A program made the translations under genes and the position numbers. A DNA stretch of 64,000 bases from Bradyrhizobium ontarionense. Lineage in GTDB: Bacteria; Pseudomonadota; Alphaproteobacteria; Rhizobiales; Xanthobacteraceae. The stretch's first letter is position 1. The number at the start of each line of letters is the position of its first letter. The stretch is taken from the NCBI RefSeq assembly GCF_021088345.1, contig NZ_CP088156.1, forward strand, positions 6,510,001-6,574,000, written 5' to 3'. The notes under the pieces were generated by a model, which was not told where the DNA came from, ran no database searches, and was given only the letters and a program-made list of their open reading frames with translations. Below are positions 1-64,000 of this stretch, piece by piece.

Positions 1-2
1 CG

Positions 3-578
3 ATGTGGATCGTCGCCGCGTTCCTGCTCGTGACCGGCACGCCCTATACGACCTATTTCGCCGGCGCCCAGTTCGTGCACTTCCTGCTCGGTCCGGCCAC
101 CGTGGCACTCGCCGTGCCGTTGTACCGGAACCGCCGGATCGTGGTGCAGGCCGTCCTGCCGATGCTGGCCGCGCTGATGGCCGGCTCCATCACGGCCATC
201 GTGTCGGTGGTCTGGCTCGCCGAGGCGTTCGGCCTGCCCCGCGAAATCGTGCTGTCGCTGGCGTCGAAATCGGTGACGGCGGGGGTGGCGATGGGGATCA
301 GCGAGTCGCTGCACGCCGATCCGTCGCTGACCGCGGTCGCGGTCGTGCTCACCGGCATCACCGGTGCCATCATCGTCACGCCGCTGATGAACAGCACCGG
401 CATCACCGATTTCCGTGCCAGGGGATTTGCCGCCGGCCTCGCCGCGCACGGCATCGGCACCGCGCGCGCATTCCAGGTCGACGCGCTCGCCGGCACATTT
501 TCCGGCATCGCAATGAGCCTGAACGCGCTTGTTACCTCCTTCCTCGTTCCACTCGCCGTTACGCTGTTGGTCCGGTGA
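3..578 (+). CDS. LrgB/CidB-family membrane protein, 5' truncated by window edge
   Basis: These are the C-terminal 191 residues of a LrgB-type integral membrane protein. The frame is open to the left edge, so the start and probably about 40 residues lie outside. Hydrophobic helices run through the whole length. Family-typical stretches are FLLGPATVALAVPLY (residues 27-41), SLASKSVTAGVAMGISE (85-101) and the late GIGTARAFQ. LrgB partners a small holin-like LrgA protein and is linked in other bacteria to control of murein hydrolases and to overflow-metabolite transport. An lrgA gene would be expected just upstream, outside the window. Family sure, role unproven here. Confidence 0.85.
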   Translation: MWIVAAFLLVTGTPYTTYFAGAQFVHFLLGPATVALAVPLYRNRRIVVQAVLPMLAALMAGSITAIVSVVWLAEAFGLPREIVLSLASKSVTAGVAMGISESLHADPSLTAVAVVLTGITGAIIVTPLMNSTGITDFRARGFAAGLAAHGIGTARAFQVDALAGTFSGIAMSLNALVTSFLVPLAVTLLVR

Positions 579-623
579 TTTTCGGGCTTGCCTTTCCGAT
601 CCGGAAGTGAACCTGCTGCCGCG

Positions 624-1409
624 ATGATTTCTGCTACCCAAGGCGTGCTCGGCGTGTTGTGCGGCGCGATGGTCGGGTTTTCCCTCGGCCTCGTCGGCGG
701 CGGCGGCTCGGTGCTCGCGGTGCCCTTGATGGTCTATGTGGTCGGCGTGCCGGAGCCGCACATCGCGATCGGCTCGAGCGCGATTGCGGTCGCCACCAAT
801 GCCGCGCTCAATCTCGTCAACCATGCGCGCGGCGGCACCGTGATCTGGCCGATCGCGGCGCTGTTCGCAGCAGCCGGCATCGCCGGCGCCTTTGCGGGCT
901 CGCTGCTCGGCAAGATGGTCGACGGCCAGAAGCTGCTGGCGCTGTTCGCGCTGGTGATGATGGTCATTGCCATGCTGATGCTGAAGACACGCGGGCGGAT
1001 CGGCATCCCCGACGTCAAGATGAGCATGGCCAATCTGCCGGCCATCGTCGGTTTCGGCCTCGCCACGGGCAGCCTGTCCGGCTTCTTCGGCATCGGCGGC
1101 GGCTTCCTGATCGTGCCGGCGCTGATGGCCGCGACCGGCATGCCGATCATGAACGCAGTGAGCTCGTCGCTCGTCGCGGTGACGACCTTCGGTCTCACCA
1201 CCGCGTCCAGCTATGCCTGGTCCGGGCTCGTGGCCTGGGATCTCGCCGGCCTGTTCATTGCGGGCGGTATCGCCGGAGGTCTTGCGGGCACGCGTCTGGC
1301 GCGCCAACTCTCGGAACGGCGCGGCGCATTGAACGTGGTCTTTTCCGTCGTGATTGCCGCGGTGGCGCTGTATATGCTGGCGCGCAGCCTGCTGCAGATC
1401 TGGAGCTGA
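624..1409 (+). CDS. TauE/SafE-family anion permease
   Basis: Inner-membrane permease of the TauE/SafE (sulfite exporter) family, 261 residues with about eight hydrophobic helices. It has the two Gly-rich half-repeats expected of the family: GFSLGLVGGGGSVLAVPL near the N-terminus and GSLSGFFGIGGGFLIVPAL in the middle. A TTG at 588 is in frame, but the ATG at 624 places the start directly before the first helix. It begins 45 bases after the LrgB-like gene and ends 16 bases before the DsbA-like gene, so the three may be cotranscribed. Substrate unknown; the family moves sulfite, sulfoacetate and other organic anions. Confidence 0.82.
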   Translation: MISATQGVLGVLCGAMVGFSLGLVGGGGSVLAVPLMVYVVGVPEPHIAIGSSAIAVATNAALNLVNHARGGTVIWPIAALFAAAGIAGAFAGSLLGKMVDGQKLLALFALVMMVIAMLMLKTRGRIGIPDVKMSMANLPAIVGFGLATGSLSGFFGIGGGFLIVPALMAATGMPIMNAVSSSLVAVTTFGLTTASSYAWSGLVAWDLAGLFIAGGIAGGLAGTRLARQLSERRGALNVVFSVVIAAVALYMLARSLLQIWS

Positions 1410-1425
1410 CCGTGCGATCGGAGAC

Positions 1426-2094
1426 ATGATGAAACGCAGCACCTCGGACGACATGGTCGCAGCTTTCGGCCGGCGCAGCTTTCTGACCCTTTTTGGCGCT
1501 GGTGCGGCCGGGTTGTCTTTGTGGCCCCGCGCGAGCCGCGCGGAGGACGTCGACGAGCCCGACGAGGCCTCGGTGCTGCGCGATCCGGATGCGCCCGTGC
1601 TCGGCAATGCAACGGGCGACATCGCGATCGTCGAATGGTTCGACTACAATTGTCCGTATTGCCGCAAGCTCGATCCCGAGCTGCAGCAGGTGGTGCACGA
1701 CGACGGCAAGGTGCGCTGGGTGCTGAAGGAGTGGCCGATCCTCGGGCCGGTGTCGGTGGTCGCGGCGCGGATGGCGCTGGCCTGCAAGTATCAGGACAAA
1801 TACGCGAAAGCGCATGACGCGCTGATCGGCACCAGCTCGAAGCTCACGGAGCCGCGCATCGACGAGCTGCTCTCTGAGGCAGGCATCGATGTCGACCGCG
1901 CCAAGCGCGATCTTGCCGCCAACGCCAAGGCCATCGACGCCATGCTGGCGCGTAACGACAAGCAGGCGCGGGGCCTGAGCTTCCGCGGCACGCCATCCTT
2001 CATCGTCGGCAAATTCAGGGTGCCCGGCGTTCTCACCATGGCCCAGTTCGAGCAGGTGATTGCTGACGCGCGCAAGGCAAGCGCGGCCAAATAG
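1426..2094 (+). CDS. DsbA-family thiol oxidoreductase with Tat signal
   Basis: Periplasmic thioredoxin-fold disulfide oxidoreductase of the DsbA/Com1 type, 222 residues. The N-terminus has a twin-arginine signal (GRRSFLTLFGAGAAG, residues 15-29) ending around the ASRA at 36-39. The active site is C76-P-Y-C79 and a cis-Pro loop reads RGTPSFIVG near residue 190. The start is the first of two adjacent ATG codons at 1426; a further upstream ATG at 1354 overlaps the TauE-like gene and would bury the signal peptide. The CPYC active site suggests oxidase or isomerase activity on exported proteins. A strong hairpin follows the stop. Confidence 0.88.
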   Translation: MMKRSTSDDMVAAFGRRSFLTLFGAGAAGLSLWPRASRAEDVDEPDEASVLRDPDAPVLGNATGDIAIVEWFDYNCPYCRKLDPELQQVVHDDGKVRWVLKEWPILGPVSVVAARMALACKYQDKYAKAHDALIGTSSKLTEPRIDELLSEAGIDVDRAKRDLAANAKAIDAMLARNDKQARGLSFRGTPSFIVGKFRVPGVLTMAQFEQVIADARKASAAK

Positions 2095-2131
2095 GCGTGG
2101 TCAAACAGGCCACTTCAAATCGGCCATGCGA

Positions 2132-2162
2132 AAGGCGCCTCGACACGGGTTCGAGGCGCCTT
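2132..2162. terminator. Strong intrinsic terminator-like hairpin
   Basis: A perfect 12-base-pair stem (2132-2143 with 2151-2162) around a 7-base loop, followed by ttc and a short A run. It lies between the convergent DsbA-like gene and the small minus-strand membrane protein gene, so it can end transcription from both sides. Confidence 0.75.
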
Positions 2163-2190
2163 CAAAAGCGTCAGCGATGCGATGTGCCCG

Positions 2191-2397
2191 TCATTTCGAC
2201 GAGATGCGAACCCAGTCGTCGTGCGCACGGGTCTTGAGCGAATTCCAGCTCTCCGCCGCAACGTCCCAGTTCACGATGGTCCGGCGCGTCTGCGCGGTCG
2301 GCCCGTTGGCGACCTCGGAGGTCTGCATCGAGTCATGGACGTAGACGCCGAGCCCCAGGATGAGCGCGCCCAGGATCATTCCTACGAAGGTCCGCAT
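2191..2397 (-). CDS. Small single-helix membrane protein, unknown function
   Basis: A 68-residue protein with one N-terminal hydrophobic segment (about residues 5-20, GMILGALILGLGVYVHDS) and a polar tail ending in WVRISSK. It could be a signal anchor with a small periplasmic domain. I recognise no named family. It ends shortly after the bidirectional hairpin at 2132-2162, which supports a real transcription unit boundary. Confidence 0.55.
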   Translation of the reverse strand: MRTFVGMILGALILGLGVYVHDSMQTSEVANGPTAQTRRTIVNWDVAAESWNSLKTRAHDDWVRISSK

Positions 2398-2488
2398 GGT
2401 CAGGTTTCTCCAGTGTGACGGCCGACAACGCCGCCCTCGCAGCTTGGTTCCGCAGGTCGTGCGGATGGTTCAACCGAGAGCACACACC

Positions 2489-3310
2489 TCAACTGCGTGA
2501 TTTTTCGGGCCGCGATTCTGGCGCCGCGGTGACGAGATTGAGCGCTTTCAACTCGTCGGGCTTGAACGTGAACAGCTGGTCATGCGGCGTTTCCATCGCG
2601 TGCACCCAGACCTTGAGGTCGACGCCCATCTCCGCGAGATGACGCTGGCAGCGCGCCGAGATGTTCTGGGCGAGGCTCATGTCGTTGCCGGACCTGACGG
2701 CCGTCGCGGTGGTCGGGGCCGCGGCAATCTGATGCACGCCGATCGTCGCCCGGTCGCCGGCCCGCCGCTCGACACCGCCGGCGAACACCAGCGGACACGA
2801 CGAGGCGCAGTATTTTCCCGCTTCCACCTCGGTGGCGAATTTTCGTGCACGAATCAGCCGGCCCATGGCCAACGCGTCGGCGACCGAGCCGCCCGGCGAA
2901 TTCAGCACGATTGTCTTGACGTATTCGCCGTGCCGTTCAACCTCGTCCGCGAAGGCGCGCGCGCTGCCGGGCGTGATCGTGCCGGTCGCGAACAGCCGCG
3001 CGCCACCGCGCAGCTCGAATTGAATCGGCTGCTGCAAGGCGCGGTCGCCCTGCGGCAGCGGCATCAACCGCTTCATCAGCGGCGCCAGCACCGAGGGAGG
3101 CTCGGCCGGCAGATCCGGCTGCTCCCGCTGAATGTCGAGCTGAGGCGGGGCCGCATCGGATGAGACAGCTGGAGCATTCAGCTCGACGAGGTCGGCCACG
3201 AGGACCGCGACCGTAACGACGAGGATCGTGCGGAAAACCCAGCGCAGGATGCTCTCGTCCGGATTGTCGGAGAGCCAGGCATGGATGCGGCGGTTCAAAG
3301 CCGAGGCCAT
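2489..3310 (-). CDS. Membrane-anchored ClpP/crotonase-fold protein
   Basis: 273 residues. A single N-terminal membrane helix (about 21-44) is followed by a Pro-rich linker and a domain that reads like ClpP/SDH-type serine proteases. NSPGGSV (137-143) supplies the oxyanion-type strand and turn, and KYCASSCPLVFAGG (166-179) carries the likely nucleophile Ser170 or Ser171 flanked by two cysteines that could form a disulfide. Topology predicts a periplasmic catalytic domain. The ATG at 3310 lies 4 bases past the stop of the upstream membrane-protein gene, so the two form an operon. A longer frame upstream would add basic, low-quality sequence and was not used. Substrate unknown. Confidence 0.7.
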   Translation of the reverse strand: MASALNRRIHAWLSDNPDESILRWVFRTILVVTVAVLVADLVELNAPAVSSDAAPPQLDIQREQPDLPAEPPSVLAPLMKRLMPLPQGDRALQQPIQFELRGGARLFATGTITPGSARAFADEVERHGEYVKTIVLNSPGGSVADALAMGRLIRARKFATEVEAGKYCASSCPLVFAGGVERRAGDRATIGVHQIAAAPTTATAVRSGNDMSLAQNISARCQRHLAEMGVDLKVWVHAMETPHDQLFTFKPDELKALNLVTAAPESRPEKSRS

Positions 3311-3314
3311 GGGA

Positions 3315-4679
3315 CTACTTCCCAATCCTCGCCGAGGACAATGACGTGACGTTCTCGTCCGCAACGGCCGAGGCCGCGGGAGCCGGTTGCGGCTCGATAG
3401 GTGGCGCGGAAGGCACGTCGCCATGCGTGCCCGCAGGCGCGCGCGTCTCGGCGGCGCGCCTTGCGTCCTCGACCTCGCGAGCGATCTGCAGCGCAGTGAC
3501 GAGGTCGCTCGCCGTCAGGTTAGAGGCGCTCACGGCCGGCAAGCCTTCGCGGCGAATCGCGGCATGGACGACACACAGGATCAGCACGAGCACCGCCGGC
3601 ATCAGGTCGATGGAGATCGCGCCCGCCCAGCTCGGGATGAAGTCGCCAGCGTAGCGCAGCACGGCCTCCGCCGGCGACAGCGTCTGGAAGCGTGTCGCCT
3701 CGACGCGGGGCATCGCGAGAATCTTGTCAGCGGCGTCGGCGAGCGAGGCAGCCTGGGTCGCGATCGCGCTTTCGACCTTGCCCACGACGGCTGTCTGGCG
3801 CTCGGCCAGATCGCCGCTGCGTCCGCCCGCGGCGGGCGCGATGAAGCCGGCCGAGAGCGAGGTCGCGGCGCGCTTCACCGCAGGGGCCACCAAGGTCTGC
3901 TGCAGATTGGCAATCACGCCCATCAGGTTCAGCGACTCCGTCGCGAAGGCGTCGCTGCGCGTGGCGATCGGGCCGCGGTCGGAGATCAGCTCGCGCATCT
4001 TGGCGAGGCTCTTGCCGCCTTGCTCATAGAGCGCAGAGACCCGCTTGCCCGACTCCTGGACCTGCTGTCCCAGGCCGTCGAGCTGCGTGGACATCTGGGT
4101 GAGGAGCTGGACGACGGTCCCCGACCCGGACGTTCCCGTCAGCGAGCCCGCGCGTTCGGCCTCCGCGAGCTTGGCGAAGCGGGTGGAGGCGAGCTGAATG
4201 TCGGGTAGCAGGCTCTGTGCGGCAATCGCGTGGGAATTCGCGGTGTCGAGATCGCGCGTGTAGTTCTGCACCGTGATCGCAAGATGCTGCTGGATGGCGG
4301 CGGCGCCGGCGAGCGCCGATGCGTTCAGCCAGGATGACATGGCGACGATCATCAGCGAGCCGAGCAGCATGCAGCCGCCCATCAGCAGACGACCGATCGT
4401 GCCGGTGACGTGCGGCATGAACTGCATCATGAACACCCAGAAGGCGTAGATGCCGACCGAGACCGCGACCGAATAGATCACGGCGGCGAAGAACACCGTG
4501 GTCGGGCTGCCGTTGAGCAGCTCGCGAACGCCGAGATAGGTGTAGACGCCGGCAGCGAGCGCCAGGATGGCGGTCGTGAGCTTGAGCGTGACTTCGAGGC
4601 GGGTCACGCCATGCGCGAGCAGAACAGAGGTCGGACGGGCAGACGAAACCTGCGCGGCGGGCGCGGAAGGCGAGAGCAT
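3315..4679 (-). CDS. Unknown multi-helix membrane protein with long extracytoplasmic segment
   Basis: 454 residues, no family recognised. Three hydrophobic helices occupy about residues 31-115. A long region (roughly 130-345) rich in Ala, Gln, Leu and Ser looks helical or coiled-coil, then comes another membrane helix around 355-375 (MPAVLVLILCVVHAAI) and a polar, Pro/Ala-rich C-terminal tail. The layout resembles proteins whose central coiled segment faces the periplasm between two membrane anchors. It is translationally close to the downstream ClpP-fold gene, so a shared role at the membrane is likely. The start at 4679 was chosen because the upstream extension is Gly/Ala filler. Confidence 0.6.
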   Translation of the reverse strand: MLSPSAPAAQVSSARPTSVLLAHGVTRLEVTLKLTTAILALAAGVYTYLGVRELLNGSPTTVFFAAVIYSVAVSVGIYAFWVFMMQFMPHVTGTIGRLLMGGCMLLGSLMIVAMSSWLNASALAGAAAIQQHLAITVQNYTRDLDTANSHAIAAQSLLPDIQLASTRFAKLAEAERAGSLTGTSGSGTVVQLLTQMSTQLDGLGQQVQESGKRVSALYEQGGKSLAKMRELISDRGPIATRSDAFATESLNLMGVIANLQQTLVAPAVKRAATSLSAGFIAPAAGGRSGDLAERQTAVVGKVESAIATQAASLADAADKILAMPRVEATRFQTLSPAEAVLRYAGDFIPSWAGAISIDLMPAVLVLILCVVHAAIRREGLPAVSASNLTASDLVTALQIAREVEDARRAAETRAPAGTHGDVPSAPPIEPQPAPAASAVADENVTSLSSARIGK

Positions 4680-4817
4680 GAACGGTCCTTCGGCGGCATC
4701 ATGACCGCCCTGAGCAGCGCCCCCGCTGTTTGGCCAAGCCGTTATCAATGCGGAGAAAATCGGACGAGATTATGTCGGCGGCCCTGCCGATCGGTGCGTC
4801 CCGTGCAAGCCGGCGCA

Positions 4818-5882
4818 TCATCCCATCAGCCAGCGCAAGAGCTCCACATTCACCTCGCGCGGATAGCAATGGCTGAGATCGTCGATCTCCCGGTAGACGA
4901 CATTGGCGCCCGATTTGGCCAGCGCATCGCAGGTGTGCCGTGCGATCTCCACCGGGAACATCCAGTCGAGCCGGCCGTGCACGATCTGGATCGGCAGGCC
5001 ACGCAGGCGGTCGCGGTCGGCGATCTCAGCCATCAGCGGATGGAAGGTCGCGGCGACCGGCGCGAGATGGGTGAACGGCGAGCTGCGCTCCAGCCCGCTG
5101 ACGTAGCAGAACGTGCCGCCGTCGCTCATCCCTGTCAGCAGCATCCGCGCCGGATCGATGGCGACGCGGCTGCGGACGAGATCGAGAATGCGCACGAGGT
5201 TCGGCGTGTCGGCATCCTCGCCCATCAGGGCCCAGGTCGGTCCCGTCGCGGTCGGTGTGACCAGGATGGCGCCGAGACTGCGCGCGGCGCGCAGCCAGCT
5301 CCACAGGAAGTCGCGGCCGTTGCCGCTGCCGCCGTGCAGCGCCATCACCAGCGGCCAGGCGCGGTCGGCCGTGTAGTATTCCGGGACATAGAGCGAAAAG
5401 CCGCCGCGGTTGCCGATCTCGTTGTGGTCGTGAAACACGGCGTCCTTGCCGGCGGACGCAGCCAGCAGCTGACGCAATGCATCGTCGCGCTCGACGGCCG
5501 GATCAAGGAAGAATTCGCTGAGAGGCGGCAGCGTCGCCGCCAGCGGAAACAGCGCCTCGAGCGCGCGCGGCAGCTGGCGGAGCGCGCGGAAGACGTCGAC
5601 CAGATCGCCTTCGCCGCGCTGGACCGCGCGCAGGCCCGCGAACGACATCAGCGCGGCGTCGGCTGCGGTGTCGAAGGCGATGCGGATATGTGAGAAATCC
5701 GCCGGCCACGAGGTGAGATGTGCCCGCGCCGTGTGCAGGGCCTGCTCGGGATCACCGATGTCCGCCATCACGCGATCGAAATCCGGCGGGTTCAGATAGC
5801 GCGCGACGTAGGACAGCGCTTCGAGTGTCTGCAGCAGCGGCGGCAACACGATGAGGATGTCGTCCACCACGGCGTCCGTCAT
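4818..5882 (-). CDS. Alpha/beta hydrolase, phospholipase/carboxylesterase or PHB-depolymerase type
   Basis: 354 residues in two parts. Residues 1-150 form a helical N-terminal domain without recognised family; residues 160-354 form an alpha/beta hydrolase. Visible elements are the oxyanion segment ALHGGSG (181-187), nucleophile Ser253 in TGMSDGGTF, acid Asp306 in HGRLDWMFP and His338 in DLSHCYP. The GMSDGG elbow and the LHGGSGNG entry loop fit the polyhydroxybutyrate depolymerase/phospholipase-carboxylesterase clan. There is no obvious signal peptide, so it probably acts in the cytoplasm on a short ester. It stands 138 bases from the membrane-protein gene on the same strand and may be separate. 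Confidence 0.78.
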   Translation of the reverse strand: MTDAVVDDILIVLPPLLQTLEALSYVARYLNPPDFDRVMADIGDPEQALHTARAHLTSWPADFSHIRIAFDTAADAALMSFAGLRAVQRGEGDLVDVFRALRQLPRALEALFPLAATLPPLSEFFLDPAVERDDALRQLLAASAGKDAVFHDHNEIGNRGGFSLYVPEYYTADRAWPLVMALHGGSGNGRDFLWSWLRAARSLGAILVTPTATGPTWALMGEDADTPNLVRILDLVRSRVAIDPARMLLTGMSDGGTFCYVSGLERSSPFTHLAPVAATFHPLMAEIADRDRLRGLPIQIVHGRLDWMFPVEIARHTCDALAKSGANVVYREIDDLSHCYPREVNVELLRWLMG

Positions 5883-6237
5883 GCAGGTCTCCTTGGTGCA
5901 TCGGGTTGAGACGTCTCACCCGCTTGCCGGCGAGCGCCCTCATGCAACGCAGAATCGGCGGTGCGGGCAATGATCATTTTCCGAACGTGTGTTCGCTGCG
6001 CGGCGCCGCAGTGTTGCGACGCGTTGCGCGCAAGTCAACACGGCGGAGGGCCTTCAAGTCTGCGTCATCGCGCGCAGCAGACGAAATCGGCAGGAATACA
6101 CGCGGTGACGAAACTCGATTGACAAAATTCGGGCGCGATGTCGCACTTGATGAAAGCCAACGGCGCAGTTTCGGTTCCCGAAGGGAGCACATCGCTGGGT
6201 CAAAACTGCCGATCGGTTGCCAAGGGGGGACTCGCAT
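5883..6237. other. Intergenic region, 355 bases, between divergent hydrolase and RTX lipase genes
   Basis: No credible gene seen. It must hold the promoters for both flanking genes. A perfect TTGACA hexamer lies at 6119-6124 on the plus strand, but no good -10 sequence follows at 16-18 bases, so I do not call a promoter. Confidence 0.5.
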
Positions 6238-8178
6238 ATGACTCAATCGCCGTCGGCCGCGTTGATCAACGCGGTGCTTGCCATGGACGTCTACAACAGG
6301 GGCGTCAACCCGACGCTCGTGGTCAATTTCAATCGCATCGGAAGTTATGATCTGGTGGCGGGAAGCGTGACCTCGGCCGCCGACAATTTCGAGGCCGCAA
6401 CCTATCAGCTCGCCGGTGATCCCTCGACGCGGATCATCTCGTTTCGCGGCACCGACAGCATCGCCGACGTGCCGGGCTGGCTGGGAGGCGCAGGACTCGC
6501 CGGCTGGCCGACGCAGTTTCCGGACGCGGAAGCCTACTACAAGACATGGGCGACGACGTCCCATGTGTCGTTGACGGGGCATTCGCTCGGCGGCGGACTT
6601 GCCGGCTACATCGCCGCGCTGAATGACAAGGTAGCTTACGCGTTCGACGCGATGCCGTTCGAGTTTGCCGCCGAAGTCCGCTACGATCAGCTGCACGGCT
6701 TCTGGGGCGCGCTCACGTCCCACCCCGTCGACCGTTACTCCGACATTCACATGGTCTCCGTCTCCGGCGAGATCCTGCAATATGTGCGGGCCGCAGCACC
6801 GGTGCTGGAAGCGCCGCTGGCGCTGCTGCAGCTCGGTCCCATCGATGGCGCGATCGCAATCGCCCATGCAGCGACCGGCATCGCGTCCGAGCAGAAGACC
6901 GTGCTCGGCTCGGGGACCGATCTCGGGCTCGATCCGGTCAGCCTGCACTCGATCGCGCTGCTCACGATGATGCAGTGGGCGAGCGACAACAACGCTCAGG
7001 ATTGGAAGAAGGCTGCGGCCGTGCTGCTGGCGCCGCTCGAGGACGACGCGGTCGCCACGGCCGTCGGCATTCCCGCGGCCAGTGCGGCGAGCGGAGAAGG
7101 CTCGCCGGCGGCCAAGATGAAGGACATGATCGCCTACTCGACCGTGACCGATGCGACCGGTTACGGCAACAGCGCCGTGCAGGCGCTGTTCAACGGCGGC
7201 GATGTGCTCGGCAACAGCGTGAGCGCGAGCACGGCCGCCACCTATCTGAAGAATGGCGGGGTCGAGAAGGCGCTGGCCGAGATCGTGGTCGAATATTCGG
7301 CCCTGCTGGCGCAGAACCACGACGAGGTGACGACGGCGACACCGGGCGTGATCGGGCACGAGCACGGGATCATCTATCAGGACACGGCCAAGACCCTGCT
7401 GGTCGCGGATCTCTCATCCGATCTGTGGTCATCAGCCGCTACGGGATCCGCCGTCGACATCCTCGGCAAGGTCGCACTGATCGATGCGGTCGCGAGTTTC
7501 GACGGCGACAATGCCACCCTGATCGACATGGCGATCGGCGCGCTCTGGGGCGGCAAGACCGACAATCTGGATTGGCTCAGCGCCGCGCTGAGCGATGCCG
7601 CCACGACGGTGACGATCGACCCCGTAACCGGCGCGACGATTGCCGCGTCCGACGGCGCGCTGCTGATTGCAGGTGGCGGCAACGACACGCTGTTCGGCAC
7701 CGGCAATGACGACCTGCTGATCGGTGGAGGCGGCATCGATATGCTGGACGGTGGCGCCGGCAACAACATCCTGGTGGGCGGTGTCGGGGCGACCTATGTG
7801 TACGCACCCGGCGACGGCAAGGACGTCATCATCAACGGCGTTGCATCGCTGTCGAAGCCGACCGGCACGCTCGACTTCGGCACGGCCTATGCGGCCGACA
7901 ATTTCTGGTTCGCCAAATCGGGCAACGACCTCGAGATCGACGTTATGGGCACGCATCAGCAGGTCACCATCGCCGACTGGTTTCTCGGCGGCTCCTATCA
8001 ACTGCAGGAGATCAAGGCCGGGGGTCTGGAGATCGACACCCAGGTATCGCAGCTGGTTCAGGCCATGGCGACCTATGCCCAGGCGCATCCGGGATTCGAT
8101 CCGACTGCGGCCTCGCAGATGCCGACCGATCAACACCTGCACGAGATCGTCGCAGCCGCCTGGCACGTCAATGCGTGA
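6238..8178 (+). CDS. RTX-repeat lipase (class 3 lipase fold)
   Basis: 646 residues. The N-terminal part is a lipase of the class 3 type, with ISFRGTDS (residues 67-74) and the nucleophile elbow LTGHSLGGGLAGY with Ser116. Residues about 478-517 hold glycine/aspartate nonapeptides of the GGxGNDxLxG kind (GGGNDTLFG, TGNDDLLIG, GGGIDMLDG, GAGNNILVG), which bind calcium in RTX proteins. The roughly 130 residues after them probably carry the C-terminal secretion signal for a type I exporter; no signal peptide is present at the N-terminus. The ATG at 6238 is preceded by an aagggggg-like ribosome site at 6221-6228. No type I secretion genes are adjacent, so export would rely on a system encoded elsewhere. 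Confidence 0.85.
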   Translation: MTQSPSAALINAVLAMDVYNRGVNPTLVVNFNRIGSYDLVAGSVTSAADNFEAATYQLAGDPSTRIISFRGTDSIADVPGWLGGAGLAGWPTQFPDAEAYYKTWATTSHVSLTGHSLGGGLAGYIAALNDKVAYAFDAMPFEFAAEVRYDQLHGFWGALTSHPVDRYSDIHMVSVSGEILQYVRAAAPVLEAPLALLQLGPIDGAIAIAHAATGIASEQKTVLGSGTDLGLDPVSLHSIALLTMMQWASDNNAQDWKKAAAVLLAPLEDDAVATAVGIPAASAASGEGSPAAKMKDMIAYSTVTDATGYGNSAVQALFNGGDVLGNSVSASTAATYLKNGGVEKALAEIVVEYSALLAQNHDEVTTATPGVIGHEHGIIYQDTAKTLLVADLSSDLWSSAATGSAVDILGKVALIDAVASFDGDNATLIDMAIGALWGGKTDNLDWLSAALSDAATTVTIDPVTGATIAASDGALLIAGGGNDTLFGTGNDDLLIGGGGIDMLDGGAGNNILVGGVGATYVYAPGDGKDVIINGVASLSKPTGTLDFGTAYAADNFWFAKSGNDLEIDVMGTHQQVTIADWFLGGSYQLQEIKAGGLEIDTQVSQLVQAMATYAQAHPGFDPTAASQMPTDQHLHEIVAAAWHVNA

Positions 8179-8229
8179 GCGGCAACCACAGGCGACGGCT
8201 GCGGGCCGCCGCAATCGGTCGAGGAGGGA

Positions 8230-8251
8230 GCGGCTGCCTCAGTGCAGCCGC
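8230..8251. terminator. Short hairpin at the lipase/HtrA-like convergent junction
   Basis: An 8-base-pair perfect stem (8230-8237 with 8244-8251) straddles the stop of the minus-strand HtrA-like gene, downstream of the lipase. No clear T tract follows on either strand, so it is a weak terminator candidate. Confidence 0.3.
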
Positions 8252-9210
8252 GGGCCCTTGAGCAGCTTGGTGCGATCGGTCGAGGCGACCGTGACGTCGA
8301 AGGTGACACCCTCGTGGTGGACGGTGAGCGGCACGTCGACGCCGGCGGCTCCGAGCGCCCAGAGCTTGCGATAGAACTCGCCCTGGCTCGTGACCTTGTC
8401 GCCATTGATGCCGAGGATCACGTCGCCGGCCTTGAGCTCGGCGCGCGCCGCCGGGCCGTTGTTGGAAACGCCGATCACCACGACGCGATCGTCGACCTCG
8501 GTCGAGTACATGCCGAGCCACGGGCGGGCCGGCTTGTTGACGCGGCCGAAACGCCGGAGGTCGTCGATGACGGGCTTCAGCAGGTCGATCGGCACGATCA
8601 TGTTGACGTGCTCGGCCTTGCTGTCGCGTTCGCGTTCGAGCTGCAGCGATCCGATGCCGATCAGTTCGCCCTTGGCCGAGAGCAGGCCGGTGCCGCCCCA
8701 ATTGGGATGGGCGGGATGGGTGAAGATCGCTTCGTCGAGCAGATACTCCCAGTAGCCGGTGAACTCCTGCTTGGCGATGATCCGGCTCGCGACCGATCGC
8801 GTCCGGCCGCCGGCACCGCCGAGCACGACCTGATCGCCGATCTTGGTCGCGGCCGAGGAGCCGAGCGGCAGCGGCGGCAGGTCGAGCGGCCCGAGCGCCT
8901 GCACCAGGCCGAAGCCTGTGGCGAAATCGAATCCGAGCACATGGCCTTCGACCACCCGTCCGTCGTTGAGGTGCAGCCAAACCGATTCGGCCTCGGTGAT
9001 CAGATAGCCGATGGTCAGCACCAGCCCGTCTTCGATCACGACCGCATTGCCGGCGCGTTCGGTGCCCAGCGTTTCCGCACTGAACGCGTCGGGCGGAATG
9101 ATCGCATGCAGGCCCACGATCGATGACAGGGCGTGGTCCAGATTGAACTTGTAGTCTTCGGCGCGAGGCTGGAAGGCGAACGGCACTTTCCATTCGGTCA
9201 AAGAAGGCAT
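8239..9210 (-). CDS. HtrA/S1C-like protein with PDZ domain, catalytic triad lost
   Basis: 323 residues with the fold landmarks of HtrA/DegP: a trypsin-like domain (about 30-225), then the linker GRVNKPARPWLGM and one PDZ domain (about 235-310, VSNNGPAARAELKAGDVILGINGD). All three triad positions are changed by alignment to family motifs. The usual LTNNHVV reads LTIGYLI (Tyr69 for His), the TDxAL position reads TGFGL (Gly99 for Asp), and the GNSGG loop reads NWGGTG (170-175, no Ser). It has no signal peptide. It is therefore best read as a non-proteolytic binding or chaperone-like relative in the cytoplasm. The start at 9210 (MPSLTEW) follows a ggagaa-type ribosome site. Confidence 0.82.
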   Translation of the reverse strand: MPSLTEWKVPFAFQPRAEDYKFNLDHALSSIVGLHAIIPPDAFSAETLGTERAGNAVVIEDGLVLTIGYLITEAESVWLHLNDGRVVEGHVLGFDFATGFGLVQALGPLDLPPLPLGSSAATKIGDQVVLGGAGGRTRSVASRIIAKQEFTGYWEYLLDEAIFTHPAHPNWGGTGLLSAKGELIGIGSLQLERERDSKAEHVNMIVPIDLLKPVIDDLRRFGRVNKPARPWLGMYSTEVDDRVVVIGVSNNGPAARAELKAGDVILGINGDKVTSQGEFYRKLWALGAAGVDVPLTVHHEGVTFDVTVASTDRTKLLKGPRLH

Positions 9211-9382
9211 CACATTCTCCTGCTCTGTCGAACCCCGGGGGCGGGCCTCGACCAAGCTTCTGCTTCGTGTCGCGTCATGGCCGCAGCGTTAACGCGAGCT
9301 TAACATCTTTGGGCTCGGCCGCACCAGTTCTGGAGGCCCTGCCGAGCCGTGGCGGGATGAGCGTTCCCACCGCGGCGCGCGA

Positions 9383-9688
9383 TCAGCCCCGGCCGCAGCC
9401 CTTGCCGATGAGCGGCCAGACGAACCAGGCGCCGGCCGCATAGAGGCTGCCGACCGTGGCCGCTCCCGTTCTTGCCGCAACGTGGAAACGCCCGGCATCG
9501 AGCAGGGCTCCATCGGAGGCGACGACCGCCGGGATGATGCGGCCCGACGGTCCGAACGCCACGACGGCGTCGGGCTTGATCACGAACGCCATCGCGGCCA
9601 TGCCCGCGAACCAGGTCGCGACCACGGCGAGCAGTCCCGCCAACGGCAGGGCACGCGATGAGGACCGTCGATCAATAATCGTAGGCAT
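9383..9688 (-). CDS. Small membrane protein, last gene of minus-strand operon
   Basis: 101 residues with two hydrophobic segments: about 15-35 (LPLAGLLAVVATWFAGMAAMAFV) and about 80-95 (GSLYAAGAWFVWPLIG). The ATG at 9688 lies inside the 3' end of the upstream gene (stop at 9672), an overlap of 17 bases in another frame, which supports translational coupling in the 12657-9383 operon. No family recognised. Confidence 0.5.
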   Translation of the reverse strand: MPTIIDRRSSSRALPLAGLLAVVATWFAGMAAMAFVIKPDAVVAFGPSGRIIPAVVASDGALLDAGRFHVAARTGAATVGSLYAAGAWFVWPLIGKGCGRG

Positions 9689-10775
9689 GCTCGAAAGTAT
9701 AGCCGGCAGCTTCGAAACGGGCGATGTCCTGAACCAGCGACTGGACCGGTACGTCGACGCCAACGCGGCGTGCACCGGGACGGGACTGGATCTGGACACT
9801 GAATATAGGCAGCCCATCGAAGGCTGCCAGCCGTCCGTCGCCGGGAGGGACGACGATCGTGACCAGAATCCGTTGGTTGCCCGCCACTTCGCCGAGCGCG
9901 GCACCGGCGTGGCGCCCGAGCTCCTTCGCGAAGGCATCGAACTTGGCGTAGCGCTCGGTCTCGACCAGCACGCCCTGTGCGCCGCCGGCATCCTTCACCT
10001 CTCGGACCGCCGTCACTCCCGGGATTGCGGCGAGCTCGGCCGCGGGCAGACCGGTCACCACGCTCCGGATCGTCAGGACCGCTGGATCATATCCAGCCGC
10101 ATGCCCGATCACGGCCGCATAGGCGGCACGCGCGGCATATTGCAGGCTCAGCGAGAAGCGCCGTTCCACCGCGCGGACCGACGGCACGAACGGCGTCTCG
10201 CGCCAGAACTGACCGAGCTTGGCTGCGAACGGGTACCGATACCACGGCGTCTGGTAGAGAAACGCTGCGTAGTCCTTCAGCAGCGCCAGGTTGAAGGCAT
10301 CCTCGGCCGTCTTGACGCCGTCGGCCGTCTCCTCGCTCATGGCTCCGATGGTCTTTTCATAGCCGCCCTGCAACGCCATTTCGGCGGTGAAGCTGAAGCC
10401 GATGATGTAGTTCGTGAGCTTCTGGTCGGAGGTCGCCGGGCCGGACCCCGCGGCCTGTCGCGTGGCGCGGCACAGGCTGCGCCAGAAACCGGCGATGCTC
10501 GACAGATAGTGAAAATCCGACTCCGACGCCTGCCCGGTCACCGCAGCGAGATCGCTGTAGGCGTGGACGATGTACCACTCCGGAAAGGTGAGGAAGCTGT
10601 CACCCTGCGCCCGCGCATAGCCGGGGTCGGTGATGCCGAACTCGGATGTCACGATCGGCGTCGGCACGTCGGCGACGCAGACCGTCTCGACGCTGATCAC
10701 GGTGGTGGCGATGCCGACGGCAGCGGCCGCCACGATGGCGCCGACCAGATACAGCGCTTTGCGACGCAGGCTCAT
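9672..10775 (-). CDS. Unknown membrane-anchored protein
   Basis: 367 residues. One N-terminal membrane helix (about 9-28, YLVGAIVAAAAVGIATTVIS) is followed by a large soluble part, presumably periplasmic. Recurrent features are FPEWYIVHAY, the Trp/Tyr-rich LYQTPWYRYPF and a C-terminal half rich in Val/Ala strands. I do not recognise the family. The ATG at 10775 overlaps the stop of the upstream gene (ATGA, 10772-10775), which fixes the start. The open frame extends upstream, but that stretch is the shadow of the preceding gene. Confidence 0.65.
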   Translation of the reverse strand: MSLRRKALYLVGAIVAAAAVGIATTVISVETVCVADVPTPIVTSEFGITDPGYARAQGDSFLTFPEWYIVHAYSDLAAVTGQASESDFHYLSSIAGFWRSLCRATRQAAGSGPATSDQKLTNYIIGFSFTAEMALQGGYEKTIGAMSEETADGVKTAEDAFNLALLKDYAAFLYQTPWYRYPFAAKLGQFWRETPFVPSVRAVERRFSLSLQYAARAAYAAVIGHAAGYDPAVLTIRSVVTGLPAAELAAIPGVTAVREVKDAGGAQGVLVETERYAKFDAFAKELGRHAGAALGEVAGNQRILVTIVVPPGDGRLAAFDGLPIFSVQIQSRPGARRVGVDVPVQSLVQDIARFEAAGYTFEHAYDY

Positions 10776-11215
10776 GCTGACGCCGGCCCCGTGCGCCAGG
10801 GCGACCAGCCGACCGCGATACCGATCGCGCCCAGCGCGAGATGCGGCAGGCTGGAGAGCACCTTCACCAGCAGCGAGGTGTTGCGGATGCCGTCGATGAA
10901 GATCGAAAGGTCGAGGTAGCCCGAGCCGGTGAACACGCCCATCACGCCGTCGAGGAAATACAGCGTGCCGAACACGCGCAGGAAGAACACGGCGCTGCGC
11001 CGTGTCGTCATCGCAACCAGCGCCCACAGGCCCGAGGCAACGTGCAGCGCGTCCTTGTAGATGTCGAGCTGGAACAGGCCGAACACGCGGCCCTCGGCAT
11101 CGATGAAGGCGGGGATGTAGTCGGTCGCCGCCGCGAACAGCAGCGCCACGGCGAGCGCGAGCGCGGCAACACGATAGCGGTCGAGAGAGACACGGTCTGC
11201 AGCCATCGTCGTCAT
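10772..11215 (-). CDS. Four-helix membrane protein, DUF4383-like
   Basis: 147 residues with about four hydrophobic helices. Positions such as GLFQLDIYKDALHVASGLWAL and FFLRVFGTLYFLDGVMGVF resemble small membrane proteins of the DUF4383 kind; I am not certain of the family. The ATG at 11215 overlaps the stop of the FAD oxidoreductase gene (ATGA, 11212-11215), and its own stop overlaps the next gene in the same way. This is a compact operon of oxidoreductase, membrane protein and membrane-anchored protein, suggesting a membrane-linked redox unit. Confidence 0.65.
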   Translation of the reverse strand: MTTMAADRVSLDRYRVAALALAVALLFAAATDYIPAFIDAEGRVFGLFQLDIYKDALHVASGLWALVAMTTRRSAVFFLRVFGTLYFLDGVMGVFTGSGYLDLSIFIDGIRNTSLLVKVLSSLPHLALGAIGIAVGWSPWRTGPASA

Positions 11216-12657
11216 GCGAAATAAGCCTCCCACATCGCGTTGCGGAACAGCAGGTTCGGATCATGGCGCCGCTTGGCGGCGGCGAAGCTCGCGGCGGCCG
11301 GATAGGCCTTCTCGACCTGGTCGCGGCGGGCGTGCAGGCGGTAGGGCAGATAGAACGCGCCGCCGATCGCGGTGATCCGCTCGATCAGCGCCTCGGTCGT
11401 GCGCAGCATGTCGATCTCGCCCTCCGGCGTGGCCTCCTGCGAGAACGACATCACGGCCGCGATGCGGCGCACCGGTGCGATGGTGAGTGCGGGCGTCTTA
11501 TCCTCGGCGACGTAGCGCAAGGTGACGTTGAGAAATTCGGCGCGGGCCTTGGGAATGATGTCGCGGCACGCGGCGAGGAAGTCGCCGAAGCGTTCGGGCG
11601 CCACGAAATATTCGTGCAGGATGTCGGTGCGGCGCATGTCCTTCTGCGCCAGATTGGCCACCGGCTCGGCCATCAGCGAGTTGCGGGTGTAGCGCTTGTC
11701 GGAGATGGCCGGGCCGAGCCGCGTCTCCATGAACCAGCGCAGCCCCTTGGCGACTTCCCAGCCGGTCTGCGCGCGATAGATCGTGTTGGCGACGCCGGTG
11801 AGCTTGCCCGAGCTCACCACGGCTGGCAGGGCGGCCGGTGCATCGGGGGCCGGGCGGAAGCTGACCAGCAGGGCGTCGTCGAAGAACGCCTTGCGCGACA
11901 CCGACATCCGGCCATAGGCCATCTTCACATTGGCATCGCCGTCGATGCTGCGCGTGAACGCCTCGGCGAAGCGCTCCGGTGCCATGCGCTCGAAGCGCGG
12001 CTCGAGCAGGAGGTTCGGCGTCATCTCGACATCGAGATCGACGATGATCCCGAACAGGCCGTAGCCGCCCATGGCCAGCCCGAACAGCTCGGCATTCTCG
12101 CTGCGCGAGCACTGCACCAGCGTGCCGTCGGCGAGCAGCATGCGGATCGACTTCACCGTCGAGCCGAACGGTCCGTAGGGCACGGGCCAGCCATGCGCGT
12201 TGACGCAGAAGGTGCTGCCGACGCCGAAATCGCTGTTGGACTGCATCACGGCGGGCGAGAAGCCCTTGGGGTCGAGCGCCGCAATGACATCCCGCCAGCG
12301 ATTGCCTGCGGACGTGCGATAGGTCCGTGCCGCGGTATCGAGTTCGATCGGCCCGCCGTCGAGCGTCACCGCGGTGCCGTCGCGCGGCAGGCTCTGGCCG
12401 CCCATCGAATGCCGGGCCACGGCCGCGGTCACCGAACGTTTCGCGGCCGCAGCCTCCTTCAGCTCCACGCGCAGCCGCGCGATCAGGTCGTCGGTGGCCG
12501 GCTTGGTGATCACCACATGCTTGGCGACCGGCGTCGGGTTGAGCCGGCTGGCATCGTTGAGGATGGTGCGCAGCTCGGCGCGGGCTCCGGGCGGCTGCGC
12601 CAACGGCAGGACCGCGGCGGCAGCCGCGGTGCGCAAAAACCGTCGTCTGGTGATCAT
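11212..12657 (-). CDS. Tat-exported FAD-linked oxidase (VAO/cholesterol-oxidase-like)
   Basis: 481 residues. A twin-arginine signal starts the protein (ITRRRFLRTAAAAAVLPLAQPPGARA region, residues 2-27). The mature part reads as a flavin-dependent oxidase of the vanillyl-alcohol oxidase fold: VAARHSMGGQSLPRDGTAV-like residues around 80-100 match the FAD-binding entry, and SNSDFGVGSTFCVNAHG and MGGYGLFGIIVDLDVEM are characteristic of FAD_binding_4 oxidases. The C-terminus RRHDPNLLFRNAMWEAYF resembles the FDPxxxLxNxF tail of this fold. Substrate unknown. The start at 12657 is set by the Tat signal; the frame runs on upstream into unrelated remnant sequence. First gene of a four-gene operon. Confidence 0.82.
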   Translation of the reverse strand: MITRRRFLRTAAAAAVLPLAQPPGARAELRTILNDASRLNPTPVAKHVVITKPATDDLIARLRVELKEAAAAKRSVTAAVARHSMGGQSLPRDGTAVTLDGGPIELDTAARTYRTSAGNRWRDVIAALDPKGFSPAVMQSNSDFGVGSTFCVNAHGWPVPYGPFGSTVKSIRMLLADGTLVQCSRSENAELFGLAMGGYGLFGIIVDLDVEMTPNLLLEPRFERMAPERFAEAFTRSIDGDANVKMAYGRMSVSRKAFFDDALLVSFRPAPDAPAALPAVVSSGKLTGVANTIYRAQTGWEVAKGLRWFMETRLGPAISDKRYTRNSLMAEPVANLAQKDMRRTDILHEYFVAPERFGDFLAACRDIIPKARAEFLNVTLRYVAEDKTPALTIAPVRRIAAVMSFSQEATPEGEIDMLRTTEALIERITAIGGAFYLPYRLHARRDQVEKAYPAAASFAAAKRRHDPNLLFRNAMWEAYFA

Positions 12658-12699
12658 GACGCTGACTCCCCCTGCCGCGGAGGACTCTATGCCATCATC

Positions 12700-12711
12700 G
12701 CAAATGTTTGC
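12700..12711. promoter_or_regulatory. Palindromic operator candidate gcaaa-tg-tttgc
   Basis: A perfect 5+5 inverted repeat with a 2-base spacer sits 43 bases upstream of the oxidoreductase start. It overlaps a second imperfect copy (12710-12720), making an AT-rich patch in GC-rich sequence. Position and symmetry suit a repressor site for the minus-strand operon. No cognate regulator is adjacent. Confidence 0.35.
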
Positions 12712-12720
12712 AATTTTTGC

Positions 12721-12852
12721 CTGCGCATTGCCGGCCCTGTCGATCCCGACAATGGCATGTACGCGCTGCCCGAGCTCCGGATCTGGCAGGCCGACAGCGA
12801 CAGCGTGCCAGTGCAGGTCCGCCGGCGGGATCCGGATTCCGGTTCCTCCGAT
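12721..12852 (-). pseudogene. Remnant of an acyl-CoA synthetase (ANL) C-terminal domain
   Basis: Reading the minus strand upstream of the oxidoreductase gives a stretch with VAVGLPDPELGQRVHAIV, which matches the conserved C-terminal subdomain of AMP-forming acyl-CoA ligases (normally about 80 residues from the end, following the hinge). Neither the rest of that domain nor an N-terminal adenylation domain is present, and the preceding residues look frame-disturbed. I read it as a decayed fragment, possibly left by a deletion next to the operon promoter. Confidence 0.4.
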
Positions 12853-13086
12853 ATCGAGCGCCCTTGTGCGAGGCGCCATCTCATCCGTCGATCTGCCCGT
12901 CGGCTTGTGTGGCGGCGGCATTCGCCTGAGTGGCTCCGCTCCGGTGGGCGAATGGTGGCGCCGGAGCACGAGCGCCGGCTCGGAATATTGCCTGACGAAC
13001 TAACTATTTGCTCGACAGCTGCCGCGCACGATCCATGCCCGTATGACGGAGTTGTGACCCGTTGCGTGCAAAATCAGCCGACGATC

Positions 13087-13100
13087 TTGACTCAAATCAA
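13087..13100. promoter_or_regulatory. FixK/FNR-type anaerobic activator box
   Basis: The sequence ttgactcaaatcaa has the symmetric TTGA-N6-TCAA core and differs by one base from the consensus TTGAT-N4-ATCAA. Its centre lies 69 bases before the transporter ATG. A tacaca hexamer at 13120-13125 is placed near where a -10 element would be if the box were centred about 41 bases upstream of transcription start, the normal position for activation by FixK2 or FNR. This suggests that transporter, frdABCD and the RquA-like gene are induced by low oxygen. Confidence 0.7.
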
Positions 13101-13162
13101 CCGGTCGATGTCGTTGCAGTACACATTGCCGCTGTGCCACACAACGACGTGACGGACGGGCA

Positions 13163-14680
13163 ATGAACTTCCACTCGGCTGCTTTCCTGCTTGAACATTC
13201 GCGCCGGGAGGGCGGGGCCGTCAGGCCCCATATCAATCGCCGCCTGCTGGCTGCGCTCGCCCCGCTTGCGGTCGGAACCGTCATGGCACTGGTGCCGCCG
13301 CCTGCGGGCCTGCCGCAATACAGCTGGTGGTACCTGTCGCTGTTCGTCACTGTCATCATCGGCCTGATCACCGAGCCAATTCCCGCAGCAGCCATCGGCT
13401 TTCTCGGCGTCACGATGGCCGCGGTGCTCGGCCGCTTCGTGCTGTTCTCTCCGGCCCAGCTCGCCACGACGAACACGACCAGCGGCGCCATCAGCTGGGC
13501 GCTGTCCGGCTTCTCGAATGCAACCGTCTGGCTGATCTTCGCGGCCTTCGTGTTTTCGCTCGGCTATGAGAAGACGGGGCTGGGCAAGCGGCTGTCGCTG
13601 CTGCTGCTGTCGCGGCTGGGAGGCCGCACCTTGACACTCGGCTATGCGGTCATGCTGGCGGACCTGATCCTCGCGCCCTTCATGCCGTCGAACACCGCGC
13701 GCAGCGGCGGCACGATCTTCCCGATCATCAAGAACATTCCGGGCTTCTATCAGTCGCTGCCGAACGACCCGTCGTCGCGCCGCGTCGGCGGCTTCCTGAT
13801 GTGGACGGCGATCGCCTCCACCTGCGTCACCTCCTCGATGTTCGTGACGGCGCTGGCGCCGAACGTGCTGGCAGTCGAGCTGATCCGCAAGACGGTCCAC
13901 GTCGACATCGCCTGGATGCAATGGTTTCTCGCCTTCCTGCCGACCGGGCTGGTGCTGCTCGCCACCACGCCGCTGCTCGCCTACCGCCTCTATCCGCCGG
14001 AATTGAAGGAGAGCCCGGAGGTGCCGACCTGGGCGCGCAGCGAGCTGGCCGCGATGGGGCGTTTGTCGGGCCGCGAGATCACGCTGCTGGTGCTGGTCCT
14101 GCTGGCGCTCGGGCTGTGGATCTTCGCCACCGCGATCATCGACCCGACCACGGTGGCGCTGCTGGTCGTGAGCCTGCTGGTGGTCACCGGCACGATCGGG
14201 TGGAGCGACGTGCTGGAGGACAAGCCGGCGTTCAACACGCTGATCTGGTTCGGGACCCTGGTCCCGCTTGCCAGCGGCCTCACGCAGACCGGCATCATCG
14301 CGTGGCTGGCCGGGCTCGTGGGCCCGGCGCTGTCGACGATGACCCCGCTCTGGGGATTGGTCGGCCTGATCGTGCTGTTCTTTCTGCTCCACTATCTGTT
14401 TGCCTCGACCACCGCGCACACCACGGCGCTGCTGCCGCTGATGCTGACGGTCGCAACCGGGATTCCCGGCATCCCGCCGACGACATCGGCCCTGGCGCTG
14501 GCGCTCAGCCTCGGCATCATGGGCATCATCACGCCCTACGGCACGGGCCCGAGCCCGGTCTATGCCGGCAGTGGCTTTCTGCCCGGGCGCGACTATTGGC
14601 GGCTCGGAGCGATCTTCGGCGCCTATTTCCTCATCGTGTTCCTGCTGATCGGCGTGCCGACGCTGCTGTATCTGACCTGA
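13163..14680 (+). CDS. DASS-family (SLC13/CitT-type) dicarboxylate transporter
   Basis: 505 residues with about 12 membrane helices. Family hallmarks are TPYGTGPSPVYAGSGF with DYWRLGAIFG near the C-terminus and PSNTARSGGTIFPI in the middle (the SNT signature of the first half-repeat). It resembles the anaerobic exchangers CitT and TtdT and plant oxoglutarate/malate translocators, so it may take up fumarate or malate in exchange for succinate. The ATG at 13163 follows a ggacggg ribosome site and a FixK-type box. Only 11 bases separate its stop from frdA, which supports a role feeding fumarate to the reductase and exporting succinate. Confidence 0.85.
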   Translation: MNFHSAAFLLEHSRREGGAVRPHINRRLLAALAPLAVGTVMALVPPPAGLPQYSWWYLSLFVTVIIGLITEPIPAAAIGFLGVTMAAVLGRFVLFSPAQLATTNTTSGAISWALSGFSNATVWLIFAAFVFSLGYEKTGLGKRLSLLLLSRLGGRTLTLGYAVMLADLILAPFMPSNTARSGGTIFPIIKNIPGFYQSLPNDPSSRRVGGFLMWTAIASTCVTSSMFVTALAPNVLAVELIRKTVHVDIAWMQWFLAFLPTGLVLLATTPLLAYRLYPPELKESPEVPTWARSELAAMGRLSGREITLLVLVLLALGLWIFATAIIDPTTVALLVVSLLVVTGTIGWSDVLEDKPAFNTLIWFGTLVPLASGLTQTGIIAWLAGLVGPALSTMTPLWGLVGLIVLFFLLHYLFASTTAHTTALLPLMLTVATGIPGIPPTTSALALALSLGIMGIITPYGTGPSPVYAGSGFLPGRDYWRLGAIFGAYFLIVFLLIGVPTLLYLT

Positions 14681-14691
14681 AGAGAAAGCTC

Positions 14692-16479
14692 ATGGATTTC
14701 TTCAACGCCGACATCCTGGTGCTGGGCGCCGGCGGCGCCGGATTGCGGGCCGCCATCGCGGCGGCGCAATCCGCGCCGGACATGACCGTCGCGCTGGTCT
14801 CGAAAGTCTATCCGATGCGCAGCCATACGGTCGCCGCGGAGGGCGGCTCGGCGGGCGTGGTGCGCGCCGATGACAGTCTCGACAACCACTTCAACGACAC
14901 GGTGGAGGGCGGCGACTGGCTGTGCGAGCAGGACGTCGTCGACTATTTCGTCGGCCACTGCACCCGGGAGATGATCCAGCTCGAACACTGGGGCTGCCCG
15001 TGGAGCCGCCAGCCGGACGGCCACGTCAACGTCCGCAAGTTCGGCGGCATGAAGGTCGAACGGACCTGGTTCGCGGCCGATCGCTCCGGCTTTCACATCC
15101 TACACACCCTGTTCCAGACCTCGACCAAGTTTCCGCAGATCCGTCGCTTCGACGAATATTTCTGCGTCGATCTGATCGTCGATGACGGCCGGGTGCAGGG
15201 CGCGGTGGTGCTGTCGCCGGCGACCGGCGAGTTCACCGCGATCCGCGCCCGCGCGGTGGTGATGGCGACGGGCGGGGCAGGGCGGGTGTTCCGCCAGAAC
15301 ACCAATGGCGGCATCGTCACCGGCGACGGCATGGCGCTGGCCTTCCGCCACGGCGTGCCGCTGCGCGACATGGAGTTCGTGCAGTATCATCCGACCTGCC
15401 TGCCCGGCACCGGCATCCTGATCACCGAGGGATGCCGCGGCGAAGGCGCGCTGCTCGTCAACAAGGACAACTACCGCTACCTCCAGGACTATGGCCTCGG
15501 TCCCGTCACCCCGGAGCCGCGCAACAAGTTCATGGAGCTTGGCCCGCGCGACCGGCTGAGCCAGGCGTTCTGGCAGGAGGAGCGCAAGGGCCGCACCGTG
15601 ACCACGCCGCAGGGCGAGGCCGTGCTGCTCGATCTGCGCCATCTCGGCGCGGCCAAGCTGAAGGAGCGGCTGCCGCTGATCTGCGAGCTCGCCAAGAGCT
15701 TTGCCGGCGTCGATCCGGTGACGGCGGCGATCCCTGTGCGCCCGGCGGTGCACTACACGATGGGTGGCATCCTGGTCGACATCGACACGGCCTCGCCCCT
15801 GGCCGGCCTCTATGCCGCGGGCGAATGCTCCAGCGTCGGCATCCACGGCGCCAACCGTCTCGGATCGAATTCGCTGGCCGAGCTCACGGTGTTCGGCCGC
15901 GTCGCCGGCGAGCAGGCGGCCGCATTCGCCAAGGCGGCGCCGGCGGCGGACGCCCGAAGCGCCGATCAGGCGCGCGCGATCGAGGCCAAGGCGCTGGCGC
16001 TGTTGCAGCAGAACGGCGACGGCGAGCGTCACGCGGCGCTGCGCACGGAAATGGCCGTGAGCATGGAGCGCGGCTGCGGCATCTACCGGCTCGGCCCGGA
16101 GATGCAGCAGACGTGCGAAACGATCGCGCAACTGAAGCAGCGCTATCAGCATGTCGCGCTGGAGGATCGGTCGCGGGTCTGGAACACCGATTGGATCGGG
16201 GCGATCGAGCTCGGCTATCAGCTCGATGTCGCCGAGGCGATGGCGCATGCGGCGCTGGCCCGCAAGGAGTCGCGCGGCGCCCACCAGCGGCTCGACGGCT
16301 TCGACAAGCGCGACGATGCGAATTACCTCAGCCACAGCCTGGCGCATTATCAGGAGGGCGCCGCGCCGCGCATCACCGCCCAGCCGGTCAAGATCACGCG
16401 CTCGCCGCCCGGACAGCGCGCCTATGGCGCGCTCGGCGAGCAACTCGAAGCAGCTCGCAAAGATGCAACCCATGCCTGA
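14692..16479 (+). CDS. frdA: Fumarate reductase flavoprotein subunit
   Basis: 595 residues, close to the 602 of E. coli FrdA. It reduces fumarate to succinate on the cytoplasmic face. The Rossmann motif GAGGAG is at 12-17 and the covalent-FAD histidine is His45 in MRSHTVAAEGGSAG. The substrate and capping region shows YHPTCLPGTGILITEGCRGEGA, and VHYTMGGI provides the second active-site His. Similarity to E. coli FrdA rather than to mitochondrial-type SdhA is supported by the following frdB, frdC and frdD. The start at 14692 follows agagaaag; a much longer upstream open frame is the shadow of the transporter gene. Confidence 0.93.
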   Translation: MDFFNADILVLGAGGAGLRAAIAAAQSAPDMTVALVSKVYPMRSHTVAAEGGSAGVVRADDSLDNHFNDTVEGGDWLCEQDVVDYFVGHCTREMIQLEHWGCPWSRQPDGHVNVRKFGGMKVERTWFAADRSGFHILHTLFQTSTKFPQIRRFDEYFCVDLIVDDGRVQGAVVLSPATGEFTAIRARAVVMATGGAGRVFRQNTNGGIVTGDGMALAFRHGVPLRDMEFVQYHPTCLPGTGILITEGCRGEGALLVNKDNYRYLQDYGLGPVTPEPRNKFMELGPRDRLSQAFWQEERKGRTVTTPQGEAVLLDLRHLGAAKLKERLPLICELAKSFAGVDPVTAAIPVRPAVHYTMGGILVDIDTASPLAGLYAAGECSSVGIHGANRLGSNSLAELTVFGRVAGEQAAAFAKAAPAADARSADQARAIEAKALALLQQNGDGERHAALRTEMAVSMERGCGIYRLGPEMQQTCETIAQLKQRYQHVALEDRSRVWNTDWIGAIELGYQLDVAEAMAHAALARKESRGAHQRLDGFDKRDDANYLSHSLAHYQEGAAPRITAQPVKITRSPPGQRAYGALGEQLEAARKDATHA

Positions 16480-17230
16480 TACGACAGCGAAGACGACGAT
16501 CGAACTGCGCATCCTGCGCTATTGTCCGTCCACGGACACCGAGCCGGCCTTCGGATCCTTCCAGGTGCCCTACAGCGACGACATGTCGGTGCTGCAGGCG
16601 CTGCAGGAAATCAAGGCGACGCTCGACGGCAGCCTGGCGTTTCGCTGGTCCTGCCGCATGGCGGTGTGCGGCAGCTGCGGCATGATGATCAACGGCGAGC
16701 CGAAGCTCGCCTGCAACACCTTCCTGCGTGACCTCGCGCCCGGTCCCGTTACGGTCGAGCCGTTGCAGAATTTTCCGATCGAACGCGACCTCGTCGTCAC
16801 CGTCGGCGATTTCGTCAAGAAGATCGAGAGCATCTATCCCTACGTGATGCCGAAGGTGCCGAAGACGGTGGAGGAAGGGACGTATCTGCAGACGCCTTCG
16901 CAGATGGAAGCCTATGCGTCCTTCGCCGACTGCATCAACTGCATGCTGTGCTATGCGGCCTGTCCGCAATACGGCGCCAATCCCGACTTCATCGGACCGG
17001 GCGCGATGGCGCTGCTGCAGCGTTATTCGAGCGATTCCCGCGACGGCGGCCAGCAGGCCCGGCTCGATCAGATCCGCGGCGAGGACGGCGTGTGGTCCTG
17101 CACCGCCGTCGGCATCTGCTCCGAAGTCTGCCCGAAGCAGGTCGATCCGGCCAACGCAGTGAACCAGAACAAGAGCAATAGCGCGCTCGACTTCTTCCTG
17201 AGCGGCCTGCGCAAGGAAAGCGTGACATGA
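16472..17230 (+). CDS. frdB: Fumarate reductase iron-sulfur subunit
   Basis: 252 residues carrying the three clusters of FrdB. The [2Fe-2S] ligands lie in WSCRMAVCGSCGMM and a following LACNTF, the [4Fe-4S] ligands in CINCMLCYAACP and the [3Fe-4S] ligands in CTAVGICSEVCP. The segment NFPIERDLVV is nearly identical to E. coli FrdB. It passes electrons from the membrane quinol to FrdA. The start is within the end of frdA; an alternative in-frame ATG lies at 16463. The stop overlaps the frdC start (ATGA), so the four subunits are translationally coupled. Confidence 0.93.
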   Translation: MPDTTAKTTIELRILRYCPSTDTEPAFGSFQVPYSDDMSVLQALQEIKATLDGSLAFRWSCRMAVCGSCGMMINGEPKLACNTFLRDLAPGPVTVEPLQNFPIERDLVVTVGDFVKKIESIYPYVMPKVPKTVEEGTYLQTPSQMEAYASFADCINCMLCYAACPQYGANPDFIGPGAMALLQRYSSDSRDGGQQARLDQIRGEDGVWSCTAVGICSEVCPKQVDPANAVNQNKSNSALDFFLSGLRKESVT

Positions 17231-17631
17231 GCGAACGTCGTCCCTATCTGCGGCCGCAGCCGCGCACCTGGTGGGCGCATCCGCCATATCGCGCCTACAC
17301 CATCCGCGAATTGTGCGGCGTCGCGCTCGCCGTCTACGGCGCGATCCTGCTCGCCGGGCTGGTCTGCCTCGCGCGCGGCCCGGCAGCGTTCGAGAGCTAC
17401 CGCGCGTTCCTGGCAAGCCCGCTGTCGCTCGCACTCCATCTGCTGCTGCTGGCGGCTGCGCTCTGGCACATGGTGACCTGGTTTCGGATCCTGCCGAAGA
17501 CGATGCCCAAGCTCGTCTGGCACGGGAAGCTGGTGCCGCAGGCACTGATGACGCAAGCGGCGACGTTGCTTGCGGTGGGCTGTTCGGTCGCGCTCCTGGC
17601 GCTGGTCGTCGTGGTGGGAGCATGGTCATGA
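17227..17631 (+). CDS. frdC: Fumarate reductase membrane anchor subunit C
   Basis: 134 residues with three membrane helices. The start RRPYLRPQPRTWWA parallels the E. coli FrdC start (RKPYVRPMTSTWW). The third-quarter motif ALWHMVTWFRILPKTM corresponds to E. coli AALLHTKTWFELAPK, including the His/Trp/Phe pattern near the quinone site. With FrdD it anchors FrdAB and forms the quinol-oxidising site. This heme-free two-anchor type normally uses low-potential quinones. Confidence 0.92.
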   Translation: MSERRPYLRPQPRTWWAHPPYRAYTIRELCGVALAVYGAILLAGLVCLARGPAAFESYRAFLASPLSLALHLLLLAAALWHMVTWFRILPKTMPKLVWHGKLVPQALMTQAATLLAVGCSVALLALVVVVGAWS

Positions 17632-18011
17632 GCGTGCCGAAGGATTCGCCGCTGCCGAAGCGGACCATCGCGCCGCTGTTCTGGCTCCTGTTCGGCGCCG
17701 GCGGCATGCTGTCGGCCTTGTTCGGCCCGGCGCTCATCCTCATCACCGGGATCATGATCCCGCACGGCTGGGGCGTGCCGGAGCGCCTCGGCAGCTACGA
17801 CACGGTGCTTGCCTTTGCGCGCAATCCGCTCGGCAAGCTGGTGCTGCTGGCGCTGATCGCGCTGCTGTTCTGGCATGCGGCCGAGCGGCTGTTTCTCACC
17901 CTGCACGACATGCGGGTGGGGACGGTGACGGTGCTGCGCTGGCTGACCTACGGCGTTGCCTTTGTTCTGACGATCGTCACGGCGGTCGTCCTGCTCATGG
18001 TCGGCTTCTGA
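17628..18011 (+). CDS. frdD: Fumarate reductase membrane anchor subunit D
   Basis: 127 residues, three membrane helices. PLFWLLFGAGGMLSALFGP matches E. coli FrdD (PVFWGLFGAGGMWSAIIAP), and TVLAFARNPLGKL and the HDMRV segment also align. The ATG at 17628 overlaps the frdC stop by ATGA; another in-frame ATG lies at 17622. Completes the membrane anchor of the fumarate reductase. Confidence 0.92.
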   Translation: MSVPKDSPLPKRTIAPLFWLLFGAGGMLSALFGPALILITGIMIPHGWGVPERLGSYDTVLAFARNPLGKLVLLALIALLFWHAAERLFLTLHDMRVGTVTVLRWLTYGVAFVLTIVTAVVLLMVGF

Positions 18012-18061
18012 CCCCTCGCGCCGGCCTCTGTTCTCCATCCAGGTGGTTTCACGTGCTTCAC

Positions 18062-18736
18062 ATGACTTCGGACGCCCTGCGTGTCCCTTCCTATCTGCGG
18101 GACGTGTACGGCTGGGCCTATCTGACGCCATCGCTCGCGCGCTGGCTCGACCGGCAGGTCGTGGTGCAGACCATCCTCTGGGGCAATGCACAGCGCCTGA
18201 TCGGCGACGTGCTCGCCGAGGTGAAGCCGGGTGACCGCGTGTTCCAGCCGGCCGCGGTGTATGGCGATTTCTCGCGCCAGGTCGCCGCCAAGGTCGGGAC
18301 CGACGGCAAGCTCGATGTGCGCGACATCGCACCGCTGCAGGTCGATCTGACGCGGCGCAAGCTCGCTGATTTGCCGCAGGCCCATGTGGCGTGCGGCGAC
18401 GCCGCCGATCCGCACGCGCAGCAGGCCGACGTCGTCGCCTGCTTCTTCCTGCTGCACGAGGTGCCCGACGATCTCAAGGTCCGGATCACGCGCGCGATGC
18501 TGGCGCAGGTCGCGCCCGGTGGGCGGGCCGTGTTCGTGGACTATCATCGTCCCGGCCGGTTCCACCCGCTGAAGCCGCTGATGCGCCGGATCTTCGACTG
18601 GCTGGAGCCGTTTGCCCAGCGCATGTGGCAGAGCGAGATCCGCGATATCGCAGGACCCGCGGCCACCGGCTTCCGCTGGCGCAAGCGGACGCGGTTCGGC
18701 GGTCTCTATCAGATCGTCGTTGCCGAGCGCGCCTGA
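18062..18736 (+). CDS. rquA: Methyltransferase-like protein, probable rhodoquinone biosynthesis RquA
   Basis: 224 residues of the class I methyltransferase fold related to UbiE/UbiG. The normal Gly-rich SAM loop is replaced by FQPAAVYGDFSRQ; later motifs are LDVRDIAPLQ, VVACFFLLHEVPDD and PGGRAVFVDYHRPGRFHP. Loss of the GxGxG loop with retention of the fold is what distinguishes RquA, which converts ubiquinone to rhodoquinone using SAM as amino donor in Rhodospirillum. The gene lies 50 bases after frdD in an organism group that lacks menaquinone, so a rhodoquinone-forming role makes sense. A GTG at 18053 has a better-placed ribosome site (aggtgg, 18041-18046) and may be the true start. It could instead be an ordinary UbiE-like methyltransferase. 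Confidence 0.68.
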   Translation: MTSDALRVPSYLRDVYGWAYLTPSLARWLDRQVVVQTILWGNAQRLIGDVLAEVKPGDRVFQPAAVYGDFSRQVAAKVGTDGKLDVRDIAPLQVDLTRRKLADLPQAHVACGDAADPHAQQADVVACFFLLHEVPDDLKVRITRAMLAQVAPGGRAVFVDYHRPGRFHPLKPLMRRIFDWLEPFAQRMWQSEIRDIAGPAATGFRWRKRTRFGGLYQIVVAERA

Positions 18737-18857
18737 AGCCGCTTTTCGTTCCGTCCAAGGACGCGCAACACGACAGCAAATCCCATCGGCGGCAGCCGGG
18801 GACGTCTGCGCCAACAGATATCTTCGGCTTGCGACACGGCGTCGCCTGAAATGCGAA

Positions 18858-18878
18858 GGCCGGGCGCATGGCCCGGCC
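18858..18878. terminator. Hairpin downstream of the frd-rquA operon
   Basis: A perfect 8-base-pair stem (18858-18865 with 18871-18878) and 5-base loop, about 120 bases after the last gene of the plus-strand operon. No T tract, so a terminator is plausible but not certain. Confidence 0.4.
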
Positions 18879-18941
18879 CGTCCGACCATGGCAACCGGAT
18901 TGCTCCGGTCCTGAGAACGCCATGGCAGACAAACCGGCCGA

Positions 18942-19112
18942 TCAGCCGCCGCCCAGCTTGGCGGTGAGCGTCGTGAAGATGCCCTCGATGGTGAGACCGA
19001 GCTTGTTGAGGATCGTGATGATGGCGAGCGCGATGCCGGCGCAGATCAGGCCGTATTCGATGGCCGTCGCGCCCGATTCATCTTCATAAAATTTGAGAAG
19101 TAATTCTTTCAT
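18942..19112 (-). CDS. Flp/Fap-type IVb pilin
   Basis: 56 residues with the structure of Flp major pilins. A short basic leader MKELLLKFYEDESG is followed after the Gly by ATAIEYGLICAGIALAIITIL, with the conserved Glu-Tyr pair after the cleavage site and a single hydrophobic helix. The start at 19112 gives the normal prepilin length; longer frames upstream add unrelated sequence. It is a stand-alone copy without tad/cpa assembly genes in the window. Confidence 0.9.
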   Translation of the reverse strand: MKELLLKFYEDESGATAIEYGLICAGIALAIITILNKLGLTIEGIFTTLTAKLGGG

Positions 19113-19271
19113 CGACCCCCTCCGCACGCCGGCCAATCCATCGCCGGACGGTGCCCGCGAAACTACGGAATGGAACCTAAGGTAGTGTAAACGGCCGCCG
19201 CGCAAGTTTCGCGACTTCGAGGAAATGGCTGAAATCCCAGTCGCGACGGCTCCTGCTGCACGCAATCGGCC

Positions 19272-20467
19272 TTAGGCCGGAACGCCTGCTGCGCGCAGGG
19301 CATCCGCATAGGTTGTAGCCATGCCGCGAACGGGAAACGGGATCCGTGCCAGGAATCCGGATACGGTGAGCTGAGGTTCCACGGTCAGCAGCTGGCGTGC
19401 GATCTCGGTCGCGCGGACGCGGTCGCCGCTCCCCACCAGGGCGACGATCAGAACGCGCAGCGCAACAGCGAAGCGGCGGTTCTGCGCCAGAGCCTTCTCG
19501 GCCCAGCGGATCGCAGCGACGAAATCAGTCTCGACCACCGCGCAGATCGCCATCGCGCCGGCGGCGAGCCAGCCGCGCGATCGCGCGGGTTCAGCCGCTG
19601 GGCACGTTCGATCAACGCGCGGCCCGCGGCCGGATGGCCCGCCATGGTCTCGATCCACCCGCTCAAGGTCAGCGCCATCGCCGAGTTCGGATTGATCGCG
19701 AGCGAGCGCTTGAAGAGTTCGCGTGCCGGCGCGATGTCGTCGGCCATGTTCCAGATCGCGAAGGCCGCCATTCACAGCACCTGCGCGTCATTGGGCGCGC
19801 GTTCGCTGGCCTGCCAGGCCAGCGTGACGGCGGCGTTGCCGTAGTCCTCGCCCGGTTCGCTCCAGCCCTGAAAGTGGCGCGGCGCCTGGCAATAGGCATG
19901 CGCGGCCATGGCGGGAGCACAATCGGGGTCGATCGCCAGCGCCCGGCCGAGACATGCGATGGCCGCGACCAGGCTCTCGGCCGTGAACGTGTCGCGCAGG
20001 CTGGCGGCGCGCAGCAGCAGGTCATGGGCGTCCGGATGCAGCCGCGGCGCGGCGCGGCGGCGCTCGCCTTCCGCGAGTTCGAGCGCCGGCTCGATGGCCG
20101 CCACCACGCTCTCGGTGATGCGGTCCTGCAGTGCGAACACATCGGTGAGATCGCCGTCGAAGCGGTCGGCCCACAGATGCGCGCCGGAGAGCGCATCGAT
20201 CAGCTGGCCGCTGATGCGCAGCCGCGAACCGGCGCGGCGCACGCTGCCTTCGAGCACGTAGCCGACACCGAGGTCGCGCCCGACCTCGCGGATGTCGACG
20301 GCCTTGCCCTTGTAGGTGAAGGAGGAGTTGCGGGCGATGACGGCCAGGCCACTGCAGCGTGACAGCGCCGTGATGATGTCCTCGACCATGCCGTCGGCGA
20401 AATAGTCCTGCTCGGGATCGGCGCTCATGTTGGTGAAGGGCAGCACCGCGATCGCGGGGCTCAGCAT
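19272..20467 (-). pseudogene. Decayed TolB-like/TPR protein (adenylate-cyclase-associated type)
   Basis: The minus strand encodes AIAVLPFTNMSADPEQDYF followed by DIREVGRDLGVGYVLEGSVRR, the TolB-like domain typical of the non-catalytic half of rhizobial adenylate/guanylate cyclases and CadC-type regulators, then TPR helices. Three lesions are visible. The 5' part is missing (the domain starts abruptly at 20467), an in-frame TGA lies at 19772-19774 where reading continues with MAAFAIWNMADD, and the frame changes near 19580 before WLAAGAMAICAVVETDF, which continues to the natural stop at 19272. Not expected to make a full protein. Confidence 0.8.
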
Positions 20468-21323
20468 CGGCTATGCCGAGGCCGGCCCCGCCGATGGCCC
20501 GGTCGTGATTCTGCTGCATGGCTGGCCCTACGACATCCACAGCTTCGCCGACGTCGCGCCCGCGCTGGCCGCGGCGGGCCATCGCGTCATCATTCCTCAT
20601 CTGCGCGGCTACGGCTCGACGCGGCTGCTGTCGCCGACCGCCTCGCGCAGCGGCCAGCCGGTCGCGGTCGCCGCCGACATCGTCGCACTGATGGACGCGC
20701 TGCAGATCAGGAGCGCTGCGCTGGCCGGCTATGATTGGGGCGCGCGCACCGCCAACATCATCGCCGCGCTGTGGCCGGAGCGCTGCAAGGCGATGGTGTC
20801 GGTCAGCGGTTATCTGATCGGCAGTCAGCAGGCCGGCCGCAAGCCGCTGCCGCCGGCGGCCGAGCTGCAATGGTGGTATCAGTTCTACTTCGCGACCGAG
20901 CGCGGCCGCGACGGCTACGACAAGAACCGGCGCGACTTCGCGAAGCTGATCTGGCAGACGGCCTCGCCGAGATGGGCGTTCGACGACGCGACCTTCGCCC
21001 GGAGTGCTGCGGCCCTCGACAATCCCGACCACGTCGACATCGTCGTGCACAATTATCGCTGGCGGCTCGGCCTCGCGGCAGGCGAGACGAAGTATGATGC
21101 GCTGGAGGCGAAGCTCGCGACCTTCCCTGAGATCACGGTGCCGACGATCACGATGGAAGGCGATGCCAATGGCGCGCCGCATCCGGCACCGGAGGCCTAT
21201 GCGAACAAGTTCACAGGCCGCTACGAGCACCGGCTGATCACCGGCGGCATCGGCCACAACCTGCCGCAGGAGGCGCCGCAGGCCTTTGCCCAGGCGGTGA
21301 TCGACGTGATGGCGGGCGCGTAG
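20427..21323 (+). CDS. Alpha/beta hydrolase (epoxide hydrolase/haloalkane dehalogenase-like), N-terminus probably lost
   Basis: Residues from about 12 on read as an intact alpha/beta hydrolase: LLHGWPYDIHSF (oxyanion), nucleophile Asp in AGYDWGARTANI, conserved LWPERCKAMVSVSGY and a C-terminal GGIGHNLPQEAP His. The relatives I know have 20-50 further residues before the IGYAEAG segment. Here that part and any promoter are replaced by the antisense 5' edge of the decayed TolB/TPR gene; the junction lies near 20456. The ATG at 20427 therefore lies inside foreign sequence and expression is doubtful. Confidence 0.7.
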   Translation: MLVKGSTAIAGLSIGYAEAGPADGPVVILLHGWPYDIHSFADVAPALAAAGHRVIIPHLRGYGSTRLLSPTASRSGQPVAVAADIVALMDALQIRSAALAGYDWGARTANIIAALWPERCKAMVSVSGYLIGSQQAGRKPLPPAAELQWWYQFYFATERGRDGYDKNRRDFAKLIWQTASPRWAFDDATFARSAAALDNPDHVDIVVHNYRWRLGLAAGETKYDALEAKLATFPEITVPTITMEGDANGAPHPAPEAYANKFTGRYEHRLITGGIGHNLPQEAPQAFAQAVIDVMAGA

Positions 21324-21336
21324 CAGAGGCCCGGGA

Positions 21337-21909
21337 TCAGGCGGGAGCGCGTGCCGGTTGTCGGCGTTGCAGCCACGTCTCCCGCCGCACGATCCATTTC
21401 TCGGACCTGGTCTCGCCGTTGTGGTGCGCCAGCTCGATGAAGCCTACGAACTCGGCGCCGGTCTTCTGCTTGACCCGGCGCGAGGCGGCATTGCTCGCGA
21501 CGTTGCAGACGTAGAAGTGATCGAGGCCGAGCGGGCCGAAGGCGAAGTCGTTCACCGCGGCGATGGCCTCGCTCATCAGCCCACGGTTCCAGTACGGCTC
21601 GGCCAGCCAGAAGCCGCGATTGCCCTTGGACGAGTCCGCGCGCGGACGGAAGTGGATGTTGCCGATCGCCTCGCCGTCGCCGTGGCGCGGCACGAGCACC
21701 CACTGATAGATCTCCTCGCCGCTTGCGATCCTGTCGAGCTGCAGCCTGATGAACGTCTCGGCGCCGTCGTCGGGGTAGGGCCACGGCACGATGGCCGCGA
21801 GGTTGCGAATGATGTTCCAGTTGTTGAAATGGTGCTGGATCGCTGGCGCGTCGGTGAGCGCCAGCGGCCGCAGGATCAATCGCGCGGTATGCAGCTGGGG
21901 CGTGGGCAT
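21337..21909 (-). CDS. GNAT acetyltransferase, RimJ/RimL type
   Basis: 190 residues. It starts with LHTARLILRPLALTDAPAI, the usual first strand of RimJ/RimL-like N-acetyltransferases. The middle contains the acetyl-CoA region with GNIHFRPRADSSKGNRGFWL, then YWNRGLMSEAI (the Q/RxxGxG/A-like turn) and VASNAASRRVKQKTGAEFVG near the end. The target may be a small amine or a protein N-terminus. The ATG at 21909 was chosen because homology starts immediately after it; the frame is open far upstream without meaningful sequence. Confidence 0.8.
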   Translation of the reverse strand: MPTPQLHTARLILRPLALTDAPAIQHHFNNWNIIRNLAAIVPWPYPDDGAETFIRLQLDRIASGEEIYQWVLVPRHGDGEAIGNIHFRPRADSSKGNRGFWLAEPYWNRGLMSEAIAAVNDFAFGPLGLDHFYVCNVASNAASRRVKQKTGAEFVGFIELAHHNGETRSEKWIVRRETWLQRRQPARAPA

Positions 21910-22224
21910 GCGAACGATGTTGTCGCGAACCGGCGTCGGCTTCAAGCCGTAGCCCCTCGGTTGCGCGCCTCGCCCCCAATGATCGTTAACCCGCCGCACC
22001 GCCGTTAAGGTTGCCAGGAGCTTTCGTTGGATAGCGGAACCTAATACTCCCGCAACGCAGCACGGTGGTGCATTGATTGAACGCAGTTGCAAGCATGCAA
22101 CCCGTGTACAACCGCCGCAGGGCTGCGACGGCTCGGGCTCAGCGTTGCGCCCGAACGTCCGCGATCGCCTGCAGCGAGACCAGAACGCAGATCTTGGATG
22201 AACTCGATTCGGGGTGTCGTGGAT
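21910..22224. other. Intergenic region between divergent GNAT and membrane-protein genes
   Basis: About 315 bases with no credible coding sequence. Two gttaa segments (near 21984 and 22004) do not have the spacing of a CtrA site. Presumably holds the two divergent promoters. Confidence 0.4.
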
Positions 22225-23754
22225 ATGAAGCGCGGAACGGTCGATCATCAGTTGCGTCGTTTGCAGGCGGAGCAGACGTTCGATCCGCGCACATGGCGCG
22301 AGCGGCGGCTCGGCAGGGCCGTCCCGTTCTACGGCTCGGAGCTGTTCCAGCTCGGCTGCCCGCCGTTGGCCTCCTTCATCGCCGCCTTCCTCGGCTGCCT
22401 GATGACGCTGCATTTGAGCACATCCGGCCTGTCGCCGCTGATTGCCTCCGCAACGGCCGCGCTGCTGCTGAGCTCGTCGCTGATCCTGACCCGGACGGCC
22501 GACCTGGTGCCGAGCACTTTCTTCTCCTCTGCCTATGGCGGCAGCTTCGTCGGCATGACTCCGGTGACGCTCCTGAACGCGAGCGTCATCCGGGCCGGAC
22601 TGCCGCTCGATGCCGCCTTCATCCTGCTATCGCTGTTCTGCGGACTGGTGTTCTGTCTTGGTTGTGCGCTCGACATGTGGCTGCGCGGCGGGTTAGCCCG
22701 TGGCTATGGCGGACGACTGGGCGCGCTCGCGGCGGTCGCATCCTTCCTGTTCGTCGGCCTGGCGCCGATGCTCGGCGCCGAAGGTGAGATGCTTCCGATC
22801 GTACGCCGCGGTGTGCTGGAGCAGGGGCTCGGCGCGGTCGCAATCACGTTCGCGCTGTGCACAGCCGGGATGTTGGCGACCATGGCCGCCCTGCGCTGGG
22901 CGCCGGTCGCGGGGTCGCGGCGCGCGGTCCGCATCTTCGTCGCCGCGACCGTTGCGTTCGCCGGCCTCGTGGTGCTCCAGCAGTTCGTGCCCAGCGAGGC
23001 CTGTGATCTCGACGCCTATTATGCCGGTTGCTTCGTCGGCATGTCGTCACCGCGGCGATTGCGCAGCCTGCTGCAGGCGATGGCCGCGGCGGTTCTGCTG
23101 ACGGCTCTGATGGTCCTGACCTGTCCGATCCTGCCTGCCGTCGGCGGCAGCCTCGGATATGTGGCCTTCGTTTCAGTCATCTTCGTCGACGCGGCGGTCC
23201 GGCTGTTCGTCGAAGCGGGAGAATCGCCGCGGCAGACCATGATCGCGTGGACGCGGGGCCTCGTCGCCGCATTGGCCATTCTGGGTGTGCTGCTGCCGAG
23301 CGAGCTGCTCATCGGGCGGCCGCCCGATGAGCAGACCGGCTCGATCGCGAATGTGGACCAGCCGGTTGCGCCAACGGCTGCACGGCTCTCGGGCCCATCG
23401 GAAGCGGAGGATGTGCGGGACGCTTTGAGCAAGGTGTCTGGCGAGCCGGCGCCCGCCGCCGGAGCAGGACCCGATTTGCCCATGCAGATCTTGAACCCTG
23501 ATAGCGGCGAGCTGCTCCGCGCGCGGGGGCGCGGCGAGCACGCCCACGGCGCGGCGCCATCGTCCGTAGAGCCGCCCCGGCGCGTCGTCCGCTATGGTCA
23601 GGTCATTGCAACGGGAGCGCAACCGGCGTCCGTCAGGCGCAGCCAGGTGCGTGTCGTGCCGCAGTCGATCCCCAGGCCGCGCGTCGTGGCTCGGCAGGAC
23701 CTGCAGCCGGCGCAGGAGTGGCGCCCGGATCCGTCGACCTCGGCAGGTCAGTGA
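22225..23754 (+). CDS. Unknown polytopic membrane protein, paralog 1
   Basis: 509 residues. About 330 residues of hydrophobic helices are followed by a polar Pro/Ala/Arg-rich tail of about 150 residues. Two similar signatures occur in the membrane part, AYGGSFVGM (103-111) and AYYAGCFVGM (264-273), each after a pair of helices, which points to an internal duplication. A third Gly-rich VGGSLGY follows. It shares length, motifs and layout with the next gene (24079-25614), so the two are tandem paralogs. I do not recognise the family; a transporter is plausible. The start at 22225 was chosen by comparison with the paralog; an in-frame ATG also lies at 22198. Confidence 0.65.
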   Translation: MKRGTVDHQLRRLQAEQTFDPRTWRERRLGRAVPFYGSELFQLGCPPLASFIAAFLGCLMTLHLSTSGLSPLIASATAALLLSSSLILTRTADLVPSTFFSSAYGGSFVGMTPVTLLNASVIRAGLPLDAAFILLSLFCGLVFCLGCALDMWLRGGLARGYGGRLGALAAVASFLFVGLAPMLGAEGEMLPIVRRGVLEQGLGAVAITFALCTAGMLATMAALRWAPVAGSRRAVRIFVAATVAFAGLVVLQQFVPSEACDLDAYYAGCFVGMSSPRRLRSLLQAMAAAVLLTALMVLTCPILPAVGGSLGYVAFVSVIFVDAAVRLFVEAGESPRQTMIAWTRGLVAALAILGVLLPSELLIGRPPDEQTGSIANVDQPVAPTAARLSGPSEAEDVRDALSKVSGEPAPAAGAGPDLPMQILNPDSGELLRARGRGEHAHGAAPSSVEPPRRVVRYGQVIATGAQPASVRRSQVRVVPQSIPRPRVVARQDLQPAQEWRPDPSTSAGQ

Positions 23755-24078
23755 CCGCGGACCACATCTGGGGCGAGGGGCCTGATGTGGCCTCACTTCG
23801 GCATAGTTTCGGCACAATCCTCCGCCCCTTTGTCACATCAAGTGTCTCTCTCGCCTTTTGTCGGTGCCACCGCTGGCGACGTCCATGGCGCAGCCTCTTG
23901 AAGGCATCGTCCCGGTGCGTCTCGCGGAACGGATGCCGCACGTGTCGGATCGGAACAGGGCTCTCGTCGGCTTCGGCTCATGACGACAGCTTGCAAGCGA
24001 GGTCGCCGGACAGGATGTGCGGCGTTCACCCAGCCATCGCGCGTGTGCGCCCGATGGTCGTGAGGACGTGAGGGGCGA
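23755..24078. other. Intergenic region between the tandem paralogs
   Basis: 324 bases with no plausible coding sequence in any frame. The size suggests that the second paralog has its own promoter. Confidence 0.4.
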
Positions 24079-25614
24079 ATGGCCGATCTTCATGCCGGGG
24101 GTTCGCAAGCGCCGCAGGCGTTCGATCCGCTTGCATGGCGGGAAGGCCTGCGCCAGCCGCTTCTGGCGCTCTATCTCGTGCCACTGGCCTCATTCGCGGG
24201 CGCCTTTCTCGGTTGTCTCGCGACCTTGCATCTCACGAGGTCAGGCGTGCCGCCGGCACTCGCGTCCGCCACTGCCACGCTGCTGCTCTGCGCAGCCCTG
24301 ATTGTCGAACCGACCAGGGATCTCATCCCGACGACCTTCTCGTCCTCCGCCTATGGCGGCAGCTTCAGCGGCATGACATCGATCGTGACGCTCAGCGAGA
24401 GCGTGGCGCGCGCAGGCCTGCCGGCGAGCGCGTCGTTCATCCTGCTGTCGGTGTTTTGCGGCCTGGTGTTCTGCACCGTCTGCGCGATCGAGATGCGCAT
24501 GCGCGTCGTGCTGTTGCGCGGCTATGGCGGCCGTTTCGGGGCACTCGCCGCGGTCGGCTCGTTTCTCTTCCTCAGCCTTGCGCCGCTGCTCGGCCCCGAA
24601 GGCGAGGTGCTCCACCTCGCGCGTCTCGACGAATTCGACAAGGGGCTCGGCGATTCCCTCGTCATCTTTGCCTCGTGCCTGGCCGGGATGTTCGCGACCA
24701 TCTTCGCGCTGAGGTCGCCCAACGTCGCCGGCTCGGGGCGGGCGGCACGCATCTTTACCTCCGCCGCCGTGGCCTTCCTCGGTCTGGCGATCCTGCAGCA
24801 GCTCCGGCCCGGCGATGGCTGTCTCGTCGATGCCTATTATGCGGGTTGCTTTCTCGGCATGTCATCGTCGCAGCGGTTGCGTGGCCTGGTCGAGCCGGTC
24901 GTGGCTGCGGCGGCGCTGACGGTGTTTCTGGTCCAGGCCTCGGCGATCCTGCCCAGCGTCGGCGGCAGCCTCGGCTTCGCCGCCTTCATCGTCGTGGTTG
25001 CTGTGGATGCCGCGCGCCGGGTCGGCCGCTTGCTTCCGCTGCATGATCATCCCGCGGCGGTCGGGCTCGGTCGGGGCCTTGCGGCTGCGCTCGCCGTCGC
25101 GGGCCTGCTGCTGCCGAATTCCGCGTTCCATGTGGAGGCGGTCGTCGAGACGACCGGCTCGATCCCGCGCGTGGAGACGTCGGTTGCGGCGCGTGCTCCG
25201 GCCGATCTGCCCGACGAGCCGGCGGCGGAAGCGACCGTAGCGGCAGCTCCGAGCAGCACGCCCGGCGATCCGCCGCCGGCCGCTGACTGGAAACCCGACA
25301 TCCTCCCTCCCGTGATCCCTCCTCCCGTCGCGACGCCCGTGCGCAACGAGCTGCCGCGGCCGCGCCACGCCAGCCGATCCGCGCCGGTTTCTCCGCGATC
25401 GCTTCCAGACGATCCAGGGCCCTGGCGCATCATCCACGCTGGACAGCCGGCGCGCCCCAGAGCAGGAACGACGACCGGTCCTCAGCCGGCGCCCGCGAAG
25501 CGCGGTCCGATGCGCGTCGTGGTCCCGACCGTGGTGTCGTCCCGTCCGGCGTCGCGCTCTGAGCCTCAGCGCGTGCGGGAGAGCCAACCCGCGCCTGCCG
25601 CGCCCGCGCCCTGA
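24079..25614 (+). CDS. Unknown polytopic membrane protein, paralog 2
   Basis: 511 residues, a clear paralog of the preceding gene. Aligned landmarks are FDPLAWREGL at the start, SSAYGGSFSGMT and DAYYAGCFLGMSSSQRL at the two repeat positions, and LPSVGGSLGFAAF before the last helices. The C-terminal 150 residues are Pro/Ala/Arg-rich and poorly conserved between the two copies, so selection acts mainly on the membrane core. The stop lies 12 bases from the convergent stop of the Hsp70-like gene. Function unknown. Confidence 0.68.
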   Translation: MADLHAGGSQAPQAFDPLAWREGLRQPLLALYLVPLASFAGAFLGCLATLHLTRSGVPPALASATATLLLCAALIVEPTRDLIPTTFSSSAYGGSFSGMTSIVTLSESVARAGLPASASFILLSVFCGLVFCTVCAIEMRMRVVLLRGYGGRFGALAAVGSFLFLSLAPLLGPEGEVLHLARLDEFDKGLGDSLVIFASCLAGMFATIFALRSPNVAGSGRAARIFTSAAVAFLGLAILQQLRPGDGCLVDAYYAGCFLGMSSSQRLRGLVEPVVAAAALTVFLVQASAILPSVGGSLGFAAFIVVVAVDAARRVGRLLPLHDHPAAVGLGRGLAAALAVAGLLLPNSAFHVEAVVETTGSIPRVETSVAARAPADLPDEPAAEATVAAAPSSTPGDPPPAADWKPDILPPVIPPPVATPVRNELPRPRHASRSAPVSPRSLPDDPGPWRIIHAGQPARPRAGTTTGPQPAPAKRGPMRVVVPTVVSSRPASRSEPQRVRESQPAPAAPAP

Positions 25615-25626
25615 CGCCGATTGCGC

Positions 25627-26886
25627 TCAGCCGAACTTGCGGCGGGCATCGAGCGCGAGCCCGATGCCGACGCTTCCGAGCAGATCGGTCTCGGCGACGC
25701 GCGCGTCCGGAAACAGCGCAAGGATCGCCTGCCGCAGCGCCGGTACCATGCTGGAGCCGCCTGTCAGGAAGATCGTGTTGATGGCGGCGGCCTCGACACC
25801 GGCATCGTCGAGCAGCGTTCCGACCGTGCGCACGATGCGCTCCACCTGGTCGGCGATGGCGCGGTCGAAATCCTTGCGCGTGAAGCGGATGCGGGCCCAG
25901 TCGTCCTTCTCCGAGAGCACCGGTGTGACCGACTTCGCCGCAGTCAGCGCGATCTTGGCCTGCTCGACGCCGATCGCCAGCGTATGGCCGCGATGGTCCT
26001 CCACGACTTTGATGAAACGATCGACCAGATCGCGCCGCTCGGCCTCGTAGCGGATCTGACGCAGCTCGCCCATCACCGCCTTCTTGTAGAGCTGGTTGAT
26101 GCGATGCCAGGTGGCGAGCTCATGATAGTACAGCGTGGGCAGGTTGCGCTTGCCGTCCGCGGTCAAGCTGCCATAGCCGAGATGCGGCATCACGCATCGC
26201 AGGCTCAGCAGCCGGTCGAAATCGGTGCCGCCGATATGGATGCCGCCATTGGCGAGGATGTCGTCGTCGCGCCGGGTCTTGCCGCGCCGCTCGGGCGAGA
26301 CGCGCACGATCGAGAAGTCGGAGGTGCCGCCGCCGATGTCGACGATCAGCACCAGCTCCTCGCGTGTGACCTGCTGCTCGTAGTCGAGCGCGGCGGCGAT
26401 CGGCTCGTACTGGAACGCGATGTGCTTGAAGCCCTGGTCGCGCGCGATTCCCTCCAGCGCGCTTTGCGCCTCCGCATCGGCCTTGTCGTCCTTGTCGACG
26501 AAGCGCACGGGGCGGCCGAGCACGACTTGGTTGACCTCGTGGCCGAGCCGCGTCTCGATCTGCGTCTTCAGATGCGCGAAGAAGAAGCCGAGGATGCCGG
26601 CGAACGGCACCGCCTTCTGCCTTATGTAGGTCTTCTCGTGGATCAGCGCGGTGCCGAGAATGCTCTTCAGCGCGCGCATGAAGCGGCCGTCATGGCCGGT
26701 CAGATAGCGGTCGATGGCGCTGCGCCCGAACTGCACGCCGTGATCCTCGAAATCGAAGAACATCGCGCTCGGCAGCGTGCGATGCTCGCCCTCCAGCGGG
26801 ATGAGCTCTGCAGAGGCATGGTCGCTGAGGCCGACGGTGGTGTTCGAAGTGCCGAAGTCGATGCCACAATGGGCCGCTGCCGCCAT
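25627..26886 (-). CDS. Hsp70-family protein, YegD type
   Basis: 419 residues, an actin/Hsp70 ATPase domain without the usual DnaK peptide-binding and lid domains. Phosphate 1 reads CGIDFGTSNTTVGL near the N-terminus, phosphate 2 reads LIVDIGGGTSDFSIV and the adenosine motif is IFLTGGSSMVPALRQ. This length and the GIDFGTSNSxxG start are those of E. coli YegD, a chaperone-like protein of unclear role. Stand-alone gene, convergent with the membrane paralog. Confidence 0.85.
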   Translation of the reverse strand: MAAAAHCGIDFGTSNTTVGLSDHASAELIPLEGEHRTLPSAMFFDFEDHGVQFGRSAIDRYLTGHDGRFMRALKSILGTALIHEKTYIRQKAVPFAGILGFFFAHLKTQIETRLGHEVNQVVLGRPVRFVDKDDKADAEAQSALEGIARDQGFKHIAFQYEPIAAALDYEQQVTREELVLIVDIGGGTSDFSIVRVSPERRGKTRRDDDILANGGIHIGGTDFDRLLSLRCVMPHLGYGSLTADGKRNLPTLYYHELATWHRINQLYKKAVMGELRQIRYEAERRDLVDRFIKVVEDHRGHTLAIGVEQAKIALTAAKSVTPVLSEKDDWARIRFTRKDFDRAIADQVERIVRTVGTLLDDAGVEAAAINTIFLTGGSSMVPALRQAILALFPDARVAETDLLGSVGIGLALDARRKFG

Positions 26887-27019
26887 GCTCGTCTCGTTTC
26901 ATTCCGGGGGGCGGTCCGCTTAGCCGTTCGGCGGCGCGGTGTCATCTGCCAATGTGCGGGCCGACGCGCATGGCAGTCTCCTGGCGGGGAGATGACTGTG
27001 CATCCTTGCCTGTTGAAGG

Positions 27020-27052
27020 TGCAGCCAGGGGCGTTTCGGTCCCCTGGCTGCA
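27020..27052. terminator. Strong hairpin after rtcB-prfH
   Basis: A perfect 12-base-pair stem (27020-27031 with 27041-27052) with a 9-base loop lies 10 bases beyond the prfH stop on the minus strand. No T tract is visible, but strength and position fit termination of the rtcB-prfH operon. Confidence 0.55.
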
Positions 27053-27061
27053 TCGTGATCA

Positions 27062-27682
27062 TCATGCCGGCCTGAACTCTGGTCCCTCGAAACGCAGGCC
27101 GGCGGCGCCACGTTCGATGCTGTCATGCGCGTCATGGATCAGACGCGCCTCGCCGGCGTCCGCGAGGCGCGCGCGTCCGTCCAGCAGCGCCCCGAGACGG
27201 GCGAGCGCCAGCGCCTTGTTGCGATGCTGCGAGCGGCCGTCGCGCGCGATCGCGGCGAGGCCGGTCGGCACGTGGACGGCGCGCACCGCGCTCTCGGTCT
27301 TGTTCTGGTGCTGGCCGCCGGGACCGCCGGCGCGGAAGCTTTCGAACCTGACGTCGGCAGCCGCCAATGCCGGCACCTGTTGCGGCAGCGGCAGATCGAC
27401 GACACCGACGAACCAGTTCTTGCGGCCGTGATGCGGCCGCAACGGGCTACGGCATACCCACAGCAACGAGCCCTGCGTCCAGCGCCGCGCGATATCAACC
27501 GCCGCGGGGCCGTCGAGCACGATGATCGCGCTGGCCGGCCCGTGCCGATCGTTCTGGTCTCGCGCGATCGCGCAATCGCAATCCGCGGCGTCGGCTTCAT
27601 CAGCGATCCGCGCCAGCGCATGTGCCACCGCGATCCGGCATTCGGCGGGACCGCGCCCCGCCGTGAGGAGCAGGCGTCTCAT
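27062..27682 (-). CDS. prfH: Peptide chain release factor H
   Basis: 206 residues. It has the peptidyl-tRNA hydrolysis motif GGQ at 122-124 in [18 protein letters not shown], as in RF1/RF2, but lacks the codon-recognition domain, matching the stand-alone RF-H family. In E. coli PrfH releases peptides from ribosomes whose decoding-centre rRNA has been cleaved, and the partner RNA ligase then reseals the rRNA. The start overlaps the stop of the rtcB-type gene (ATGA, 27679-27682), a coupling typical for this pair. Confidence 0.9.
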
Positions 27683-28818
27683 CGCCGGTCCTCCCTGCGC
27701 GGCCGCTCATTGGCGATCTTCTTCACCGTGACCAGCGGGCGGAAGCTGGCAACGACGCGCGCGAGCCCGAACGCTTCGAGATCGCCGATCACGCCGGCGA
27801 TCGGCTTGTAGGCTTCAGGTGCCTCCTCGACGAGCAGCGCGCGATCCTCGCAGATGACGCTGCCGCCGAACGGATTGCGCGCCAGCCGCTCGCGATCCGA
27901 TCTGGTGGCGCCGACGCGGCCCATCATCGAGCTCCGATCGAACTTGCGGCCGGCGCCGTGCGCGATCGACCACAGCGCCTCCTTCGGCGCCGTGGCGAGC
28001 GGCGCGACGAGATAGGACAGCGCGCCGCGCGAGCCCGGCACGACGACGAGACCCTGGTCCGACGGCGCCGCGCCCTTCCGGTGCAGCACGCCGTCGGCGC
28101 GATGCACGACGCAGTTGTGCGAGCATTCGCACACCGGATCGGCCTCGCAGCGCAGCGCCGCCGCGGCGCGCTGTGCGATCACTTGCCGATTCCGCGAGGC
28201 CCAGCGCAGCGCATGATCATGCGCTTGCAGATAGGCTTGCCCAGCCGCGCTGTCGGTCGCGAGCGGCCGCAGGCCGTCCGCGACTTGCCGTTCGAGCAGC
28301 TGATGGCCGAGGCCGCGCGAGCCCGAATGCACCAGCAGATAGGCGCGGTCGCGATCGATGCCGCAGTTCGGATCGAACACCTCCTCGACCGCCTGCAGCT
28401 CGCAGAAGTGATTGCCGCCGCCGATCGTGCCGAGCGCGGCATCGAAATCGGACGGCGCGAGCCCATGCATCGCGAGCTCACCGGCGATGTCGCCGTCATA
28501 GGGTTTGGCGACGTCACGCAGCCGGTCGGCGGCCTTGTCGATGCGCAGGCGGCGGCTCGCGATGTCCAACGCGAACAGCGCCATGCCGCAGCCGGCGTCG
28601 GAGCCGACGAAGGCCGGGTGGATGTGATCGGCGAGGATGGCGCAGCCGACGGGACCGAACTTGCCGGGATGCAGATCCGGCATGCCTGCGACCGCGCACA
28701 CGCCGGAGATAGCAGCCACCGCTTCGAGCTGGCGCACGGCGGCGCCCTCGATCCAGGAGCTGGACGCGTAGAAGCCGTGGACCGGCGCACGGCCGTCCAC
28801 GCGATGGGAATTGCCCAT
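27679..28818 (-). CDS. rtcB: RNA-splicing ligase RtcB (RtcB2 type, paired with PrfH)
   Basis: 379 residues with the RtcB metal and guanylation landmarks: [45 protein letters not shown], and [13 protein letters not shown], where the His is the GMP-accepting nucleophile. It joins 2',3'-cyclic phosphate or 3'-phosphate RNA ends to 5'-OH ends using GTP and manganese. At 379 residues it is shorter than archetypal RtcB, and with prfH overlapping its end it fits the RtcB2 repair branch. The start at 28818 (MGNSHRVDG) follows an aagg sequence; the longer frame upstream is less likely. Confidence 0.9.
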
Positions 28819-28995
28819 GTGGGTACCTTGGAGAAAGCTAGGGAGATTTTGGTCAGGGATGATCAGCGCGCGAAGACGCACGCGTGCCGAACCAAACCTC
28901 GCCTCACGCGAGGATCAGTCCCGGCGGCTCCTGGCGGAGCAACGGATGATCGCAGTCATCATCTCTCTCCTGTGCGGCGGAGCGGAATGCTCGAC

Positions 28996-29026
28996 GCCGG
29001 CCGCTACTAATCACATCGCGGCCGGC
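28996..29026. terminator. Hairpin between M20 peptidase and rtcB genes
   Basis: A perfect 9-base-pair GC stem (28996-29004 with 29018-29026) and 13-base loop in the 326-base gap 28819-29144, downstream of the minus-strand peptidase. No T tract. The rest of this gap shows no gene. Confidence 0.4.
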
Positions 29027-29144
29027 CTGACAATGTGCAGCGACTGACAGTCGGGCTGACTGTGGCGTGCAGGCCACGCTCATTCACGCCAAGCCGAACT
29101 GCAATGGCTGCCACCGTCTTGCATCTTGCAGACGCCGCCACCGT

Positions 29145-30431
29145 TCAACGCCAGTCCATCCTTCCCGTGGTGCCGATCACCGCGAGGCTCGTCATCAGGC
29201 GCAGGCCCTGGGCGAAGACATCCGGATGCGCATCGAACTCTCCGGTGTGGACGCTGGCGAGCCCTCGCCCGTCCTTGCTCACGCCGATCGAGAAATACAG
29301 CGCCGGCAGAGCTTCGGTGTAGTAAGAGAAGTCCTCGGAGAACATGCCTCGCCCGGGATGCGTATCGAGCATGCCGGGCCAGGCCTGTCCGAGCGGCGTG
29401 ACCGCGCGATCGAACAAGGCGACGTCGTTGCGGGTCGGCGGCGCGCCGGGCCGGACCGTCCACTCGGTGTCGACAGCGGCCTCGGTTGCCATCCGCGCGA
29501 CGAGCTGGTCCAACCGCTCCTTCAGCGACGGCGTGGCGTTCTCGCTCTTGAAGATGTTCTCGAAGCTGCGGATCGTGCCGCTGAGCTCGGCGTCGGCCGG
29601 GAGGACGTTGCCGGCATTGCCATCCGCAAGCAGCCGGGTGACGGAGATGACCACGGGCCTGTTGGCGATCTCGAGGTGACGCGCCGGATAGTCGGACAGT
29701 TCGATCGCCATGCGCGCGGCGACAAGTGGCGTGTCCGTGCCTTCATTGGGCGCAGCCGCATGCGACCCCTTGCCCTTGATCCTCAGATGAAAGTAGTTGC
29801 TGCCGGCGAGCGTGTAGCCCGGCGCGATCGCGACGGTGCCGATCGGCAGCCCCGGAGCGACGTGCTCGGCGAAGATGGCCTGGACGCCGAGATCGTCGAG
29901 GATCTTCTCGTGGACGATGTCGTCGGCCCCTCCGGGTGTTTCCTCGGCAGGTTGGAACAGGAACACGATCTTGCCGGAGATGCGGTCCTTGTTGGCAATG
30001 AGAACCGCGGCGGTCCCGAGCAGGATCGAGGCGTGAATGTCATGGCCGCAATTGTGCATCAACCCGTCGATGTGTGAGCGCGGCGCATGCGAGGCCGGCT
30101 CGACGGCTCCCACCTCCAGAGGACGCGCATCCATTTCGGCCCTGAGCGCGATGACCGGTCCTGCCTGTCCGCTGTCCAGGACCGCGATCACAGCGGTCGG
30201 TGCCTTGGCCGAGGTCACGAACTGCGTGAATCCCAGTCCCTTCAAGGCATCGAGCAGATAGTCGTGGGCCTTGAACTCCTTCTTGCCCAGCTCGGGATTT
30301 TCATGAAGGAACGTGTAGGCGCCTTGCATGGTCGCCGTCGCGCTCGCGAGACTCGACGGCAGATCAGCCGCCCACGCCGGCGTGTGCGCCAGCCATACTG
30401 CCAGTGCAAGACATGAAGCGAGTTTTCTCAT
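29145..30431 (-). CDS. Secreted M20-family amidohydrolase
   Basis: 428 residues. A Sec signal peptide starts the protein (MRKLASCLALAVWLAHTPAWA, residues 1-21). The metal-dependent peptidase M20/HipO-like core shows LRAEMDARPL, LMHNCGHDIHASIL, the catalytic FQPAEETPGGADD and a late His-Pro region GMFSEDFSYY. Such enzymes cleave N-acyl amino acids or small amides, here probably in the periplasm. The start at 30431 is decided by the signal peptide. Confidence 0.87.
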   Translation of the reverse strand: MRKLASCLALAVWLAHTPAWAADLPSSLASATATMQGAYTFLHENPELGKKEFKAHDYLLDALKGLGFTQFVTSAKAPTAVIAVLDSGQAGPVIALRAEMDARPLEVGAVEPASHAPRSHIDGLMHNCGHDIHASILLGTAAVLIANKDRISGKIVFLFQPAEETPGGADDIVHEKILDDLGVQAIFAEHVAPGLPIGTVAIAPGYTLAGSNYFHLRIKGKGSHAAAPNEGTDTPLVAARMAIELSDYPARHLEIANRPVVISVTRLLADGNAGNVLPADAELSGTIRSFENIFKSENATPSLKERLDQLVARMATEAAVDTEWTVRPGAPPTRNDVALFDRAVTPLGQAWPGMLDTHPGRGMFSEDFSYYTEALPALYFSIGVSKDGRGLASVHTGEFDAHPDVFAQGLRLMTSLAVIGTTGRMDWR

Positions 30432-30522
30432 CGGCTCCTCGCGAAGGCATCTCTGATCAGAGGATGTCACGTTTGATGACAATCGAAAAGTATTGCCGAT
30501 GACGCGACAGGAGTTCGAACGC

Positions 30523-31506
30523 TCAGACCAGACGATCAGCGAGCTGGTCCGCTTCCCATGTCTCCAGGAACTCGCGCTCGCGCGTGACCCAGCGGACCGG
30601 CTCGCTGCCCCACTCGCGTGAGCGGCTGGCCTGTTCGCCCATCAGCCAGAAATGCCGCACGATGACGAAGGCATGCGCGGCCTCGAAGTCCGCCGCCGAG
30701 ATCGGGCGAACCGATCGATAGCCGTCGACGAACGCCTGCCACGCCGCATGGAAGCGCCGGCCGAACGACAGCTTCGCCCACAAGAACACCGAGAGGTCGT
30801 AGGCGAGATAGCCGGGGCCGCCATCGTCGAAGTCGAAGAATACGGCCTCGCCGCCTTCGCTGATGCGCGCGTTGAAGCCATGGCAGTCGCCGTGACAATG
30901 CGTCCAGGTCAGACCGTCCATGGCCTCGATCCTCGCAGCCGTTCGTGTGGCGATGTCCTGGAGGATGCCGCCGTCGCCGGCGTCGATGACGCGGCAAAAC
31001 GCCTGGACACGCGCCAGCGGGCGCCGCAGCAGATGGTCGAGATCCAGCCGGTAGAGCGGCGCGACGGCGCGATGCGACGTCGCGGCACCATGGACCTTCG
31101 CAAGCGTGACGCCGTTGGCGCGCGCATCGGCGGTCGACGCCACCTCCGGCGCCCTGCCATCGAGCGCGTGAAACAGCACGCCTTCGCGCACACCTTCCGC
31201 CGCCCGGCCGCGGACGTACAGAGCGCCGTCACGCGCCTGGACTGCGGCGGCGACGGGCACGCCGCAGCGCGCGAGATGCGCCACAAAATCGGTTTCGGTG
31301 CGGACGTCGGCTGCGCCGCGGGCGCGGTGATGCGAGAGGCGGAAGACGTAGCGGTCGCCGGTTGCGGCGACGATCAGGTAGACGTCGTTGAAGCCGCGGT
31401 TGACCATGCGGCAATCGAGCGGTCCGGGCAGCGCGTAATGCCCGGCCACGAAGCGGGCGATGCTCTCCGCGGCGGTCGTCGTGTAGATCGGCTCGAAATC
31501 AAGCAC
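30523..31506 (-). CDS. Aminoglycoside phosphotransferase-fold kinase
   Basis: 327 residues of the APH/choline kinase/homoserine kinase type II fold. The nucleotide lobe has NRGFNDVYLIVAATGDRYVFRL. The catalytic loop is THCHGDCHGFNARI and the metal site VFFDFDDGGPGYLAYDLSVF. The tail CGDCHGxN plus the FDDxG region is closest to chromosomal kinases of small metabolites, not to antibiotic-resistance enzymes. Substrate unknown. Single gene 91 bases upstream of the M20 peptidase gene. Confidence 0.82.
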   Translation of the reverse strand: MLDFEPIYTTTAAESIARFVAGHYALPGPLDCRMVNRGFNDVYLIVAATGDRYVFRLSHHRARGAADVRTETDFVAHLARCGVPVAAAVQARDGALYVRGRAAEGVREGVLFHALDGRAPEVASTADARANGVTLAKVHGAATSHRAVAPLYRLDLDHLLRRPLARVQAFCRVIDAGDGGILQDIATRTAARIEAMDGLTWTHCHGDCHGFNARISEGGEAVFFDFDDGGPGYLAYDLSVFLWAKLSFGRRFHAAWQAFVDGYRSVRPISAADFEAAHAFVIVRHFWLMGEQASRSREWGSEPVRWVTREREFLETWEADQLADRLV

Positions 31507-32305
31507 GGTGAAGGTTCCGTTTGCGCGATCGGCGACTATTCCGCGCGGGCGCGAATGCGAGTCCGACCCACGTCAGGCCAATCATGCAGAGATACTACGG
31601 ATCGAAGACCAAAGAGCAATGGTCGTGACGGAGCGGCTGTTCCGGACCCGCGAGCGCGGCCGGACGCTGCAATTGCTGAAGTCAAGACGGTGCTCGTCGG
31701 GCAAATCAGCTCCGGGCCGTGCGCTTTCAATCTGTCGGCTTTGTCCAGGGGGCGGACGAAAAATATCCCGCTTTCGTTTTTACAGAAACCATGATTATCT
31801 CTCGCCTATCCCGCCTCATGCAGAGGGGCGTACGCGTCGTCACGATACGTAGAGGCGGGGAGTGGTGGCCGTCGCGATGTCAGGCGCGTTCGCGCGCAGA
31901 CGACTGATGACGTGGCGGACGGTCAAGCCGTGTGGTCCTGGCGCCCCGATGCTGGCGCCAAGTTCGTGATGACGTTCGTGCGTCGTTGCGGACGACGGGG
32001 GCAAACAAGCCCGGTCCCCGGGGAGAGCGCGGAACAGCCGTTCAAACCATCGCGCAGGGAAGGCCGGGTCGTACCGGCTGAACCTGTGGTTCCTGCCCCG
32101 TGCATTCTTGTCCGCACGGGGGCCACGGCCTCAGCCGCGGCTCGGTCTTCCCTCCACCCTCTCGGTTGGAGAGGGACACGATCAGCATCACCCGGGCGTC
32201 GAGCGCGCCGCGGGGAGGATGATGCATGTATGAATGTCGTCCATGCACGACGTCGTGGTTGTGAGGCGCCTCGGCCCGCGAGCGCGGCCAGCCGGCGCGC
32301 GGCGA
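31507..32305. other. Gene-free 800-base region holding an interspersed repeat
   Basis: No coding sequence with family similarity in either strand. Its middle and right part is copy 1 of a dispersed repeat described separately. The left third (31507-31807) shows nothing definite except an AT-richer stretch at about 31755-31805. Confidence 0.5.
31808..32165. repeat. Interspersed repeat, copy 1
   Basis: By eye this aligns with 59498-59847. Shared blocks include ggtccccgggg or ggtccccggga near 32013 and 59693, ccatcgcgcagggaaggccg at 32047 and 59727, cctgtggttc soon after, and a closing cggtcttccct block. Spacing is conserved with small indels. The same element, as I remember it, is scattered between genes in Bradyrhizobium, Nitrobacter and Rhodopseudomonas. 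No coding content; several blocks can pair into hairpins. Confidence 0.7.
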
Positions 32306-34270
32306 CTATGCGCTGCGTGCCGGCAGGTGGCCAATGGCCGCCGCGCCGCCGTCGCGCCGCTGCGCCAGCCACGCGATCGCGTCGCTCTCCGTCATTGGCC
32401 GGCCGTACAGCCAGCCCTGGCCGTAGGAGCAGCCGAGCATGCGCAGCAGCTCTGCATCCGCTTCGTTTTCGACACCCTCGGCGATGATGCGGTGGCCGAG
32501 CGGCAGCGCGACCGCGGTGATGGCCGCCACGAGCTGCTGATCCCGGCGGTTCCTGGTGATGCCGTGGATGAAGGAGCGGTCGATCTTGATCGTATCGATC
32601 TCGACCGCCATGAGATTGGCGATCGAGGAATGGCCGACGCCGAAATCGTCGATCGCCAGTCCGAAGCCGTAGTCATGGATCAGCTTCAGCTCGTCGGCGC
32701 AGCGCTTGGGATCGAACATCGCCTCTTCGGTGACCTCGATCTCGATCCGCCGCGGATCGACGCCGTAGCGCTCGGAGACGGTCTTGAGGGTCTGGGCCGG
32801 CGAGTGAATCGGAAATTCGCGCGGCGACACGTTGATCGCCACCCTGACATTCGGGGCCTTCTTGCGGTCGAGCGCACGCAGGAACGCGCAGACCCGTTCG
32901 CCGACGAACTCCGTGAGCTGGCCGGACAGGCGCAGTCGGATCGCCGCGGACACGATATCCGGCGGCGGAATCAAGCCCACGTTGGGATGCTTCCAGCGCA
33001 GCAGCGCCTCGAAGCCGATGACCTCCCGGGTGGCCATCGCGACCTGCGGCTGGAATTCGACATGCAGCTCGCGGCGTGCCAGCGCCGCCGGCAGCTCCGC
33101 ATCGAGACGGCGCTGAAGCGTGAGCTCGGACTGCATCGCGGCGTCGAACACGCGCATGCAGGCGCGGCCGTCGTCCTTGGCGCGATACAGCGCGGCATCG
33201 GCCCGGGCGGACAGCTCCTCGAGATCGATGTTGCCCTCCGCATCCACGGCGATGCCGATCGAGCAGCTGACGGGCAGCGCCTGGCCTGCGATCAGGAGCG
33301 GCTGCGACAGCGAGGCCATCAGCCATTCAGCCAATGCAACGGATCGGACGGCAACCTCGTCGCCCTGCAGCACGACCACGAACTCGTCGCCGCCAAGCCG
33401 GACCGGAAGGTCGTCCGCCCGGCAGCCGGATCGCAGCAGCGCCGCGACCGCCTCGATCACCCGGTCGCCGGCCTCGTGGCCGCGGGCGTCGTTGATGGTC
33501 TTGAAGTTGTCGATGTCGAGCAGGAGGAATGCGACAGCGCGTCCGGAGCGGCATGCCGCAGCGGCCACGTTGCGGAAGTGGCTGCGATTGGCGAGTCCGG
33601 TCAGCGAGTCCGTCCGAACCAGGCGCTCCAGGGCCTGGTTGGCCTCAGCCACCGACTCCGCCAGGACCGTTGCCTCGATCGCCGTATTCTGGTTGGCGAT
33701 GAAATTGCGCTCGCCGAGCAGCGCCGCGCGGAACAGCATGATGGTCAGGAATGCGACGTCGGCCGCGACGATGTAGCCGACGCCACTGCCGGAGAGCAGC
33801 ATCCGCAACACGGTCGAGCCCATCAGCGGCGCGCCGAAGGCGATCGCCATCGGCGAATAGGCGAGGCTCTGGATGATCGCGCCGGTGGTGGTGCCGGCCA
33901 TGATGAAGACGATGTCGTTGACGTTTTGCTCGTGCGAGAACAGCGGCAGCGCCAGCGGCACGACAGACCAGAGCAGTCCGCTGGCAAGGGCCATCAGCAT
34001 GAGACTGCGCAGCACCCGGTGCGGGTCGCGGTCGATCCGGCCCGACGATTTCAAATGCGAGACCCAGCCGGCGCGCAGTACGGCGAAGGTGATCGCCGCG
34101 CCCAGCCACCAGAAGATGAGCGTGTTGCCTTCCCTGAAGTAGAGCAGCAGCGCCAGCGAGGTTGCGATCGCCACGTTGGCGAACAGAGTGAGGGAAATGT
34201 TCTGCAGCGAGCTCGCTGCCTGGGCTTTCGCAAGCGCCGCCGCTTTGCAATCGGTGGGTGCGGTTTGCAT
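32306..34270 (-). CDS. Bifunctional-type GGDEF-EAL membrane signalling protein
   Basis: 654 residues. About five membrane helices (28-185) form an N-terminal sensor. The GGDEF domain has RLGGDEFVV (GGDEF 293-297) with an intact inhibitory RxxD site (Arg284, Asp287) five residues before it. The EAL domain has EAL at 421-423 in GFEALLRW, plus INVSPREF, IEVTEEAMF, AIDDFGVGHSS, IKIDRSFI and IIAEGVENEADAE, so all metal and catalytic positions look intact. It may both make and degrade cyclic-di-GMP. The signal is unknown; the N-terminal helices match no named sensor that I recognise. Confidence 0.9.
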   Translation of the reverse strand: MQTAPTDCKAAALAKAQAASSLQNISLTLFANVAIATSLALLLYFREGNTLIFWWLGAAITFAVLRAGWVSHLKSSGRIDRDPHRVLRSLMLMALASGLLWSVVPLALPLFSHEQNVNDIVFIMAGTTTGAIIQSLAYSPMAIAFGAPLMGSTVLRMLLSGSGVGYIVAADVAFLTIMLFRAALLGERNFIANQNTAIEATVLAESVAEANQALERLVRTDSLTGLANRSHFRNVAAAACRSGRAVAFLLLDIDNFKTINDARGHEAGDRVIEAVAALLRSGCRADDLPVRLGGDEFVVVLQGDEVAVRSVALAEWLMASLSQPLLIAGQALPVSCSIGIAVDAEGNIDLEELSARADAALYRAKDDGRACMRVFDAAMQSELTLQRRLDAELPAALARRELHVEFQPQVAMATREVIGFEALLRWKHPNVGLIPPPDIVSAAIRLRLSGQLTEFVGERVCAFLRALDRKKAPNVRVAINVSPREFPIHSPAQTLKTVSERYGVDPRRIEIEVTEEAMFDPKRCADELKLIHDYGFGLAIDDFGVGHSSIANLMAVEIDTIKIDRSFIHGITRNRRDQQLVAAITAVALPLGHRIIAEGVENEADAELLRMLGCSYGQGWLYGRPMTESDAIAWLAQRRDGGAAAIGHLPARSA

Positions 34271-34441
34271 GCGCGGAACGGACGGCCCTGCTCGGTCTAT
34301 GGCGGAAGGAGGCAGCCATCGCGGCGGCCCATGCGGCGGCTGGCGAGCATGCGGAACGGTGGCTAAGGTGGGGTTAATCCCGACTATTATACCGGCGGCG
34401 AGCGCGTGTGCCGCAGGGCGGGGGATTGCAGGCAGAAGTCA

Positions 34442-34556
34442 CGTTGTCATCGCGCGGCGCATTTGCGCCGAAGCGATCCAAGGGGGCGCGCCGGACTGGA
34501 TGGCTTCGCTGCATCCGGCCGCGCTTGGCGCCGGCCGGATCGCTCGCAATGACGTC
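34442..34556. repeat. Imperfect inverted intergenic repeat
   Basis: The left side (gttgtcatcgcg... gaagcgatcca) and right side (ggatcgctcgcaatgacgtc) pair imperfectly around a GC-rich centre. The cgctcgcaatgacg end is a common intergenic palindrome in Bradyrhizobium as I remember it. It lies between the GGDEF-EAL and HNH genes, in the 307-base gap 34271-34577 that otherwise holds no gene. Confidence 0.4.
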
Positions 34557-34577
34557 GTTGGGGAGTTGCTACATCCG

Positions 34578-35135
34578 CTACGGATCGAGCTCGGTGTCCC
34601 AATAGAGATAGTCGAGCCAGCTGTCGTGCAGGTAGTTCGGCGGGAACAGCCGGCCGTTGCGGTGGAGCTGGTGGACGGTCGGCGCGTAGGGCGCCTGCTT
34701 GGGAAACATCTTGGCCTGCTGTGGCGTCAGATTGCCCTTCCGCAAGTTGCAGGGCGAGCAGGCGGCGACGACGTTCTCCCAGGTGGTCTGGCCACCCTTG
34801 CTGCGCGGAATCACGTGATCGAAGGTCAGGTCGTCACCCGAGTGGCAGTACTGGCAGGCGAAGCGGTCGCGCAGGAACACGTTGAAGCGGGTGAAGGCCG
34901 GATGCGTCGTCGGCTTGACGAAGGACTTCAGCGAAACGACGCTGGGCAACTGGATTTCGAACGAAGGACTTCGGATCGCCCTGTCGTAGTACTCGACGAT
35001 GTTGACGCGATCGAGGAACACCGCCTTTATCGCGTCCTGCCAGGACCAAAGCGACAGCGGATAGTAGCTCAGCGGCCGGAAGTCGGCGTTCAACACCAAC
35101 ACCGGCCAACCGCCCTGCGAGACATGTGCGTTCAA
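34578..35135 (-). CDS. HNH endonuclease
   Basis: 185 residues. The HNH/zinc-ribbon core reads FACQYCHSGDDLTFDHVIPRSKGGQTTWENVVAACSPCN, with two CxxC pairs (CQYC, CSPC) and the DHVIPRSKGG catalytic motif. The N-terminus VLVLNADFRPLSYYPLSLWSW is highly characteristic of a single-copy family conserved across alphaproteobacteria. The start is a TTG at 35135 preceded by aggag at proper distance; no ATG gives the conserved N-terminus. Cellular role not established. Confidence 0.88.
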   Translation of the reverse strand: MNAHVSQGGWPVLVLNADFRPLSYYPLSLWSWQDAIKAVFLDRVNIVEYYDRAIRSPSFEIQLPSVVSLKSFVKPTTHPAFTRFNVFLRDRFACQYCHSGDDLTFDHVIPRSKGGQTTWENVVAACSPCNLRKGNLTPQQAKMFPKQAPYAPTVHQLHRNGRLFPPNYLHDSWLDYLYWDTELDP

Positions 35136-35357
35136 TTAACGCTCCTGGCCTCCATTACGGCTGCGAAGCAGCATGCCCCGACATACTACATTCAGCGTGA
35201 CGGGATTGTGAAGCCCCAAGAATGGCTTGACATGGCTTCTCCCGCATCCCGCTGCCTGCGCTCAAAGCGCGTCAGAACCGTGGCGGCGGGCGACTGCCAC
35301 GGTGCAAATGGCTTGCATGAGAGCTCTCGCCTCGAGCCGGCCGGTTCCGGGATGCCA

Positions 35358-36332
35358 TCAGGCCGGGACCCGCTCCAGCTTCTGCAGGCAGCGGCGAATG
35401 TTGACCTCGGCCGGCATCGGGCGGTCGGGGAAGCTCGTGCTCCAGTTGGTGACGCCGACCTCGCCGACATAGATGTCGCCCCGCGAATCGATCGCGAGCC
35501 CATGCGGCGCGAGGAAGCGGCCGGTTTCCAGGCCGGGGCCGTGCTCGCCGCCGAGCCGGGCCATGCGCTGGCCGGTGGAGTCGGTGATGGTCAGGCGCGG
35601 ACCGAGATTGGGAACATTGAGGTTCACGGGCAGGCCCGGGCCGAGCTCGCCGATGATGAAGGTCTTGCGCTTGGGCCCGCAGGCGCACAGCGCGCAGGGC
35701 CGGTGCAGATTGTTCCACTGCGTCTCGTAGCGGCCCTGGCCGTCGAATACCTGGACGCGGTGGTTCTCGCGGTCGGCGACATAGACGAAGCCGTCGGCGT
35801 CGGTGGCGATGTTGTGAACGATGTTGAACTGGCCGGGATCGGAGCCCGGCTCACCCCAGCTGCGGATCAAGCGGCCGTCGGGCGTGTATTGATGGACCCG
35901 CGCATTGCCATAGCCGTCGGAGACGTAGATCTCACCGGACGGAGACAGCGCGGTGTGGGTGCAACGGTTGAACGGCTCGCCACTCATGAACGGCGCCGGG
36001 CGCTCCGGCAGGCCGATGGTCAGCAGCACCTTGCCGTCATCAGTGCATTTGCGCACCGTATGGTCGCCGTCGTCGGTGCAATAGAGATTGTCGTCCGCGT
36101 CGATCGACAGGCCATGGGCGCGTCTGAACAGGCCCTCGCCCCAGCTCCTGATGTAATTGCCGTCGCGGTCGAACACGATCATCGGATGGACGCCGCGATT
36201 GAAGGCGTAGACGCGGTCCTTGCTGTCGACGGCGACGGCGGCGACGTCGGTCAGCGCCCAGCCGTCGGGCAGTTTCGCCCAGTTCTTGACGACGCGATAG
36301 CTGTAATCGCCCGAGCCGAGAATGGCGGACAT
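35358..36332 (-). CDS. NHL-repeat beta-propeller protein
   Basis: 324 residues with repeated NHL blades: DGWALTDVAAVAVDSKDRVYAFNRG, GLSIDADDNLYCTDDGDHTVRK, DADGFVYVADRENHRVQVFD and a last LAPHGLAIDSRGDIYVGEV. This is the propeller seen in peptidyl-alpha-hydroxyglycine alpha-amidating lyase relatives, but it has no signal peptide. The start at 36332 precedes the first blade. Function unknown; binding or lyase activity on a small ligand is possible. Confidence 0.8.
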   Translation of the reverse strand: MSAILGSGDYSYRVVKNWAKLPDGWALTDVAAVAVDSKDRVYAFNRGVHPMIVFDRDGNYIRSWGEGLFRRAHGLSIDADDNLYCTDDGDHTVRKCTDDGKVLLTIGLPERPAPFMSGEPFNRCTHTALSPSGEIYVSDGYGNARVHQYTPDGRLIRSWGEPGSDPGQFNIVHNIATDADGFVYVADRENHRVQVFDGQGRYETQWNNLHRPCALCACGPKRKTFIIGELGPGLPVNLNVPNLGPRLTITDSTGQRMARLGGEHGPGLETGRFLAPHGLAIDSRGDIYVGEVGVTNWSTSFPDRPMPAEVNIRRCLQKLERVPA

Positions 36333-36354
36333 GCTGTGGCCTCCGTGAATTCGC

Positions 36355-36384
36355 GCAACCTGAGTTCGAGCAACCTGAGTTCGA
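36355..36384. repeat. Two exact 15-base tandem repeats
   Basis: gcaacctgagttcga occurs twice head to tail just upstream of the NHL gene start on the minus strand. It may affect spacing between promoter and start, or be incidental slippage. Confidence 0.6.
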
Positions 36385-36422
36385 ACAAGGCTACACGCGA
36401 TCGGCGCCATCCGGAAAGCGTC

Positions 36423-37514
36423 TCACGCCGTCATCGTCAGCATATGCCCCTGATCCGGCGGAATACGTCCCTGCAGCGTGTCGAGATAGACGCGCTGCAC
36501 GGCATCCGGGCCGCGCCCGTCGGTGATCGTGAGCCAGCCGTCGAGCCGCGGCGCGAAGTCCCGCCACGCCGCGCCGAGCCGCGTCTCGATGCCGCCGGGG
36601 CCCCATTCCCGGGCGCGCTTCCTGATCTGGTCGGGGGCGAAGAACCAGGCGGGCCGGGCGCCAGGAAGTATCTCAGCGTCGTCGAGACCGTCCTGATGCG
36701 TCAGGCCGACACGGCCGGAATACACGAGATTGTCGCCGTGGTGCCGATGCAATGCGGCGCGCAGACCGGCATTGCCGGCCATGTCGACGAAGGCCGTGCG
36801 CGATGTCGGGTCGAGCGTGCCGACCGCGTCGTAGGTCACGATGTCGTCGTAGCAGCCGAGCGAGCGCACGAACGCGACGTTGGCTGCCGAGGTCAGGCCG
36901 ATGACGCGGATTCCCGTGCGTTGGCTATGCAGGAGGTGCGCAAGCCCGAAGGCGGTCTTGCTCGAGGCCGAGGACAGGATGACTGTCGTGGCGCCGAAAT
37001 GCGCATGCTCGGCGAGAAAATCGTCGACCAGGAACGACAGCATGAACAGGGGGCGCAGCAGGGCCTGGTGATCGCCCTGCCGTCCGGCATAAGCGGGATC
37101 GCCGCCGACCCGTGCATAGGCGTTGTAGACGGGAGCGACCTTCTGACGATGCGCCGCCGCGTCGCGCAGGCCACGCTTGCCGACATCGGCGGCCTCGATC
37201 ACGAGATGCGTCGCTATCGGGAAATAGCCGAACAGGCGTTCGCCTTCCGCGATCATGGGATGCCGCGAGGCGATCACGTCGCCGAAGCCCCACACGGGAA
37301 TGATGCCGAAGCCGGCCGGTGCGGGGAACAGCTGCCAGTATTGCAGCTGCTCGCCGAGCAGCGCGTAGGTGATGTTGTTGGCGGTGAAGGCGAAGCGATC
37401 GACCTTCACCAGCAGCGCCTCCGCGGGAAGCGCCCCTTCATGGGGGAGTTCGGTGGTGATCGTCTTGCAGTCCTGCAGATCTTTGCGCGCGACGATGAAA
37501 TCGGTGGATTGCAT
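36423..37514 (-). CDS. DUF2855-family protein
   Basis: 363 residues resembling a diverged medium-chain reductase/quinone oxidoreductase fold. LVKVDRFAFTANNITYALLG starts the N-terminal barrel, and TTVILSSASSKTAFGLAHLL looks like a modified nucleotide-binding strand-helix; there is no clear GxGxxG. This matches the DUF2855 family as I recall it. Start at 37514 (MQSTDFIVARKDL). Stand-alone, function unknown. Confidence 0.72.
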   Translation of the reverse strand: MQSTDFIVARKDLQDCKTITTELPHEGALPAEALLVKVDRFAFTANNITYALLGEQLQYWQLFPAPAGFGIIPVWGFGDVIASRHPMIAEGERLFGYFPIATHLVIEAADVGKRGLRDAAAHRQKVAPVYNAYARVGGDPAYAGRQGDHQALLRPLFMLSFLVDDFLAEHAHFGATTVILSSASSKTAFGLAHLLHSQRTGIRVIGLTSAANVAFVRSLGCYDDIVTYDAVGTLDPTSRTAFVDMAGNAGLRAALHRHHGDNLVYSGRVGLTHQDGLDDAEILPGARPAWFFAPDQIRKRAREWGPGGIETRLGAAWRDFAPRLDGWLTITDGRGPDAVQRVYLDTLQGRIPPDQGHMLTMTA

Positions 37515-37619
37515 GTTGCTGACCTCGCCAATGCGATGATGACCCTGTCGCAATCCTGGCCGGCATCGATGACCGTTTTGCAACTCCAACTTTGTTTGAA
37601 ACGGCGTTCGCCGGCGCTG

Positions 37620-38273
37620 TTAGTTCGGCGTGGTGACGACGCCCTCGCGCCTTTTGAGCACACGATAATAGCTCCACCACAGATGCGCGGCCGCACCCCG
37701 CAGCGGCCGCCACGCTTCTGCGAGCGGCATCATCTGCTTGGCGGTGGGACGCGCGGCGAGGCCGAACCCGATCTTCATGGCCTCCTGCACGGCGAGGTCG
37801 CCGGCGGGCCAGGCGTCACCGTGGCCGAGGCAGAACAGGAGATAGACGTCAGCCGTCCACGGTCCGATTCCGGGCAGGGCGGTCAGGGTGGCATGCGCGG
37901 CGTCAGCGTCCTCATTGGCGAGCACGTCGAGGTTCAGCCGCCCGGCGCCGAGCTCGCGCGCGATGTGCTTGAGCGTCTTGATCTTGGCGGCGGACAGCCC
38001 GAGCCGTCCCAGCCGGTCGGCGCGGGCGCGGCGGATCGCGTCGTGATCGAACGGCTCGAACGCCGCCTTCAGGCGGCCCCAGATCGCGGCGGCGCTCGCG
38101 GTCGACAGTTGCTGGCCGCAGACGATGTGGGCGATCCCGGCGAAGCCCGGCTCACGCCGTCGCAGCGCCGGCATGCCGGTGGCCGCGAGGATCGGCGCCA
38201 GCCGAGGGTCCTGCTTCACGAGGGCACGGACCGCATCATCGAGGATGTCCTGGCTTTCGAGATGGAGGGTCAT
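37620..38273 (-). CDS. alkA: DNA-3-methyladenine glycosylase II (AlkA type)
   Basis: 217 residues, helix-hairpin-helix GPD glycosylase. The N-terminal region GIAHIVCGQQLSTASA is followed by the hairpin LPGIGPWTADVYLL (133-146) and the catalytic Asp159 in AWPAGDLAVQEAM, then the conserved PLRGAAAHLWW. It excises alkylated purines in base-excision repair. It lacks the N-terminal TBP-like domain of E. coli AlkA, as is common for bacterial short forms. Confidence 0.88.
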   Translation of the reverse strand: MTLHLESQDILDDAVRALVKQDPRLAPILAATGMPALRRREPGFAGIAHIVCGQQLSTASAAAIWGRLKAAFEPFDHDAIRRARADRLGRLGLSAAKIKTLKHIARELGAGRLNLDVLANEDADAAHATLTALPGIGPWTADVYLLFCLGHGDAWPAGDLAVQEAMKIGFGLAARPTAKQMMPLAEAWRPLRGAAAHLWWSYYRVLKRREGVVTTPN

Positions 38274-38376
38274 CGCGGCGCAGGACGCAGTGCTGCGCGC
38301 GCTGCATGGTGTCGCGCCGGGTGGACTGCACCGGGGCCCGAGGTTAAGGCAGCATCAGTCAAGGTTGGAATTCTCC

Positions 38377-39246
38377 ATGAGCTTGCGTAGCATCCCCTCC
38401 GACATGGACCGCGACAAGGTCGCGGGGGTCGACGGCCTGCTGGATCGAGTCGTTCGCGAGCAGGGCGTCTTTCTGCCGCTCGCCATCGAGAGCGGAAGCC
38501 GCGCCTGGGGCTTCGCCTCGCCCGACAGCGACTATGATTGCAGGTTCGTCTATGTGCGGCGCGCCGCCGATCATATCAAGCCATGGCCCGTCCGCGATGT
38601 CATCGAGTTTCCGCTCGAGGGCGATTTCGACGCCAATGGCTGGGACCTTGCCAAGGCGTTGCGCCTTCTGCTGAAGGGCAACGCGGTCATCATCGAGTGG
38701 CTGCGTTCGCCCGTGATCTATCGGGGCGCGGCGTGGTTTCGCGACGATTTTCTCGCCTTCGCGAGGGCGGTGGCGAGCCGCGATGCCATCGCCCGGCACT
38801 ATCTGCACCTCGGAGAACGCCAGCGCCGCGCGTACTTCGGTGACGGGACGAGCGTCGCGCAGAAGAAGATATTCTATGCGCTGCGGCCGGCGGCGACGCT
38901 GCGCTGGCTGCGCCTGCACCCTGCCGAGGCGGTGGCGCCGATGCATTTCCCGACCTTGATGGCAGAGTGCGATCCGCCGGCGGCCTTGAAGGCCGAGGTC
39001 GCCGGTCTCATGAAGCGGAAAGCGTCGACCCATGAGCTCGGCGCCGCACCGCTGCCGACGGTTGTGGCCGATTTCATCGACGCCGAATTCGAGCTGGCCC
39101 GAACGTCGTTCGGGGAGGGGCGCGACCGGGGCGCCGGCGAGGCGATGGAGCAGGCAGAGCAATTCTATCGGACCGTCGTCGAACGTCTGGAACGCGAAGC
39201 GCAGCGAGAACAGGCGCAGCGATCCGTTTCCCGGATCTCGCCATGA
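38377..39246 (+). CDS. Nucleotidyltransferase-superfamily protein (YcgL-like)
   Basis: 289 residues. Residues about 35-60, ESGSRAWGFASPDSDYDCRFVYV, carry the polymerase-beta-type GSRxxG...SDxD signature (metal ligands in DSDYD), followed by a helical domain. This matches the predicted nucleotidyltransferases of the YcgL/DUF4269-like group that are often found in phages and stress loci. The ATG at 38377 has a gga ribosome site 7 bases away; a second ATG lies at 38404. The stop overlaps the gluQ start (ATGA), so the two genes are coupled. Confidence 0.82.
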   Translation: MSLRSIPSDMDRDKVAGVDGLLDRVVREQGVFLPLAIESGSRAWGFASPDSDYDCRFVYVRRAADHIKPWPVRDVIEFPLEGDFDANGWDLAKALRLLLKGNAVIIEWLRSPVIYRGAAWFRDDFLAFARAVASRDAIARHYLHLGERQRRAYFGDGTSVAQKKIFYALRPAATLRWLRLHPAEAVAPMHFPTLMAECDPPAALKAEVAGLMKRKASTHELGAAPLPTVVADFIDAEFELARTSFGEGRDRGAGEAMEQAEQFYRTVVERLEREAQREQAQRSVSRISP

Positions 39247-40115
39247 CGCCACCCGTTTTCCGATTTGCTCCGAGCCCCAACGGCCATCTTCATCTCGGCC
39301 ACGCCTACTCGGCGCTGTTGAACTTTCAGCGCGCGCAAGCGAGCGGCGGCCGCCTCCTGCTGCGCATCGAGGATATCGACCCGACGCGCTGTCGTCCCGA
39401 GTTCGAGCAGGCGATCTATGAGGATCTCGGCTGGCTCGGCATCGCCTGGGAGCAGCCGGTCAGGCGCCAATCCGAGCATATCGCGGACTACCTTGCGGCG
39501 CTGGCGCGGCTGCAAGACATGGGCCTCGTCTATCCGAGCTTCGAGAGCCGGGCCGAGATCGCGCGGCTGGTGGCGCTGCGTGAGGCCGAGGGCGCCTGGC
39601 CGCGTGATCCCGACGGCGCGCCGCTCTATCCTGGAACGGCCAAGACCCTCTCTGCCGCTCGGCGTGCAGAGCTGATGGCCGGTGGGTTGCCCTATGCGTT
39701 GCGGCTCGACATGGCTGCCGCTCTGGGGCGCGTCGGCGTGTTGGCCTGGGACGAGCATGGCACCGGGCCGTCCGGTGAAGCCGGTCCGGTGACGGCACGG
39801 CCGGAGGTCTGGGGCGACGTGATCCTGGCCCGCAAGGAGACCCCGACGAGCTACCATCTTGCGGTCGTGATCGACGACGCGTTGCAGGGCGTGACCGAGG
39901 TCGTGCGCGGGCAGGACCTGTTCCATGCTACCAGCGTGCACCGGTTGCTGCAGGCTCTGCTCGGCCTGCCCGCGCCGGCCTATCGACATCACCGACTGAT
40001 TCGCGACGCGACCGGCCACAAGCTGTCGAAGTCCAATCAGGCCACGGGCCTGCGTGCCCTGCGCGCGGAAGGCGTCTCGTCGGCCGAAATCCGACACAGG
40101 ATCGGCATGTTGTAA
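39243..40115 (+). CDS. gluQ: Glutamyl-Q tRNA(Asp) synthetase
   Basis: 290 residues, a GluRS catalytic domain without the anticodon-binding part. RFAPSPNGHLHLGHAYSAL is the HIGH region (HLGH at 17-20), HKLSKSNQ is the KMSKS region, and EDIDPTRCRPEF and GEVTEVVRGQDL are conserved glutamate-site segments. It glutamylates queuosine in tRNA(Asp). Starts inside the nucleotidyltransferase stop. Well supported. Confidence 0.92.
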   Translation: MTPPVFRFAPSPNGHLHLGHAYSALLNFQRAQASGGRLLLRIEDIDPTRCRPEFEQAIYEDLGWLGIAWEQPVRRQSEHIADYLAALARLQDMGLVYPSFESRAEIARLVALREAEGAWPRDPDGAPLYPGTAKTLSAARRAELMAGGLPYALRLDMAAALGRVGVLAWDEHGTGPSGEAGPVTARPEVWGDVILARKETPTSYHLAVVIDDALQGVTEVVRGQDLFHATSVHRLLQALLGLPAPAYRHHRLIRDATGHKLSKSNQATGLRALRAEGVSSAEIRHRIGML

Positions 40116-40309
40116 CCATCAGGCAGGCTGACAGGCGGGTTGCCGAATGTTTCCGGCGGGGACAACCTTTAGGGCATCGTGACACCCGGGAACGACCGTG
40201 CCATGCTAACCGGTGGCGCGGGTAATCGGGAGCTTCAATCGAAAGCGGCACGACGAGACATGACCACAGAAGTGCCCCTTCGTTTTTCGGAGTTCATGTC
40301 ACAGGGGCC

Positions 40310-41794
40310 ATGATGAAGCGCGTTCGGAAGATGAGTACAGGACGTCGGTCTCGGCCGGTGAGGCCGGCAGCGTCCAGGCCGGCTGGCAACGCTGGCTCCA
40401 AGGCGCCTGGCAAGCAGGTGCCGTCCGAGAGAAAGCGGTCCAAGACACAGTCATCAAAGACACCGCCGCCTGAGACCCGACGGTCGAAGACACCAGCGAA
40501 GGCAGCGCCGACGAAGGCGAGGCCGCTGAAGAAGCGCGTTCCCCAGGTCACGGCCATGGCGGGGGGCCGGAGAAGCGCTTCCAAGCCGGGCTCGAAGCCA
40601 GCCCCCAAGACCGCTGAAAGGGCCTCCGGAGCCGGCGTGGTCGAGACGGCCTTGGCGGTGTTCGCCCACGAGGTGCGAACGCCCCTGACCGGCATCCTCG
40701 CGATCAGCGATCTGCTTGCCACCTCCGAGCTGGGCGAGCGCGAGCGGCGCTGGGTCGACACCATCAAGGCCGGCGCCGAGCATCTCTCCAGCCTGGCGAT
40801 CCTGTTCGTCGATGCCGCCAAGGGCGAGACCGCCGGCGCCGTGCTGCGCGAGGACCTGTTCGACCTGCGCGTGCTGGCGCGCGCGGCCGGCGACTCGCTG
40901 GCGGGCCGCGCCGCGGCGAAGGGATTGGAGGCGAAGGTCGAGGTCGCCGACGACCTGCCGGCGCTCGTGATCGGGGATCCCGTGCGGCTGCGGGCGGCGC
41001 TCGAAAACCTGATCGACAACGCGGTGAAGTTCACCGAGCAGGGCGGCGTGGCGCTCAGGATCGAGCCGACCGGTCGGGGTGGCCGCAGCAAGCGCACCAA
41101 GGGCGCGAGCAAAGGCAAGGTCGCGGTCGCTTTCCACGTCTCGGATTCGGGCATCGGCCTGACCCTGCAGGAGATCAAACGGCTGTTCCGGCCGTTCACC
41201 CAGGCCAATGTCTCGATCGCCTCGCGGTTCGGCGGCGCCGGGCTGGGGCTGTCCTCGGTGCGGCAATTAGCCCGAGCCATGGGCGGCGACGTCGCGGTGG
41301 CGCCGCATTCGGGCGGCGGCACGACGTTCACGCTGACGGTTGCGGTGACGGTGGCGGCGGCGCCGCACACGACGGCAGGCGGAGCCGAGGACGGCGTTAC
41401 CCTGGCGCCGACGCGGCCGCTGCGGATCCTCGGGGTCGAGGACAATCCCTTCGGTCGCGTGGTGCTGAACACGATCCTGAATGAGCTCGGCCACCAGGCC
41501 GAGTTCATCGGCCGCGGCGAGGCTGCGCCCGAGCGGATCGCGGCGGGCAGTTATGATGCCGTTCTGATGGACATGGTGCTGCCCGGCATCAACGGCGTCG
41601 AGACGATCGCGCGGGTCCGCCAGCTTGGGACGCCGCACGGCACGATTCCGATCATCGGCGTGTCCGGGCGCGGCGAGGACGAGGCGGCCTCGCGCGCTGC
41701 CGGCGCCGATGCGTTCCTGCTCAAGCCCGTCTCGCCGCGGGCCCTAGCGACTGCGCTGCTTGAAGCGACCCGCCGTGCGGCAGCCGCGACTTGA
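40310..41794 (+). CDS. Soluble hybrid histidine kinase/response regulator with Lys-Pro-Ala-rich N-terminus
   Basis: 494 residues. Residues 1-105 are a low-complexity tail rich in Lys, Pro, Ala and Ser, like histone-H1 tails. Next come the dimerisation/phosphoacceptor region with His120 (FAHEVRTPLTGIL), an ATPase domain (ENLIDNAVKF, SDSGIGLT, FGGAGLGLSS) and a receiver domain with DAVLMDMVLPG and a conserved late Lys in FLLKPVS. There are no membrane helices or PAS domain, so it should be cytoplasmic and perhaps nucleic-acid associated. The 3' end overlaps the convergent BrkB-like gene by 74 bases. Confidence 0.87.
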   Translation: MMKRVRKMSTGRRSRPVRPAASRPAGNAGSKAPGKQVPSERKRSKTQSSKTPPPETRRSKTPAKAAPTKARPLKKRVPQVTAMAGGRRSASKPGSKPAPKTAERASGAGVVETALAVFAHEVRTPLTGILAISDLLATSELGERERRWVDTIKAGAEHLSSLAILFVDAAKGETAGAVLREDLFDLRVLARAAGDSLAGRAAAKGLEAKVEVADDLPALVIGDPVRLRAALENLIDNAVKFTEQGGVALRIEPTGRGGRSKRTKGASKGKVAVAFHVSDSGIGLTLQEIKRLFRPFTQANVSIASRFGGAGLGLSSVRQLARAMGGDVAVAPHSGGGTTFTLTVAVTVAAAPHTTAGGAEDGVTLAPTRPLRILGVEDNPFGRVVLNTILNELGHQAEFIGRGEAAPERIAAGSYDAVLMDMVLPGINGVETIARVRQLGTPHGTIPIIGVSGRGEDEAASRAAGADAFLLKPVSPRALATALLEATRRAAAAT

Positions 41795-42650
41795 TGATCG
41801 ATGCGTTCAATTCGCCGCCATATACGAAGATCGCGGCGATGAAATACAGGAACACGAGCGCGATGATCACCGAGGCGAGCCCGGCATACATGGTGACGTA
41901 GTTGTTGGCGAAGCGTGCCAAGTATTGTCCGAACACGATGCCCGACACCAGCGAGGCGATGAAGGTGAAGACGATGCCGGGCAGGATCTGCATGAAGCCG
42001 CGCCGGCCGGAGGGCAGCCAAGCGTGCAGGATGAAGAGGGCGATAATCAGGGCGCTGATGGTGATCCCATAGCGCGAGAGGTTGACGAAGCGCTCATTGG
42101 CTTCGACCGCGAGCGGCAGGTAGCGTCGCGCCGTCGCCAGCATCAGCGGGCCGAGCACGATCAGGAACGACATCGCGAGCGCCGTGAAGGCTGCGACCAG
42201 CGTGTAGCCGATCGATTCCAGCCGCAGCCAGTACCACCGGCGCTGCTCGACTACGCCATAGGCGCGGTTCAGCGCGACGCGCAGGGCCTCGACGCCGTTC
42301 GAGGCGAAGTAGACCGCAAGCACGGCGCCGATGGTCAGCGCATCGCTCCGCGTCGTCGTGAGCACGTCGTGGATTTCACCGGCCAGCGCATCCGCGACCT
42401 GGGTCGGCCAGGTCTGGAGCATGAGGGTGACGGCCTGATCGGCGAGATCCTTGGAGCCCAGGAAGCCCGCCAGCGAGGTCAATACGATCAGGAAGGGGAA
42501 CAGCGCCATCAGCGTCGAGAGCGCGATGTGGCTCGCAATCGCCCAGCCGTCATCGGCGAGGAACTCGTAGAACGCATCCACCGCGACGTGAACGATGTAG
42601 CGAAGCGCTGTCACCTGTCCCTGCACTCTCCGCCAACGGTCATGCCTCAT
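41721..42650 (-). CDS. YihY/BrkB-family membrane protein
   Basis: 309 residues with six membrane helices. Landmarks are ASHIALSTLMALFPFLIVLTSLAG near the start and the late RRGFMQILPGIVFTFIASLVSG and FVYGGELNASI, typical of YihY (often mis-named ribonuclease BN). It probably transports or flips an unknown substrate in the inner membrane. The start at 42650 (MRHDRWRR) is the first with good context; its 3' end lies within the 3' end of the histidine kinase gene on the other strand. Confidence 0.85.
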   Translation of the reverse strand: MRHDRWRRVQGQVTALRYIVHVAVDAFYEFLADDGWAIASHIALSTLMALFPFLIVLTSLAGFLGSKDLADQAVTLMLQTWPTQVADALAGEIHDVLTTTRSDALTIGAVLAVYFASNGVEALRVALNRAYGVVEQRRWYWLRLESIGYTLVAAFTALAMSFLIVLGPLMLATARRYLPLAVEANERFVNLSRYGITISALIIALFILHAWLPSGRRGFMQILPGIVFTFIASLVSGIVFGQYLARFANNYVTMYAGLASVIIALVFLYFIAAIFVYGGELNASIIKSRLPHGGSLQAAQSLGPAARRA

Positions 42651-42744
42651 ACCTTCCGATATTACGGACGCAAAAGCCAGAAGTTGCAGCCCCCGTGCCC
42701 GATCCGGCATGGCGTTGGCCGCCACGCGGTGTTATCTAGCCCCA

Positions 42745-42939
42745 ATGGCTTCGCTTCTCGGTAAATTTATCCTTCCGATCGCCGTCGGCGCGGTTGCTGT
42801 GGTGCTGTTTCTCGGTCTCTTCAACATGACCCGCGGCGGCTCGCCGAACCTGTCGCAGAAACTGATGCGCTGGCGGGTGATCCTGCAATTCGTTGCGATC
42901 GTCGTTGCGATGGCGGCCATCTGGGCCATGGGGCATTGA
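42745..42939 (+). CDS. Small two-helix HIG1-domain protein
   Basis: 64 residues with two hydrophobic helices separated by NMTRGGSPNLSQKLMRWRV. This spacing and the SxxLMRWRVxLQ sequence match the HIG1/twin-transmembrane family that associates with respiratory supercomplexes in mitochondria and is frequent in alphaproteobacteria. The ATG at 42745 gives a proper first helix. Lies 42 bases before the adenosyltransferase gene. Confidence 0.78.
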   Translation: MASLLGKFILPIAVGAVAVVLFLGLFNMTRGGSPNLSQKLMRWRVILQFVAIVVAMAAIWAMGH

Positions 42940-42981
42940 GAAACGGGGCGTTGAGAAACAAACGGGGCGCTGAGAAACGAC

Positions 42982-43554
42982 ATGGTGGTCCTCAATCGCA
43001 TCTACACGCGCACCGGTGATGACGGCACGACCGCGCTCGGCAATGGTGAGCGCCGCCCGAAATACGATCTGCGCGTCTCCGCCTATGGAACCGTCGACGA
43101 GACCAACGCCGCGATCGGCGTGGTCCGGCTGCATCTCGCCGACGCGCCCGAGATCGACGCCATGCTCGGCCTGATCCAGAACGATCTGTTCGACCTCGGC
43201 GCTGATCTGGCGGTGCCGCAGCGGGAGGGCAAGGCGGAGCGCCTGCGCGTGGTCGCCAATCAGGTCGATCGCCTGGAGCGCGACATCGATGCGCTCAACG
43301 AGCGGCTGTCGCCTTTGACGTCGTTCGTGCTGCCGGGAGGAACCCCCGCGGCGGCGCACCTGCACGTCGCGCGTACCATTTGCCGCAGGGCGGAACGGAT
43401 CATGGTGGAACTCGCCGCCCGGCCGGACGAGCCGGTCAGCGAGGCCGGCATTCGTTACATGAACCGGCTGTCGGATTTCCTGTTCGTGGCGAGCCGCGCC
43501 GCGAACCGCAATGGTGCCGGCGACGTGTTGTGGGTACCGGGGCGAAACCGTTAA
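42982..43554 (+). CDS. Corrinoid adenosyltransferase, PduO/MMAB type
   Basis: 190 residues. IYTRTGDDGTTALGNGERRPK at the start is the ATP-binding hallmark of PduO-type cob(I)alamin adenosyltransferases, followed by YGTVDETNAAIG and VLPGGTPAAAHLHVARTICRRAER (the Arg-rich cobalamin/ATP site). It forms adenosylcobalamin, presumably for methylmalonyl-CoA mutase or ribonucleotide reductase. Precedes the etf operon by about 120 bases. Confidence 0.9.
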   Translation: MVVLNRIYTRTGDDGTTALGNGERRPKYDLRVSAYGTVDETNAAIGVVRLHLADAPEIDAMLGLIQNDLFDLGADLAVPQREGKAERLRVVANQVDRLERDIDALNERLSPLTSFVLPGGTPAAAHLHVARTICRRAERIMVELAARPDEPVSEAGIRYMNRLSDFLFVASRAANRNGAGDVLWVPGRNR

Positions 43555-43595
43555 CCCGGAGGCGTGCGGGCCGGCGATTTTTCGCCCGTCGCGCG

Positions 43596-43624
43596 TTGAC
43601 CGGGGGGTACGGGGGCTTTAGGTT
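43596..43624 (+). promoter_or_regulatory. Candidate sigma-70-type promoter for etfBA
   Basis: TTGACC at 43596-43601 and taggtt at 43619-43624 are separated by 17 bases. The -10 match is only partial. The likely start is about 50 bases before the etfB ATG. Confidence 0.3.
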
Positions 43625-43673
43625 CCGCGCCCGAACAGGTCAACCCCGGAAGATTTAGAGCGAAAGAGGATCG

Positions 43674-44423
43674 ATGAAGATTCTGGTGCCGGTCAAGCGG
43701 GTGGTCGATTACAACGTCAAGGTTCGCGTCAAGAGCGACGGATCGGGCGTTGAACTCGCCAACGTCAAGATGTCGATGAATCCGTTCGACGAGATCGCGG
43801 TCGAGGAAGCGCTGCGGCTGAAGGAAGCCGGCAAGGCGACCGAGGTCGTCGTCGTGTCGATCGGCCCCGCGCAGGCGTCGGAGACCATCCGCACCGCGCT
43901 CGCGATGGGCGCCGACCGCGGCATCCTGGTCAAGGCCGAGGGCAGCGTCGAGCCGCTCGCGGTGGCCAAGATCCTGAAGGTCATCGCCCAGGAGGAGCAG
44001 CCGGGTCTGATCATTCTCGGCAAGCAGGCGATCGATGACGATTCCAACCAGACCGGCCAGATGCTGGCCGCGCTGCTCGGCTGGGCGCAGGCGACCTTCG
44101 CCTCCAAGCTCGAGGTTGAAGGCAGCGACTTCAAGGTCACGCGCGAGGTCGATGGCGGTCTGCAGACCGTGAAGCTGAAGGGACCGGCCATCGTCACCAC
44201 CGACCTGCGCCTGAACGAGCCGCGCTATGCCTCGCTGCCGAACATCATGAAGGCGAAGAAGAAGCCGATCGCGGACAAGACCGCCGCCGATGTCGGCGTC
44301 GATCTCACGCCGCGTCTCGAGGTTCTCAAGACCACCGAGCCGGCGGGCCGCAAGGCCGGCGTCAAGGTCAAGGACGTCGCCGAGCTCGTTTCCAAACTCA
44401 AGACCGAGGCGGGGGTGCTCTGA
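43674..44423 (+). CDS. etfB: Electron transfer flavoprotein beta subunit
   Basis: 249 residues. It begins [21 protein letters not shown] and has [19 protein letters not shown], both typical of the beta subunit, the AMP-binding [15 protein letters not shown] and the conserved VEREVDGG-like [10 protein letters not shown]. Of the housekeeping ETF type: it accepts electrons from acyl-CoA dehydrogenases. The ATG follows a strong aaagagga ribosome site. The stop overlaps the etfA start (TGATG). Confidence 0.93.
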
Positions 44424-45367
44424 TGGCCACGCTGCTGATTGCCGAACACGACAATGCCGGGATCAAGGACTCGACCAACAAGGCGCTGACGGCGGCTGCC
44501 GCGCTCGGCGCCGATGTCGACGTGCTGGTCGCGGGCCAGGGCGCCAAGGGCGCAGCCGAAGCCGCTGCCAAGCTCTCCGGCGTCAAGAAGGTGCTGCTGG
44601 CCGACGATGCGGCCTATGCCCATGATCTCGCCGAGCCGCTCGCCGCGCTGGTCGTGCAGCTCGCCGCGAACTACGACGCGATCGTCGCGCCGGCGACCTC
44701 GCGCTTCAAGAACGTGATGCCCCGGATCGCCGCGCTGCTCGACGTGATGCAGGTGTCGGAGATCATCAAGGTCGTGGCGCCCGACACGTTCGAGCGGCCG
44801 ATCTACGCCGGCAACGCGATCCAGACGGTGAAGTCGAAGGACGCCAAGAAGGTGATCACCGTGCGCACCTCGACCTTCGCAGCCAGCGGCGAGGGCGGCA
44901 GCGCGCCGGTCGAGACGATTGCCGCGGCGGGCGATCCGGCGCTGTCGGCCTTCGTCGGCGAGGAGGTCGCCAAGAACGACCGTCCCGAGCTGACCTCGGC
45001 CAAGATCATCGTCTCGGGTGGCCGCGCCATGCAGAGCCGCGAGAACTTCGCCAAATATATCGAGCCGCTCGCCGACAAGCTCGGCGCGGGCGTCGGCGCC
45101 TCCCGCGCTGCGGTGGATGCCGGCTACGCGCCGAACGACTGGCAGGTCGGTCAGACCGGCAAGGTGGTGGCGCCGGAGCTCTACGTGGCGGTCGGCATTT
45201 CCGGCGCGATCCAGCATCTCGCCGGGATGAAGGACTCCAAGGTGATCGTCGCGATCAACAAGGACGAGGATGCGCCGATTTTCCAGGTTGCCGATTACGG
45301 TCTGGTCGCCGACCTTTACCAAGCGGTTCCCGAGCTGACCGAGGCGCTCGGCAAGCTCGGCAAGTAA
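44423..45367 (+). CDS. etfA: Electron transfer flavoprotein alpha subunit
   Basis: 314 residues. The FAD-binding C-terminal part contains [54 protein letters not shown] and [17 protein letters not shown], all hallmarks of the alpha subunit. With EtfB it carries electrons from beta-oxidation to the quinone pool through ETF-ubiquinone oxidoreductase. A strong hairpin follows the stop. Confidence 0.94.
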
Positions 45368-45375
45368 CGCTGCTG

Positions 45376-45407
45376 ACACCGGCCGCAGGGGACTGCGCGG
45401 CCGGTGT
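45376..45407 (+). terminator. Intrinsic terminator after etfA
   Basis: A perfect 11-base-pair stem (45376-45386 with 45397-45407) and 10-base loop followed by ttctcct. Good terminator for the etfBA operon; hbd behind it is then a separate unit. Confidence 0.75.
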
Positions 45408-45464
45408 TTCTCCTGTTAGGGCATGGATGGGCGCGAATGATGCGCCATTCCGGTGGATGACAAC

Positions 45465-46343
45465 ATGGCTCAGATCAACAAGCTCGGTGTGATCGGCGCG
45501 GGACAGATGGGGAACGGCATCGCGCACGTTGCCGCGCTGGCCGGGCTCGACGTGGTGCTCAACGACGTCTCCGCCGATCGGTTAAAGTCGGGGATGGCGA
45601 CCATCAACGGCAATCTGACCCGTCAGGCCGCCAAGAAGATCATCTCCGACGAGGCGCGCGGTCAGGCGCTCGGCCATATCACGCTGACCGACAGCCTCGA
45701 CGGTCTCGCCGATTGCGACCTCGTCATCGAGACGGCGATCGAGAAGGAGGACGTCAAGCGCAAGATCTTCCACGATCTGTGCGCAGTCCTGAAGCCGGAG
45801 GCGGTGATCGCCTCCAATACGTCCTCGATCTCGATCACGCGGCTCGCCGCCTGCACCGACCGGCCCGAGCGCTTCATCGGCATCCATTTCATGAACCCGG
45901 TTCCGTTGATGGAGCTGGTCGAGCTGATCCGCGGCATCGCGACCGACGACACCACCTTCGAGTCGGCCAAGGAGTTCGTCCGCAGGCTGGGCAAGCAGGT
46001 CGCGGTCTCCGAGGACTTTCCGGCTTTCATCGTCAATCGCATCCTGCTGCCGATGATCAATGAGGCGATCTACACGCTTTATGAGGGCGTCGGGAACGTC
46101 GAGGCGATCGATGCGGCGATGAAGCTCGGTGCCCATCACCCGATGGGCCCGCTGGAGCTGGCCGATTTCATCGGCCTGGATATCTGCCTGTCGATCATGC
46201 AGGTGCTGCATGAGGGGCTGGCCGATTCCAAGTACCGCCCGTGCCCGCTGCTGGTGAAATATGTCGAGGCCGGCTGGCTCGGTCGCAAGACGCAGCGCGG
46301 CTTCTACGACTATCGCGGCCCCAAGCCGGTGCCGACGCGCTAA
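45465..46343 (+). CDS. hbd: 3-hydroxybutyryl-CoA dehydrogenase
   Basis: 292 residues. The NAD-binding start LGVIGAGQMGNGIAHVAALAGL, then ASNTSSISITRLAACTDRPERFIGIHFMNPVP (catalytic His in HFMNPVP) and the C-terminal FIVNRILLPMINEAIYTLYEGVG are diagnostic of short-form 3-hydroxyacyl-CoA dehydrogenases. Interconverts acetoacetyl-CoA and 3-hydroxybutyryl-CoA, feeding the polyhydroxybutyrate and fatty-acid pathways, consistent with etfBA upstream. The ATG at 45465 was taken because homology starts at once. Confidence 0.92.
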   Translation: MAQINKLGVIGAGQMGNGIAHVAALAGLDVVLNDVSADRLKSGMATINGNLTRQAAKKIISDEARGQALGHITLTDSLDGLADCDLVIETAIEKEDVKRKIFHDLCAVLKPEAVIASNTSSISITRLAACTDRPERFIGIHFMNPVPLMELVELIRGIATDDTTFESAKEFVRRLGKQVAVSEDFPAFIVNRILLPMINEAIYTLYEGVGNVEAIDAAMKLGAHHPMGPLELADFIGLDICLSIMQVLHEGLADSKYRPCPLLVKYVEAGWLGRKTQRGFYDYRGPKPVPTR

Positions 46344-46423
46344 ATCTACCGCTCCCGGGCTATGTATCGATACGCTTCGTTAAGGCTCCTCGGCTAGCGT
46401 GGCCCTCAGAGAGGTAAGTGCGT

Positions 46424-46621
46424 ATGGATATGAGCTTGGTGGCTGCGGTCATGGCGCAGCAGGCGAGTGCGACCCAGCAGCAGGTCGCCACGTCGGTGAT
46501 GAAGCAGAACCTGAACGCTCAGAAGGATGCGGTCATGACGCTGCTCGGCGGCGCGCAGCAGACGTTGTCGCTCGCCAATGCCGGCCCCGGCGTCGGCGGC
46601 AACCTCAACATCGCCGCCTGA
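46424..46621 (+). CDS. YjfB-like putative motility protein
   Basis: 65 residues, MDMSLVAAVMAQQASATQQQ followed by VATSVMKQNLNAQKDAVMTLLG. The Gln/Ala-rich start and short helical body match the small YjfB family annotated as putative motility proteins. A gagagg ribosome site lies about 9 bases before the ATG. Role unknown. Confidence 0.7.
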   Translation: MDMSLVAAVMAQQASATQQQVATSVMKQNLNAQKDAVMTLLGGAQQTLSLANAGPGVGGNLNIAA

Positions 46622-46655
46622 GTTTTGCGGCGTCGAAGTCCGCCCTTAATCCGCG

Positions 46656-46757
46656 GTCATTCCGGGGCGATGCGACAGCATCGAACCCGGAATCTGGAGC
46701 TTGTCGCACTCACATCGAGATTCCGGGTTCAGCCCTGACGGGCTGCCCCGGAATGAC
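46656..46757. repeat. Nested palindromic intergenic element, copy A
   Basis: Two perfect 13-base inverted pairs are nested: gtcattccggggc (46656-46668) with its complement at 46745-46757, and gaacccggaatct (46683-46695) with its complement at 46718-46730. The RNA would fold into a long cruciform hairpin. It lies between two convergent genes (YjfB-like and tlpA), where such elements can act as transcript ends. Confidence 0.85.
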
Positions 46758-46777
46758 GGCCGTGGTGAGGGGGCGAC

Positions 46778-47467
46778 CTACAGTCCCGCGGCGGCCTTCG
46801 TGGTCGCCGCCTGGATCAGCTTGACCGCGTCGTCGCTGTTCCATTCTGCGGGACCTGCGATGGTCGCAATCTCGCAGCCATTGCCGTCGACCAGCACCGA
46901 GGTCGGCATGCCCAGCGCGCGGCCGACCGCCTTGAGATCCTGGAACACCTTGGCCTTCTGGTCGCTGAAATAGGCCAATTGGGTGAGCTTGGCGTCGTTG
47001 AGGAACGCCTTCGGCTTCTCGGGATCGCGCGTGTCGATGTTGACCGCGACCACCTGGAAACCGTCATTGCCGAGCTTGGCCTGCAGCCCGTCGAGCGCCG
47101 GCATCTCCTTGCGGCAGGGCACGCACCAAGTCGCCCAGAGGTTCAAAAGTACCGTCTTGCCGCGAAAGTCCGACAACTTCTTCGGCGCGCCGCCGGCATC
47201 CTCGAACGCCAAGTCAGGCAGCCGCAGCGGCGCCGTTGCGGCCGTCAGCGCCGCGACCTCGCCCTTGATCAGCGGCGCGATCCGCGCGGCGGTAGCGACC
47301 GCCGCCTGGCAGGCCTGGTCGCCCGCCGGCCGTCCCTTCAGCGATCCGCCGAAGGTCACCGCGGCGATGCCGGCCACGGCGACGACCGCTACGGCACCGG
47401 CCGCCAGCAGCGCACGGCGCGGGCCGGCGGGGCGGGCAGGGGACGGGTCTGGCTTATCGTTTGTCAT
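46778..47467 (-). CDS. tlpA: Thioredoxin-like TlpA
   Basis: 229 residues. A membrane anchor (about 18-40) precedes a thioredoxin domain with [19 protein letters not shown] (C115 and C118) and the cis-Pro segment [15 protein letters not shown]. Two extra cysteines, Cys53 and Cys198, match the structural disulfide of Bradyrhizobium japonicum TlpA. TlpA faces the periplasm and reduces Cox assembly factors, so it is needed for cytochrome aa3 maturation. It is divergent to argH, as in B. japonicum. Confidence 0.92.
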
Positions 47468-47564
47468 CTCGGGTCGGTTGCGGCTATCAGGAGCGCGAGT
47501 TTCGGGGCGCGGACGGTGTGTCCCATCCAGTGGCGGTCAGCAAGGTCTTAAGAGCGGTTCAGGC

Positions 47565-48956
47565 ATGAGCAACACGATGTGGGGCGGACGGTTCTCGGAG
47601 CGTCCCGACGAGATCATGGAGGACATCAACGTCTCGATCGACGTCGATCGCCACCTCTACGCACAGGACATCGCCGCTTCCAAGGCACACGCCGCGATGC
47701 TCGCCGCTCAGGGCATCATCACGGCCGGTGATGCGAAAAATATCGGCAAGGGTCTAGACACGATTTTGTCAGAGATCACCAAGGGTTCGTTCGAGTTCAA
47801 GCGGGCCCTGGAAGACATTCACATGAACGTCGAGAGCCGGCTCGGCGAGCTGATCGGGCCGGCCGCGGGGCGGCTGCACACCGCGCGCTCGCGCAACGAC
47901 CAGGTCGCGACCGACTTCCGCCTGTTCGTGCGCGACATCATCGACGACATCGATGCGGCGCTCGCCGCCTACCAGCACGCGCTGGCGACGCGCGCGCTCG
48001 AGCATGCGTCGACCGTGATGCCGGGCTTCACCCATCTGCAGACCGCCCAGCCCGTCACCTTCGGCCACCACCTGCTGGCCTATGTCGAGATGGCCGGGCG
48101 CGACCGCGGCCGCTTCCTCGATGCCCGCAAGCGGCTCAATGAATCGCCGCTGGGGGCTGCCGCGCTCGCCGGCACCTCGTTCCCGATCGACCGCCACGCC
48201 ACCGCCGAGGCGCTCGGCTTCGAGCGGCCGATGGCCAATTCGCTCGACGCCGTGTCGGACCGCGATTTCGTGCTGGAGACGCTGTCGGCGGCGTCGATCT
48301 GCGCGGTGCATCTGTCGCGCTTCGCCGAGGAGATCGTGATCTGGACCTCGCCGCTGGTCGGCCTGATCAAGCTGTCGGACAAGTTCACCACCGGCTCCTC
48401 GATCATGCCGCAGAAGCGCAATCCGGACGCCGCCGAGCTGGTGCGTGCCAAGACCGGCCGCGTGATCGGCGCGCTGAACGGGCTCCTGATCGTGATGAAG
48501 GGCCTGCCGCTCGCCTACCAGAAGGACATGCAGGAGGACAAGCAGGGGGCGATGGAGGCGTTCGCGGCGCTGTCGCTCGCCATCCGCGCCATGACCGGCA
48601 TGGCGCTCGACCTGGTGCCGGACGAGGCGCGGATGAAGGCGGCCGCGGGCGAGGGCTATGCCACCGCGACCGATCTCGCCGACTGGCTGGTGCGCACCCT
48701 GAAGATGCCGTTCCGCGAGGCCCACCACGTCACGGGGCGGATCGTGGCGCTCGCAGCCAAGCAGGGCGTGGCGCTGCACGAGCTGCCGCTGAAGGCGATG
48801 CAGGAGGTCGAGCCGAAGATCTCAGCCGAGGTGCTCGGCGTGCTCTCGGTGGAGTCTTCCGTGAAGAGCCGCACCAGCTACGGCGGCACCGCGCCGAAGA
48901 ACGTTCTGGCCCAGGCCAAGGGCTGGCTGAAGCGGCTGGAAAAACAGCGAAAGTAG
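47565..48956 (+). CDS. argH: Argininosuccinate lyase
   Basis: 463 residues. [21 protein letters not shown] at the start, the conserved [10 protein letters not shown] and the fumarase/lyase signature [12 protein letters not shown] (about 275-286), where the Ser is catalytic. It makes arginine and fumarate from argininosuccinate. The ATG at 47565 follows aggttc-like sequence; homology starts at residue 5. A weak 7-base hairpin follows. Confidence 0.94.
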
Positions 48957-48957
48957 G

Positions 48958-48981
48958 GCCGGTCGACAGAATTTGACCGGC
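48958..48981 (+). terminator. Weak hairpin after argH
   Basis: gccggtc (48958-48964) pairs perfectly with gaccggc (48975-48981) around a 10-base AT-rich loop, just 1 base past the argH stop; no clear T tract follows. Confidence 0.4.
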
Positions 48982-49075
48982 TTGGCGTGGCACTCCGGCA
49001 CTCGTCATATCCGGTCAATCTCTGTATGGTGCCGCCCGCATGGGGATCTCACACGTGAATCGCAGTCGCCGTCCG

Positions 49076-49333
49076 ATGTCCAAAGCCTGGACCCTTCTCG
49101 TCGTGGGGGCTGCCGCCCTCTCGCTCGCCGCCTGCGGGCGCAAGGGCCCGTTGGACCTGCCGGCCAATTCCCCGCCGGCGCCGCAGATGTCGGCCGCTCC
49201 CGCCGACACCGCCACGGACGCCGCGAACAAGCCCGGCCTGTTCAATTCCGGCTATGGCGCCGACTCCGCCCCCGCCGCCACCCGCGGCACCAAGAAGCCC
49301 TTCATCCTCGACCCGCTGCTCGACAGCAAATAG
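49076..49333 (+). CDS. lptM: Small lipoprotein of the LptM/YifL type
   Basis: 85 residues. A lipoprotein signal MSKAWTLLVVGAAALSLAAC with lipobox LAAC is followed at once by GRKGPLDLP, the hallmark of LptM/YifL, which in E. coli helps oxidative maturation of the LPS translocon protein LptD. The remaining sequence is Pro/Ala-rich and ends LDPLLDSK. The gene lies between argH and lysA as in many alphaproteobacteria. In-frame earlier starts exist at 49040 (ATG) and 49055 (GTG). Confidence 0.82.
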   Translation: MSKAWTLLVVGAAALSLAACGRKGPLDLPANSPPAPQMSAAPADTATDAANKPGLFNSGYGADSAPAATRGTKKPFILDPLLDSK

Positions 49334-49457
49334 GCCAGCGCTTCGGCTCGACGGGTCTCCCTGACGCAGAGCGATAGGGTTGTCGCCGATGGCTGGTGCT
49401 CGACGGGCGGGGCGGTCACCGTCCTTCGATGTCCCGGAGGCCGGTCCCAATGGCTTC

Positions 49458-49634
49458 GTCATTCCGGGGCATTCGCGCGCAAAATGGCGCAGCCATTTTG
49501 AAGCAGCGCGAATGAGCCCGGAATCCATAACCCCAGGACGAAGTCGCGTGGCGCGCTGCCAACCCTGAGCGTGCCCCACACGGCATCCTGTGGTTATGGG
49601 TTCCGGGCTCGCGCTCCGCGCGCCCCGGAACGAC
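49458..49634. repeat. Nested palindromic intergenic element, copy B
   Basis: Outer arms gtcattccggggc (49458-49470) and a one-mismatch complement (49622-49634) are the same as in copy A at 46656-46757. Inside lies a second inverted pair of about 25 bases with two or so mismatches (around 49514-49538 with 49586-49610) and a small hairpin aaaatggc/gccatttt near 49481-49499. Sits between the lipoprotein gene and lysA, in a 423-base gap. Confidence 0.8.
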
Positions 49635-49756
49635 ATCGAATGCGATCGCCCGGCCCGGATGCGAGGGCGGCCGCGTCAATTGACAATCCCCTCCATTTCC
49701 CGGCAATTCGCCGCCACAATCAACATCTCTCGCGGCCCCGTGCGCGGATCAGACCC

Positions 49757-51022
49757 ATGAATCATTTCGACTACCGCGACGGCGTGCTGCACGCCGAGGC
49801 CGTCAATCTCACCGAGCTCGCCGCCCGCGTCGGCACGCCGTTCTACTGCTACTCGACTGCGACCCTGGAGCGGCACTACCGCGTGTTCGCCGACGCCTTC
49901 GCAGGCCAGGACGTGCTGATCTGCTACGCCATGAAGGCCAATTCCAACCAGTCGGTGCTGCGCACCCTCGCCAAGTGTGGGGCCGGCGCCGACGTCGTCT
50001 CCGGCGGTGAGCTGAAGCGCGCGCTCGCGGCCGGCATTCCCTCGCGGAAAATCCTGTTCTCCGGCGTCGGCAAGACCGAGGCCGAGCTGCGCGCCGCGCT
50101 GTCAGCCGACATCCACTGCATCAACGTCGAGTCCGAGCCGGAGCTCGACCTGCTGGCGCGGCTCGCGGCCGAGACCGGCCACACGGCGCGCATCTCGGTG
50201 CGCGTCAATCCCGACGTCGATGCCGGCACCCACGCAAAAATCTCGACCGGCAAATCGGAGAACAAGTTCGGCATTCCCTTGGAGCACGCGCGCCGCGTCT
50301 ACGCCCGCGCCGCGAAGATGCCGGGCATCGAGGTCACCGGCGTCGACGTCCACATCGGCAGCCAGATCACCGATCTCGGCCCGATGGAGACGGCGTTTCG
50401 CATCCTCACCGAGTTCGTGCAGACCCTGCGCGCCGACGGTCACACCATCTCCCATGTCGATTTCGGCGGCGGCCTCGGCATCCCCTATCACATGGACCGC
50501 GCGGTGCCGCCGGAGCCCGCGGCCTATGCCGCGATGGTCAAGCGCATCTCGCACAATCTCGGCTGCACCCTGATGTTCGAGCCCGGCCGCATGATCGTCG
50601 GCAATGCCGGCATCCTCGTCGCCCGGGTGATCTATGTGAAGCACGGCGAGGCCAAGAACTTCGTCATTATCGACGCCGCGATGAACGACCTGATCCGCCC
50701 GACGCTCTACGAGGCCCATCACGACATCCTGCCGGTGACGCAGCCGGCGCCTGGCGCTGCATCGTTCGTGGCCGACGTCGTCGGCCCGGTCTGCGAGAGC
50801 GGCGACTACCTTGCGCTGGACCGCACGCTGCCCGAGCCCAAGCCCGGCGACCTCCTCGCCATCATGACCGCCGGCGCCTACGGCGCGGTGCAGGCCTGCA
50901 CCTACAACACCCGCGCGCTGGTCCCTGAGGTGCTGGTCAAGGGCGACCAGGCCGCCGTGATCCGGCCGCGCATCGAGGTCGAGCAACTGATCGCGATGGA
51001 TACGCCGGCGCCCTGGTTGTGA
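49757..51022 (+). CDS. lysA: Diaminopimelate decarboxylase
   Basis: 421 residues. The PLP lysine is Lys60 in ICYAMKANSN. The glycine-rich phosphate loop GGGLGIPY, VDVHIGSQI, MFEPGRMIVGNAG and the dimer-partner VGPVCESGDYLA are diagnostic of LysA. Last step of lysine biosynthesis. The ATG at 49757 (MNHFDYRDGVLHAE) is the conserved start. The C-terminus reads IEVEQLIAMDTPAPWL. A second, decayed copy of the last 80 bases lies at 52871-52951, indicating an event at the lysA 3' end. Confidence 0.95.
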   Translation: MNHFDYRDGVLHAEAVNLTELAARVGTPFYCYSTATLERHYRVFADAFAGQDVLICYAMKANSNQSVLRTLAKCGAGADVVSGGELKRALAAGIPSRKILFSGVGKTEAELRAALSADIHCINVESEPELDLLARLAAETGHTARISVRVNPDVDAGTHAKISTGKSENKFGIPLEHARRVYARAAKMPGIEVTGVDVHIGSQITDLGPMETAFRILTEFVQTLRADGHTISHVDFGGGLGIPYHMDRAVPPEPAAYAAMVKRISHNLGCTLMFEPGRMIVGNAGILVARVIYVKHGEAKNFVIIDAAMNDLIRPTLYEAHHDILPVTQPAPGAASFVADVVGPVCESGDYLALDRTLPEPKPGDLLAIMTAGAYGAVQACTYNTRALVPEVLVKGDQAAVIRPRIEVEQLIAMDTPAPWL

Positions 51023-51129
51023 GGACGGGGCGATCGGCCGGGCGGCTCCCGTCCGGTCGATCTCACACGGTCTGACGCAGACAAAGGAGAAGCCGCATTG
51101 CAAACGGCATCTCCCTCGCGAGCGAAACG

Positions 51130-51834
51130 CTACTTCGACTGGCCTTTCTGAACGGCCGCAACGGCCTTGCGGATGACGTCGATGACGACGGCAGGCTGGG
51201 ACAGCATGATGACGTGGCTGCTGTTGGTCTCGACGACGGTCGCGTTCATGCGTTTCGCCAGAAAATGCTGAAGATCTGGATGCACGGTCTGGTCCTTCTG
51301 AGCGAGGATGAACCAGCTCGGTTTCGACCTCCAGGCGACCTGATCGAGATCCTGCTGCTCGAGCAGGTCGGAGGCGGGCGGGTAGTGGGTCGCCCACACC
51401 AGCTTCTGCTCCTGCTCGGAAAGGTCTCCCGCAAAATACTTGGTGCCTTCCGGCTTGATCCAGACACGTCCGCCTGCGACCTCGATCTGGGAAAAGATTT
51501 CGGTCGGGTATTTGTTGAGCTCGCTCTGCACGGTCTCGTGGACGTCAGGCGCGACGGCGGCGATATAGACCAGACCGGCGACGCGCTCGTCCGTCCCTGC
51601 GCCCGTGATGGTGGCCCCGCCGTAGGAGTGACCGACAAGGATGGCGGGGCTGCTGACCCGCCCCAGCGTGCGCTTCACGGTCGCAACGTCATCCGCGTAG
51701 CTGTTGAGCCCGTATTGGACGGCGATCACCTCGTGCCCATCGGCCTGCAGGGCGGGGATCACCTTGCTGAAGCACGAGCCGTCGGCCCAGAGGCCGTGAC
51801 AGAAGACGATGCTCGGTTTGGACGTCGTTGCCAT
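51130..51834 (-). CDS. Alpha/beta hydrolase (esterase-like)
   Basis: 234 residues. IVFCHGLWADGSCF (oxyanion), nucleophile Ser in AILVGHSYGGATIT, acid in LAQKDQTVHP and terminal His in VETNSSHVIML. The small size and CHGLWADG entry are those of plant salicylate-binding/hydroxynitrile-lyase-like and bacterial small-ester hydrolases, often induced by a LysR partner. Divergent from the LysR gene at 51942 with a 107-base shared promoter region. Confidence 0.82.
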   Translation of the reverse strand: MATTSKPSIVFCHGLWADGSCFSKVIPALQADGHEVIAVQYGLNSYADDVATVKRTLGRVSSPAILVGHSYGGATITGAGTDERVAGLVYIAAVAPDVHETVQSELNKYPTEIFSQIEVAGGRVWIKPEGTKYFAGDLSEQEQKLVWATHYPPASDLLEQQDLDQVAWRSKPSWFILAQKDQTVHPDLQHFLAKRMNATVVETNSSHVIMLSQPAVVIDVIRKAVAAVQKGQSK

Positions 51835-51941
51835 TGTTGTTGTCCCTTTTTGGTTGAAACGGCGCGACGGTAAATCCTGCTTTTGCCGATGACCAAGACC
51901 TTGTAGGTTCCGAGCTATGCCTTGAAGATATAAGAGGACGG

Positions 51942-52865
51942 ATGGAACTCCGGCATTTGCGCTATTTCGTTGCGGTTGCGGAGGAAGGCAGTTTGTTGAC
52001 CGCTGCCCAGCGGCGACTGAACACCTCGCAGCCGTCGTTGAGCCGACAGATTCGCGATCTGGAAACCGAAGTCGGCGTGCAGCTGCTGGAGCGCCAGGCG
52101 CGCGGCGTGGCGCTCACCCCTGCCGGACGCGTGTTTCTCGATCACGCACGGCTGGCGCTGCTGCAGGTCGAGGCGGCGACGGATGGCGCCCGGCGGACAG
52201 CCCAGCCGCAAAGACCGCTCCTGTCGATGGGATTCCTGGTCGGACTGGAGGTCATGTGGCTGCCGCACCTGTTGCGCATCCTCCGCGAGGAAGCGCCGGA
52301 GGTCGAGGTCACGCTGTGTACGCAGTCCTCCCCGGAGCTCGCGCTGGCCTTGATGCGAGGGCAGTTGGACATCGCCTTCCTTCGGCCCGAGAACGACAGT
52401 GCGGGTCTCATCTATAAGACGCTGGCGAAGGAGCCTTTGATCGCCGTGCTGCCGGCCGACCATCGCCTGGCGTCGCGCAAGAAGATTCGGCCGCAGGATC
52501 TTGCCGGAGAAATCTACGTCAGCTCGGCGAGAACCTCCCCGGTCCTGCAAGCCGTCATCCTGGACTACGCATCGAGGGTCGGCATCACCCTCAAGCCCAA
52601 ATACGAAGGCGAGAACATCTCGTCGGCCATGTCGCTCGTCGCGTCCACGGGCGGAATCAGCCTCGTCCCCCTCTATGCGCAGAACATGCTGGCCCCCAAC
52701 GTCGTCGCCCGAGCGCTCGAGGGGGGCACGCCGACGGTCGATCTGGCCTTGGGATACAACCAGGCCAATGCGTCCCCCTTGCTCCGCAGGCTGTTGTCTC
52801 GCGCTGACGAATTGATCGCAAACGTCCAGAACCAGAGCATCATCCGCTATGTCGAAGCTCAATAG
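51942..52865 (+). CDS. LysR-type transcriptional regulator
   Basis: 307 residues. MELRHLRYFVAVAEEGSLLTAA with the winged helix SQPSLSRQIRDLETEVGVQLLER, then a type 2 periplasmic-binding-like sensor with IAVLPADHRLA. The HTH and the divergent hydrolase suggest local regulation of the adjacent gene, with a T-N11-A site expected in 51835-51941. The gene and its neighbour are bracketed by lysA and a second lysA 3' end. Confidence 0.88.
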   Translation: MELRHLRYFVAVAEEGSLLTAAQRRLNTSQPSLSRQIRDLETEVGVQLLERQARGVALTPAGRVFLDHARLALLQVEAATDGARRTAQPQRPLLSMGFLVGLEVMWLPHLLRILREEAPEVEVTLCTQSSPELALALMRGQLDIAFLRPENDSAGLIYKTLAKEPLIAVLPADHRLASRKKIRPQDLAGEIYVSSARTSPVLQAVILDYASRVGITLKPKYEGENISSAMSLVASTGGISLVPLYAQNMLAPNVVARALEGGTPTVDLALGYNQANASPLLRRLLSRADELIANVQNQSIIRYVEAQ

Positions 52866-52870
52866 CGGGA

Positions 52871-52951
52871 ACGATCAGGCCGCCGTGATCGGCCGCGGAT
52901 CGAGGTGGAGGCGCTGATCGCGATGGACACGCCGGCGCCGTGGTTGTGAGG
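52871..52951 (+). pseudogene. Decayed second copy of the lysA 3' end
   Basis: About 80 bases match the lysA end (50944-51024) with roughly nine mismatches and one missing base by eye. Restoring that base gives DQAAVIRPRIEVEALIAMDTP then APWL and stop. Most differences from lysA are synonymous (Val, Arg, Asp and Pro codons), with only one clear residue change (Gln to Ala). So this copy evolved as coding sequence, then decayed. It is either the displaced native tail or a donor tail. Confidence 0.8.
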
Positions 52952-53041
52952 GGCAAGTCTTTGCAACCTGGCGGCTCGACGGTTTAACCGCTTCCACGCA
53001 GCCGTTTTCATGCAGATTCACGGCAACCGGAAAGTAGTAGG

Positions 53042-53322
53042 ATGAGTCTTGACGATGCCCTGGTTCGAGAGCTGCGTAAGGCAGCCGAGGCCGGTGCTAC
53101 CGCATCGCAGCTTGTGTTGATGGTTGGTCGCCACCTGGATGCCCTCGATACCAACTTTCGTCTTCACGCGATTGCTTGGAGGCGTTCTTTTTGTCACTGC
53201 GCGAGGCTACCACCGTTGGGGCGCTTACGATTTTCCCGGACGGAGATTCATCTGCGGCGCAGATCGATGACGAGATGAGGTCGATTCTCACCGCAACACG
53301 ACCGAAATGGGTGTCGCAATAA
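53042..53322 (+). pseudogene. Frameshifted small hypothetical gene
   Basis: The start is plausible (MSLDDALVRELRKAAEAGAT), then the frame fails near 53178. In the next frame a sensible sequence continues to the stop at 53322: LEAFFLSLREATTVGALTIF followed by PDGDSSAAQIDDEMRSILTA. A small indel broke a gene of about 93 residues. Family not recognised; the first half looks like a small helical protein common in mobile regions. Confidence 0.6.
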
Positions 53323-53426
53323 GAGCGGCGTCGAGAACATTGGTTCGCAGCGGTTCAATTCAGGGAAGGACCCAGGACAAGGACATTCGGAAGGCCCAGG
53401 ACGTCGCAGCGACATTGGAGGACTGA
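53307..53426 (+). pseudogene. Remnant of a RelE/HigB-type toxin gene
   Basis: The frame that ends two bases before the antitoxin start reads GSIQGRTQDKDIRKAQDVAA then TLED and stop, like the C-terminus of phage-derived RelE/HigB-like killer proteins (SKRTQxKDIxxA...). The upstream 60-70 residues that would hold the catalytic domain are missing. It lies exactly where a toxin of this module type belongs. Confidence 0.5.
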
Positions 53427-53428
53427 GG

Positions 53429-53752
53429 ATGAAGGTCAGCAAGCTGAAGAAGTTTGACGCCGCCGAGCACCTTCGCACAGCGGCCGCCCGCGCGGAGTAT
53501 CTCAACATCGTGCTCGCCGATGGCGATCCCACAGAGGTCCGCGACGCTCTCAATCTCGTAGCCCGGGCGCAGGGCATGAGCCAGGTCGCAAAGGCCGCCG
53601 GCGTGACCAGGGAGGGGCTCTACAAGACGCTCGGCGAGAACGGCAACCCCGAATTCGCAACCGTCCTGCGGATCATCGCCGCGATGGGAATCCGGCTGAC
53701 GGCCGAGCCGGCCCGAGCCAAGCCGAAGGCGAAAGCCGCGGCGTTGCGGTGA
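53429..53752 (+). CDS. Antitoxin of the HigA-like addiction-module family
   Basis: 107 residues. FDAAEHLRTAAARAEYLNIVLADGD is the standard N-terminal part of this antidote family and RAQGMSQVAKAAGVTREGLYKTL is its Xre-type helix-turn-helix. The C-terminal tail is Ala/Lys-rich. The paired toxin gene upstream is only a remnant, so this is an orphan antitoxin, possibly a plain DNA-binding protein now. Its 3' end is repeated at 55077. Confidence 0.85.
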   Translation: MKVSKLKKFDAAEHLRTAAARAEYLNIVLADGDPTEVRDALNLVARAQGMSQVAKAAGVTREGLYKTLGENGNPEFATVLRIIAAMGIRLTAEPARAKPKAKAAALR

Positions 53753-53800
53753 TAATGATGGACTGCATCGCAACTCCCACTGCTGCTCCGAGCGAAGGGG
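53713..53800 (+). repeat. Direct repeat, copy A (3' end of antitoxin gene)
   Basis: The first 32 bases (53713-53744) are identical to 55077-55108, and similarity extends about 55 more bases with mismatches. Reads as the last codons of the antitoxin and its downstream flank. Marks the left boundary of the 53801-55076 segment. Confidence 0.8.
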
Positions 53801-53820
53801 CACACCTTCACGGTGACCAG

Positions 53821-54363
53821 TCATTCGCGAGAGGCCGGAGGTGGTGAGATGAATCGGTGAGGCCGAGGCCGCTCGAAGACCGGGCCTTCGAACCTCGTCC
53901 CGCCGTCGCACGACATCACCACGAAGCGGAATCGGCCGTACATCGGAAAGTTCCTGTCGCAGTCCCGGCCGCATTGGGACGAACAGGACATGCCGCTCCA
54001 GGGCACCGGCCGCAGGCCGCGTTCGTCGATTGTCACGCATGTGCCGGGCCGCCGGTCGCACGACGCCACGAGCCTGAGCGAGTCGCGATCGAGATCCTGA
54101 GCGCGCGCGAAGGTGCCGTCGGCGCGCTGCTCCTCAACGATCAATTCGGAGGCGAGTTCGACCGTCCCATGGGCGCGAAGTTCGAGTTCGCTGGGCGTCG
54201 GTCCGTTGCGAATTTCGACGGCGGCGCCACCTCCGGCTTCTGCCGCCGGCGCGCGCGCCGGCCAGGCGAGCAGCATGGCACAGGTCAGCAGGCCGATCAG
54301 AGCGCGCATCGGCGCCGCGATCCTCTTCCGCCAAAGCGCCAACTGCGCGATCGACATGTGCAT
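53821..54363 (-). CDS. Secreted Cys-rich protein of unknown function
   Basis: 180 residues. A hydrophobic segment near the N-terminus (about 19-41, MRALIGLLTCAMLLAWPARA) and a following AEA suggest a signal peptide; the true start may be the ATG at 54309. The mature part has seven or so cysteines in a short stretch (CDRRPGTC, GMSCSSQCGRDC, VMSCDGG), which suggests disulfides, plus a His/Pro-rich tail. Family not recognised. Confidence 0.55.
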   Translation of the reverse strand: MHMSIAQLALWRKRIAAPMRALIGLLTCAMLLAWPARAPAAEAGGGAAVEIRNGPTPSELELRAHGTVELASELIVEEQRADGTFARAQDLDRDSLRLVASCDRRPGTCVTIDERGLRPVPWSGMSCSSQCGRDCDRNFPMYGRFRFVVMSCDGGTRFEGPVFERPRPHRFISPPPASRE

Positions 54364-54480
54364 GGCGATGATGCTCCCGGCTCACCTGGTTATGCACATT
54401 GCCTATGGTGACAGTGCGCCTGATAAAAGGCCAACGCAGCGAGACCCAGGACTTGAGGGCACTGTTACGTCATCCCCGAC

Positions 54481-54888
54481 TCAGCGCTCGCGGGACAGGG
54501 CCTGCACGGCCTGCTGCGTTGCAAGAGTGAGTGGATTCGGAAGCGCGTGCAAGGCGAACCAGCCGAACGCGGCGTGCTTGTCGGGTTCGACCAGCCTCGG
54601 CTCACCCTTGAAGCCCGAGGCGAGATAGACCGGCGCAACCCAGTGGTCGCCCCTCAGCCGGTCGATCTGGTCGACCACGCAGATCAGCCTGAGGTCGCCA
54701 AGCGTGATGTCGAGCTCCTCTGTCGCCTCACGCCTGACCGCGTCCTCCACCGGCTCCAGCCAGTCGATCTTGCCGCCCGGCAGGCCCCAGCAGCCGGCCT
54801 CCGGTTCGCGAAGGCGCTGGACGAGCAGGATCGCCCCGCCATCAACGATCACAACACCGCAGCCCAACCGAGGCTCGTTCATCGCCAT
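54481..54888 (-). CDS. NUDIX hydrolase
   Basis: 135 residues. The NUDIX box reads GGKIDWLEPVEDAVRREATEEL, matching GX5EX7REUXEE with the metal-binding Glu pair, followed by DI in place of the usual Gly. It starts MAMNEPRLGCGVVIVDGG, with the closest fits among MutT-like nucleotide or sugar-nucleotide hydrolases. The ATG at 54888 is favoured; longer upstream sequence is unrelated. Divergent neighbourhood, in the antitoxin-flanked segment. Confidence 0.85.
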   Translation of the reverse strand: MAMNEPRLGCGVVIVDGGAILLVQRLREPEAGCWGLPGGKIDWLEPVEDAVRREATEELDITLGDLRLICVVDQIDRLRGDHWVAPVYLASGFKGEPRLVEPDKHAAFGWFALHALPNPLTLATQQAVQALSRER

Positions 54889-55076
54889 GTGCCAGCAACC
54901 AAATCCATGTCGTCGCTGAGGCGCATCGTAGCAGAATTGATCTGGGAGGCCTTGGCAGTTTCGGAGGTCTAGGCGCACTCAACTGCCCGATTTCGTCATT
55001 CTGACGCAGTGCAGTCAAGTGCCTGTCCGCCTCATCCATCCGAGCGGGCCGAGAAAAATTCAGCGTCACCGTAATT

Positions 55077-55164
55077 CCGAGCCAAGCCGAAGGCGAAAGC
55101 CGCGGCGTGGCGGTGACGATGAGGGACTGCAACGTCATTCCCTACTGCCGCTCGGAGTGAGGGG
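55077..55164 (+). repeat. Direct repeat, copy B (displaced antitoxin 3' end)
   Basis: Begins with 32 bases identical to 53713-53744 and would encode AKPKAKAAAWR before the stop, as the antitoxin ends AKPKAKAAALR. Downstream similarity continues, weaker, to about 55164. The segment between the two copies holds the Cys-rich protein and NUDIX genes. The 55165-55332 stretch beyond shows no gene. Confidence 0.8.
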
Positions 55165-55332
55165 GGGAACGGCTATAGGTAGCGCTAGCCACGAATTTTC
55201 TGCAGCGTCACGCAATCCTACATCTGCGCGAGGAATCATCTGCTTTTGTCAGGAGCAATTCCGGTCTCTGAATGCCTGGATGACTTTCGACAATCGCAAT
55301 AGCTATAACGCTGTTTGTTCTTACGAGATTCC

Positions 55333-58164
55333 TCAGGAGGACGAAAATTCACCGGCCGCTAGAGTGACCAGATCGTTCGGATGCTTAAACCGCGTCAGTT
55401 CCTGAGCCATCAGGAGTTCAGCATGGTCCCGCGCGAGGTCCATCTGCCGCTTCCGCTCAACAGGATCACGCAGCTTCGGTGCTGCATCCTCGCCAGGCGC
55501 GAATAGTAGTTTTCTGACGATGCTTGTGTTCACTACGGGGGCTGCCCCTGGATCCTGCGTCAACACGATTAATTTTTCGCCTAGCGTATGGCCTTGGTCA
55601 TTTTGGAATCTAGCTAGAAACGCGGCAACGAACTCGGCAGTTTCGCGCCTAGCGATCACCGAATAACTTCCGTTAAATTGTTCCGCTGTAACGTTATCGA
55701 CGAGCCAATTCAGAAATTCGGTTGAAAAGTCGATTAGGATCTGGTCGCCCCGACTCCATGCCGCTCGTCGGGTTGTTGCGCTTACAACCGTTCTGCCTCC
55801 AAACTCAGCAAATCTACCTTTCATGTGAGCGGGGAGCCGCATCGTGAAGCGCTCTTCGTCGCCACTTTCCTCAACTTCGATCTCAAAGAACCGAGCCGAT
55901 CGCTTTATAAATGTCGCGACATCGGCCGTCGTGTATTGCCCCAATGATTCTAGATCAGGAGACCCCGTAGATGTAGCAAAGCTTAGAATGTCATCTTGGA
56001 TCAGTTTTGCTCGCTTCGCCTGATTCAAGGCGTCGTCTATCCGATCTTGAGTACGGTCGACCCGGCCACCCTGGGCTTCCTCCAAAAGCATCGAAATATC
56101 AATTCGCTCTAACAGTTCTCCCAGAATGTCGGCGGCATAGCGTTCGTCAAACTCAGGCCCCACGGTCGCCATCTCTCTGACTATGATGTCGAGTCGATCA
56201 AACAAAATAGAGACGATTTCGTTGTCAATCGTGTCGCGAGCAAGAAAATTTATAACGACGACTTTTTGCTTTTGGCCGTAACGATAGAGCCGCCCTATGC
56301 GTTGGGAAATCCGCGAGGGATTCCACGGCAAATCGTAGTTGATGAGTATGTGGCAGTCTTTGTGTAGATTAAGACCCTCGCCGCCCGCCTCAGTCGAGAT
56401 CAAAATCGGATTTTCGCTTTCGAACGCCCTGATGGCGTTTCTCTTCTCTTCCACTGTCATACTGCCGTTGATGATCTCCGGCTTCTCGCCGACGGCAGAC
56501 TTTAGCCGATAAATAAGGTAGGCTTGAGTCGATCGATATTCCGTGAATATAAGGACCTTCTTCTTCTGCGCGACGACGATATCGCAAACTAATGAAACTA
56601 AAGCGTCGCCCTTCTTGTCGTTCCTCATAGCTTCGGCGGCCTTCGCCATTAGATCTCGCAAACACTGCGTCTCGGTCTCGAAGAATGGCGCTCGCCCTGG
56701 TCCGCGCGATCGTTCCTCCAGTTGGTCGTCCCCGTCGGTCTCTTCATCGTCCTGCTCAGGATATAGTAGGCTTTCAGCGTCATTTTGAGCGGTTAGTCGT
56801 TCAAGCCTGTTCTTCAATGCAATGTACAGCGCAGCTATCGATGACGACGCCATCTTTCGGTAGATGGTCATGACGAAACCTATTGCACGGCCCTCGGCGC
56901 CGCCCAGTGAATCGCCCGCTCGATATCCCATCCGAAGGTAGTCTTGAAGCTGGCGCTCTAAGGCCTCGAATTCGGGGTCGTGATCGATAGCTGCGCGCCT
57001 TACGATCACCCCTTTGAACAGAAAGGTACCGTCGAGATCTACCGCATCGATCTTTCGGTTTCGGAGCACTATTTCTTGAACGACGTCTGGTTCCGTTTCA
57101 ATCTCATCTATTGCTGCACTCAAATCGGGCCGAACGAGCGTCAGCAGGTTGCGAAACTTTCCAGTTTCGCCCTGGTGCGGAGTGCCGGTCAGCAGGATGA
57201 GCCTGTCGGTCTTCGCTCGCAAGGCTTGCGCCAACTTGTATCGGAGCGTCGACCGACCTCTGTCATCTCGTGCCAACCGATGGGCTTCATCGAAAACGAT
57301 CAAGTCCCACACCCCTGCTGCCAGCAACATTCCGAATGAGGTCGAATCGCTTGTGCCGTCGTCGTCGGATTGACGCGGTTTCGCTAAGTCAAGAGATACA
57401 ATGACCCTCTCGAAAAGACCCCACTCCTTGTGATCAGATATCCGGAAATCTGTACCGAAGATAAGGAAACGACGATCGAACTTAGTCAGCATTTCCTCTT
57501 TCCATTGTCGCGTCAGACCCGACGGAACAACGAATAAGATTCGCCGCAGATTTTGCCGCCGCTCAAGTGCGGCGAGGAGCAGCCCGACCTCGATGGTTTT
57601 TCCCAAGCCGACGTCGTCTGCAATAAGCCAGTTCGTCTGGCCCGAATTCACAATGCGATGTACTAGTGATATCTGATGCGGGAGCGGATCGACATCCAAC
57701 CGATCTAGTGCGCCGGTCGCTTCGTTCCATTTGCTCAGTGCGTGCGCAATGATGTTGAGCGAAAATCGTTCAGCGCCCCGCTCGGCGATTGGGCCCGCGC
57801 GCCTATAGAGAAGCTCCGGATCCATGATCCTGCGCAACCGTTCAAATGGCAACCAGATTGACTGCCCCGTAGAATGGAGCTGAACCAATACTTGAAAGCG
57901 TGCCGCCAGCTCTCGAACGTGAAGCACGGTGCCTGCGCCCAACGTCTCCCTTACGCCGGAAAGCGGTATATCTTGGACGCAATGCCCGATCTGAAACCCG
58001 CATCCCCATTCGTCTTGTCCCAGCGTAGTTTTTCCCTTCGGGCCAAAGTCGACTTCGATTGTCGTTCGATTTGACGTCTCCCGTGTAGCTACAACGACGC
58101 CAATTTCATCCGGATTCGATCGCCTGCAAACCCAGGCCCCTTCAACGGGAATCAATTCATTCAT
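55333..58164 (-). CDS. SNF2/RapA-type superfamily 2 helicase, candidate defence gene
   Basis: 943 residues. Walker A reads IADDVGLGKTIEVG (motif DVGLGKT 184-190), motif II is DEAH at 292-295 (IVFDEAHRL), motif III LLTGTPHQGE, and the C-terminal helicase lobe has STEAGGEGLNLH and SQRIGRLYRYGQ. This is a SNF2-family translocase of the RapA/DrmD-like branch, which includes several anti-phage system members. Codon usage is clearly less GC-biased than the neighbours, pointing to transfer. It starts 5 bases after the stop of the upstream gene, so the two form an operon. Likely translocates on DNA; exact role unproven. Confidence 0.88.
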   Translation of the reverse strand: MNELIPVEGAWVCRRSNPDEIGVVVATRETSNRTTIEVDFGPKGKTTLGQDEWGCGFQIGHCVQDIPLSGVRETLGAGTVLHVRELAARFQVLVQLHSTGQSIWLPFERLRRIMDPELLYRRAGPIAERGAERFSLNIIAHALSKWNEATGALDRLDVDPLPHQISLVHRIVNSGQTNWLIADDVGLGKTIEVGLLLAALERRQNLRRILFVVPSGLTRQWKEEMLTKFDRRFLIFGTDFRISDHKEWGLFERVIVSLDLAKPRQSDDDGTSDSTSFGMLLAAGVWDLIVFDEAHRLARDDRGRSTLRYKLAQALRAKTDRLILLTGTPHQGETGKFRNLLTLVRPDLSAAIDEIETEPDVVQEIVLRNRKIDAVDLDGTFLFKGVIVRRAAIDHDPEFEALERQLQDYLRMGYRAGDSLGGAEGRAIGFVMTIYRKMASSSIAALYIALKNRLERLTAQNDAESLLYPEQDDEETDGDDQLEERSRGPGRAPFFETETQCLRDLMAKAAEAMRNDKKGDALVSLVCDIVVAQKKKVLIFTEYRSTQAYLIYRLKSAVGEKPEIINGSMTVEEKRNAIRAFESENPILISTEAGGEGLNLHKDCHILINYDLPWNPSRISQRIGRLYRYGQKQKVVVINFLARDTIDNEIVSILFDRLDIIVREMATVGPEFDERYAADILGELLERIDISMLLEEAQGGRVDRTQDRIDDALNQAKRAKLIQDDILSFATSTGSPDLESLGQYTTADVATFIKRSARFFEIEVEESGDEERFTMRLPAHMKGRFAEFGGRTVVSATTRRAAWSRGDQILIDFSTEFLNWLVDNVTAEQFNGSYSVIARRETAEFVAAFLARFQNDQGHTLGEKLIVLTQDPGAAPVVNTSIVRKLLFAPGEDAAPKLRDPVERKRQMDLARDHAELLMAQELTRFKHPNDLVTLAAGEFSSS

Positions 58165-58169
58165 TCTAA

Positions 58170-59246
58170 TTACTCAGCGGCTGCCTCGGAAACTTTGTCG
58201 GTCAAGCAAGAAAGCCCCCAGGCATCCGTCGCTAGACGAACGAGCTGGCCGGTCCGTGAGGGACTTCCCAAAAGCGTGCCATCAAGTGAATTTCCCCCAA
58301 AGCTCGGCGACGGAAGGCTGCGCACGTCCTTCCGTCTAAGCTCATCGGGGAGCTCAAGTGCTCCTGCGGCGAATGCCTCCAATCGGAGCGTAACGTAGTC
58401 AATGAAGAACCAAAACGCCGGATCGCCGAATGGAACGACAAGCCACTCCTCGTACCAATCGTCTCGAATTATACACTCGGCCGGAAGCCCCTTTGATAGA
58501 ATGGTCAAGCGCACGGCCTTAGTCCAAGTGAGCATCGCTTGTCCATTCTGAGGGATGAACGGCGCTCGAACTTTAGATTGGCGAATGCTCCAGAATATTG
58601 GGCATTCGGCCCATGCCAGCTTTAAGTGAAACGCAGTGATTATATCGTCAGCAGAAGCACCGTTCAAAGCAAGGTCCGACACTGCTTTAAACGTGTTCGC
58701 GTGGTTGAAATGCTCAAATAGCTCGATGAACTTACCCAAAAATCTCCGCCGATCGATCGATGAGGGTACATCAAGTAGACTCAGGAGCCACCGAGCCCTT
58801 CGAGCCTGCAAGCTTTCGGCACGATCCTGCTCCCGAGGTAACCCAAACGGGTGCTCGAAAGCGCGTGCCTCAAAGAGCGGAAGTTCGACATAATCAAACC
58901 AGTCTGGCTCCCGCTCGCTTGAGGTGGAATTGACGGTCTTGGGAGGAGCGGGCAAAGGGTCCCAAAAGTCCGCATTTTGCAAGCCGCGTTGGGATTTTGT
59001 GAACGCCAGTTCACGAGCATCGTGGATAATTGGTTCCCAATGATCGTTCAGACCATCGAGCCCAACTACTTTCGGTCGGAAATCTTCGGGCGTCCAAAAA
59101 GAAAGCATTGCCCATTTGCCGGCAGCAACAGCCTTCATAGCTGAGCGCCGCCTCCCCTCGGGATCATCTCTCAACGTCTGGCTGCACGCAAGATAGACAC
59201 CTTTAATACGCGCAGACTTGCACCGTCCTGCGATACCGGCGCCCAT
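58170..59246 (-). CDS. Unrecognised partner of the SNF2 helicase
   Basis: 358 residues, no family recognised. It is soluble, with no signal or membrane helices. The middle has a helical stretch around RARRARWLLSLLDVPSSIDRR; the end is Ser/Gly/Leu-rich. Aromatic-rich pieces such as WTPEDFRPKVVGLDGLNDHW and DPAFWFFIDYVTLRLEAF suggest a globular enzyme or adaptor. Base composition matches the helicase, not the host. The ATG at 59246 is close to the first possible start after an upstream in-frame stop; an alternative in-frame ATG lies at 59138. Because it is directly upstream of the helicase, I infer a shared function, possibly sensing or effector activity. Confidence 0.7.
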   Translation of the reverse strand: MGAGIAGRCKSARIKGVYLACSQTLRDDPEGRRRSAMKAVAAGKWAMLSFWTPEDFRPKVVGLDGLNDHWEPIIHDARELAFTKSQRGLQNADFWDPLPAPPKTVNSTSSEREPDWFDYVELPLFEARAFEHPFGLPREQDRAESLQARRARWLLSLLDVPSSIDRRRFLGKFIELFEHFNHANTFKAVSDLALNGASADDIITAFHLKLAWAECPIFWSIRQSKVRAPFIPQNGQAMLTWTKAVRLTILSKGLPAECIIRDDWYEEWLVVPFGDPAFWFFIDYVTLRLEAFAAGALELPDELRRKDVRSLPSPSFGGNSLDGTLLGSPSRTGQLVRLATDAWGLSCLTDKVSEAAAE

Positions 59247-59497
59247 GCCCCTGCCAGAGCCGCCTGAACGTCAATGCCAGCTCGCGCTGTCCGCTGAATT
59301 TCCCGGTTCGATCATGGAGACTTGGCCGGTTACTTGGGATCGTCTAGGCCGCCCGCCGGAAAGCGAGTGAAATGCGGTCAAGATCTGTGAGGCTCGATGT
59401 CGCGAGCATATATCTTAGCGCGCTTGACCCTGTTCGGCCGCTCTACCAGAATATTCCTATTGCGCTTTATCCGAAATCATGCTTTAACCCCCGCATC

Positions 59498-59847
59498 CCG
59501 TCCCACAGAGGGGGCGCTTCGCGATCGTCACGGACGTCGGGTGCGGGATGCGGTGGGCGCATTGGGTCGCAGCGCGGGTCTCTCGCGCGGACGAACGATC
59601 CCGGTGCGACGATGAAGTCGCGTGGTTCTGGCATCCCGGTGCTGATGCCAAGCGGGCGGTGACGAATCGCCGGCGACGGGGGCAATAAAGCCGGTCCCCG
59701 GGAAGATCGCGTATAAATCGCAACACCATCGCGCAGGGAAGGCCGGGTGATCTCGGCTGAGCCTGTGGTTCTGCCGCGTGCTTTTTGTTGCACGCGGACC
59801 ATGGGCGCCGGCCGGCGCCCGGTCTTCCCTGCGCCCTCTGCCTGATG
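59498..59847. repeat. Interspersed repeat, copy 2
   Basis: Aligns by eye with 31808-32165. Shared blocks: agagggggcgcttcgcgatc-like start, cggtccccgg near 59691, ccatcgcgcagggaaggccg at 59727, cctgtggtt, and cggtcttccct near the end. Same orientation as copy 1 in this window. Confidence 0.7.
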
Positions 59848-59941
59848 AGGGGGACGCCTTCTTGGAAAACTCGGGCGGAGACACGCCGCGAGAACGGATG
59901 TGCTTGTGACGAGCTTGGTTGGCAGTGCGGGCCTCGCCCTT

Positions 59942-60060
59942 CGAGACGCCCGCCTGCGGCGGGCTCCTCAGGGTGAGGAGCGAAGGTCGTTTCTTGATGT
60001 GCTGCGCCGATCTCGGAGCTCCATCCTCATGGTGAGGAGCGCCGCATGCGGCGCGTCTCG
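59942..60060. repeat. Palindromic intergenic element with cgagacg ends
   Basis: cgagacgcccgcctgcggcg near 59942 and its approximate complement at 60034-60060 (gaggagcgccgcatgcggcg...cgtctcg) form long inverted arms with a few mismatches. Inner ctcaggg/ggtgagg-type motifs strengthen it. A common bradyrhizobial intergenic type as I recall. Confidence 0.65.
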
Positions 60061-60231
60061 AACCATGAGGCCCCGCAGACCATGAGGCCTCGCACCCGCC
60101 CCGTAGCTTTCCGGGAACCCGGCCGGTCACACTCCCGTGTGAACCGTCCCCGTGTGCGGGAAAGTCCCGCAGGAACGGGTGCCTCACGGCTGCCTTTGTG
60201 CTAGGTTGAACATCCGGGCAACCTGGAGGGA

Positions 60232-62862
60232 TTGTTGAGCGGTGTCACCCCCGAGCCGGCGCGGCCGGCAAGCAACACGCCCGATGGCCTTGCGCGGCTG
60301 AAGCTGGTGCAGGCGCTGCAGCGGGCGCGTCTCGCCATCGCCTGGGAGCACGGCTGGCCGCATCTCGCGCGGCTGCTGACGGTCATCGGCCTGTTCCTGA
60401 TCGTCTCCTGGGCCGGACTCTGGCTCGGCCTGCCGTTCGCAGCCCGCGCCATCGGAGTTGGCTTGTTCCTGCTGCTCCTGCTCGGCGCCGCCGTGCCGAT
60501 GCTGCGCTTCCGCTGGCCCAGCCGTGACGACGGCCTGGCCCGCCTCGATCGGGGTTCGGGGATCGCCCATCGTCCCGCCACCGCGCTGACCGACACGCTC
60601 TCCACCCAGGATCCGATCGCCCGCGCGCTGTGGCAGGCACAGCGCGAGCGCACCCTGGCCTCGATCAAGCGCATCCGCGCCGGCACGCCGCGGCCGCGGC
60701 TGTCGCTGCACGATCCCTGGGCCTTCCGCGCGCTGGTCATCGTGCTGCTGGTCGCGACCTATGTCGCGGCCGGCGACGAGCGGCCGATGCGCGTGGCCTC
60801 GGCGTTCGACTGGAACGGCGTGCTGGCGCCGGTCACGATCCGCGTCGATGCCTGGGTCAAGCCGCCGCTCTATACGGCCAAGCCGCCGATCATCCTCTCC
60901 GCCGCCAACAAGGAAGGCGCGGTGCCTTCGAGCGGCCCGATCGTGGTGCCCGCGGGCAGCACGCTGATCGTGCGCTCCAGCGGCGGCAATCTCGACGTGA
61001 TCACGTCAGGCGGTGTCACCGAGGCCGCGCCCGGCGAGGTCGCCGCCGGCGAGGCTGCGCCGAAAGGCACCACCGAGAAGCATTTCACGATTCGGACCGA
61101 CGGCACCGTGCACGTGCGGGCGCCCTCCGGCCAACCGCAATGGGTGTTCGCGGCGACGCCGGACCGGCCGCCTGTCATCAGCATGGCCAAGGACCCCGAA
61201 CGGCAGGCGCGCGGCTCGCTGAAGCTGTCCTACAAGCTCGAGGACGATTACGGCGTCACCGAAGCCCACGCCCGGGTCGTCGCGCGTCCTGTCGAAAGTA
61301 AGGCTGCCGAGAGCAAGGCCGCGGACGCGTCTGTCGCCCGGCCGCTGTTCCAGCCGCCGGAGTTTCCGCTGGTGCTGCCGAATGCGCGCACCCGCAACGG
61401 CGTCGGCCAGACCGTCAAGGATCTCAGCGAGGATCCCTATGCCGGCGCTGACGTGACGATCACGCTGACCGCCAAGGACGAGGCCGGCAACGAGGGCACG
61501 AGCGAGCCGTTCGAGACCAAGCTGCCGGAGCGGCTGTTCACCAAGCCCTTGGCGCGGGCGCTGATCGAGCAGCGCCGCCTGCTGGCGCTCGACGGCAACC
61601 GCAATGGCGACGTGTTCACCGCGCTCGATGCGCTGGCGATCGCGCCGGAGCTGTTCACGCCCGAGACCGGCCAGTATCTCGGCCTGCACGCGGTCACGCG
61701 TCAGCTCGAGGCGGCGCGCACCGACGACGCGCTGCGCGAGGTGGTCGCAAGCCTGTGGGCGCTCGCGGTCACCATCGAGGACGGCAATATCAGCGACGTC
61801 GACAAGGCGCTGCGCGCGGCCCAGGACGCGCTCAAGCAGGCGCTGGAGCGCGGCGCCACCGACGAGGAGATCAAGAAGCTCGCCGAGGACCTGCGCCGGG
61901 CGATGGACAACTACATGCGCCAGCTCGCCGAGCAGCTGCGCAACAACCCGCAAGCTGCGCAGCGGCCGCTCGACCAGAACACCAAGATCCTGCGCCAGCA
62001 GGACCTGCAGAACATGATCGACCGCATGGAGCGGCTGTCGCGCCAGGGCGACAAGGAAGGCGCGCGCGAGCTGCTCGATCAGCTGCAGCAGATGCTGGAG
62101 AACCTGCAGATGGCGCAGCCCAACCAGGGCGGCGACAACGACATGGAGCAGGCGCTCAACGAGCTCGGCGACATGATCCGTAAGCAGCAGCAGCTCCGCG
62201 ACAAGACCTTCAAGCAGGGCCAGGACTCCCGCCGCAACCGCAACAAGCAGCAGGGCCAGCAGGGCGACCAGGACCAGAGCATGGGCGACCTGCAGCAGGA
62301 CCAGCAGGCGCTGCGCGACCGGCTGAAGCAGCTGCAGGATCAGCTCGCCAAGCGCGGCATGGGCCAGAAGGGCGAAAAAGGCCAGAAGGGTCAGAAAGGC
62401 CAGAAGGGGCAGCAGGGTCAGCAAGGCGATCAGGGTGACCAAGGCGACCAGGGTGATGCCGGCGATGGTCTCGATGAAGCCGACGGCGCCATGGGTGATG
62501 CCGGCAGTCAGCTCGGCGACAGCAATGCTGACGGCGCCGTGGAATCGCAGGGCAAGGCGCTGGATGCGTTGCGCAAGGGCGCCCAGAGCCTGGCCGAAGC
62601 GATGCAGCAGGGCGACGGCGACCAGCCGGGCGATGGTCCGGGCCAGCGCGCCGGCCGGCAGGCGGGCGCCCAGCAGACCGATCCGCTCGGCCGCCCGATG
62701 CATCCCGGCCGCGACATCGACGATTTCTCGCAGAAGATTCCGGGCGAGATCGATGTCCAGCGCGTCCGCCGCATCCTGGAGGAGCTGCGCCGCCGTCTCG
62801 CCGATCCGTCACGGCCGCAGGTCGAGCTCGACTACATCGAGCGGCTGCTGAAGGAGTACTGA
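60232..62862 (+). CDS. TIGR02302-family (DUF4175) membrane protein
   Basis: 876 residues. Three membrane helices lie near the N-terminus (about 46-65, 70-88 and 165-180). A large middle part contains DUF4175-type segments such as GTVHVRAPSGQPQWVF and SLKLSYKLEDDYGVTEAHA. The C-terminal third is long, Gln/Asp-rich, coiled-coil-like, with a collagen-like run of Gly-X-Y triplets at about 709-745. The start is TTG at 60232 after tggaggga. The family sits next to lysA in many alphaproteobacteria; function unknown, perhaps cell-envelope related. Confidence 0.85.
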   Translation: MLSGVTPEPARPASNTPDGLARLKLVQALQRARLAIAWEHGWPHLARLLTVIGLFLIVSWAGLWLGLPFAARAIGVGLFLLLLLGAAVPMLRFRWPSRDDGLARLDRGSGIAHRPATALTDTLSTQDPIARALWQAQRERTLASIKRIRAGTPRPRLSLHDPWAFRALVIVLLVATYVAAGDERPMRVASAFDWNGVLAPVTIRVDAWVKPPLYTAKPPIILSAANKEGAVPSSGPIVVPAGSTLIVRSSGGNLDVITSGGVTEAAPGEVAAGEAAPKGTTEKHFTIRTDGTVHVRAPSGQPQWVFAATPDRPPVISMAKDPERQARGSLKLSYKLEDDYGVTEAHARVVARPVESKAAESKAADASVARPLFQPPEFPLVLPNARTRNGVGQTVKDLSEDPYAGADVTITLTAKDEAGNEGTSEPFETKLPERLFTKPLARALIEQRRLLALDGNRNGDVFTALDALAIAPELFTPETGQYLGLHAVTRQLEAARTDDALREVVASLWALAVTIEDGNISDVDKALRAAQDALKQALERGATDEEIKKLAEDLRRAMDNYMRQLAEQLRNNPQAAQRPLDQNTKILRQQDLQNMIDRMERLSRQGDKEGARELLDQLQQMLENLQMAQPNQGGDNDMEQALNELGDMIRKQQQLRDKTFKQGQDSRRNRNKQQGQQGDQDQSMGDLQQDQQALRDRLKQLQDQLAKRGMGQKGEKGQKGQKGQKGQQGQQGDQGDQGDQGDAGDGLDEADGAMGDAGSQLGDSNADGAVESQGKALDALRKGAQSLAEAMQQGDGDQPGDGPGQRAGRQAGAQQTDPLGRPMHPGRDIDDFSQKIPGEIDVQRVRRILEELRRRLADPSRPQVELDYIERLLKEY

Positions 62863-62927
62863 GGCTGCGCGGTCCGCGTTGCCTGCGGAAGGTGGCTGGC
62901 TGGTCTGCTTGAGCTCGCGCAGGCCGG

Positions 62928-63800
62928 TCAGTAGCGCTTCTCGGACAGGATTCGCGCGGCATGCTGCAGCCGGTCGACGGAGCGCTCGGTGTCGGTCAGC
63001 GCGCAGCAGCTGACCAGCGTGTCGATGATGGCGAGCTGGGCGACGCGGCTGCTCATCGCCTCGGGCCGGTAGCGGGTCTCGTTCGCCACCGTGTAGAGCA
63101 GCACCTCGCAATGCGCCGCGAGCGGCGACTTGCCGAGCCGCGTGATGCCGATGGTGCGCGCGCCGGCTGCCTGCGCCAGTCGGGTCGCCAGCACCGTCTC
63201 GACCGTGCTGCCGGAATGCGACACCGTGACCGTCGTGACCCCAGGTCCGGTCATGCCGGCGCTGACCGCTTGGACATGGGAATCGACGATCGCATTGGCC
63301 GCCAGCCCCAGCTGCAGCAGGCGGTAGGACAAATCCTGCGCGACCGGCGCCGAGCTTCCGATGCCATAGATCTCGATCCGCTGCGCCTCCCGCAACAGCT
63401 TCGCGGCCTGCGCCAGCGCCTCCATCGAGAGCAGGCGGCGCGTCTCCTGCAGCGAAGCGGCGTGGGCGGCGAAGATGTGGTCGGTGACCGTCGCCGGATC
63501 ATCGCCGCGATGCAGATCCTCCTGGATCAGGCGGACCGGCTCGATCAGGTCGCGGGCCAGCAGGATCTTGAGCTCCTGAAAGCCCCGAACCCCGACGCGT
63601 CGGCAGAACGACACGATGGTGCCCTCGCTGACATCGCAGGCCTCCGCGACCTCGGTGATCGACATGTGAATGAACGGCTCCGGCCGGGCGATGATCAGCT
63701 CCGCGATCTGCCGGGCCTTCGGCGGAAGCTCGTTCTGCAGCTCGCGAATGCGGGACAGGATACCGTTCACGGATGGTGCTGGGGTGGTCGATCCTGTCAC
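62928..63800 (-). CDS. MurR/RpiR-family transcriptional regulator
   Basis: 290 residues. The N-terminal HTH has KARQIAELIIARPEPFIHMSITEVAEACDVSEGTIVSFCRRVGVRGFQEL (the RpiR-type HTH_6), and the C-terminal SIS phosphosugar-binding domain has IEIYGIGSSAPVAQDLSYRL and VTVSHSGSTVETV. It likely responds to a sugar phosphate. The controlled gene is probably outside the window to the right. Convergent with TIGR02302. Confidence 0.88.
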   Translation of the reverse strand: MTGSTTPAPSVNGILSRIRELQNELPPKARQIAELIIARPEPFIHMSITEVAEACDVSEGTIVSFCRRVGVRGFQELKILLARDLIEPVRLIQEDLHRGDDPATVTDHIFAAHAASLQETRRLLSMEALAQAAKLLREAQRIEIYGIGSSAPVAQDLSYRLLQLGLAANAIVDSHVQAVSAGMTGPGVTTVTVSHSGSTVETVLATRLAQAAGARTIGITRLGKSPLAAHCEVLLYTVANETRYRPEAMSSRVAQLAIIDTLVSCCALTDTERSVDRLQHAARILSEKRY

Positions 63801-63878
63801 TCTCGCCTCGCAAAGCGCGTCCGACTGCCATGCCTAGCGGGCGCAGGTTGGGGTGACTGAGAAAATCTCAGGCATATT

Positions 63879-63900
63879 AATTTCATAAATAAAAATTTCA
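63879..63900. promoter_or_regulatory. AT-rich direct-repeat operator candidate upstream of the rpiR-type gene
   Basis: Two copies of aatttca (63879-63885 and 63894-63900), 15 bases apart, in an AT-rich patch of otherwise GC-rich sequence. Position fits a promoter or regulator site for the RpiR-like gene or a divergent gene beyond the window. Confidence 0.3.
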
Positions 63901-64000
63901 CAGCGGCGTCAAGTCGCGCTGATACGCCGGTGGAGCTCGCAGGCGCAGGTCGGGTCCGCCCGCCAACCCTGAATCTGTTCTCCAGGATTTCAAAAGGTCG

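Follow-up and report, generated by a model that had tools for sequence, protein, structure and literature searches.

A compact same-strand gene cluster in the window, the 64-kb stretch of DNA analysed here, probably allows its host to make rhodoquinone from ubiquinone and to reduce fumarate with it at low oxygen. The cluster spans positions 13163–18736 (+ strand) and encodes, in this order, a DASS transporter, FrdA, FrdB, FrdC, FrdD, and RquA. On the basis of sequence comparisons, we assign a probability of roughly 0.78 to this explanation as a whole, which comprises both the cluster acting as one transcription unit and the rhodoquinone-dependent reduction of fumarate. The comparisons support the overall interpretation given in the initial annotation, and profile matches and coordinates confirmed every gene and the box that it had listed, each in its place.

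Operon layout and the upstream box

The first gene (13163–14680, +) encodes an antiporter-like, DASS-family dicarboxylate transporter of 505 residues (TIGR00785, 460.9 bits, cut-off 198.6). It is followed on the same strand by frdA for the flavoprotein of fumarate reductase (14692–16479; 595 residues; TIGR01176, 960.9 over 932.7 bits; NF006686, 1030.5 over 854), frdB for the iron–sulfur subunit (16472–17230; 252 residues; NF009051, 363.9 over 333), the membrane anchor genes frdC (17227–17631; 134 residues; PF02300, 138.3 over 24.2) and frdD (17628–18011; 127 residues; PF02313, 132.5 over 25; NF003977, 113.1 over 60), and rquA for a predicted rhodoquinone synthase of 224 residues (18062–18736). 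The successive spacings from the transporter gene to rquA are 11, −8, −4, −4, and 50 nt. The last gene had been called a divergent methyltransferase-like gene, which is correct in the sense of sequence divergence; its orientation is that of the other genes. A recent foreign island was rejected on base composition, with a GC content of 0.672 for the operon and 0.659 for the window, that is, no contrast. The host genome comprises 8.44 Mb in a single contig.

The sequence TTGACTCAAATCAA at 13087–13100 (+), 76 nt upstream of the first start codon, fits the FixK2 consensus TTG(A/C)-N6-(T/G)CAA as published (PMC5582078). The window contains five matches to this consensus, the box included, and the box is the sole match to TTGAY-N4-RTCAA. 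Across 1.38 Mb of loci, the background rate of the box was 0.081 matches per kb. In all four orthologous clusters, the box is kept 73–89 nt ahead of the start codon, although the upstream DNA is otherwise dissimilar. Thus, the FixK/FNR-type box proposed initially withstands scrutiny both by its fit to the consensus and by its conservation, and it is the probable low-oxygen switch of the operon. A consensus scan of 12900–19300 revealed no sigma-70-like site, and five terminator-like sites where shuffles gave an expectation of 2.8; those on the + strand, three in number, all lie within coding sequence. The 400 bp preceding ubiT contain no FixK-type box, which counts against the main explanation. 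Of the 16 named loci with frdABCD and rquA, 13 likewise had none within 300 bp of the match start of the first gene, which only approximates the start codon; among the other three, L140 has no upstream DNA and two are clusters of the window type. Among the loci examined, the box therefore marks the Bradyrhizobium loci and L109.

Fumarate reductase, RquA, and the quinones of the host

FrdA, FrdB, and FrdD each exceeded an NCBIfam equivalog cut-off, whereas FrdC scored 87.6 bits against the 143 of its equivalog NF003445, a point against the main explanation. As it does match PF02300, FrdC is to be regarded as a FrdC-family anchor rather than as the NCBIfam equivalog. The description of the genes as frdABCD of E. 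coli type is borne out by three equivalogs, but not by the equivalog for FrdC. The best match of frdA in the PDB was the fumarate reductase flavoprotein of 1kf6, and the window enzyme shares four subunits and their gene order with this E. coli complex. Window FrdA groups with E. coli FrdA, in a clade sister to it and far from the host's other FrdA homologue. The latter is encoded elsewhere in the genome, shows 43% identity, and was taken as SdhA, which makes the window Frd an extra complex.

FrdC keeps the Arg-Glu pair of the quinol site. According to the alignment, Glu28 corresponds to E. coli Glu29, described as a proton shuttle (PMC5907181), and this position is Glu in all 11 aligned sequences. 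In Met1 numbering, the quinol-site residues held in common with E. coli are R29, E30, H83, and W87 of FrdC, W15 of FrdD, and K229 of FrdB. Unlike in E. coli, Q226 of FrdB is replaced by Asn and H81 of FrdD by Glu in all four clusters of the window type. These two exchanges in the quinol site may represent a re-tuning from menaquinol to rhodoquinol.

The product of the last gene scored 293.7 bits against the NCBIfam equivalog for RquA (NF038261; cut-off 175), which it shares with RquA of R. rubrum and other Pseudomonadota (PMC9814641, PMC11707229), and only 30 bits against the UbiE model (cut-off 378). Among 14 control genomes, nine yielded weak matches to NF038261 and none exceeded its cut-off. 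In a tree of 87 rows, the window gene branched among the 85 RquA rows, from which E. coli UbiE and UbiG were set apart (support 97/93, with very long outgroup branches and an incompletely settled bootstrap). The profile and the phylogeny uphold the initial assignment, and we conclude from these sequence data that the last gene is RquA, not UbiE or UbiG. Asp88 and Asp113 occupy the positions inferred for Asp118 and Asp143 of R. rubrum RquA, the two aspartates of the SAM site, by one shared offset of 30 for both residues. The joint replacement of Asp118 and Asp143 abolished rhodoquinone synthesis (PMC9814641). Judged by this offset, window RquA is ~30 residues shorter at the N-terminus, and the R. 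rubrum protein can do without its first 40 residues (PMC9814641). Asp88 is invariant in 20 of 20 RquA rows; the position of Asp113 is Asp in all of these rows except L046, which has Asn. In G177:C104, whose cluster is of the window type, this position is Asn, which counts against the main explanation. RQ8 has been reported for the Magnetococcus marinus gene in E. coli (PMC11707229). As a further point against, one annotated rquA, from the class GWC2-55-46, yielded no rhodoquinone in E. coli (PMC13386864), so that the name rquA alone is no proof of function. An apparent FrdD-RquA fusion protein (P0258) on a 2.2-kb metagenome contig was discarded as evidence. Among 146 RquA-like proteins, it alone matched FrdD, and its FrdD tail is unaligned and apparently out of frame relative to window FrdD.

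MenD matches at E ≤ 0.001 occurred in all seven genomes searched, host included, and none exceeded the cut-off (best host match, 69.5 against 244.2 bits). MqnA gave no match in any of six genomes, again including the host. Menaquinone was rejected as the Frd partner on these grounds; unlike in the host of E. coli FrdABCD, menaquinone genes were not found in the window host. UbiT (77.9 over 46.9 bits), UbiU (514.6 over 440), and UbiV (373 over 275) are present in the host (L202), encoded by adjacent genes on one strand. The claim that such bacteria make ubiquinone without menaquinone is accordingly backed by gene content. A genome of the class sample (G549) counts against the main explanation: it matched frdA, frdB, frdC, and part of frdD, but RquA gave no match at E ≤ 1e-30, no MenD passed its cut-off, and MqnA was not found.

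Distribution and origins in the genus

Of the 265 genomes of the genus, five carry RquA above its cut-off and four carry FrdC, all four being among those five. The remaining genome, G134, has RquA and lacks FrdC, which counts against the main explanation. The order DASS-frdABCD-rquA recurs in the Bradyrhizobium MAG D3_Bin_4 (G177:C104, identical to L107) and in L109, and Bradyrhizobium sp. STM 3843 (G101) has the same order, with frdC and frdD separated by a contig break. The available DNA of 80 named RquA loci, many with short flanks, contained frdABCD in just 16, indicating that RquA often serves without a neighbouring Frd, which counts against the main explanation.

The genus also harbours a second, unrelated frdABCD and rquA assembly, likewise with boxes. 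It would combine a Frd lineage of Kiloniellales/Rhodobacteraceae-type MAGs with a remote RquA; in the assembly of the window type, an alphaproteobacterial RquA would be joined to the sister lineage of the E. coli enzyme, which uses menaquinone. The kit is rare in the genus, where it seems to have had more than one origin. A tentative extension, to which we give less than even odds, is that Bradyrhizobium relatives put together fumarate respiration with rhodoquinone on at least two occasions and out of different parts, both assemblies coming under FixK/FNR-type boxes.

Proposed function, alternatives, and meaning

With falling oxygen, a FixK/FNR-type regulator would become active and bind the box at 13087. 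By analogy with characterised RquA, the last gene product would exchange one methoxy group of ubiquinone for an amino group from SAM, giving low-potential rhodoquinone, and UbiT, UbiU, and UbiV would still supply ubiquinone without oxygen. An NADH dehydrogenase or another low-potential donor would presumably reduce rhodoquinone. Subunit homology and the conserved quinol-site residues suggest that FrdABCD oxidises the rhodoquinol and converts fumarate to succinate, which the DASS protein would export against a C4-dicarboxylate (malate or fumarate).

The last step could be otherwise if the DASS protein simply took up C4-dicarboxylates and the operon were no exchange system, as the NCBIfam family name "DASS family sodium-coupled anion symporter" would allow. 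In a comparison covering two E. coli members, however, the protein was 50% identical to CitT and 49% to TtdT over ~470 residues, most of its length, and both are annotated as succinate antiporters. The four solved sequences matched comprise 6wu1 and 6wtw of the DASS family as well as the plant chloroplast dicarboxylate transporters 9mcu and 9mcr; 6wu1 and the plant proteins we take to be exchangers. The kinship to CitT and TtdT favours exchange with succinate, and simple uptake appears improbable. The genomic setting differs in that the window gene is accompanied by frd instead of genes for citrate lyase or tartrate dehydratase.

The same enzymes might also act as a redox valve in a phototrophic or microoxic cell, in which surplus electrons would pass via rhodoquinone to internal fumarate and succinate would be excreted, without respiration on external fumarate. 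R. rubrum is a precedent for redox balancing, the host carries two Photo_RC genes of the PufL/PufM type (C1:3526088–3527773), and RquA proteins of two uncultured Rhodopila fall into the window's RquA clade. Rhodopila globiformis, a phototroph, produces rhodoquinone in addition to ubiquinone and menaquinone (PMC12542754). Against such a valve, no Photo_RC was found in STM 3843, which has the cluster, and the presence of a transporter points to traffic between the cell and its surroundings; we consider the valve rather unlikely. Complex II enzymes can in principle run in either direction, and Frd might serve with ubiquinone as an additional succinate dehydrogenase, RquA being incidental. The distance of FrdA from the host's presumed SdhA and the co-occurrence of FrdC and RquA in the genus render this very improbable. 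That the last gene encodes an ordinary UbiE/UbiG-like methyltransferase is scarcely credible: it does match the UbiE model and generic methyltransferase models weakly, but the RquA score outweighs this, and the tree contradicts such a reading as well.

Returning to rhodoquinone-dependent fumarate respiration, a link between rquA and complex II genes in bacteria was reported in 2018 by Stairs et al. (PMC5953543), and the initial annotation overstated the novelty in this respect. Those systems and the window operon have in common rquA beside complex II genes and a second sdh-like gene elsewhere. The window operon differs in that the complex beside rquA falls in a sister clade of E. coli FrdA, the leading gene encodes a DASS protein resembling succinate antiporters, and a FixK/FNR-type box lies ahead. 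Section 8 of that paper describes no such Frd clade, DASS gene, or box, and "Bradyrhizobium" is absent from its main text. Judged by titles and abstract openings, none of the papers retrieved from mostly open-access literature on rhodoquinone, frdABCD, or fumarate respiration in Bradyrhizobium describes the cluster. Related kits are known in other bacteria, and the window operon is a variation on a published theme.

Within the 265 genomes, the census gives a direct answer for the genus: FrdC occurs solely in RquA-bearing genomes, four of the five, and by more than one route. Bradyrhizobium is known for respiration with oxygen and nitrate. If the operon works as proposed, the genus would gain a further oxygen-free lifestyle that excretes succinate. 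If the double assembly is true, anaerobic growth in flooded soil or nodules would be open to some Bradyrhizobium even where nitrate is lacking.

Gene order and identity of the last gene

The initial annotation had described a low-oxygen fumarate respiration unit in which RquA supplies rhodoquinone. Its layout of a DASS transporter gene, frdABCD, and a last gene in one direction with short gaps is borne out by coordinates and domain models: six genes occupy 13163-18736 (+) in the order DASS transporter, FrdA, FrdB, FrdC, FrdD, and RquA, with successive spacings of 11, -8, -4, -4, and 50 nt. Elsewhere in the window, two long open frames (22087-23754 and 24079-25614; 555 and 511 aa) have a coding-like third-position GC, and neither matched Pfam at 1e-5.

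Grouping of the last gene with UbiE/UbiG would have been the alternative. The RquA model gave 293.7 bits for the window protein against a curated cut-off of 175, whereas the best UbiE model reached 30 bits against a cut-off of 378. A tree of 87 rows, with bootstrap not fully settled, placed the gene in a starred RquA clade of six, comprising the window, Bradyrhizobium sp. STM 3843, a Bradyrhizobium MAG, an alphaproteobacterial MAG, and two uncultured Rhodopila. By bit score, the RquA assignment is not marginal. The STM 3843 protein is already named rhodoquinone biosynthesis protein in UniRef.

Joint replacement of D118 and D143 in R. rubrum RquA abolishes rhodoquinone synthesis, according to the available part of PMC9814641. 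The two residues would correspond to D88 and D113 of the window protein, a mapping based on a constant offset of 30. In an alignment of 20 chosen relatives, D88 showed no exception, and D113 was conserved in all but one, the window-type cluster G177:C104 of Bradyrhizobium MAG D3_Bin_4 (L046 1632-2279 (-)), which carries Asn. Bearing the name rquA does not prove function: one gene so annotated, from class GWC2-55-46, did not lead to rhodoquinone when placed in E. coli (PMC13386864, in the part available). Rhodopila globiformis is described as producing rhodoquinone together with ubiquinone and menaquinone (PMC12542754, excerpt).

Two sets of related proteins were noted in passing. Family f38, from small genomes (1.2-3.1 Mb), holds RquA-like proteins narrowly on either side of the RquA cut-off (155-186 bits), which could be true RquA or a sister family. 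P0258 (392 aa), on a metagenome contig of 2.2 kb, is an apparent FrdD-RquA fusion in which the last part of FrdD is seemingly out of frame; it is probably a frameshift.

Two assemblies and a FixK-type box in the genus

The synteny check proposed for frdABCD plus rquA revealed the order DASS-frdABCD-rquA also in STM 3843, where a contig break separates frdC from frdD, in G177:C104, and in locus L109. Flanking DNA on both sides is common to the window and STM 3843; with G177:C104 and L109, the match is confined to the operon in the DNA compared. In a second cluster type, found in genome G155 and in G177:C114, frdABCD and rquA are convergent, and the RquA proteins are 39-41% identical to that of the window and remote on the RquA tree. 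G177 thus carries both types. In its second-type locus (L045 1068-4221), frdA is broken up by a frame break near the start and ~1.4 kb of other DNA mid-gene, by either insertion or misassembly.

Window-type FrdA was sister to E. coli FrdA in two trees (support 99/100 and 100/99), and in one of them the Methylocella silvestris, Rhodoblastus, and Tardiphaga proteins joined the window type. The sister relation is provisional, because the E. coli row lacks its first part and is the only gammaproteobacterial FrdA of this type sampled. Second-type FrdA grouped with Kiloniellales and Rhodobacteraceae MAGs at weak support (86/83 and 83/81). Within the sequence examined, all four frd genes occurred in 16 of the 80 named RquA loci, a set in which many loci have little flanking DNA, and three further loci had distant FrdA/B matches. 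Taking equal length as the same contig, the 120 FrdA and 120 RquA clustered-database proteins listed shared at least 22 contigs; three more were read by eye, one being the 4.3-Mb M. silvestris chromosome.

The FixK/FNR-type box seen at the outset (13087) fits the FixK2 consensus, as given in the available part of PMC5582078, and is present in all four window-type clusters, 76, 82, 73, and 89 nt ahead of the first start codon. Upstream DNA outside the box is hardly alignable among the four, and mononucleotide shuffles of each upstream region matched at 0.6-0.8%. In the second type, a box precedes frdA by ~94 nt (G155) and ~96 nt (G177:C114). Boxes also lie ~190-258 nt ahead of rquA in G155 and in genome G134 (~190 nt in the latter); none was found upstream of rquA in G177:C114, ahead of the Rhodopila rquA genes or ubiT, or in 13 loci of other organisms. 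We infer that FixK or FNR would bind the box.

Co-occurrence, quinol site, and host quinones

The RquA model matched weakly in every genus genome (265/265) and exceeded its cut-off in five, own genome counted. FrdC exceeded its cut-off in four genus genomes, again including the host, all among these five; G166 had an FrdC match under the cut-off (21.5 bits). By our own arithmetic, such overlap has a chance of ~2.5e-8 under independence, a value that overstates the strength because the genomes are related and perhaps two or three events are involved. G134 (99% complete) has RquA (contig C188, L048, 11290-11955) and no FrdC, which counts against the rhodoquinone-Frd reading. The class sample (n = 385 with own genome) yielded 13 FrdC matches, five over the cut-off, including a partial one in G858 (66 residues, 24.6 bits), and RquA in 25 genomes at E ≤ 1e-30. 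Besides G858, three of the four FrdC genomes have RquA (own, G783, and G946). The alphaproteobacterial genome G549 (L203) carries E. coli-type frdA, frdB, and frdC, a partial frdD match, and UbiU/V-type U32 genes; RquA (E ≤ 1e-30), MenD over cut-off, and MqnA were not found. G549 is thus the exception, with Frd and no visible low-potential quinone, and counts against the reading.

The DASS transporter shares 50% identity with CitT and 49% with TtdT, which are annotated as citrate:succinate and tartrate:succinate antiporters. By alignment (E. coli numbering with Met1), the window retains FrdC R29/E30/H83/W87, FrdD W15, and FrdB C205/T206/K229, residues assigned to the quinol site. FrdB Q226 (within 16472-17230) is Asn and FrdD H81 (within 17628-18011) is Glu in all four window-type clusters; E. 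coli and the other aligned sequences have Gln at the first position (4 rows) and His at the second (7 rows). Both positions presumably lie near the quinol site. FrdC Glu29, in numbering that omits Met1, has been proposed to shuttle protons (PMC5907181, excerpt).

Gene content fits the earlier expectation of a host with ubiquinone and no menaquinone. MenD above cut-off was found in none of seven genomes searched and MqnA in none of six, own genome among both sets. The genes for UbiT, UbiU, and UbiV, which serve oxygen-independent ubiquinone synthesis, adjoin one another in the host, each above its cut-off. U32-family (UbiU/UbiV) matches occurred in 58 of 265 genus genomes and in four of the five with RquA, the exception being G177 (assembly 88% complete). 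This pattern agrees with Chobert et al., who described such an association in 73 of 84 RquA genomes (PMC11707229, in the part available). The host also carries Photo_RC genes of the PufL/PufM type (C1:3526088-3527773), suggesting a potential phototroph; among 12 genomes searched, only own genome and G177 were positive, and none was found in STM 3843.

In the available part of Stairs et al. (2018; PMC5953543), Rhizobiales are among the rquA-bearing orders, and respiratory genes, including those of complex II, are often no more than 15 genes away from rquA, which may be co-operonic with complex II genes. Linkage of rquA to complex II genes is on record, and the window shows it too. As far as literature searches show, the combination of a succinate-antiporter-like gene, E. 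coli-sister Frd, and RquA is new, as are the FixK-type box, the rarity in the genus, and the double assembly of the cluster.
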